From Chthoniobacterales bacterium (GTDB taxonomy: Bacteria; Verrucomicrobiota; Verrucomicrobiia; Chthoniobacterales; JAATET01): a stretch of 35,091 bases of DNA. The stretch covers positions 1-35,091 of the forward strand of contig DATCRI010000003.1 in assembly GCA_036569045.1 (NCBI GenBank), written 5' to 3'. Shown here piece after piece: positions 1-35,091 of the stretch (its first letter is position 1; each line of letters opens with the position of its first letter). The notes beneath the pieces are model-generated. The model saw nothing but the letters and a program-made list of their open reading frames with translations. It had not been told where the DNA came from and did not search any database. Both the position numbers and the translations under genes were made by a program.

Positions 1-2
1 GC

Positions 3-767
3 GGGAAGCTCATCGACGACGAAGCCCGCAGGCGTGGCATGAAGCTCGTAGTGGTCGGCGTGCCCAAGACGATCGACAACGACATGATCTACATGGACAA
101 GAGCTTCGGCTACGACACGGCCTGCGCGGCCGCGGTCGAGCCGATCCGCGCCGCTCACACCGAGGCGCGCAGCGCCCGGAACGGCATCGGCCTCGTGAAG
201 CTGATGGGGCGCCATTCGGGCTTCATTGCCAGTTCGGCCGCCATCGCCAGCGGCGAAGCGAATTACGTCCTCATTCCCGAGGTGCCGTTCAAACTCGAGG
301 GCGACAAGGGCTTCCTCGAATCCCTGCGCCAGCGTGTGGTGAATCGCGGCCATGCCGTCGTCGTCGTGGCCGAAGGCGCGGGCCAGGAACACCTCGAAGC
401 CAGCTCCAGCACCGACGCCTCCGGCAACAAGAAGCTCGGCGACATCGGGCCATTCCTCCGCGACCGCATTACGGACTATTTCCGCCAGTGCAAGACCGAG
501 CTCACGCTCAAATACATCGACCCGAGCTACATGATCCGCAGCGTCTCCGCGTCGCCACAGGATCGCATCTATTGCATGCGCCTGGGTCAGGCCGCGGTCC
601 ACGCCGGCATGGCGGGCAAGACCGGCCTCATCGTGGCCCGCTGGCATAGCAGCTACGTCCACGTGCCGATCTCCGTGGCCACGTCCGCGCGGCGCGAGGT
701 GGACCCCACCGGCGATCTCTGGCTCTCGGTCCTCGAGACCACGGGCCAGCCCGCCGCGTTCCGCTGA
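3..767 (+). CDS. 6-phosphofructokinase, PKTIDND type, 5' end outside window
   Basis: Phosphorylates fructose 6-phosphate in glycolysis, using ATP or pyrophosphate. The frame is open from base 3, so the N-terminus lies outside the window and 254 residues are visible. Seen: GVPKTIDNDM soon after the edge, containing the catalytic Asp of the TIDND motif, then KLMGRHSGFIA, then a C-terminal DPSYMIRS segment typical of long group III PFKs. Family knowledge: Lys before TIDND occurs in PPi-dependent enzymes and in some plant-like ATP enzymes. The deciding residue (Gly or Asp of the GGDG/GGDD motif) is upstream and not visible. The phosphoryl donor is therefore open. The family call is firm. Confidence 0.93.
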   Translation, partial: GKLIDDEARRRGMKLVVVGVPKTIDNDMIYMDKSFGYDTACAAAVEPIRAAHTEARSARNGIGLVKLMGRHSGFIASSAAIASGEANYVLIPEVPFKLEGDKGFLESLRQRVVNRGHAVVVVAEGAGQEHLEASSSTDASGNKKLGDIGPFLRDRITDYFRQCKTELTLKYIDPSYMIRSVSASPQDRIYCMRLGQAAVHAGMAGKTGLIVARWHSSYVHVPISVATSARREVDPTGDLWLSVLETTGQPAAFR

Positions 768-784
768 TCGCGGACTGGCTCCGA

Positions 785-808
785 CGCGACCGTGAAACCC
801 GGGTCGCG
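785..808 (+). terminator. possible terminator hairpin after phosphofructokinase
   Basis: A 7-bp inverted repeat (CGCGACC and GGTCGCG) with a 10-base loop lies 17 bases after the phosphofructokinase stop. No T-run follows, so it may only be a weak or Rho-assisted end. Confidence 0.3.
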
Positions 809-1130
809 CCACGCCTTCCCCGCCCGATGGGATTCGAGGACGATCTCCACACCCAACCTCGGAACAACCCGCCGCCGAAGCGCACGGCAGGCCGCGGTTG
901 CGCCCGACATTCAGCTCGCCTGCCCTCTGCAGAAGCGCGGGGGGCTCGCACCATTGCGCCAGTTCGTCCCCGCCCCCGAGGTGAATAGCCCAACGGAAAC
1001 ATTGGGCGCCTCACTCCGATCCGGCCGCCAATGCCCTTTCCCAACCCCGCGAACTCTGGCATAGTGCCCTCGATCAGCCGGGCAGGAGCAGAAATCGTCC
1101 CCGCCCGGCCCCTTCTCGACCACCCAGTTT
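809..1130. other. intergenic region without a recognised gene
   Basis: About 320 bases between the phosphofructokinase and the tRNA gene. Open frames exist on both strands, but their translations are Arg/Pro-rich and low in complexity, and I see no family resemblance. It presumably carries the tRNA promoter. CATAGT near 1060 could be a -10 box, but the candidate -35 box 17 bases upstream is poor. Confidence 0.4.
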
Positions 1131-1203
1131 GCGCCCGTAGCTCAGGGGATAGAGCAGTGGATTTCTAATCCATTGGTCGCAGGTTCAAATCCTGCCGGGC
1201 GCG
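1131..1203 (+). tRNA. tRNA-Arg (anticodon TCT)
   Basis: The cloverleaf folds by eye. The acceptor stem pairs GCGCCCG (1131-1137) with CGGGCGC (1196-1202). The D arm is GCTC/GAGC. The anticodon stem GTGGA/TCCAT encloses the loop TTTCTAA with anticodon TCT. The T arm is GCAGG-TTCAAAT-CCTGC. The discriminator is G at 1203 and CCA is not encoded. It reads AGA and AGG codons, which are rare in a high-GC genome. Its 3' end lies only 9 bases from the convergent fumC stop. Confidence 0.96.
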
Positions 1204-1212
1204 CTTTCTCGG

Positions 1213-2625
<1,413 letters not shown>

Positions 2626-2969
2626 GGCTCCCGGTCTACCATGACCTCTCCAAAAATTCCAATCGCCAACCCGCGGCTTCCTATCCCAATTGCGAATGAG
2701 TGGCACGGAAGCTGCGACGAGGTCTCATCAGCAGCGCAGTCGGTTCGGAAACTCGAACCAGCCGCGCTGCAAAGATGTTTCTACGTTTGCCTTACCATGT
2801 CCGACTCGTCCTTCTCCGCCACGGTCCGTCCCCTCGGCCGGCCGTTCGCCCATGCTGGCGAGATCGAAGGGCTTCCCGCCCCTTTCATCCCATCAACCCC
2901 TTGGAAATGACGACTTTGTCACATTTCCCATTTTGCGGGCGCGCCCTCCCTGCGGCGAGGGGTGAAGGG
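2626..2969. other. divergent intergenic region between fumC and pseudopilin cassette 1
   Basis: About 344 bases that should carry the promoters of fumC (-) and of the D-B-C-A cassette (+). No clear sigma70 pair could be assigned. An imperfect dyad (AAATG...CATTT, inner TGAC...GTCA) lies at 2905-2926, and GAGGGGTGAAGGG directly precedes the chosen cassette start. The open frame through this region gives low-complexity Arg/Pro-rich protein and is not called. Confidence 0.4.
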
Positions 2970-3632
2970 ATGCACCGGCTGCCCACCCCTCGTCCCCACC
3001 GGCAAGGATTCTCTCTGGTGGAGCTCCTTGCGGTGATGGCCATTCTCGTCATCATGCTGGCCCTGCTCGCCCCGGCGATCAGCACGATTACCGGCAGCAC
3101 AAGCCGCAACGGCGCGGTGAACATTCTCATGAACACGATGGAGCAGGCCCGCGTCGCCGCCCTCGAAAGCGGCCGCACGGTCTACCTCGTCTTCAATCGC
3201 CAGACCTTCCCCGATCCGGACCGCATCATGGTCCTCCGCGAACCCGATCCGGAATCCGGCAAGACGGATTACGAACAGCTCACCAGCTGGATCAAACTGC
3301 CAAAAGGCATCCTCCTCCACTCCGCCGGCAAGACCGACATCCTTTCGGAAAGTCTCCCCACCGGCACCAGCGGAACGAACCTCGTTTTCGACCCCGCAAA
3401 GTCAAAAGCTTTCTCGGCCGCGAAGGGAGACCTGAACATTCTCGCCTTCAATGCCTACGGCGGCGTCGTCTATCCCAACTCCACGAAGCTCATGCTCATC
3501 GTCTGTGAAGGCGTCCGGGACAGCAACGGAGCCGAAGCTCTGATCAGCCCGAACAAGAACGCCGGCGGCTTCGAGATCATCACTCTCCGTCGCTACACCG
3601 GAAGAGCCTCCCTCGAGGTAACCACTCTGTAA
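2970..3632 (+). CDS. Verru_Chthon cassette protein D, GspH/FimT-like pseudopilin
   Basis: A predicted minor pseudopilin that would insert in the inner membrane and join a pilus-like fibre after leader cleavage. In the 220-residue product a short basic leader with several prolines ends in RQG, followed by FSLVELLAVMAILVIMLALL, with Glu at +5 after the Gly cleavage site. The next part (ARVAALESGRTVYLVF) resembles the GspH/FimT pattern. The ATG at 2970 was chosen because a purine-rich ribosome site (GAGGGGTGAAGGG) sits directly before it. An earlier in-frame ATG at 2907 has none. It is the first gene of a tightly packed cluster, 5 bases before the next gene. The family name is recalled from the TIGRFAM cassette families. 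The GspH analogy is inference. Confidence 0.82.
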   Translation: MHRLPTPRPHRQGFSLVELLAVMAILVIMLALLAPAISTITGSTSRNGAVNILMNTMEQARVAALESGRTVYLVFNRQTFPDPDRIMVLREPDPESGKTDYEQLTSWIKLPKGILLHSAGKTDILSESLPTGTSGTNLVFDPAKSKAFSAAKGDLNILAFNAYGGVVYPNSTKLMLIVCEGVRDSNGAEALISPNKNAGGFEIITLRRYTGRASLEVTTL

Positions 3633-3637
3633 TATCC

Positions 3638-4108
3638 GTGAAGCGTTCCGTTTTAAGCACCCGAGCCGGCTTTTCCCTCATCGAAATCATCCTCGCACTG
3701 GGCATCATCTCCTTCACGCTGGTCGGCATCCTGGGACTTTTCCCCGTCGCGGTGAATGCCGCCGCGGACAGCCAGCATGAAACCCAGGCGGCCCTGATTG
3801 CTCGCTCCATGTTCCATGAGCTGGAATCCCATCCCGGAACCCCAAATCGCACAATTACGGTGGGAGGAGACCTCATTGATGGTCGCCCCGTCAAAGTTGA
3901 TCTCTCGAAAGCCGTCACCCTTACCGACATGGCGGGATTCGATAGCGGAGGAACTTCACTCTCAGATGCAAGCGACACCATGGCCGTTTACACCGTCGAT
4001 CTAAAGACGGAACCGGTCACTCCGGCTAATGGCCTCACCCGTGTCGACGTGACGGTCAAAACCAAGAGAACTTCGTTTCCCTTCTCCACCTTGCTGCGGC
4101 AGGACTGA
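3638..4108 (+). CDS. Verru_Chthon cassette protein B, GspI/PilV-like pseudopilin
   Basis: A predicted minor pseudopilin of 156 residues. After a short basic leader the cleavage context is RAG, followed by FSLIEIILALGIISFTLVGI, with Glu at +5, a pattern very like PilV and GspI. The following ADSQHETQAALIARSMFHELE also fits the amphipathic helix of that group. The start is GTG at 3638, 5 bases after the D stop, which suggests translational coupling. No good ribosome site lies immediately upstream. The C-terminal part (VDVTVKT near residue 140) is a beta-rich pseudopilin head. The truncated B of cassette 2 ends in a similar way (VHVTISS). The GspI role is inferred from leader, length and gene order. 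Confidence 0.82.
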   Translation: MKRSVLSTRAGFSLIEIILALGIISFTLVGILGLFPVAVNAAADSQHETQAALIARSMFHELESHPGTPNRTITVGGDLIDGRPVKVDLSKAVTLTDMAGFDSGGTSLSDASDTMAVYTVDLKTEPVTPANGLTRVDVTVKTKRTSFPFSTLLRQD

Positions 4109-4123
4109 CCCCTCTGCATTTTC

Positions 4124-4999
4124 ATGACTTGTCTGGGCCGAACTCGAAAAATCCGCTGGAGCGACGGTGCGTTCACTCTGCTCGAGCTGCTCGTTTCCAT
4201 GACCATCCTCAGCTTGCTGATGGTCCTCCTGCTCTCGATGGTAAACGGAGCGACCAAGCTCTGGAAAGCCAACGAAAACCGGGTCGACAGCTATCGAGAA
4301 GCGAGAGCCGCGATCAACGTCATCGCCTCGGATCTCTCCAGCCTCTACCCCTCCGCGAATCTCAGTTATTTTGCGACCCAAGCCGATTCAACCCCTAAGA
4401 CGCCCGTGTCGATCGAGGGGTTGGATGGACGCCTTTTCTTCGTGACCGCCCTTTCCGCCGACGCTCAGGAATCCGGAAAGAACAAAAGCGACCTTTGCAC
4501 CGTGGGCTACTTTCTCGCCTTCGACAAAACATCGCTCACCGGGCGTGGGGTTTCATCTTACAACCTCTATCGGTATTTTCGGAGCAGCGACGCCACCTTC
4601 CCTGCCATCGAGAAAGGCGATTTGCTGTCCGACATCACCATCGAGACCTCTCCCACCAGTTCCACCTCCGAAGTCCTCGCCAAAAACATCACCGGTTTCG
4701 AAGTGGTCTCTTACGAGATCCCTCCCGCCACCACTGCAAATCCCAATCCAACCCCGAAGCCATTCGTGAAAACGGCCAACCTGCCAATGCCCGACATGGT
4801 TGAGATCACGGTGCAAGCGATCAGCAACGAAGCCGCCAAACGTTTCAGCGACAGCAAATCCGCATGGGAGGACAAGAATTCCATCACCCGTAAACAGGAT
4901 GAACGCGTTTTCAAAACTCGGATTTACCTGCCTGGTGCTGCCCAGGCGAAAGCCGCCGCGAACGCCTCTCCAACACCCACGCCCACGCCCGAACCATGA
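4124..4999 (+). CDS. Verru_Chthon cassette protein C, GspJ/PilW-like pseudopilin
   Basis: A predicted minor pseudopilin of 291 residues. The leader is SDGA, followed by FTLLELLVSMTILSLLMVLL with Glu at +5. The cleavage residue appears to be Ala instead of Gly, as it also does in the C protein of cassette 2. The segment YREARAAINVIASDLSSLYP matches the GspJ/PilW pattern of an Arg-rich helix before the globular head. The C-terminus is a low-complexity Pro-Thr tail (PTPTPTPEP) absent from the cassette 2 copy. Its stop overlaps the start of protein A in ATGA at 4996-4999, indicating coupled translation of C and A. Confidence 0.82.
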   Translation: MTCLGRTRKIRWSDGAFTLLELLVSMTILSLLMVLLLSMVNGATKLWKANENRVDSYREARAAINVIASDLSSLYPSANLSYFATQADSTPKTPVSIEGLDGRLFFVTALSADAQESGKNKSDLCTVGYFLAFDKTSLTGRGVSSYNLYRYFRSSDATFPAIEKGDLLSDITIETSPTSSTSEVLAKNITGFEVVSYEIPPATTANPNPTPKPFVKTANLPMPDMVEITVQAISNEAAKRFSDSKSAWEDKNSITRKQDERVFKTRIYLPGAAQAKAAANASPTPTPTPEP

Positions 5000-7900
5000 T
5001 TCGTCGCCCTTTCCGAACTACGGGCTCCGCGCTCGTCTCCACGATGCTCGTCATCGCGGTCCTCACCATTATCGTGGTCGCATTCCTCCAGAGCATGACC
5101 GTCGAGCAAAAGACCGCCCGGAGTTATCTAAACCGCTATCGCGCCGAGCTTGCCGCGGAGGCAGCCGCTGCCTCGGCGGAGAACAAACTGCGAATCCTGT
5201 TTACGAATTATCCGGATTCCTGCACTGCCTGGGCAAAGCTTCCAAGCACCCAAGGAACGGTCTTTTACTACCGAACCCTGAGCGGGAGCGATCAAGGCGC
5301 TCTTCCTAAAGACACAGCGATAGACATCAAGGCCCTCATGCTGATCTCGGGAGCGACCGAGGTAAAAGCCGGAAGGACCGATACCGAGTTTACCGAAGCG
5401 AACGTTTTTCCCGCTCTAGACGCCGCTGATTCCCCGGGATTCACATCAGAAAACTCCATCGATCTGAATCGTGACAAGTGGATCGGCGGTCCAAGAGATC
5501 ACGAAAATCAATCCATTCTCGCAAAATGGGTCAACCTTCCGGAAGACTCGTCAAAGCCGCTGGATAACTCGATCGATCCGGCAACCGGTCGCGCAAAAAA
5601 TGGCATCGTCGCACGATACGCCTATTGGATGGAGGACGAGAGTTTCCGGGTGAATATCAATAAAAGTGGGGACAAGCCCCGGGGGACTTCGACGGAGGGA
5701 ACGAATCCCTCAGACATTGACCTGCAGGCCGTAATGGAAGCGACCGGGATCGATGACTTCGCCACGGCTCTGGTCGCTAGGCGAGATGCCATGCCGGACA
5801 AACGCTTCCTAACGGCGAGTGAGGCAAGCTACGGCAAAACGTCCGGCCCCTCGAGCGACACCTACGAAAAGCTGAAGTTTTACCTCACGGCTGACTCCAG
5901 TGCCCTGAACTTCTCAAGAGGAGGAGTGAAGCGCCTCGACTTGAATAAAGTCGTTACAAACTCCCCCTCCCCTTCCGACATTCGGGACGAAATGGATCGC
6001 ATCATCGCGGCAATCGGAAACCCCTATGCGGTGCCTGCCGACCCGAACCGTTTGTCTCTTTCTGACTTCGGCCAGCGCTTTTACTACCCGATAAACTCGG
6101 CAAACAACGGGTATCCCGTGCCCGCAGGAAACAGCGACATTTATCTGCAGAAGCTGGCCGCGAATATTCGTGACTACATCGACAAGGATTCGCAACCAAC
6201 CATCGTTCAGAATGAGGAGGGCTTTCCAATTCGTCCTCAGAGCAAGGCAACCGCCAGCGACATGATTGGATTCGATCCGGGCGGAAACTCGACCGGCCCG
6301 AGCGATACCGCCGCCGTTGGCAAGGAATCCGTTCCCGCCCTCGACGAATACGCCTATCGGGCGAAACTCAACAGCATGACGCCTCCCAAGAAATCGGCAG
6401 GCATCACGAGCGCTCAATATGACGTGGAGGAGAGCCACTACTTCGAGTTCATCAACCCTACGAACCAGGACATCTCAATCGAGTCCTTGAAAGGCTCCCT
6501 CGACAATGCTTCGCCGTTCCTCCTGATTAGCAACCAGCTGGGCTACGGAAGCGCGGGAGGGGACGACATCCCCGCCGGACGCACGATCGAAATTCCTCTC
6601 GATCAGTTTGTCGACGGCAACGGGAATCCTTTGACCAAGTTTCCTGCGGGAAAGGCGGTTGTATTGACCACCGATCCCAATCCCGAGGAAACCAACCTGC
6701 CCTACTCCAGCAATGGGGCCAACACATTCTTCCGTCCCAATAGTTCCGCCCAGGAAGCCATCAAAGACAAGCGGCATTTCAAGGGCACCACCCGTGATGC
6801 AACCAGCGGTAGCCCCACGATGTTCCGAGTGCTCGCGAAATTTGGCACCGGCGCCGGCCGCGCGGGCAGCGGCGGCTCGGACTATGACACGCATGTCCTG
6901 ATCGGAAACAGTGACGGCGTCATTGAAAGTTTCACGGCACTTTCCCTTCCCTACGCCAACCAGCTTTCCATCAAATACGACGACAACGCCACGTCACCTC
7001 CAGTTCCAGGAACAAAATGGTTCCAAGGGGGATCGCTGAAGGGCAACGTCGGAGGGGATGTCAAGGTAGCCTCGGGCGATCCTCGGAGTCTCAATGAACA
7101 ACTGTCGATCAGGAGATACGTCTCCGGAGTTACAAACAATATCACCCGTTTCTTGTCGAGTGGCGTGGAAGCCGGCGGCAGGGGGACGTCAACGTTCGGA
7201 GCTCTCGCCAACAGCTTCATCAACACCCGACTGTGGCCAGATTTTGCAGCTCAGACTGCCAACGAAATCGACGTTGGATACGCGCGAATTGCAAATTCCG
7301 AGCTCGATGGGATCGGGCGCTTGGGAGACATTTACGACCCCAACAGGTCCCCAAGCGAACCAGAGTATGCGCGCGGCGGAGGAAAAACTTTGCGAATTGG
7401 GCAATCGGATCGTTACGTCAATCAAGGGAATGTCAGCGGCGTTCCCTATCCTGGAATTTTCGGTATCTGGGATGGCAACGAAAATTCCGTTTCCCGGAAT
7501 CGAGTAGCGTGGCGTCTTACGGATTTCTTTTCAATCGACGACGCACTGACAACTCCAGGCGTGATCAACATCAACGGAGTTTCTCGGGATGGCGGCGTAT
7601 CCTTGAAGGCAGCTATCTACCGGCTTGTATTCTCGACCGATGATCCCGCATTAACGGGAAAATCCCTGAACATGGACGCCTTGATTACAGCTATCGCACA
7701 GCGGTTTCCATCCGGTATCGATGGTGGAGACAACGAAGGCGCACCCACGGCCGACGACCCGTTTTGGGAACGCGGCGAAATCTCCGAAGTCCCTTACAAC
7801 AGCAAAACCGGTTCGCCCACCCCCGTTCCGCCGCTCTTCAATACCGGCAACAAGCTGGCCAGCGTCCCAATGGAAACCACTCAGGATCGGTCGCGCGAGG

Positions 7901-8187
7901 AACTCGTGCGACGCTGCCTCGATCTGTTTACGACGAAGGGCAACGTGTTTCGCGTCTATTGTGTGGGCCAGGCTATCCGTCCAAATCGAGACGGCACTCT
8001 TCGCGTTCTTGCCCAGCAAAAACTCAAGTTAACCTTTGCGATCGAACCGGAATTCGACAACCCACTGCCCAGCGACACCTCCTTCGACGGAGTCGCCGAA
8101 CTGGACGGGAATGGCAACTCGCCCACAAAGCGCTTTCGTCAGCCAGATCGCTTCAAAATTCGAATTCTCTCCGTCAACACCTATTGA
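4996..8187 (+). CDS. Verru_Chthon cassette protein A, giant GspK/PilX-like pseudopilin
   Basis: A predicted exported tip-type pseudopilin of 1063 residues, about three times the usual GspK length. Residues 1-10 are basic and end in TTG, then a hydrophobic helix (SALVSTMLVIAVLTIIVVAF, residues 11-30) follows. There is no Glu at +5, which is the known hallmark of GspK. Residues 207-222 (RYAYWMEDE...VNIN) resemble the DE.G..N.N region of GspK. Residues 271-300 look like its helical insert, followed by RLDLNKVV (313-320). The rest is Ser/Thr/Asn/Pro-rich and beta-predicted, with no recognised enzyme motif. NINGV near residue 858 recurs in the family as I recall it. The family call is good. The tip function is inference. 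Confidence 0.82.
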   Translation: MIRRPFRTTGSALVSTMLVIAVLTIIVVAFLQSMTVEQKTARSYLNRYRAELAAEAAAASAENKLRILFTNYPDSCTAWAKLPSTQGTVFYYRTLSGSDQGALPKDTAIDIKALMLISGATEVKAGRTDTEFTEANVFPALDAADSPGFTSENSIDLNRDKWIGGPRDHENQSILAKWVNLPEDSSKPLDNSIDPATGRAKNGIVARYAYWMEDESFRVNINKSGDKPRGTSTEGTNPSDIDLQAVMEATGIDDFATALVARRDAMPDKRFLTASEASYGKTSGPSSDTYEKLKFYLTADSSALNFSRGGVKRLDLNKVVTNSPSPSDIRDEMDRIIAAIGNPYAVPADPNRLSLSDFGQRFYYPINSANNGYPVPAGNSDIYLQKLAANIRDYIDKDSQPTIVQNEEGFPIRPQSKATASDMIGFDPGGNSTGPSDTAAVGKESVPALDEYAYRAKLNSMTPPKKSAGITSAQYDVEESHYFEFINPTNQDISIESLKGSLDNASPFLLISNQLGYGSAGGDDIPAGRTIEIPLDQFVDGNGNPLTKFPAGKAVVLTTDPNPEETNLPYSSNGANTFFRPNSSAQEAIKDKRHFKGTTRDATSGSPTMFRVLAKFGTGAGRAGSGGSDYDTHVLIGNSDGVIESFTALSLPYANQLSIKYDDNATSPPVPGTKWFQGGSLKGNVGGDVKVASGDPRSLNEQLSIRRYVSGVTNNITRFLSSGVEAGGRGTSTFGALANSFINTRLWPDFAAQTANEIDVGYARIANSELDGIGRLGDIYDPNRSPSEPEYARGGGKTLRIGQSDRYVNQGNVSGVPYPGIFGIWDGNENSVSRNRVAWRLTDFFSIDDALTTPGVININGVSRDGGVSLKAAIYRLVFSTDDPALTGKSLNMDALITAIAQRFPSGIDGGDNEGAPTADDPFWERGEISEVPYNSKTGSPTPVPPLFNTGNKLASVPMETTQDRSREELVRRCLDLFTTKGNVFRVYCVGQAIRPNRDGTLRVLAQQKLKLTFAIEPEFDNPLPSDTSFDGVAELDGNGNSPTKRFRQPDRFKIRILSVNTY

Positions 8188-8188
8188 A

Positions 8189-8980
8189 ATGATCCGCTCG
8201 TTCCTACTTTTCGCCGTTTTTCTTTTGGTCGTCTCCGCAACCTTCGCCCAAGAGGAAACGCCTGCACCGACGGCGGAATCAGATCCCGCAGTCTCGGAGG
8301 AGACCAGTTCGACAGGCAGCGCCCACCTCAGAGTCTGGGTGATGGTGCCCCCGGAAGTGATGCCCGCCATTCCGGGGGATCAACCTTCACTCAGGGACAA
8401 ACTTTCGCTCGTCTATGACGGCCCCGATGGCAAACCCGCCTTTCTTTTGAGCGCTGCCGTGCCGTTCGACACGACCGGCTACATGGAGGTGCCCGGACAT
8501 CCGACGGAAATCCGTCTCGTCCGCCAGATCGATGGAGATTTGGCAGAAGTCGCTCGATCCAAGGCAAAGTTGAAAACGGGCGCTTATCTGACCGCTGTTA
8601 TTCAGAAAGAAAACGGGAGATACACCCTTTCGTTCATCGACGACACCCTTCCCCCTCCCCCCCAACCAGCTCCGGGGGAAGCCCCTCCCCCCCCTCAAAA
8701 GCGAATCGTTTTTTACGATTTTATCAGCGGTGATTCCACGACCATCAGCTGTAAGGATCCGGTCTTCAGCAAAACGCTCACCTTTGGCACACCTCAGATC
8801 CTTGCGGACCTCCCAGAAAAAATTTTTTCCATTTCCATGCCGATCAAATCAGCGAAGCGCACTTATATGGGCACCATCGAGATCGATCTTCAAACCAACG
8901 ACAGCCTGAGCTTCCTCATCGTAAAAGATTTCTTTGGCCGGACGACCGCCAAGGTTTTTCCGAACTCCAAGCTGGACTAA
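8189..8980 (+). CDS. secreted protein of unknown function, last gene of cassette 1
   Basis: A 263-residue product with a clear signal peptide (MIRSFLLFAVFLLVVSATFAQ, cleavage probably after AFA). A mature part follows that is rich in Pro and Glu near its start. A proline cluster (LPPPPQPAPGEAPPPPQKR, about residues 154-172) is encoded by C-tracts of 7 and 8 bases. The ATG at 8189 starts one base after the stop of protein A, so it is almost certainly co-transcribed. The C-terminal half (about residues 173-263) has alternating hydrophobic residues and could be a beta domain. I recognise no family. Position suggests a periplasmic or surface partner of the cassette pseudopilins. Confidence 0.75.
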   Translation: MIRSFLLFAVFLLVVSATFAQEETPAPTAESDPAVSEETSSTGSAHLRVWVMVPPEVMPAIPGDQPSLRDKLSLVYDGPDGKPAFLLSAAVPFDTTGYMEVPGHPTEIRLVRQIDGDLAEVARSKAKLKTGAYLTAVIQKENGRYTLSFIDDTLPPPPQPAPGEAPPPPQKRIVFYDFISGDSTTISCKDPVFSKTLTFGTPQILADLPEKIFSISMPIKSAKRTYMGTIEIDLQTNDSLSFLIVKDFFGRTTAKVFPNSKLD

Positions 8981-9144
8981 AAACTTCGAAGTGTGGCCGA
9001 ATCGCAGAGCCGACGCCTAAGCCGAACCTGCCATCGAACAAGGGCAATTTAAGCGCTTCCCACCTAATTTGTTCGAGGCTCAGATCCTTCTCGACATTTG
9101 AATCCGCTCTCTAGCTGATCCACCTCCTTTGAGGATCGCAACAA

Positions 9145-10674
9145 ATGTTCGGGGAAGCGGAAACCGGAAATATAAGAACACGGCGTTGGGATGCGCTACC
9201 ACTTTCGGCGACAGCGCGGGCGGAGCGGGGGGCGATTCGGTTGCTGTATGCCGCGGCGGTGCTTGCACCGTGGTTCGCGGGGGCGCGGCCGGTTTTCAAT
9301 GTGGTCTGGTGGGTTTTTCCCGTGTTGCTGACCGGCGCCTTTGTGATGCTCGCGGCCAATCCGGTTTCGTTTCACGGGATCTTGCGGCTTCCGAAATCCG
9401 TCCTGATCTCCGTGGCGATCCTTCTGGCGAGCCTCGGATTCTGGGCTCTCATGCCGGAGCCGATTTTTCTCACCCGGTTTGCCGCCGAGCAATGGGCCGC
9501 CGTCGAGAAGTGGTCGCCCGGCGCGTTTCTGAACCTTTCTCGCGCCCAGAAGCTCGCGCTTTTTGCGAGCCTGCTTCTGGGATTGCTCGCAGCGGCGCGC
9601 CTGGGACGGCGCGAAGATTTTCGGCGAGGACTTTCCCTCGCGATCGGCTGGAGCGCGATCGGCATCGCCCTGTATTCGCAGGCGGAGGATTGGATCGACC
9701 TTTTTCCGCCGGATTGGGCCGTCATCAGCGGCGGTGACGAGCGTTTCAACGCCGCTTTTCTGCATTACAGCATCATGGCCACGGCGCTGAACATCGGCTG
9801 GCCGCTCCTCCTGTTTCCCATCTGGAAGGTGCGAAACTTCGAGAGTGCCATGCGTGTGCTGGCGCTCGGTGGGCTCGCCACGTTCCTGGCCTTCGTCACG
9901 ATTCCGTTCGACAGGGCGACGTCCGCCATGGCTATCGCCGTCGGGTTGCTGTTAGCCGGGTGCGGATGGGGACTTTTCGGGCAGGCCGGGTGGGTGCGGC
10001 GATGGATGATCCTCACCGGATTAGTCGCGCTCTTGGGGACAATCGCAATCTGGCAAATCGGGAGCGTGCGGAGCGTCGAACGAAATTTTCCGGAACACTG
10101 GAACGGCGCGAAAGCCACTTTGGAGGAATCGCTGGAGCGGGATGCAGGGTGGCGCGCCGTCGCCCGCACACGCAACGATCATCTGGTCGCGTCCCCCGCT
10201 CCCGTTGCCCAGTCTGCCTGGATCGCCGCAGGGCGGATGATTGCCGATCACCGGCTTTTCGGATCCGGCCCGGACTCCTGGCCAAAGCAACTCGCGGTCT
10301 ACTCGAACGACCCGCAGGTGAATACTTTCAGCCTCTCCATGCAATACGCCTCGCATAGCGTCCTCCAGACGGCGGCGGAGTGGGGGCTGCTCCCGCTGGG
10401 AGCCTGGCTAACGCTCTGGGGCGGCGCGTTTTATGCCCTCACGGCGTGCCCAGGTCGCCGCGGACTCCCCTCACCCGGACTGTTGCTCGCGCTGCTCGGG
10501 GTGACGCTTCATTCCCTCGTTCATTTTCCGCTCGAGGTGCCTGCCATCCAAATCTGGACAGCCCTGCTGCTGGGGCTCGCCCTCGCGCCGAGGAACGCAA
10601 GAGCCACGCCTCGCCTCCGACTGCCGACGCGGTCCCCCGTGCGCTCCTTCGCTCCCGAGCCAGCTCACTCCTGA
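9145..10674 (+). CDS. O-antigen ligase (Wzy_C)-like polytopic membrane protein
   Basis: A 509-residue inner-membrane protein with roughly ten or more hydrophobic segments between residues 30 and 485 and one large hydrophilic loop at about residues 310-400. That loop and the following helix contain AGRMIADHRLFGSGPDSW and then YASHSVLQTAAEWGLLPLGAW (about residues 400-420). This matches the O-antigen ligase family pattern in which a loop His followed by an (L)xxxxE(W/L)G helix is conserved. Members ligate or polymerise lipid-linked glycans at the periplasmic face. GAGG lies about 10 bases before the ATG. It overlaps the convergent gene's 3' end by 10 bases. The exact substrate cannot be told. 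Confidence 0.7.
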   Translation: MFGEAETGNIRTRRWDALPLSATARAERGAIRLLYAAAVLAPWFAGARPVFNVVWWVFPVLLTGAFVMLAANPVSFHGILRLPKSVLISVAILLASLGFWALMPEPIFLTRFAAEQWAAVEKWSPGAFLNLSRAQKLALFASLLLGLLAAARLGRREDFRRGLSLAIGWSAIGIALYSQAEDWIDLFPPDWAVISGGDERFNAAFLHYSIMATALNIGWPLLLFPIWKVRNFESAMRVLALGGLATFLAFVTIPFDRATSAMAIAVGLLLAGCGWGLFGQAGWVRRWMILTGLVALLGTIAIWQIGSVRSVERNFPEHWNGAKATLEESLERDAGWRAVARTRNDHLVASPAPVAQSAWIAAGRMIADHRLFGSGPDSWPKQLAVYSNDPQVNTFSLSMQYASHSVLQTAAEWGLLPLGAWLTLWGGAFYALTACPGRRGLPSPGLLLALLGVTLHSLVHFPLEVPAIQIWTALLLGLALAPRNARATPRLRLPTRSPVRSFAPEPAHS

Positions 10675-10976
10675 CTTCCGGGCGCGGTGCCGGAGCCCGC
10701 GTCAGGATGTTGGGGATCAGCAGGATTTGCCGGAACTCCCGCATTGGGAGACAGCGGCGGTGTCGGTGAAATTTCCGGCGGAGGGGTCGTGAAGACCCCG
10801 TTGGCGGGATCCGTCGGCCCGGTGCGAGGTCCCACATCCTCCGGGGCAGGAATGGGCGCCTCCACGCCGGCGCCGATCTGCGAGCCGGTCTTCGCGGGAT
10901 TATCCGGGGCAGGAGTCTGCGCGAGAGCGGAGAAAGCCAGCGGCAGGAAGGCAAGGGCGAGAAGCGTCGTTTTCAT
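10665..10976 (-). CDS. small secreted proline-rich protein, unknown function
   Basis: A 103-residue product starting MKTTLLALAFLPLAFSALAQ, a typical signal peptide with an ALA-Q cleavage site. A Pro/Gly/Ala-rich mature part without Cys follows and is probably disordered. The frame can be extended 9 residues upstream to 11003, but the signal peptide begins cleanly at 10976. It is tail-to-tail with the O-antigen-ligase-like gene with a 10-base overlap. No family is recognised. Confidence 0.6.
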   Translation of the reverse strand: MKTTLLALAFLPLAFSALAQTPAPDNPAKTGSQIGAGVEAPIPAPEDVGPRTGPTDPANGVFTTPPPEISPTPPLSPNAGVPANPADPQHPDAGSGTAPGSQE

Positions 10977-11132
10977 ACCAAAAGTTCGCGAACCGGTTCG
11001 CATGCGGCCCCTTATCGCCGATCGAACGAAGGCGCATCTCCGAAGCGCGGGAACTTCTGACGAATCTCTCGGGGTTTGCTCCGATTGTCCGACAACGCCA
11101 CCCGTTCTATGGAATGGCGCTCTGCATCACCC

Positions 11133-11291
11133 ATGAAAATTTCGTCTCGTATCTCGCCTCCGGCCATCCATCCCGCCAATCCTTCCGAAAGCAACCGCGC
11201 CCGCCTGCAACGAATTCTCCGCGAGATGCTCGCCGACAAGTCCCGCGTTCGGCGCGCCGCCAGGACCGCTTCCCAGCAAAAGACGCGCTAA
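11133..11291 (+). CDS. small basic hypothetical protein
   Basis: A 52-residue Arg/Ser-rich frame whose codons are strongly G/C at third positions like the surrounding real genes. The central part (NRARLQRILREMLADKSRVRRAARTA) could form an amphipathic basic helix. The ATG at 11133 is preferred over one at 11076 because the upstream residues look non-coding. There is no recognisable family and the ribosome site is weak. A 75-codon frame on the other strand competes, so this is tentative. Confidence 0.4.
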   Translation: MKISSRISPPAIHPANPSESNRARLQRILREMLADKSRVRRAARTASQQKTR

Positions 11292-11330
11292 CCCGGCCGA
11301 CCTCTCCCTCACGCCCGATATCTCTTCAGG

Positions 11331-11627
11331 ATGACCAACTCTCCCGAAATCTTTCCCGAATCTGCCGGTGCGTGGCAGAAGAATTGTGAAGCCTGCATCT
11401 CGCAAAATCCGTGGGGGGCGATCGGCGTCGCCGCGGCCGCGGGCTTTCTCCTCCGTCCCTCCCTCATCGCCGCTCTGCTGGGCTTACTCTTGCGAATCGT
11501 GCGCGTGGCTTTCGGCCCGTTCCTGCTGTTCTTCCTCGTCAAAAAATTGTTCGGCTGGACCTGTGCGACTCGACCGCCGGTGGAAAAGGCCCCCTCGGCA
11601 GCCCCGATCCCGCCGGTCGGAATCTAG
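11331..11627 (+). CDS. small membrane protein, DUF883-tail-like
   Basis: A 98-residue product. An N-terminal soluble part of about 25 residues contains two Cys (CEACISQNPW). Then come NPWGAIGVAAAAGFLLRP and a second hydrophobic stretch (LLGLLLRIVRVAFGPFLLFFLVKKL). The NPW.aiG.aA..GFLL motif resembles the C-terminal membrane anchor of DUF883/ElaB-type proteins, which bind ribosomes in E. coli. That similarity is short and the function is unknown. It lies in a run of small + strand genes ending at 12152. Confidence 0.6.
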   Translation: MTNSPEIFPESAGAWQKNCEACISQNPWGAIGVAAAAGFLLRPSLIAALLGLLLRIVRVAFGPFLLFFLVKKLFGWTCATRPPVEKAPSAAPIPPVGI

Positions 11628-11670
11628 CCTCCGCGACGCGCGATCTCTTGGCTTCACGCGAATCTTCATC

Positions 11671-11946
11671 ATGAGTGACGGCGTTCTGATGCAGGGGTCC
11701 CGGGAAATTCCCTACCGCAACATATCCTTCATCCGGGGCGTGATTGCCGGCGACATCGACGCGGATTCCGCGTTGAAACCCGGCGAAGCCCGGCTCGCCG
11801 TGAACGGGCGGGAGTTCCCCGGCAGCCTCATCGAAATCACCGATGGCGAAGCCGTCTTCAGCGCCGCGCCGCTCGAGGAGATCGTCCAGATTCTCGATCC
11901 CGATGCGTCGACGGCGAAATTTCCCGCTCCCCTGCGTCCGACATGA
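11671..11946 (+). CDS. hypothetical protein, 91 residues
   Basis: A small acidic soluble protein beginning MSDGVLMQGSREIPYRNISF, with no signal peptide and no Cys. Its stop region overlaps the next start by four bases (ATGA at 11943-11946), which supports both frames as real genes. No family was recognised. Residues 45-75 suggest alternating beta strands. The frame is open further upstream, but the ATG at 11671 gives the first plausible protein-like sequence. Confidence 0.5.
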   Translation: MSDGVLMQGSREIPYRNISFIRGVIAGDIDADSALKPGEARLAVNGREFPGSLIEITDGEAVFSAAPLEEIVQILDPDASTAKFPAPLRPT

Positions 11947-12152
11947 ATCCTCCAATCCCTCCCCAGCCGCCCGAGAGCAACGAACGCGACAGCTGGCGCC
12001 CGGCGGACAAGGCTGCCGATGCCGCCATGGAAAATCCGGCGGAATTCCGGCCGCAGCCCGCGACGGAATCCTCCACCGGCCCCGTGCTCGCGGAAGACGA
12101 ACTGCCGCTCAAGACGCACGGCGACCCTGCCGTGGACAAGCTCGAAAAATAG
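11943..12152 (+). CDS. hypothetical Pro/Glu-rich small protein
   Basis: A 69-residue acidic, probably disordered protein (rich in Pro, Glu, Ala and Asp) without membrane segments. It starts within an ATGA overlap with the preceding gene and stops on the base adjacent to the convergent hflX stop, with no gap. No family was recognised. Support comes from the coupled start and neighbour-like codon use. Confidence 0.5.
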   Translation: MNPPIPPQPPESNERDSWRPADKAADAAMENPAEFRPQPATESSTGPVLAEDELPLKTHGDPAVDKLEK

Positions 12153-13475
12153 TCAGCGCGCCATTTCGGCGTCGACCGGAGCTTCCTCTCCAGTCGACGG
12201 CTCGACCAGAAATGCCGTGAACGCCTCCCCAGCCCGACCGGCTATCGTCGCCCGCACGTGCATGCTGCCATCCTCGAGATAGTCGACGCTTTGAACGCTC
12301 CCCTCGCGATGAAGCCGCGCCAGCAAATCCGCGCGCTCCATCGGGAGGCGCAACTCCACTTCGCGAGCCCCATTACTGACGAACTCGGAGATTCGCGCCA
12401 CAAGCTCGTCGAATCCCTGCCCCGTCTGCACCGAGACGAAGACCGCCTCGGGAAAATGGCGACGCAGGCTCATCCGAACGGTCTCGTCGGTCACCTTGTC
12501 CATCTTGTTGAAGACGACGAGGCTTTGACCGGCCTCCGCGCCCAGCTCGGCGAGCACCTTGATCGTCGTGTCGTAAAACTCCATCACGCGCGGATGCGAG
12601 GCATCGAGCACGTGGATGAGGAAGTCGGCCAGCGCCGCCTCCTCGAGGGTCGCGTGAAAGGCCTCCACCAGCGCGTGCGGGAGTTTTCGAATGAACCCGA
12701 CCGTGTCGGTGAGGAGGAGCGGCTGTTTGTTCGGCAGCGCGATTTTGCGCGTGGTCGTATCGAGCGTGGCGAACAGCTTGTTTTCCACCAGCACGTCCGC
12801 CCCGGTCAGCCGGCGGAGGAGCGACGACTTCCCGACGTTCGTGTAGCCGACGATGGCGGCATTCGGCACGGGGGCGCGCTTGCGGTCCTTCCGCTGGGTC
12901 GCTCGCGATCGGCGCACGCCCGCGAGTTCCTTCTTGAGCCGGTCGATCTGCCCACGAATCTTGCGGCGATCCTGCTCGAGCTGGCTTTCGCCCTCGCCCT
13001 TCGCGCCAATGCCGCCGCCCTGCTTGCCGAGGTGGCTCCACGCCCGGGTCAGCCGCGGCAGCGAATAATCCATGCGCGCGAGATCCACCTGGATGCGGGC
13101 TTCCCGCGTCTGCGCCCGCGCCCCGAAGATGTCGAGAATCACCTCCTGCCGGTCAATCACGAGAACCTTGGAGAGGGACTCCCAGTTCCGCTGCTGCGCC
13201 GGCGTCAGGACGTTGTCGAAGATCACCACGTCGCACTGGAGATCGCGCATGCGTTCGCAGATTTCCTCGGCCTTGCCGGATCCGATCAGGTAGCGCGCCT
13301 GCGGTTCGCGGTTGTGAACGACCGTCTTTTCCAGGACAGGGATGCCGAGCGTGCGAACGAGTTCCTCGAGCTCATCGAGCAAATCCTCCGCGTCGGCGCG
13401 ATCCTCCGCACCGCCATACGCGCCGACCAGCAGCGCGCGCTCCACCATTTTTTCCCGTGGCCTGATCTCAAACAT
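12153..13475 (-). CDS. hflX: ribosome-associated GTPase HflX
   Basis: A GTP-binding protein that splits stalled or stressed 70S ribosomes. The 440-residue product has the N-terminal HflX domain (about 1-160, including DNVLTPAQQRNWE at 87-99 and a Gly-rich GKQGGGIGAKGEGESQLE at 150-167). A coiled linker follows (168-200), then the G domain: G1 GYTNVGKSS (210-218), G3 DTVGF (257-261) and G4 NKMD (323-326). A C-terminal extension ends the protein. Length is usual for the family. An alternative start at Met10 (13448) is possible, but MFEIRPRE fits homologues better. Confidence 0.96.
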   Translation of the reverse strand: MFEIRPREKMVERALLVGAYGGAEDRADAEDLLDELEELVRTLGIPVLEKTVVHNREPQARYLIGSGKAEEICERMRDLQCDVVIFDNVLTPAQQRNWESLSKVLVIDRQEVILDIFGARAQTREARIQVDLARMDYSLPRLTRAWSHLGKQGGGIGAKGEGESQLEQDRRKIRGQIDRLKKELAGVRRSRATQRKDRKRAPVPNAAIVGYTNVGKSSLLRRLTGADVLVENKLFATLDTTTRKIALPNKQPLLLTDTVGFIRKLPHALVEAFHATLEEAALADFLIHVLDASHPRVMEFYDTTIKVLAELGAEAGQSLVVFNKMDKVTDETVRMSLRRHFPEAVFVSVQTGQGFDELVARISEFVSNGAREVELRLPMERADLLARLHREGSVQSVDYLEDGSMHVRATIAGRAGEAFTAFLVEPSTGEEAPVDAEMAR

Positions 13476-13600
13476 GTCCGGCTAACCTATCAGAAACGGA
13501 GATTCCCGCCATCTATCGATGCCGCCTCCCGGGGGGACGCCTGCGCTCCGCGCGCCGGTAGCGCCACCCGTTCCCAGCGGGGCTCTCGCGGCCGGCTGAC

Positions 13601-14674
13601 TCAGGCGAACAATTCCAGCTGCTCGCCTTCCGCGTCCGGGGCTGCTTCCGCGAAGCGCACGCCGGTGCCGAGCAGTCGCACGGGGAGGCTTTTCCGGGCG
13701 TGGGCCTGGGCGAGCAGGTGCAGAAAGACCTCGGGCGTCGGCACGGTGCAGAGACATTCGCGGGTGGTGCGGGTGAAGTCGGCGTATTTGATCTTCACGA
13801 ACGCCTTGCGGATGGCGCGATCGGCGGCCTTTTCCCGGAGTTCCGCGAGGAGTTCCTCGGCCAGGCTGGAGAGTTGGTCGCGACAGGCGGCGAGCGTGGG
13901 GAGGTTTTCCGAGAACGTGGATTCGTTGCTGAGGGATTTTCGCACGCGATGCGGCTGGACCCGGCGGTCGTCGAGACCGCGGCAGAGACGGTAGAGTTCC
14001 TCGCCCCACTTCCCGTGGCGAGCGACCATCTCGACCAGGGGAAGGCCCTGGAGATCCCCGCAAGTGTGGATGCCCTGTGCGGCGAAGCGCTCGGCGCTCT
14101 TCGGGCCGATCCCCCAGACCTTGCGAATCGGCAGATCTCGCATGAAGGCCTCGGTCTGCTCGGGCAGGATGGCGAACTGTCCGTCGGGCTTCCGCCAGTC
14201 ACTCGCGATCTTGGCGAGCATCTTGTTCGCCGCGACGCCGGCCGAGGCGGTGAGCCCGGTTTCGGCGCGAATCTCAGCCCGGATGTTGCGCGCGATGTCC
14301 CAGGCAAAGCGGTCGCTGGCGGTGACGTCGAGGTAGGCCTCGTCGAGGGAAAGCGGCTCCACCAGCGGGGTATGGCGCCGGAGAATGGCGCGAATTTTCT
14401 GAGATTCCTCGCGGTAGAGGTCGAAGCGCAGCGGGAGGAAGACGAGCTGCGGGCAGCGTTCGCGCGCCATGAACCCGGGCATGGCGGAATGGACCCCGAA
14501 CTTGCGCGCCTCGTAGTTACATGTCGTCACCACGCCACGCCGGCTGCCGCCACCCACCGCGACCGGCCGCCCCGCCAGCTCCGGCCGCTCCCGCAACTCC
14601 ACCGCCGCATAGAAGCAATCCATGTCGACATGGATGATCTTGCGCGTGGCGGGATGGACGACGTCCGGCCCCAT
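13601..14674 (-). CDS. dinB: DNA polymerase IV (Y-family)
   Basis: An error-prone translesion polymerase of 357 residues. Seen: HVDMDCFYAAVE (residues 15-26) with the first metal-binding Asp17, and SLDEAYLDVT (109-118) with the catalytic Asp111-Glu112 pair. The HhH region contains VWGIGPKSAERF. The protein ends in QLELFA, a standard QLxLF beta-clamp-binding peptide. The ATG at 14674 was chosen because family homology (IIHVDMD) begins 12 residues later. A frame extended to 14743 overlaps the upstream gene. It lies 4 bases downstream of the methyltransferase-like gene, so the two probably form one operon. Confidence 0.96.
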   Translation of the reverse strand: MGPDVVHPATRKIIHVDMDCFYAAVELRERPELAGRPVAVGGGSRRGVVTTCNYEARKFGVHSAMPGFMARERCPQLVFLPLRFDLYREESQKIRAILRRHTPLVEPLSLDEAYLDVTASDRFAWDIARNIRAEIRAETGLTASAGVAANKMLAKIASDWRKPDGQFAILPEQTEAFMRDLPIRKVWGIGPKSAERFAAQGIHTCGDLQGLPLVEMVARHGKWGEELYRLCRGLDDRRVQPHRVRKSLSNESTFSENLPTLAACRDQLSSLAEELLAELREKAADRAIRKAFVKIKYADFTRTTRECLCTVPTPEVFLHLLAQAHARKSLPVRLLGTGVRFAEAAPDAEGEQLELFA

Positions 14675-14678
14675 GGCG

Positions 14679-15401
14679 TCACTCCGCGAGACGCGCGACG
14701 TAGACCGTGCTGGCGGACTCGGCGTCGAGCAGCGGATTCGCAAACGTCACGACCTCCGCTCTCGCAGTCCCGAAGACCGATTGCAGTCGCGCAAGAAACT
14801 CCGCGTCCGGCGCGTCGTCGGACCACAGCGCAAACCCGCCACCGGGCCGCAGTTGCGCCGCGAGGCGTTGCAGGCCCTCGACCTCGTAGAAAGCCGCGTG
14901 CGCCGGGCTGAGGAGATTGCGCGGTGAGTGGTCGACATCGAGGAGCACGGCATCAAACTTCCGCGCGAGACGCTGAGGGTCAAATCCCCGCTCCAGAGTC
15001 GCCGCGAGCGCAAAGAAATCCCCATGCACGAACCGGCACCGAGGATCATCCGTCAGCGCGGAGCCGAGCGGCACCATGCCGCGCTCGTGCCAGCCGATGA
15101 CCGCCGCCAGCGCGTCCACGACGAGCAACTCGCGCACGCCCGGATTTTCCAATGCCGCCGCCGCGGTGTAGCCGAGGCCGAGGCCGCCCACGACGACATC
15201 GAGCGGCCCCTCGAGATCGGCGAGACCGAGCCAGGCAAGGGCGACCTCGACATCGTGAAAGAGGCTCGACATGAGATAGGCGTCGCCGAGTTTGACTTCG
15301 AAGACCTCCAGGTCGTCCAGGGCGCGCACCCGGCGCCGCTGCAGCACGAGGTCGCCCATCGGTGTCGGTTGAAAATCCAGCTCCTCGAAGGCTTTGCTCA
15401 T
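14679..15401 (-). CDS. spermidine-synthase-like SAM-fold protein
   Basis: A 240-residue Rossmann-fold protein of the spermidine synthase/methyltransferase type. VVVGGLGLGYTAAAALE (about residues 88-104) is the glycine-rich nucleotide-binding loop. LLVVDALAAVIGWHE carries the acidic residue after strand 2. FDAVLLDVDHSPRN (about 168-181) corresponds to the active-site Asp region of the family. No putrescine-specific residue set could be verified, so polyamine synthesis is unproven. It lies directly upstream of dinB and is divergent from the RluA-type gene with 82 bases between starts. Confidence 0.75.
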   Translation of the reverse strand: MSKAFEELDFQPTPMGDLVLQRRRVRALDDLEVFEVKLGDAYLMSSLFHDVEVALAWLGLADLEGPLDVVVGGLGLGYTAAAALENPGVRELLVVDALAAVIGWHERGMVPLGSALTDDPRCRFVHGDFFALAATLERGFDPQRLARKFDAVLLDVDHSPRNLLSPAHAAFYEVEGLQRLAAQLRPGGGFALWSDDAPDAEFLARLQSVFGTARAEVVTFANPLLDAESASTVYVARLAE

Positions 15402-15483
15402 TGATCGGCATCGTGAGAGCCGCTCCCCTGCCGAACCAGCGCAAATCTCGCGCGATTCCCACGACTTGCGGTATCGTCGCGAA

Positions 15484-16362
15484 ATGCCGAAGCCATCCAC
15501 TGTCGACCAGCCCGCCGAGCTGCTCGCGTATTGTTTTTCCGTCTGGCCCGAGGTGAAGAAGACGCAGGTGCGCTCGTGGCTGAAACACCAGGCCATCACG
15601 GTGAACGGGCGCGCGACCTCCCAGTTCAATCACCCGCTCAAGGCCGGCGATGTCGTCGCCATTCGCACGGATCGCTTCGCCGCGCCGAAGACGACGCTCG
15701 GCTCGGGCATGAAGATCTACTTCGAGGACGAGCATCTCATCGTCATCGAAAAACCAGCCGACCTGTTGAGCATCGCCACGGAATCCGAGCAGGAAAAGAC
15801 GGCGTATTTCCAACTCACGGACTACGTGCGCCAGAACCGCCCGCGCTCGAAGGAACGGGTGTGGATCGTGCATCGCCTCGATCGCGAGACGTCGGGGCTG
15901 ATGGTTTTCGCGAAAACCCCGCAGGCGAAGGAGATTCTCCAGGCCAACTGGGAGGAGTTCGAGAAAACCTACGAGGCCGTGATCGAGGGCCGTCTCGACG
16001 AGCCGAAGGGCACGTTCGAAAGCCATCTCGACGAGTCGAATCCCTTCAAGGTCGTGAGCACGAAGGCCAGCGACGCCACGCGCCACGCGGTCACGCATTA
16101 TCGCGTGCTGGCCCGGAGCGAATGGCGCTCCCTCGTGCAGCTGAAGCTCGAGACCGGCCGGCGCCACCAGATCCGCGTGCACCTTTCCGACGCTGGCTGC
16201 CCGATCGTCGGCGACAAGAAATACGGCGCCGTGAGCGACCCGGCCAAACGTCTCGGCCTGCACGCCTGCGCGCTGCGCTTCGCCCATCCCGTCAATCGGA
16301 AGGAAATGCGATTCGAATCACCGCTTCCCAAGGAGCTCGCGCGCCTCGTGAAGCCAAGGTAG
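15484..16362 (+). CDS. RluA-family pseudouridine synthase with S4 domain
   Basis: Isomerises specific uridines in rRNA or tRNA. The 292-residue product has an N-terminal S4-type RNA-binding segment (KKTQVRSWLKHQAITVNGR, about residues 23-41). The RluA catalytic domain follows, with the motif HRLDRETSGL (about 130-139, Asp as the catalytic residue) and the late motif GRRHQIRVHL (about 223-232). ATG 15484 was chosen because upstream residues are non-coding in appearance. Within RluA/RluC/RluD the target site cannot be assigned. It converges on the Tgt fusion gene with a 3-base gap between the two stops. Confidence 0.93.
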   Translation: MPKPSTVDQPAELLAYCFSVWPEVKKTQVRSWLKHQAITVNGRATSQFNHPLKAGDVVAIRTDRFAAPKTTLGSGMKIYFEDEHLIVIEKPADLLSIATESEQEKTAYFQLTDYVRQNRPRSKERVWIVHRLDRETSGLMVFAKTPQAKEILQANWEEFEKTYEAVIEGRLDEPKGTFESHLDESNPFKVVSTKASDATRHAVTHYRVLARSEWRSLVQLKLETGRRHQIRVHLSDAGCPIVGDKKYGAVSDPAKRLGLHACALRFAHPVNRKEMRFESPLPKELARLVKPR

Positions 16363-16365
16363 ACG

Positions 16366-18899
<2,534 letters not shown>

Positions 18900-18963
18900 G
18901 GAACGCGAAGAATGGGGGCAGCGCGCTTGCGGATCAATGCCGGAGCGGCTCTATTCCCAAGGC

Positions 18964-19203
18964 ATGACGAATGGCGAATCCAGCGGGGACGAGACGATCA
19001 CGGTGCGCGACGAACCGATCGAGCTGTGCCAGTTGCTCAAGTTCGCTGGCCTCACCAGCACCGGCGGCGAAGCCAAGATGGTGATCGGCGACGGCCTCGT
19101 CGCCGTGAACGGCGAAGTCGACACGCGCAAGCGCCGGAAACTCGTCGCCGGGGACCGCGTGAGCTTCGACGGGCGCTCGCTGATCGTCGCGGTCGACAAA
19201 TAA
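18964..19203 (+). CDS. small S4-domain RNA-binding protein (YbcJ-like)
   Basis: A 79-residue protein consisting almost wholly of one S4-like domain: LCQLLKFAGLTSTGGEAKMV followed by GLVAVNGEVDTRKRRKLVAGD. This matches YbcJ/YaaA-type free-standing S4 proteins, which are thought to bind structured RNA. The ATG at 18964 was chosen because the domain begins about 20 residues later. It is divergent from the YkgJ gene with a 64-base gap, which presumably contains both promoters. Confidence 0.88.
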   Translation: MTNGESSGDETITVRDEPIELCQLLKFAGLTSTGGEAKMVIGDGLVAVNGEVDTRKRRKLVAGDRVSFDGRSLIVAVDK

Positions 19204-19205
19204 AA

Positions 19206-19233
19206 ACGCCGCGCCGGTCGGCCGGCACGGCGT
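19206..19233 (-). terminator. rho-independent terminator of the beta-barrel gene, possibly bidirectional
   Basis: A strong GC hairpin, ACGCCG-x-GCCGG with matching CCGGC-x-CGGCGT and a tiny loop. On the minus strand it is followed at once by TTTTATTT, a proper U-tract, so it terminates the gene ending at 19259. On the plus strand it lies directly behind the S4 gene stop and could also serve there, although no T-run follows. Confidence 0.8.
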
Positions 19234-19258
19234 CTTCGAAACAGTTGTCCTCGCGGAG

Positions 19259-19801
19259 TTAGAACGCGATGCGGATGCCGGTGCGGGTCACGCCGAGCAC
19301 GTCGGGAGCGCCGAGGAAAGCGCGGCTGTCCACGAAGAGGCCGATGTTCGGATGAAAGCGCCATTCGAGGCCGCCACCGACGGAGACGTAACCGACAGTC
19401 ACGTGGTCCCAGCCGGCACCACCGCCGACCATCGCGTAGGGGGCGAGGTTCCAGCTGCAGATCGGGTAACGGAAGAACGCATTGCCGCCGATCATGTGCT
19501 CGGCCGAACCGCCGTTGCCATACCAGAGGCCTTCGATGCCGAGACCGAAGTATTTCGCGAAGAAGAAATTGAAACCACCGCCGCCACCGACACCGGTGTT
19601 GAGCGTGTGGCCGTGGGTCGCGAACTCGGGATTCGCAAGAAAGGCGCCAAAGGCGTCGATCTGGAACTCCATGTCGCGGAAGTTGCAGGTGGGAGCCTCG
19701 ATGACGGCTTTTTCCTTGAAGTCCTTGGTATCGACGCCAGCCAGCAGAGGGCTGATCGAGGACGCCACGAGTGCGCAGAGAATCAGGCAGGATTTTTTCA
19801 T
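19259..19801 (-). CDS. predicted outer-membrane beta-barrel protein
   Basis: A 180-residue product with a Sec signal peptide (MKKSCLILCALVASSISPLLA, cut after about residue 21). The mature part alternates aromatic and Gly-rich strands (GVGGGGGFNFFFAKYFGLGIEGLWYG, then YVSVGGGLEWRFH) and ends in GIRIAF with a terminal Phe, as usual for outer-membrane barrels. It resembles OmpA/OmpW-size 8-strand porin-like proteins. The specific family is not assigned. It is followed by its own terminator. Confidence 0.72.
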   Translation of the reverse strand: MKKSCLILCALVASSISPLLAGVDTKDFKEKAVIEAPTCNFRDMEFQIDAFGAFLANPEFATHGHTLNTGVGGGGGFNFFFAKYFGLGIEGLWYGNGGSAEHMIGGNAFFRYPICSWNLAPYAMVGGGAGWDHVTVGYVSVGGGLEWRFHPNIGLFVDSRAFLGAPDVLGVTRTGIRIAF

Positions 19802-20003
19802 GTGTTTTAGGTTGAGCGGTTAAGCTGGGCTCGATGTAGAGATGAGCCACCAAAGGGTCAATTGCCATCACGGGCCGGACCCCTCGATCAGGGTCGCCCC
19901 CGATGGGCGCGAAATCACCCCCGTCAGCGGCTTCCGGCAGGCAAATTCTGGATTTAGGACTTGCGCTTCCATGGGATCGCCGCAATTCTATCCGGCTACC
20001 ACC

Positions 20004-20159
20004 ATGAGCCAGCATCCCAGTTTAAAAGGCAGCGGCGCCATCAAGGCGAAGCGCAGCGTGCTTAAGCGATTCGAACGTGTCGAGTTGATGAAGAAGCGCG
20101 GGCAGTTCAAGCCCGGCCAGAACGTCATCGGCCTGCCGAAGACCAAGCCCGAAGATTAA
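20004..20159 (+). CDS. small basic protein of the Verrucomicrobia/Chlamydiae family
   Basis: A 51-residue highly basic protein beginning MSQHPSLKGSGAIKAKRSVL and containing LKRFERVELMKKRGQF, then VIGLPKTKPED. This is the pattern of the short 'small basic protein' family that I recall as restricted to the PVC group. The role is unknown, perhaps ribosome-related, and that is not shown here. The ATG at 20004 was chosen because the conserved N-terminus starts there. The frame is open further upstream, but the extra residues are not family-like. A terminator lies 57 bases downstream. Confidence 0.85.
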   Translation: MSQHPSLKGSGAIKAKRSVLKRFERVELMKKRGQFKPGQNVIGLPKTKPED

Positions 20160-20216
20160 GCAGACCCTGCGAGGCGTCTTTCGATTCCGAAGGACCCCGC
20201 CCTCTGCTCCGTGAAC

Positions 20217-20239
20217 AGGCCGGCCACTCGCCGGCCTTT
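20217..20239 (+). terminator. terminator hairpin after the small basic protein gene
   Basis: An 8-bp perfect stem (AGGCCGGC and GCCGGCCT) with a 5-base loop, ending in TTT at 20237-20239. It ends only 6 bases before the start codon of the following pseudouridine synthase, so it could also act as a 5' leader structure masking that gene's ribosome site. Confidence 0.7.
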
Positions 20240-20245
20240 CTCATC

Positions 20246-21028
20246 ATGCGCATCAATCGCTATCTCGCCGCCGCCGGCCTCGGTTCGCGCCGCGATTGCG
20301 AAGAACTCGTGCGCAGCGGCCGCGTTCTGATCAACAACGCCGTCGTCACCAATCTCGCGACGAAAGTCGAGCCCGACGACGTCGTGCGCCTCGGTCGCAA
20401 GGTCGTCCGGCCCCAGCTCCCGGTCTACATTCTGCTGAACAAGCCGGCGGGCTACGTATGCTCCGCCGACGACGAACTCGGTCGCAAGACGATCTTCGAC
20501 CTCGTCCCCGCCTCAAAACACGGCCGCCTCTTTCATGTCGGACGTCTCGACAAGGAAAGCGCGGGCCTGATCGTGCTGACCAACGACGGCGACTTCGCCG
20601 ATCGCCTCACCCACCCGTCGCACCAGATCGACAAGGAATACGAGGTCGTCCTCGACAAGCCGTTCGACCCCGAGCGTATCCCGAAGCTGCAGCGCGGCAT
20701 CACGCTCGAGATCGGCCGCGCGCGCATGGAATCGGTCCACGTTCTTTCCCCCAGGGTGTTGAAGGTCATCCTGCGCCAGGGTCTCAAGCGCCAGATTCGC
20801 GAAATGCTTTTTGCCGTCGGTTATCGAGTCGAAAAACTCGTGCGCGTGCGCATCGGGCCATTGAGCGATCCGCGACTGAAGACGGGCTACTGGCGCCCGC
20901 TCGATCGCGAGGAAGTCGCCGCCCTCCGCGCCAGCGCCACGAAGGGAAGCCCTAAGCCGGAACGCCCGAAGGCCCCGAAACGCCCATCCACGCGTCGACC
21001 CTCCTCCGCCCGTCGACCCTCGAAATAG
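20246..21028 (+). CDS. RsuA/RluB-family pseudouridine synthase
   Basis: An rRNA uridine isomerase of 260 residues. N-terminal S4 domain: MRINRYLAAAGLGSRRDCEE and GRVLINN (about residues 1-35). Catalytic domain: VYILLNKPAGYVCS (about 69-82), then VGRLDKESAGLIVLTNDG (about 98-115, Asp in GRLD is catalytic), then LRQGLKRQIREML (about 175-188). The C-terminal 30 residues are a Lys/Arg/Pro/Ser-rich tail, common in RluB-type enzymes and likely RNA-binding. RluB versus RluF/RsuA cannot be separated here. The start has no visible Shine-Dalgarno because the preceding terminator abuts it. Confidence 0.93.
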   Translation: MRINRYLAAAGLGSRRDCEELVRSGRVLINNAVVTNLATKVEPDDVVRLGRKVVRPQLPVYILLNKPAGYVCSADDELGRKTIFDLVPASKHGRLFHVGRLDKESAGLIVLTNDGDFADRLTHPSHQIDKEYEVVLDKPFDPERIPKLQRGITLEIGRARMESVHVLSPRVLKVILRQGLKRQIREMLFAVGYRVEKLVRVRIGPLSDPRLKTGYWRPLDREEVAALRASATKGSPKPERPKAPKRPSTRRPSSARRPSK

Positions 21029-21230
21029 GGCCCGGGCGCCCTTCGCCCTCCTTGATTTCGCCAGTCATCCGCATGGCGATTTGGGCGCAGAGGACGAGGT
21101 TCTCCAGCTGCCCGAGGCCGGCCCCTGGATTCTTCTCACTCCTGGCAGACGTGTATTCATCGTCCGTCGCCCTCGTCTCCGTCGAGTCCGCTCGTTCGCA
21201 TTTTGATCCCCCCCGCGGAATCTTGCGGGT

Positions 21231-23327
21231 CTAGAAAATCAGCGGAATGATCAGAATGGCGACGATGTTCGTCACCTTGATCATGGGATTGATGGCGGGG
21301 CCCGACGTATCCTTGTAGGGGTCGCCGACCGTGTCGCCGGTCACCGAGGCCGCGTGCGCGGGCGAGCCCTTGCCCCCGAAGTTGCCTTCCTCGATGAACT
21401 TCTTGGCGTTGTCCCAGGCGCCGCCGCTCGACGTCATGGCGACGGCCTGGAAGAGCCCGGTCACGATCGTTCCCACGAGCACGCCACCGAGAATCAGCGC
21501 GCCGGTCACGCGGGCGTCGTCCGGAGTGGCCGCGAAGAGTTTCGGCAGCACGGCGACGGCGATCACCGTGAGCACCGGCAGCAGCGCGGGCACGATCATT
21601 TCCCGCAGCGCGGCCTTCGTGACGATATCCACGCACGTGCCGTATTCCGGCGTGTCCTTGCCGGTGAGAATGCCCGGCTTGGCCTGAATCTGCCGGCGCA
21701 CCTCGCGCACAACCGCGCCGGCTGCCTTGCCGACGGCATCCATGCTGAAGGCTGAAAACGCATACGGCAGCAGGCCGCCAACGAGCAGGCCGACGATGAT
21801 GCGCGGGTCCTCGAGCGAGAATCGCATGGCATCCAGCGCGGCGGGCAGGTTTTCGAAATGCGCCCGGAGCTCGTAGACGTAGGAGCCGAAGAGAACGAGC
21901 GCGGCGAGGCCGGCGGAGGCGATGGCGTAGCCTTTGGTCACGGCCTTCATCGTATTGCCCACGGCGTCGAGTTCGTCGGTGATCTCGCGGGTCTGTTTCG
22001 GCATTTCACTCATCACGGCAATGCCGCCGGCGTTGTCCGTGATGGGGCCGAAGGCATCGAGTGAGATGATGATTCCCGAGAGCGACAACATGCTCATCAC
22101 GGCAATGGCGACGCCGTAGAGACCGGCGAAGTGGTAGCTGCCGAGGATGGCGGCGGCGATGAAGATGACCGGGAGCGTCGTCGCGTGATTTCCCACGGCG
22201 AGGCCGGCGATGATGTTCGTGGCGTGCCCCGTCTCGGAAGCTCGCGCGATCTTCTGCACGGGATGGTGCTTCGTGGAGGTGTAGTAGTTCGTGATCAGCA
22301 CGACGACGCCGGTGAGCACGAGACCGATGAGCGCGGAGTAATACAGGCCGGTCACGTTCACGCCCGCGACGCCAGCAAACAGCGAGTGCGTAATCGGCCA
22401 GTAGGCGATCGCGGAGATGAGCGCGCTGATGCCCACCGCTCCCATCAACGAGGCCGTCGGGCTCGTCTTGTTCACATTCACGTAGATGATGCCGATGATC
22501 GAGGACACGAGCGAAACGCCGCCGAGCAGGAAGGGATAGATGATCGCCTGCGGAGCCTCGGAAAGCGTGAGGAACGCGATGAGCACCGCGCCGATGAGGC
22601 TGACCGCGTAGGTCTCGAAAACGTCCGCCGCCATGCCGGCGCAGTCGCCGACGTTGTCACCGACGTTGTCCGCAATCGTCGCCGGATTCCGCGGATCGTC
22701 CTCGTCGAGGTTCTGCTCGATCTTGCCGACGAGGTCGGCGCCGACGTCCGCCGCCTTCGTGTAGATGCCGCCGCCGAGACGAGCGAAGACGCTGATGAGG
22801 CTGGAGCCAAGCGCGAGGCCGACGAGGCTGGTGATCGCAACGCTCGCGCCGAGCAGATTGCGCGCAACGAGGAAATACGAACCGACCGCGAGCAGCGCGA
22901 GCGTGACGACAAGCACGCCCGTGACCGCCCCGCCGTTGAACGCCGCCTTCATCGCCGGGAATCGCCCGAGCGTGGCCGCCTGGGCGGTGCGCACGTTCGC
23001 AAGCACCGCGATGCGCATTCCGACATAGCCTGCGGCGAGCGAGCACGCGGCGCCGATCACGAAGCCGATGGCCGTAGGCGCGCCGCGCAGCAGGAAGAGC
23101 GCGATCACGATGACGATCGCGATCGCGCCGATCGTCAGGATCTGCCGGTTCAGGTAGGCCTTCGCCCCCTCCTGCACGGCGCCGGCGATCATCGCCATTT
23201 TCTCGTTCCCGGCTGGAGCCGCGAGGATCGAGCGGATGAGAACGAGGGCAAACACGAACCCGATCCCGGCACAGCCGAGCGCGAGAGGAATGCCGGTTTC
23301 GAACAACGAGGCAGCAGCAATGATCAT
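21231..23327 (-). CDS. hppA: membrane-bound proton-translocating pyrophosphatase, K+-independent type
   Basis: Hydrolyses pyrophosphate and pumps protons across the membrane. The 698-residue product has about 16 hydrophobic segments. Substrate motif [11 protein letters not shown] lies at residues 194-204, with [19 protein letters not shown] at 220-238. The cation-selectivity segment is [10 protein letters not shown] (457-466), with Lys461 and Thr464. Family knowledge: Lys there, with Thr in place of Gly three residues on, marks K+-independent H+-PPases, whereas K+-dependent ones have Ala and Gly. Length is normal. It is divergent from the SpmA-SpmB fusion with about 140 bases between starts. 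Confidence 0.97.
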
Positions 23328-23467
23328 GGGGAGCGATGGGGGAGAATTCGGAGACTAGTTCAACCTCAGGTTCGCACAATGCCAGACTGCCGCGCGCCCC
23401 GGGGCCATCTCGCATTTTCCCCGCGCCGGTTCTTGAAGCGCCCTTCGCCCCGCCCTACAACTGCGCC

Positions 23468-24820
23468 GTGCTCAACTCCATCTGGCTCGGCCTGATCTTG
23501 CTTGCCGTCGTGCTCGGCGGCGCCGCCGGCGCCCTCGACAAGGTCACCGCTGCCGCTTTCAAGGCCTGTCAGATTGCCGTCATCGACCTTGCCCTGCCCC
23601 TGATCGGAATGATGGCACTGTGGCTGGGAATCATGCGGCTCGCCGAAAAATCCGGCCTTATCGAGATCCTTGCCCGCGCCTTGCGCCCGCTCATGCGCCG
23701 GCTTTTTCCCGACGTCCCGCCGGAGCATCCCGCCATGGGCTCCATGCTCATGAACATGGCCGCGAACATGCTCGGACTTGGCAACTCCGCCACGGCGCTG
23801 GGCCTGCGCGCGATGAAGGATCTCGAATCCTTGAATCCTCGCCCGGGCACGGCAACGAACGCCATGGTGACGTTCCTCGCGATCAACACCAGTTCCATCC
23901 AGATCATTCCCGCCACGACCATCGCCTATCTCGCGGCGGCCGGCGCGACCCAGCCCACGGCCATTGTCGGTCCCGCCTTTTTCGCCACGGTGATCTCCAC
24001 CATCGTCGCGGTCGTCATGGTCAAATTTTTCGAGCGCCTGCCCGGCTATCGCCTGCCCATCACGATCCCGGAGGCCGCTCCCACCGCCCGCCTGGAGAGC
24101 CCCGCCGCCGCTCCCGCCGCGACGCCGGAAACCAACTTTCCCGCCCGGCCGCTCGCGCCATGGGCCATTGCATTGATCGGACTGTTTTTCCTCTTTTTCG
24201 CCTGGCTGGGCTACGAGCAGATTCGCAAGGCCGCGGAAACCGGTCCGGGCGTCACCTTCACCGTCGTGGCAAATGCGATCTCGCTGCTCGCGGTGCCCTT
24301 CGTGCTTTCGTTCTTCCCGTTTTTCGCCGCCCTGAAACGCGTGCCGGTCTACGAGGAATTCGTCGAGGGCGCGAAGGAAGGCTTCCACGTTGCCATTCGC
24401 GTGATCCCGTATCTGGTCGCGATCCTGGTCGCAATCTGGATGGTGCGGGCCGCGTTCGACGCGAGTGCGCAATTCGGATGGTTCCGCCAGGTTACCGGCG
24501 GGCTCAACACCGCCCTCGCCGCAATCGGCTTTCCGCCGCAATTGCTTCCCCTGGTGCTCATGCGGCCCCTCAGCGGTAGCGGCAGCAACGGGATTTTCGC
24601 CGATTTGCTGAAAGATCCCTCCGCCGGCGGCCCCGACGGATTCATCGCGCGCACAGCGGGCTGCATCATTGGCAGCAGCGAGACGACCTTCTATGTGCTT
24701 GCGGTTTACTTCGGGTCCGTGGCCATTCGCCGCACCCGCCACGCCGTGCCGGCGGGTCTACTGGCAGACCTCGCCGGCGTGATCGCTTCGATCGTGATCT
24801 GCCGATTGGTCTTTGCCTGA
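23468..24820 (+). CDS. SpmA-SpmB fusion, nucleoside-recognition-domain membrane protein
   Basis: A polytopic membrane protein of 450 residues. Its first half (LALPLIGMMALWLGIMRLAEKSGL, then GSMLMNMAANMLGLGNSATALG) matches spore maturation protein A. The second half (VYEEFVEGAKEGFHVAIRVIPYLVAILV, then RPLSGSGSNG and CIIGSSETTFYVLAVYFGSV) matches SpmB. A Pro/Ala-rich linker of about 30 residues joins the two. In sporulators they are separate genes. Fused forms occur in non-sporulating Gram-negatives, where the substrate is unknown. A GTG start at 23468 is preferred, since the 44 residues from the ATG at 23336 look non-coding, but no strong ribosome site supports either. Confidence 0.88.
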   Translation: MLNSIWLGLILLAVVLGGAAGALDKVTAAAFKACQIAVIDLALPLIGMMALWLGIMRLAEKSGLIEILARALRPLMRRLFPDVPPEHPAMGSMLMNMAANMLGLGNSATALGLRAMKDLESLNPRPGTATNAMVTFLAINTSSIQIIPATTIAYLAAAGATQPTAIVGPAFFATVISTIVAVVMVKFFERLPGYRLPITIPEAAPTARLESPAAAPAATPETNFPARPLAPWAIALIGLFFLFFAWLGYEQIRKAAETGPGVTFTVVANAISLLAVPFVLSFFPFFAALKRVPVYEEFVEGAKEGFHVAIRVIPYLVAILVAIWMVRAAFDASAQFGWFRQVTGGLNTALAAIGFPPQLLPLVLMRPLSGSGSNGIFADLLKDPSAGGPDGFIARTAGCIIGSSETTFYVLAVYFGSVAIRRTRHAVPAGLLADLAGVIASIVICRLVFA

Positions 24821-24827
24821 TTCTCCG

Positions 24828-24842
24828 GGACCTCAGAGGTCC
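24828..24842 (+). terminator. short hairpin after the SpmA-SpmB fusion
   Basis: A perfect 6-bp stem, GGACCT and AGGTCC with a CAG loop, lies 7 bases after the stop codon. There is no T-run, so terminator function is uncertain. Confidence 0.3.
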
Positions 24843-24969
24843 GAACTCTCGACAAAACGATCTGGTTGCATAGCCTGAGACCATGTTCAAGCCGCCCATC
24901 ACTGCCCTCGCCTTGCTCTGCCAGCCCTGATATCGCGGCATTTTCAGAAAGAAGCCCCACCTCTTTTCC

Positions 24970-25839
24970 ATGAGCCAGTCCTCGGTTACCGACGGCCATC
25001 CCCTCGATAAGATTCACTACCGGGAATACAAGATTCTGCTCCGGCCCGAGCGATTCATCCGGCCCGAGCGATTCGAGGAATACTGGCGCATCGTCCACGA
25101 CATCGCGAAGAAGCTCGACGTGAAGGTCACCACGAATCACGACGCCTTCAACCGCATGGTCCGCGAGGTGCTTTTCTACGACACGCCAGAGTTCGACCTC
25201 TACCGGAATGCCTTCATCCTGCGCAAACGCACGTTCTACAAGGACGGCTGGCCGGAGATCGACCACGAACTCGCCGTGAAATTCCGCCACCGGGACATGG
25301 ATACCGCCGCCGCGGTGGACATCCATCCGCGCCTCGAGGGCCGCAGCGAGATCAAGTTCAAGGACGAGGTCCTTCCGCTCAAGGACGAGATCGGCGGCAT
25401 CCGCAGCCTTTTCTCGCACAATTGCGTGCTCACCACGCCGAAGATCGTCCTCGACCAGGGCCTCGAGGACATCGCGTCGGTCTTTCCCGCCATGGGTGCC
25501 ATCGACGTCTCGCCGAAAACAAAGATCGAGCTCGTCAACAACGTCGCCGTCGAGGAAGTGCAGGTCGATCCTGGCCACTTCGACTTCGGCCACGGCCTCG
25601 AGGCAAAGGCCACCATCGCGCTCTGGCGCAACCGCGCGTCCGAGACGTCGCTCGTCGGCGAGTTCGCCTTTCAGGCAAAGTTCCACCGGCTCGACGACCT
25701 TCACCACAAGGCGAAGGCGCGCTCCGAGGAATTCTTCCGCGCAGTTCAGACCCACGCGCCAGAGTGGGTGCAGCTCGGCACGACCAAGACCGCCATGGTC
25801 TACGGCATTGGCCGCTCGGAGACCCCCGGCCATGAGTGA
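24970..25839 (+). CDS. CYTH/triphosphate-tunnel-like protein of unknown substrate
   Basis: A 289-residue soluble protein. FYDTPEFDLYRNAFILRKR (residues 69-87) closely resembles the CYTH pattern (F/Y)(Y/F)DTP..L...G..LR.R, and ELAVKFRHR (100-108) resembles the next strand that binds phosphates. The N-terminal signature ExExK is reduced to YREYK (17-21), keeping only the last Glu and Lys. Family members bind triphosphates, polyphosphate or PPi in a beta-tunnel using metal ions. Enzyme activity is inference. Six codons are duplicated at residues 24-35. The gene overlaps the following chromate transporter gene by 8 bases. Confidence 0.6.
   Translation: MSQSSVTDGHPLDKIHYREYKILLRPERFIRPERFEEYWRIVHDIAKKLDVKVTTNHDAFNRMVREVLFYDTPEFDLYRNAFILRKRTFYKDGWPEIDHELAVKFRHRDMDTAAAVDIHPRLEGRSEIKFKDEVLPLKDEIGGIRSLFSHNCVLTTPKIVLDQGLEDIASVFPAMGAIDVSPKTKIELVNNVAVEEVQVDPGHFDFGHGLEAKATIALWRNRASETSLVGEFAFQAKFHRLDDLHHKAKARSEEFFRAVQTHAPEWVQLGTTKTAMVYGIGRSETPGHE
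25040..25075 (+). repeat. tandem 18-bp duplication inside the CYTH-like gene
   Basis: An 18-base unit, TCCGGCCCGAGCGATTCA, is repeated head to tail, the second copy differing only in its last base. It encodes RPERF twice (residues 25-29 and 31-35). Because it is in frame, the gene is not broken. Confidence 0.85.
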
Positions 25840-26431
25840 TGCCGTCGCCCCACCAGCGCCGCGCGTCGGCATTCTCGAAATCTTCCTCACCTTTCTCGCG
25901 ATCGGCGCAACGAGTTTCGGCGGCGGCGTGGTCGCCTATCTCCGCAACAGCCTCGTCACGAAAAAGGCCTGGCTCGATGACGAAGGCTTCCTCGCTGCCC
26001 TCGAGATTTCCCAGGCTCTGCCGGGGCTGAACGCCACGAACATGAGCGTGATCGTCGGCGATCGCCTGCGGGGCATTCCGGGAGCCGTCGCCGGATTTCT
26101 CGGCATCACCCTGCCCGGCGCGGCCATCGTTTTCGCCCTCGCGCTCTTCTACGCCAGCAACACCGGCAATCCCGCCGTGAATGCCGTGCTGAAGGGCGTC
26201 GGCGCCGCGTCGGTCGGCCTGCTGCTCGCCGTCACCCTCCAGATCGGCCACAAGCAGCTCGAGCACCATCTGGACATGATCCTCGTCGCCGTCACCCTGG
26301 TCCTCGTCAGCTTCGTGCACGTTCCCCTGCTCTACGTGCTCCTCACCGTCGGCCCCATCGCCGTCCTCCTCTACCGCCCCCGCAAGCTCACTCCGGACAA
26401 AAGCGGCCTCGACAAAAAGCCGCTCGATTGA
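25832..26431 (+). CDS. chrA: chromate transporter (CHR family), N-terminal-type half
   Basis: A 199-residue membrane protein of the short CHR type. It opens with IFLTFLAIGATSFGGGVVAYL, followed by ISQALPGLNATNMSVIVGDRLRG and several hydrophobic helices (about residues 78-180). The motif FGGG..A and the P-G-N segment are typical of CHR domains. Short CHR proteins work as pairs encoded side by side, as here with the next gene 3 bases away. The family exports chromate or transports sulfate-like anions. Actual substrate is not determined. Start ATG 25832 overlaps the CYTH-like gene by 8 bases. Confidence 0.88.
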   Translation: MSDAVAPPAPRVGILEIFLTFLAIGATSFGGGVVAYLRNSLVTKKAWLDDEGFLAALEISQALPGLNATNMSVIVGDRLRGIPGAVAGFLGITLPGAAIVFALALFYASNTGNPAVNAVLKGVGAASVGLLLAVTLQIGHKQLEHHLDMILVAVTLVLVSFVHVPLLYVLLTVGPIAVLLYRPRKLTPDKSGLDKKPLD

Positions 26432-26434
26432 CGC

Positions 26435-26965
26435 ATGAAGCTCCTCCAGCTCCTCGGCGTTTTTTCGCTGCTCTCCATCCTCGCCATCGGCGGAGGCACC
26501 GCCGTGTTGCCGGAAATGAAGGCGATGGTCGTCGAGCAGCAGGGATGGATGACCGACGCCCAGTTCCGCGACATCTACGCCATCGGCCAGCTCGCTCCGG
26601 GGCCGAACATGCTCATGGTCATCGCCATTGGTAACAAGGTCGCCGGCTTCCCCGGCGCGCTCGTCGCGTTTCTCGGCTTCTTCCTCCCGGCCTGCGTGAT
26701 TGCGGTCGTCACCTCCCGTGTGTGGGTGCATTTCGAAGGCTCGCCCTGGCGACTGGCCATCCAGCGCGGCATGGCCCCGATCGTCGTCGGCCTCATGCTC
26801 GCCGGCACCATCGCGATCGCCCGCACCGCCATCGTCGAACCACGCCAGCAAATCTGCCTCGCCTTCGCTGCCGTCGTTTTCATCGCGCTCTACTTCGGCA
26901 AAAAGATCAATCCCGCGCTCCTCATCCTCGCCAGCGGCGTGCTCGGCTTCGTCTTTTTGCGATGA
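26435..26965 (+). CDS. chrA: chromate transporter (CHR family), second half of the pair
   Basis: A 176-residue membrane protein and CHR partner. LLSILAIGGGTAVLPEM near the N-terminus, then YAIGQLAPGPNMLMVIAIGN (about residues 48-67), matches the P-G-P signature of the family. VAGFPGALVAFLGFFLPAC follows. It starts 3 bases after the preceding CHR gene and must be read from the same message. The pair probably forms the antiparallel heterodimer known for short CHR proteins. Confidence 0.88.
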   Translation: MKLLQLLGVFSLLSILAIGGGTAVLPEMKAMVVEQQGWMTDAQFRDIYAIGQLAPGPNMLMVIAIGNKVAGFPGALVAFLGFFLPACVIAVVTSRVWVHFEGSPWRLAIQRGMAPIVVGLMLAGTIAIARTAIVEPRQQICLAFAAVVFIALYFGKKINPALLILASGVLGFVFLR

Positions 26966-27207
26966 GGGATGGTCTTCCGATGCGGCGCCGGGCCGCCTTC
27001 ACGGAATTTTCCACTTGCGCGCACCGGAAGCCTCTAGCAGGTTCATGACTCGTTGCGCCAAGCGCGACGGTTCGACGATTGACCATGCCGATTTCCACCT
27101 GCAACCGCTGACTCATTTTCCGATGAGATTCCACAGCTTGCACGCGCGGCCAGCGTCCGCCCCCCGTTTTTCCTCGAAGCGCACAACCAACCCCATTCCG
27201 CATTCCC

Positions 27208-27849
27208 ATTAAACCCCGTCCCTTCCAACGTCGCGACAATCGCGAGCCCGAACACCGCATCAACGAACGCATCCGCGTCAGGGAGGTCCGTGTCGTCCTC
27301 GCCGCCACCGGCGAGCAATTGGGCGTCATGCGCACCGAGGATGCCATCCGCAAGGCCAAGAGCTACGGCCTCGACCTCGTGGAGGTCGCCAGCAACGCCG
27401 TCCCACCCGTCTGCCGCATCGTCGACTACGGCAAGTTCCGCTACGACCTCGCGAAGCAGGAAAAAGAGCGCAAACACACCGTCAGCAAGGTCAAGGAAGT
27501 CAAGTTCCGCGCGAACATCAGCGAACACGACTACATGACCAAGATCCGCCACGCCGAGGAGTTCCTCGACAAGGGCAACAAGCTCAAGGTCGGTCTGCAG
27601 TTCCGCGGCCGCGAGATGGCCCACCAGGAAATCGGCCGCGCCGTGCTCGAGCGCGTGAAGCAGGACCTCGCCACCATGGCCCACGTCGACATGGAACCGA
27701 AGATGGCCGGTCGCGCCCTTGGCATGACCCTCAGCCCCCTTCCCGCCAACAAGCGCAAGCGCCGCTTCACCGCGCCGGACGAGGAATACGTCGAAGACGT
27801 GCACGAACACGACGACGACGACGAGGCCGAAACGCCCGTCGCAAGCTAG
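27208..27849 (+). CDS. infC: translation initiation factor IF-3, ATT start
   Basis: Controls start codon selection and subunit joining on the 30S subunit. The visible product is 213 residues. HRINERIRVREVRVV (about residues 17-31) and GEQLGVM (36-42) begin the N domain. PPVCRIVDYGKFRYDLAKQEKE closes the linker. KVKEVKFRANISEHDY starts the C domain, with KVGLQFRGREMAH after it. No ATG precedes the homologous region in this frame. ATT at 27208 (a second ATT lies at 27202) fits the known rare AUU start used by infC for autoregulation. A TTG at 27319 would delete essential N-domain residues. An acidic tail (DDDDEAE) extends the C-terminus. No rpmI-rplT follows. Confidence 0.93.
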   Translation: MKPRPFQRRDNREPEHRINERIRVREVRVVLAATGEQLGVMRTEDAIRKAKSYGLDLVEVASNAVPPVCRIVDYGKFRYDLAKQEKERKHTVSKVKEVKFRANISEHDYMTKIRHAEEFLDKGNKLKVGLQFRGREMAHQEIGRAVLERVKQDLATMAHVDMEPKMAGRALGMTLSPLPANKRKRRFTAPDEEYVEDVHEHDDDDEAETPVAS

Positions 27850-28536
27850 GTGGCGCGTCACCTCCTGCTCTTCGACATCGACGGCACGCTCATCGTTTCC
27901 GGCGGCGCCGGGGAGAACGCGCTCAAGGACGCCATGCGCGAGCGCTTCGGCGTCGAGGAGGATCTCGCCGGCATCACCCTCGCGGGAGCCACCGACGCCC
28001 TCATCGCCCGCAAGCTCCTCGCCAGGCACGGCCTTCCCAACACTCCGGAAAACATCACCGGTCTGCTCGACAGCTACCTGCACCATCTCGTCGGCCGCAT
28101 GCCGCGGCACAACGGCACCCTGCTTCCTGGCATCGTCGCCCTGCTCGAGCGCCTGAAGGATCGTCCCGATTGCGTGCTCGCCCTGCTCACCGGCAATCTC
28201 GCCCGCGGCGCCGAGATCAAGCTCTCGCACTACGGCGTTTGGCATTACTTCGGCTTCGGCGCCTTCGCCGACGATCATCACGACCGCAACGAACTCGGCC
28301 CCTTCGCGCGCGCCCGCGCCCACGAACACCACGGCGAAGACTTCCCGCCCGAGCGGATTTTTGTCATCGGCGACACGCCGAAGGACATCGAATGCGGCCG
28401 CGCCATCGGCGCAAAGACCGTCGCCATCGCCACCGGCCAATATTCCGTCACTGAGCTAGCCGCCCACGCGCCCGACCACCTCTTCACCGACCTGGGCGAC
28501 ACCGACGCCGTCCTCGGCGCCCTCTTCGCCGGGTAG
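27850..28536 (+). CDS. HAD-superfamily phosphatase (phosphoglycolate phosphatase-like)
   Basis: A 228-residue hydrolase with all HAD motifs visible. FDIDGTL (residues 8-14, nucleophile Asp9 and acid/base Asp11) is motif I. LLTGN (about 114-118) is motif II. FVIGDTPKDIECGRAIG (about 174-190) carries the Asp pair of motif IV. A helical cap lies between residues 18 and 95. The start is GTG, directly on the base after the infC stop, so translation is probably coupled to infC. Substrate is not assignable, and phosphoglycolate is only the usual guess. Confidence 0.9.
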   Translation: MARHLLLFDIDGTLIVSGGAGENALKDAMRERFGVEEDLAGITLAGATDALIARKLLARHGLPNTPENITGLLDSYLHHLVGRMPRHNGTLLPGIVALLERLKDRPDCVLALLTGNLARGAEIKLSHYGVWHYFGFGAFADDHHDRNELGPFARARAHEHHGEDFPPERIFVIGDTPKDIECGRAIGAKTVAIATGQYSVTELAAHAPDHLFTDLGDTDAVLGALFAG

Positions 28537-28553
28537 CCCTCCTCTTCCCCGCC

Positions 28554-29641
28554 ATGACGCCGAGCGACGTCGCCTCCGCCCGGCTCCGCCACCAGCACAT
28601 CGCGCATCCCGCCGCGAGCTCCATCCGCGATGTCGTCGCGCACCTCGGCGGGATGCAGGCGCAGGATTACAACGGCGCCCTGTGGGCCATCGGCCTGCGC
28701 CGGCCCGACGTCACCGAGGCCGAGGTCGAGCAAGCCGTCGCCGCCCGCGAGATCATCGCACCTGGCCTATGCGCGGCACCGTGCACTTCGTCGCCGCCGC
28801 CGACGTGCGCTGGATGCTCGAGCTGCTGACCCCGCGCGTGATCGCCAACAGCCAACGCCGCCACGAAGAGCTCGGGGTCGACCCGGCCACCCTCGCCCGC
28901 TGCGAAAAAATTCTCGTCCGCGCGCTTTCCGGCGGCCGGCAGCTCACTCGGGAGGTTCTCTCCGCCGAACTCGAGCGCAACGGCGTGCCCATGTCACGCG
29001 AGCGCAACTACCACGTCTTCTGGCGGCTCGCCCAAGAAGGCCTGCTCTGCTTCGGCGCGCGCGACGGCCGGCAGCACACCTTCACCCTTCTCGACGAATG
29101 GGTGCCCGCCCCTCGCCGACTCGAGCGCGAAGCCGCCCTCGCCGAGCTCGCCCGCCGCTACTTCACGAGTCACGGCCCCGCCACGTTGCCGGATTTCTCG
29201 TGGTGGTCCGGCCTGCGCGCCGCAGACGCCCGCGCCGCCGTCGATTTCGCCGCGGGCCGTCTCGCCTCCGAAACGATCGGGGGCAAATCTCACTGGCTTG
29301 CCGCCGACGCTCCGCCGGCCGCGGTAGCCGCCCCGCGCGTTCACCTGCTCCCGGGTTTCGACGAATTCCTCCTCGGCTACACCGATCGCAGCGCCACGCT
29401 CGACCCGCGGCACGCGCCGAAGATCATTCCCGGCGGCAACGGCATCTTCATGCCCACCATCGTGCTCGACGGCCGCATCGCAGGCACCTGGAAGCGCACC
29501 CTTCGCAAAAAATCCGGGGTCATCACCGCGCAACCCTTCACCGCCTGGAAAAAGGCCGACCTCCGCGCGCTCACGCCCGCCATCGCCCGCTACGGCCGTC
29601 ACCTCAGCCTGCCGCTCACCCTGAGTTTTGTAAAACCGTAG
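28554..29641 (+). pseudogene. AlkZ/YcaQ-like winged-helix (HTH_42) gene with a one-base frameshift
   Basis: Two frames together encode one HTH_42-family protein of about 362 residues. The first, from ATG 28554, contains RLRHQHIAHP and GGMQAQDYNGALWAIG (residues 32-47), holding the Q-x-Q motif (Gln35, Gln37) used by AlkZ-type DNA glycosylases. After AAREII it runs out of frame. The second frame resumes exactly with RTWPMRGTVHFV and continues to the end at 29641. One missing C at 28757/28758 explains the break. This is a real pseudogene or a sequence error. The gene follows the HAD gene by 17 bases. Confidence 0.8.
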
Positions 29642-29642
29642 C

Positions 29643-29679
29643 CGTTTCGCGGCGCGAAACGTGCCTCGCCCAGCGAGGC
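29643..29679. terminator. tandem hairpins between convergent genes
   Basis: Two inverted repeats lie side by side. CGTTTCGC and GCGAAACG form an 8-bp stem with a 3-base loop (29643-29661). GCCTCG and CGAGGC form a 6-bp stem with a 5-base loop (29663-29679). They lie between the frameshifted gene (+) and the end of cassette 2 (-), and may end transcription in both directions. A U-tract is missing. Confidence 0.4.
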
Positions 29680-29767
29680 GGTTACCGGCTCGCAGAGACC
29701 ACGAGATTGAACGCCATCGTGCCAGGCAGGCGCATTGACCCGCGGCTATCTTCTTCCAAAGCCGTCC

Positions 29768-32700
29768 TCAGCGAACTTCCTCCACCTGCTTGTCGAGGAC
29801 TTTTCCGGTGAACCGGTCGATAGCCAGATGAACCCAGTAACGCTTCTCTCCATCGACCGCGAATTTGGCAAGATCCGTCCCCCCAGCCGGAATCTTCCCG
29901 CTCTGCGCGATGACATCGATCATCAGATTCCAAACCCGAGTCTGGCCAGTATTGGAAAGAGCGCGGACAGCCGCTTCGGTGTATCGCTGAATTGGCCAGG
30001 TCGTAGGCTTGGGAGATATGGTTTCAATGTCTCTTCCGAAGCCTTGGTATGCGTTATAATTAGTCGCGCCTCCAATATAGTAGCCCACGAGGTCCGCAAC
30101 GTTGGTGAACGGTCCTTGGCCCGCTGATGTGCTGTTGGTGCGTCTTACAAGACTATTAGCGACAGCCTCCGCAGTAGTATCTGCAACCACGTTATTGGCG
30201 CCTCCGAAGCTGGCGTTGGCGGAAAGCTCGTTTTGGTAGGCACCTTCGATAATGGCTTTTACCACGGGAACCTGGCTGGTGTTCAAATCGAATTTGCCAG
30301 CCACCATTCCACTCGGATCAGACATTTCGTTCACGCAGAAAACATCTAATAAGGCTGAATCTCCGCTTTCAGGAAATACGAAGTTGAGATTTTTCCAAGG
30401 CGTTCCTGAAAAAACGGCTCCCAGCTCCGCAACCGAGCGGAAAGGTCGATTCAAAATGATCGGTCGGCTCTCGGAAGGTGTCGCGCCTGAGGGCTTTGCC
30501 AAGGGGAGGCCTGTAGTGCCCGACGAATATCCCCCCGACGCGCGCCGAATAATCTTATCAGCATCGGCGTAGCGAGCCGGAGAATTCGATTTATTTTCTG
30601 AGAAATACCCGATTTGAGTGACACCATTGGTAGGCGGCGGCGACGCCGTCCATCCATCCGCAGTCTTAAAGATAACTGGTCTTGGTCCATCAGATACATT
30701 CCATTCATGATACTGCCGGCCTTGAATGACTGTTCCAGCAGTGGAATCCCAACGATAAGTCGGCAAAACTGTCCCGGCAGGAGTCCCCCACCCCCCATAT
30801 CCCGGCGCTATTCCTGTGTTCGAATGCCCCTGATCATACGTCAAGACATCCATGAAGTTCCACCGGCTGGACCGTGGATCAACCGTCATAAAATAGACTG
30901 AGGCGACAACCTCAGGTGAGCCGGGAGTATATACACTATCACCTAAAGCTACACCGTCTCGACCTGACAACCAGGTTGGCCAGCCCAAAGGGATGTCTTG
31001 GTTGTTGACCACCCGTTTGACATCGTAGCGCACTTCCCGAGAATTATCGGAGGCTTTAAGAGTAAAGACCCAAGCCGGGTAGGCATGATCACCATTACCA
31101 TTATTCCCGGTTGAAAAATTCGTATTATACTGCATTCTATTCGCAGCTTGGAGGCCAGCATTCTTGTCCACCCATTTAGCGGGACCCGCACCCAGATAAA
31201 AACCAATGAAATCTCTGCCTTTAAATAGGCTAGATTGGGCACTGGCATGAATGCCGTTTGAAGTAACAGCACCGGGCACGCTCGGAAGATGCACCCCATA
31301 AGCCTTAACGGGGTCATCCAAGTTGGACTTGTCCGGTAACCCCTTTCGATTCAATAACGTAGGCTCACGAAAGAGTGCGTAACCATCACTGTTCTCCGGG
31401 ACCGTGAAGGACAATTTATTCTTTACCTCTCCCATAGTAAAAGTCTCTTTTTTGTCTATGTCAAATCCCCAAGCTGTTTTCCAACCTGAAAGGCTAGTCA
31501 TTTTTCCATTCATACTATAAACGCCGTTAGAGAGGGTTTCAGCTCCCCCCGGCCTCGATAGGGGATTATTCGAGGCAACTGTAGCATTTGCATCTCGCAC
31601 GGTAAGCGTAAAATCCTGAGGACGAGGATCTCCCAAAGCATTACTACTTGCCGGATCGTAACCATGCGGGTTCCAAATCTCCGGCCACAGCATGCAAGCT
31701 ATTAGGCCCGTTTCTTTGACAGTGTTGTTAGGACCATCTACAGGATTCACCAATCGGATCGCCGACCAGGAAACCCGATAAATGTAAGGCAGGTTTTCGA
31801 CTCCGGTTACAACATAGGGATCTGCTGCCACCGGGACACCAGCGTTCACGCCGGTGTTCTTGTCATTTTGAACTGGATATCGATACGAAAGAGCATATTG
31901 ATCCGTTTGACCATTATCTTTGGGTAAGTCGGACGCAGGCGATCCATTGGAAGTGAAAAACTTGGCGCTAGGAGGAACTTCGATTTGGGTCGGCCAGCCA
32001 TCGGCGTCGGCCTGATCGATAATATTTGCGCCCAGTTGCAGGATTGCCAAATCCACGGAAGCATCGATCTTACTTTGTTCAAAATAAAAGGGCTTGTTGT
32101 CATAAGTGAAGTATTGATTTTTGTCTGCAGCTTTATACATGTTCGCACTCGAAAAACTGCCTAGAGTGGGATTCGATGCCGGCTTCGCCAAAGAGCCCAC
32201 ATTGATCGACGCCTTGAGGAGTTCGAAGAAATTTGGCTCTCTTCCGGTGATCTCGCTCAGCACACGGATACGCCCCGTCCCACTAAGTAGAGAAGCCTTA
32301 TAGGTCCACCGCTTGGTCGCACTATCCCAAGTTAGACCAAAGGCATTTTCGATATTTGTCGAAGTTCCTTGATCAAGATATCCTTGGGTAACTCCCAACT
32401 CCGTCAGACGTTCGATGTCCTTGCCGCCTGTTCTATCCTTGCTGGGACCATCGTAAGTCAGCCATGCCAATCGTGATAAAGGAAAACGCTTTTTGAGGAA
32501 AGGCTCTCCCGATGTCGCCGTGGAACCATCGAGGCGGGTGAAGCCCCCTGCCGTTCTTGCTTTCACAAAAGACGAATTGATACTCCTGAAATTGGCGACC
32601 TGATCATTGCCGCCACTGCCTAAGGCGTAAGGAGCCGGCGGCGCGGGAGGCATCCCCCCGCCGGTCAAACTCCCCGGGAAGCTAAAGGTCGGCTGCTCCA

Positions 32701-33841
32701 GGGCGCGTGAGAAGGTCGTCAGATATTGAAGGCTCGCGAGAAGCTGCGTCGTCGGAACGCTCCCCTGCTGCCCCAGGGTTTTCATGAAATCGATGAGTTG
32801 CTGCCGGGAGACGAAGGCGCGATCGCTGACGCCGCCGGGGGCGGTGATATTGGCGGTCTGAAGAAACCCTCGCGGATCGGATCCCACGGCTTTAAAATAA
32901 GGGGACGCCTTGGTCGCCGTGCCACCGTCGCTCGTGAAGCTATAACTTCCCAGGCTGCCGCTGGCCTGGGCGGAAACATAATTTCGCCATCCCACGATGG
33001 AATTTGCCGTAGGGGCGTCGAAGAATGGCGCGCCGCCGGTGTTTCTGAGCTTAGTGAGATCCACGAAGCCCATGTTTGTCCGATAGGCGCCCATGGCATC
33101 CGGAGCGCCGCCGGTGACGGGGAAACCCGCCGCATTGATATCCAGAAGTCCGCCTTCGTTGTAGATCGCGTAGGCATAGCGGCCAATAATCTTCCCATCG
33201 GCTGCCTGGGGGTTCGGATTGTCGCCGTCCGTGGAGACATAGATCCAGTGCGGCACGGGAAAGGGCGCCTGCGGCGTGGCGTCGGTGTCGCTTTTCCCTT
33301 CCAAAAAGAGCGGCTGGTTCCATTTGGCCAGCGTAATAGGCCGGCTTTGCGGTTGCGAAGAATCGTCGGTCGCGAGGCTGGAGGCCCTCTGCGGAAGACC
33401 CGCTCCCGGATAAAACGGAGCGGCATCCGTGCTGATTTTGACCAGATTCTCCAATCCATTTGGAGTCGTGGGGTCCCCCGGACGGGTGACCCCCTGCAGA
33501 CCCGGCACCATTTTGGTGGCGGGAGCAGACGCACCTGCCCGGGCCGGCAGGTAAAATTTCGAGCCATCAGTTGGCGGTGTCGAAAGTTGACCGGTGACGT
33601 CTGCGGAATTCGTGGGATCGGCGATCTCCGCCTTGAGATCCGCGATCGTCGTATCGATCGCTCCTTGCGCGATCAGGGAAGCCTGGGTTTGGGAACCACT
33701 GCTCTTCGAAACCTGTCTCTGGAGGATCGCGTTCGAAAAGAAGGCCAGGCAAACCCCTACCAGAAGAACGACAAACGCCAGAACCAGGACCAGGGCAAAG
33801 CCGCCGCGGCGGGGAGAACGGGGGGACTGCGGATTTCTCAT
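29768..33841 (-). CDS. Verru_Chthon cassette protein A of cassette 2, giant GspK/PilX-like pseudopilin
   Basis: A 1357-residue paralogue of the A protein of cassette 1. The basic leader RSPRRGG is followed by FALVLVLAFVVLLVGVCLAF, again without Glu at +5. LAKW (171-174) and RYAYAIYNEGGLLDIN (221-236) align with LAKW and RYAYWMEDE..VNIN of the other copy. Near the C-terminus, AGKFDLNTSQVPVVKAI resembles the N-T-A motif of GspK-like proteins. The N-terminal third is high-GC, but from about 30030 to 32620 the gene is clearly AT-richer. Start: ATG 33841, or GTG 33850 only one base after the C stop. Role as tip subunit is inferred. Confidence 0.8.
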   Translation of the reverse strand: MRNPQSPRSPRRGGFALVLVLAFVVLLVGVCLAFFSNAILQRQVSKSSGSQTQASLIAQGAIDTTIADLKAEIADPTNSADVTGQLSTPPTDGSKFYLPARAGASAPATKMVPGLQGVTRPGDPTTPNGLENLVKISTDAAPFYPGAGLPQRASSLATDDSSQPQSRPITLAKWNQPLFLEGKSDTDATPQAPFPVPHWIYVSTDGDNPNPQAADGKIIGRYAYAIYNEGGLLDINAAGFPVTGGAPDAMGAYRTNMGFVDLTKLRNTGGAPFFDAPTANSIVGWRNYVSAQASGSLGSYSFTSDGGTATKASPYFKAVGSDPRGFLQTANITAPGGVSDRAFVSRQQLIDFMKTLGQQGSVPTTQLLASLQYLTTFSRALEQPTFSFPGSLTGGGMPPAPPAPYALGSGGNDQVANFRSINSSFVKARTAGGFTRLDGSTATSGEPFLKKRFPLSRLAWLTYDGPSKDRTGGKDIERLTELGVTQGYLDQGTSTNIENAFGLTWDSATKRWTYKASLLSGTGRIRVLSEITGREPNFFELLKASINVGSLAKPASNPTLGSFSSANMYKAADKNQYFTYDNKPFYFEQSKIDASVDLAILQLGANIIDQADADGWPTQIEVPPSAKFFTSNGSPASDLPKDNGQTDQYALSYRYPVQNDKNTGVNAGVPVAADPYVVTGVENLPYIYRVSWSAIRLVNPVDGPNNTVKETGLIACMLWPEIWNPHGYDPASSNALGDPRPQDFTLTVRDANATVASNNPLSRPGGAETLSNGVYSMNGKMTSLSGWKTAWGFDIDKKETFTMGEVKNKLSFTVPENSDGYALFREPTLLNRKGLPDKSNLDDPVKAYGVHLPSVPGAVTSNGIHASAQSSLFKGRDFIGFYLGAGPAKWVDKNAGLQAANRMQYNTNFSTGNNGNGDHAYPAWVFTLKASDNSREVRYDVKRVVNNQDIPLGWPTWLSGRDGVALGDSVYTPGSPEVVASVYFMTVDPRSSRWNFMDVLTYDQGHSNTGIAPGYGGWGTPAGTVLPTYRWDSTAGTVIQGRQYHEWNVSDGPRPVIFKTADGWTASPPPTNGVTQIGYFSENKSNSPARYADADKIIRRASGGYSSGTTGLPLAKPSGATPSESRPIILNRPFRSVAELGAVFSGTPWKNLNFVFPESGDSALLDVFCVNEMSDPSGMVAGKFDLNTSQVPVVKAIIEGAYQNELSANASFGGANNVVADTTAEAVANSLVRRTNSTSAGQGPFTNVADLVGYYIGGATNYNAYQGFGRDIETISPKPTTWPIQRYTEAAVRALSNTGQTRVWNLMIDVIAQSGKIPAGGTDLAKFAVDGEKRYWVHLAIDRFTGKVLDKQVEEVR

Positions 33842-33851
33842 AAATAACACG

Positions 33852-34802
33852 TCAATTTACGGCAGAATTCAGAAAGAACATGCGCTGATACACGCGAATC
33901 TGCGCAGCGGCGGACTTAGGAATACCTCCCGACTCAACTAGCTCGCGAATCTTACCCTCCCATTCCTCCGCAAGTGTCTTGTCACTTGAGTCAGCTGCAT
34001 CGGGGAACTTTCCACCCAGCTCACCCACCTGGGCTTCACTGAGCAAGGCCCGGCTCTTTGCATCCATGACCACGATGGTCACAATGATTGCCTGAACGTC
34101 ATTCAGGCCCAGTCCCTTGTGGTTATCGAAATCTCCTCCGCTGAAATTGCCAGCGTTAGTCTTATTGTAAGGCGCGGAATACACGGCATCTTTCCCTACC
34201 CCGGCGAGCAAAAAACTGAATTCCAGCCGGAGAACGTTTGGCCCGAGCACATGAAACGGAGAGCCCGCGGCGCGGGGTCCCGGGGTCAGATAGCTGTCGA
34301 AGCTGGAACTTTTCAAGGTGCTTCCAGGGATGGCATCCGGCGGAGTGGTGGGCACTCTGGGCGGGGTGAGTGCAGGAAACGTCAGAAAGACGATGCCGTC
34401 GGGGGCGGGCTCATTCCAACTGAGCCCTTGTCCCAGGCGCTCCAGCTTGAAATCCTCGCCAATCCGATATCCCACGAGGGCCACCGGATCGGTCAAAGCG
34501 GGATTCGCCGGCGAAAGGGCCGGCGCCATGGAAAAGAAAAACGCAGAGTCATTGCCGGCATTTTTCTTGAAGAGAAAGTCCACGTCCTTGCGATTGACCA
34601 TGCCGGCGAAATCTGCAGCCATGCGATCGAAGATCATCCGGGCTTCGGCATCCGCGCTCAGACGCTGACGGCTCGAGCCCGTCGTGCGGGTGGCGCCATT
34701 CATGATCTGAGCGACAAGAACGACCAGCATGATCAGGACGGCCATTGCGGCCATCATTTCGAGAAGGGTGAAAGCCCGGAGAGAGTGACGACGAGGAATC
34801 AT
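33852..34802 (-). CDS. Verru_Chthon cassette protein C of cassette 2, GspJ/PilW-like pseudopilin
   Basis: A 316-residue pseudopilin. The leader MIPRRHSLRA is followed by FTLLEMMAAMAVLIMLVVLV with Glu at +5 and Ala at the cleavage position, as in the C protein of cassette 1. Then comes QRLSADAEARMIFDRMAADF, the Arg/Asp-rich helix typical of GspJ/PilW, and a beta-rich head. It overlaps the upstream B gene in an ATGA, and protein A starts 1 or 10 bases after its stop. The order B-C-A is the same as in cassette 1. Confidence 0.82.
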   Translation of the reverse strand: MIPRRHSLRAFTLLEMMAAMAVLIMLVVLVAQIMNGATRTTGSSRQRLSADAEARMIFDRMAADFAGMVNRKDVDFLFKKNAGNDSAFFFSMAPALSPANPALTDPVALVGYRIGEDFKLERLGQGLSWNEPAPDGIVFLTFPALTPPRVPTTPPDAIPGSTLKSSSFDSYLTPGPRAAGSPFHVLGPNVLRLEFSFLLAGVGKDAVYSAPYNKTNAGNFSGGDFDNHKGLGLNDVQAIIVTIVVMDAKSRALLSEAQVGELGGKFPDAADSSDKTLAEEWEGKIRELVESGGIPKSAAAQIRVYQRMFFLNSAVN

Positions 34803-35091
34803 GGGGTGCGATCGATGGCAGTCACATACTCGAAGGAATTCCTCGGATTCGGCGCGCTGGCGGGCGACGAAATCGTAACATGCACGTGCGTAAGAGTGGC
34901 ACCTCCCGCTGTGCCGGGAGTAATGTCGACCTTGACGGCGTAATCGGCATCCGCCGCTGCCGATTGCTTCGAACCGTCCTCCTTGAGGTAAAGCGTCGCC
35001 TCTCCGCCCGTCGCGGGATTCAGGTCGTAGAGCGGAGATGTTCCGCCGGCGGTTGGCGACACCGCCCGCAAATCGGCCATGATGCCCGAGG
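34799..35091 (-). CDS. Verru_Chthon cassette protein B of cassette 2, 3' part only
   Basis: The C-terminal 96 or so residues of a protein that runs off the window edge in open frame. The end, YAVKVDITPG then LTHVHVTISS and NSFEYVTAIDRTP, resembles the C-terminal beta strands of the B protein of cassette 1 (VDLKTEP, then VDVTVKT and FSTLLRQD). The ATG at 35080 is internal and is not the real start. The pilin leader would lie upstream of the window. Assignment rests mainly on position before C with a 4-base overlap. Confidence 0.65.
   Translation of the reverse strand, partial: SGIMADLRAVSPTAGGTSPLYDLNPATGGEATLYLKEDGSKQSAAADADYAVKVDITPGTAGGATLTHVHVTISSPASAPNPRNSFEYVTAIDRTP

What the first reader, a model, noticed from the sequence alone, without database searches (positions are those of the whole stretch)
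2970..8187. Cassette D-B-C-A looks like a complete minor-pseudopilin tip set with an oversized GspK
Seen: three proteins with prepilin leaders and Glu+5 (D, B, C), then a 1063-residue protein whose N-terminal helix lacks Glu+5 and which carries a RYAYW.EDE...VNIN region. Known: the GspH-I-J-K tip of type II secretion has three Glu+5 subunits plus K, which lacks Glu+5 and carries a large inserted domain. Inference: D=GspH, B=GspI, C=GspJ, A=GspK, making an elongated tip with most of A exposed. These cassettes are named in family databases, but I know of no experimentally assigned function.
Basis: partly seen in the sequence, partly recalled or inferred. Interest (0 to 1): 0.78.

Follow-up and report, generated by a model that had tools for sequence, protein, structure and literature searches.

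The report
Pilus-tip gene cassette with giant GspK
Five neighbouring genes in a Verrucomicrobiota genome encode what looks like a spare tip for a bacterial type 4 filament, capped by a GspK-like protein three to four times the usual size; some relatives carry about twenty such tip sets beside a single recognisable type II secretion GspK.

Summary
D (2970-3632), B (3638-4108), C (4124-4999) and A (4996-8187) match the named but functionally unassigned Verru_Chthon cassette families, below NCBI's cut-offs. In profile-profile tests each matches a different type II secretion minor pseudopilin best: D-GspH E=2e-19, B-GspI 8e-14, C-GspJ 6e-10, A-GspK 3e-6 (A through its helix only). Gene order D-B-C-A equals H-I-J-K. 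Glu+5 is invariant in aligned D, B and C homologues and absent from all aligned A homologues, as in GspK. The predicted fold of A (pTM 0.84) has four GspK structures on top (Z 15.0-15.6; next hit 7.1), spread over the whole protein, so about 800 of 1063 residues are additions, including a probable Ig-like insert. Corrections: the genome has its own T2SS with its own GspH-I-J-K, so this is an extra tip set; a fifth gene, E (8189-8980, secreted), belongs to the cassette; a second, divergent cassette lies at 29768-35091. One near-complete relative holds 23 cassettes and one detected GspK. Which filament machine uses them, and for what, is inference.

The parts
2970..3632 (+). D: H-type minor pilin (GspH/FimU-like), 220 aa, leader ...HRQG/FSLVE
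   Evidence: TIGR02596 26.9 bits; Pfam GspH in 20 of 34 homologues, best 2.3e-8; profile match to GspH 2.1e-19, 6e-8 with leader and helix removed
3638..4108 (+). B: I-type minor pilin (GspI/PilV-like), 156 aa, GTG start
   Evidence: TIGR02598 34.9 bits, PilV 5e-6, gspI 7e-6; profile match to GspI 7.9e-14
4124..4999 (+). C: J-type minor pilin (GspJ/PilW-like), 291 aa
   Evidence: TIGR02599 66.4 bits; profile match to GspJ 6.2e-10 over 180 columns, 0.005 with helix removed
4996..8187 (+). A: oversized GspK-like cap, 1063 aa, no Glu+5
   Evidence: TIGR02600 68.5 bits, GspK model 2e-6 on residues 9-67; model pTM 0.84; four GspK chains at Z 15.0-15.6, next 7.1
5014..5208 (+). A residues 7-71: long N-terminal pilin helix, GspK/PilX type
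   Evidence: Secondary structure; hhalign to GspK 3.1e-6; PilX_N 6e-4
5614..5661 (+). A residues 207-222: RYAYWMEDESFRVNIN, most conserved stretch of the family
   Evidence: Mean pairwise identity 54% for residues 200-221 in 46 homologues; R207, A209, D214, E215 invariant
6328..6948 (+). A residues 445-651: probable Ig-like insert, nearest lamin tail domain (tentative)
   Evidence: Z about 7 in the full model, 5.6 when folded alone; LTD 0.042 in two homologues
7306..8187 (+). A residues 771-1063: C-terminal part of the K-like core
   Evidence: GspK alignments run to residue 1063; 27.5% mean identity against 17.5% in the insert
8189..8980 (+). E: fifth cassette gene, secreted 263-aa protein of a DUF4397-like family
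   Evidence: Homologues directly after A in about 15 other loci, often overlapping its stop; PF14344 in 11 of 15 members, best 2.6e-8
29768..33841 (-). A': GspK-like cap of a second, divergent cassette, 1357 aa
   Evidence: TIGR02600 6e-5 and GspK 1e-4; close relatives among the A proteins of a related genome
33852..34802 (-). C': J-type pilin of the second cassette, 316 aa
   Evidence: TIGR02599 3e-7, gspJ 1e-4
34799..35089 (-). B' C-terminal part, cut by the contig end; D' and the B' start probably lie on contig C69
   Evidence: Frame and position; D- and B-like ORFs at the end of L045; no end overlap proves the join

Best explanation
D-B-C-A-E encodes an additional HIJK-type tip complex of a type 4 filament (the T2SS pseudopilus / type IV pilus superfamily). 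D, B and C are the H, I and J minor pilins. A is a GspK whose pilin body has been enlarged to 1063 residues, partly by a probable Ig-like module set into the K fold. After cleavage by the prepilin peptidase, A would cap a B-C-A complex joined to the shaft through D; lacking Glu+5, A is expected to sit at the very end. An assembly machine encoded elsewhere then pushes the tip outward, so that the added parts of A, perhaps with secreted E bound to them, are presented outside the cell for binding to surfaces or substrates. Shown here: gene set and order, Glu+5 pattern, profile homology of D, B and C, predicted K fold of A, presence of peptidase and ATPases, conserved E. Inferred: assembly of the complex, which machine drives it, exposure, binding role, role of E.
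For: One-to-one profile matches D-H, B-I, C-J, A-K in the operon order of the T2SS; Glu+5 invariant in D, B, C and absent in A as in GspK; GspK structures at Z 15.0-15.6 against 7.1 for the next hit; cassette order conserved in 54 of 80 loci; GspG/PilA-like pilin directly upstream of D in six loci; prepilin peptidase, assembly ATPases and secretins in the genome; the HIJK complex is tip-located and capped by a subunit without Glu5 in known systems (PMC10191384).
Against: Outside the helix, sequence comparison of A with GspK is not significant and Foldseek alone missed GspK. No D-B-C-A interface was tested. No machinery gene is linked to the cassette in the window, and its presence is not significantly associated with a detected GspK.
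Confidence: 0.77

Rival explanations
1. The cassette is a substrate-specific tip for the T2SS piston: it replaces GspH-I-J-K at the end of the pseudopilus, and the insert of A recruits and expels particular exoproteins (perhaps E) without forming a surface pilus.
For: The closest profiles tested are T2SS pseudopilins; the genome has a T2SS; E is secreted and sits next to A.
Against: The genome's T2SS already has its own H-I-J-K. 17 of 47 cassette-positive relatives have no detected GspK, although that screen misses divergent GspK. T4P-type minor pilin models match as well (PilV, PilX_N).
Confidence: 0.3
2. The cassette is a set of tip proteins for a retractable type IV pilus (FimU-PilV-PilW-PilX type), with E in the position of PilY1, used for adhesion, twitching or DNA uptake.
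For: A helix matches PilX_N and B matches PilV; PilB- and PilT-type ATPases are present; E directly follows the K-type gene as PilY1 genes accompany minor pilins in M. xanthus.
Against: E is DUF4397-like, not a PilY1 beta-propeller, though absence of PilY1 could not be shown. No link to pilus genes was seen.
Confidence: 0.4
3. The four proteins stay in the inner membrane as an envelope complex or scaffold and are never built into a filament.
For: No shaft pilin or machine in the window; one relative encodes an A homologue with a Sec-type signal peptide in place of the prepilin helix and without D, B, C, so A-type bodies may work without a filament.
Against: Strict Glu+5 conservation in D, B and C is expected under selection for filament assembly; shaft-type pilins adjoin the cassette in six loci.
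Confidence: 0.08

Closest known systems
GspH-I-J-K (XcpU-V-W-X) minor pseudopilin tip of type II secretion; structures 3CI0, 5VTM
   Same: Four subunits in the same gene order, three with Glu+5 and one without, K fold of A, profile match of each subunit to its counterpart
   Different: A is 1063 aa instead of about 300; cassette not in the T2SS operon; the genome has its own H-I-J-K; fifth gene E; up to about 23 copies in one genome
FimU-PilV-PilW-PilX-PilY1 clusters of Myxococcus xanthus (three per genome, one machine; PMC7541494)
   Same: Several alternative tip cassettes in one genome; four minor pilins accompanied by a secreted non-pilin gene
   Different: E is small and DUF4397-like rather than PilY1; the large exposed part is built into the K-type pilin; copy number far higher in some relatives
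Modular pilins such as PilB of Streptococcus sanguinis (PMC8179133)
   Same: Extra modules added to a tip pilin
   Different: There the module is linked to a small pilin by a short loop; in A the additions lie inside a GspK fold that ends at residue 1063; identity of the insert is tentative
Verru_Chthon cassette proteins A-D (TIGR02600, TIGR02598, TIGR02599, TIGR02596)
   Same: Best NCBIfam match of each gene, clustered genes
   Different: All four score below the curated cut-offs; the models carry no functional assignment; gene E is not among the four letters

Membership tests
HIJK-type minor pilin tip complex (T2SS / T4P superfamily) | Class III leader with Glu+5 in H, I and J | tested here: met
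   34/34 D, 39/39 B, 36/36 C
HIJK-type minor pilin tip complex (T2SS / T4P superfamily) | K subunit without Glu+5 | tested here: met
   No Glu in any aligned A homologue; 0/26 in GspK
HIJK-type minor pilin tip complex (T2SS / T4P superfamily) | Each subunit homologous to its counterpart, genes in H-I-J-K order | tested here: met
   Diagonal best in every row, E 2e-19 to 3e-6; C and A weak once the helix is removed; order
HIJK-type minor pilin tip complex (T2SS / T4P superfamily) | K has the GspK fold | tested here: met
   Predicted model, Z 15.0-15.6 to four GspK chains, 224-259 residues aligned
HIJK-type minor pilin tip complex (T2SS / T4P superfamily) | Prepilin peptidase and assembly ATPase available | tested here: met
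HIJK-type minor pilin tip complex (T2SS / T4P superfamily) | The four subunits bind each other at a filament tip | not testable with these tools
   No complex prediction or experiment available
GspH/I/J/K of the type II secretion system itself | NCBIfam equivalog cut-offs and place in the T2SS operon | tested here: not met
   23.5/80, 26.5/44.35, 16.3/64.85, 27.6/130 bits; T2SS with its own H-I-J-K on C40/C51
Verru_Chthon cassette families TIGR02596/02598/02599/02600 | Curated score cut-off | tested here: not met
   All four are best NCBIfam hits but below cut-off
Modular pilins | Non-pilin domain added to a pilin module | tested here: inconclusive
   About 800 residues beyond the K core; Ig-like insert only at Z 5.6-7
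PilY1 (non-pilin tip cap) | PilY1 beta-propeller in E or elsewhere in the genome | tested here: inconclusive
   No match in nine genomes, but no control rang either; E is DUF4397-like

The most novel reading that the evidence does not exclude
Verrucomicrobiota run a tip-swapping system: one or few type 4 filament machines are primed by many alternative HIJK cassettes, each ending in its own giant, fast-diverging GspK (1092-1474 aa open frames, median 19% identity among the 23 paralogues of one genome), with E as a secreted non-pilin cap in this subfamily. Cells would choose among up to about 23 tips.
Probability: 0.4. Interest if true: 0.82.

Novelty: new variant of a known kind. Interest (0 to 1): 0.63.

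Why it matters
It gives a structural identity to protein families that NCBI names only by cassette letter and that no paper in the searched library mentions, and turns them into a testable system: is a giant GspK a tip module, and how does one cell serve up to 23 tip sets? The best-documented case of alternative tip sets found here is three, in Myxococcus xanthus.

Tried and rejected
Sequence-only proof that the body of A is GspK: hhalign with the helix removed gave only short, non-significant matches, also with a second set of divergent A proteins; a profile search of PDB sequences found no pilin. Foldseek alone did not report GspK; only the VIA-align second look did. The Ig-like insert stayed weak when folded alone (pLDDT 62.7). 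Co-occurrence of cassette and detected GspK was not significant. Absence of PilY1 could not be shown. A hormogonium-polysaccharide (Hps) type system was considered because C weakly matches HpsC (4.7e-4); the paper search brought no usable description, no HpsA match to A appeared, and it was not pursued. My first Glu+5 count used a pattern favouring Glu and was replaced by an alignment count.

Full report
WHAT IS THERE. The window is one whole contig (C3) of a 3.43 Mb, 91-contig genome. Cassette 1 is D 2970-3632, B 3638-4108, C 4124-4999, A 4996-8187 and E 8189-8980, all on the plus strand with gaps of 5, 15, -4 and 1 nt. NCBIfam ranks the Verru_Chthon cassette families D, B, C and A first for the four genes, all below cut-off.

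CONSERVATION. A homologues occur in 57 of 117 related genomes, the closest at 55% identity. In 80 named loci, nearly all titled Verrucomicrobia or relatives, 54 read D-B-C-A exactly and 8 more have additional D-like pilins upstream. Six loci have a GspG/PilA-like pilin (1 to 3 copies) before D, so that the order is G-H-I-J-K.

ASSIGNMENT TO H, I, J, K. The genome has a T2SS: by my reading of the called genes, G-H-I-J-K and the start of L on contig C40, and the rest of L, M, one further gene, D, E and F on C51 (secretin, ATPase); GspK there matches the GspK model over positions 2-298 of 307. Profiles of D, B, C and A were compared with profiles of these GspG, H, I, J and K and their relatives. 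Full length: D-H 2.1e-19, B-I 7.9e-14, C-J 6.2e-10, A-K 3.1e-6, each the best in its row. With leader and the first 30 helix residues removed: D-H 6e-8, B-I 8e-4, C-J 0.005, A-K 0.11, still best in each row but weak for C and not significant for A. Pfam GspH matches 20 of 34 D proteins, best 2.3e-8.

GLU+5. Read from alignments, Glu+5 is invariant in D, B and C and absent in all aligned A proteins and all 26 GspK proteins. The review PMC10191384 describes the HIJK complex as tip-located and capped by a subunit lacking Glu5, and says the T4aP and T2SS sets are interchangeable for piliation.

FOLD OF A. AlphaFold2 with 46 sequences gave mean pLDDT 77.5 and pTM 0.84. The VIA-align look at Foldseek's candidates gave in ranks 1-4 6utu_C (Z 15.6, 227 of 261 residues), 5vtm_X (15.5, 224 of 259), 3ci0_K (15.2, 242 of 280) and 9a1f_T (15.0, 259 of 295), all GspK/XcpX, with model ranges running from residue 11-47 to 1063; rank 5 is a lamin Ig domain at 7.1. 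Three of the four alignments start at residues 39-47, so most of the long helix does not contribute. Foldseek's own ranking did not report GspK. About 800 residues of A are therefore additional to the K core. One addition (445-651) looks Ig-like, nearest the lamin tail domain, but only at Z 5.6-7, which the tool warns may be a common arrangement. The insert is less conserved than the C-terminal core (17.5% against 27.5%), and the RYAYW.EDE...VNIN stretch is the most conserved (54%).

FIFTH GENE. E has a Sec-type signal peptide (my reading of the sequence) and homologues immediately after A in about 15 other loci of this subfamily, frequently overlapping the stop of A. DUF4397 matches 11 of 15 members. 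A cap or effector role, like that of PilY1 in type IV pili, is inference.

HOW MANY. The own genome has two detected B genes: that of cassette 1, and one on contig C69 that follows a D-like gene and probably continues into B'-C'-A' at the end of the window; no end overlap proves the join. Among 77 relatives most have 0-3 B genes, but three genomes of one genus have 20, 23 and 26, and each of these has one detected GspK. In G041 (3 contigs) all 23 B places were fetched: all 23 have an A-type frame of 1092-1474 aa, and 21 have all four genes, in the orders D-B-C-A, B-C-D-A or B-C-A-D; the A proteins share a median 19% identity. That genome has 8 matches to the T2SSE ATPase family.

MECHANISM PROPOSED. 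Shown: gene set, order, Glu+5 rule, profile homology, predicted K fold, peptidase and ATPases in the genome, conserved E. Inferred: that the four form a tip complex, that A caps it, that an assembly machine encoded elsewhere pushes it out, and that the added parts are displayed and bind something. The machine cannot be named: B matches PilV and gspI equally, the A helix matches PilX_N and GspK, and cassette presence is not significantly tied to detected GspK (p=0.16).

RELATION TO KNOWN SYSTEMS. It works like a GspHIJK or FimU-PilV-PilW-PilX tip. It is not the T2SS's own set, and it falls below the cut-offs of both the T2SS equivalogs and the Verru_Chthon models, so it is filed as a divergent relative of both. 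M. xanthus has three minor-pilin/PilY1 clusters for one major pilin and one machine, two of which suffice alone (PMC7541494); modular pilins with added adhesive domains are known (PMC8179133). New here are the size of K, the additions inside its fold, the fifth gene and the copy number in some relatives. No paper in the searched library mentions these model names.

Noticed in passing
window 29768-35091 (-) and L045 1-962: A second, divergent cassette (A', C', B' cut by the contig end) whose D' and B' start probably lie on contig C69; its A' is closest to one subfamily of the A proteins of G041 (10 of 23).
   Followed up: partly
L238-L260 (genome G041): 23 cassettes in one near-complete genome, in three gene orders (D-B-C-A, B-C-D-A, B-C-A-D), with A proteins at a median 19% identity.
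   Followed up: partly
L100 7616-10888 (same gene in L107): An A homologue of about 1090 aa with a Sec-type signal peptide and an extra N-terminal stretch in place of the prepilin helix, with no D, B or C genes detected beside it.
   Followed up: no
L097 6060-15749: D-B-C-A followed by an E-like secreted protein and a second A of 930 aa, then another small secreted protein.
   Followed up: no
L039 5496-17526: A separate filament operon in the same genome: ATPase of 725 aa, four pilin-like genes, and further on an I-like gene and a 447-aa GspK-like gene.
   Followed up: no
window 1213-2970: A fumarase-like gene is divergent from the cassette, and the same neighbourhood is kept in three same-genus genomes (L082, L096, L097).
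   Followed up: no
window 2970-8187 and 29768-33850: Both cassettes are poorer in G+C (57% and 54%) than the window as a whole (62%).
   Followed up: no
L155, L170, L174: A-type proteins of 1640-1655 aa without detected D, B or C beside them.
   Followed up: no
L103: A C-A-E set on a contig labelled Acidobacteriaceae; possibly a misassigned verrucomicrobial contig.
   Followed up: no
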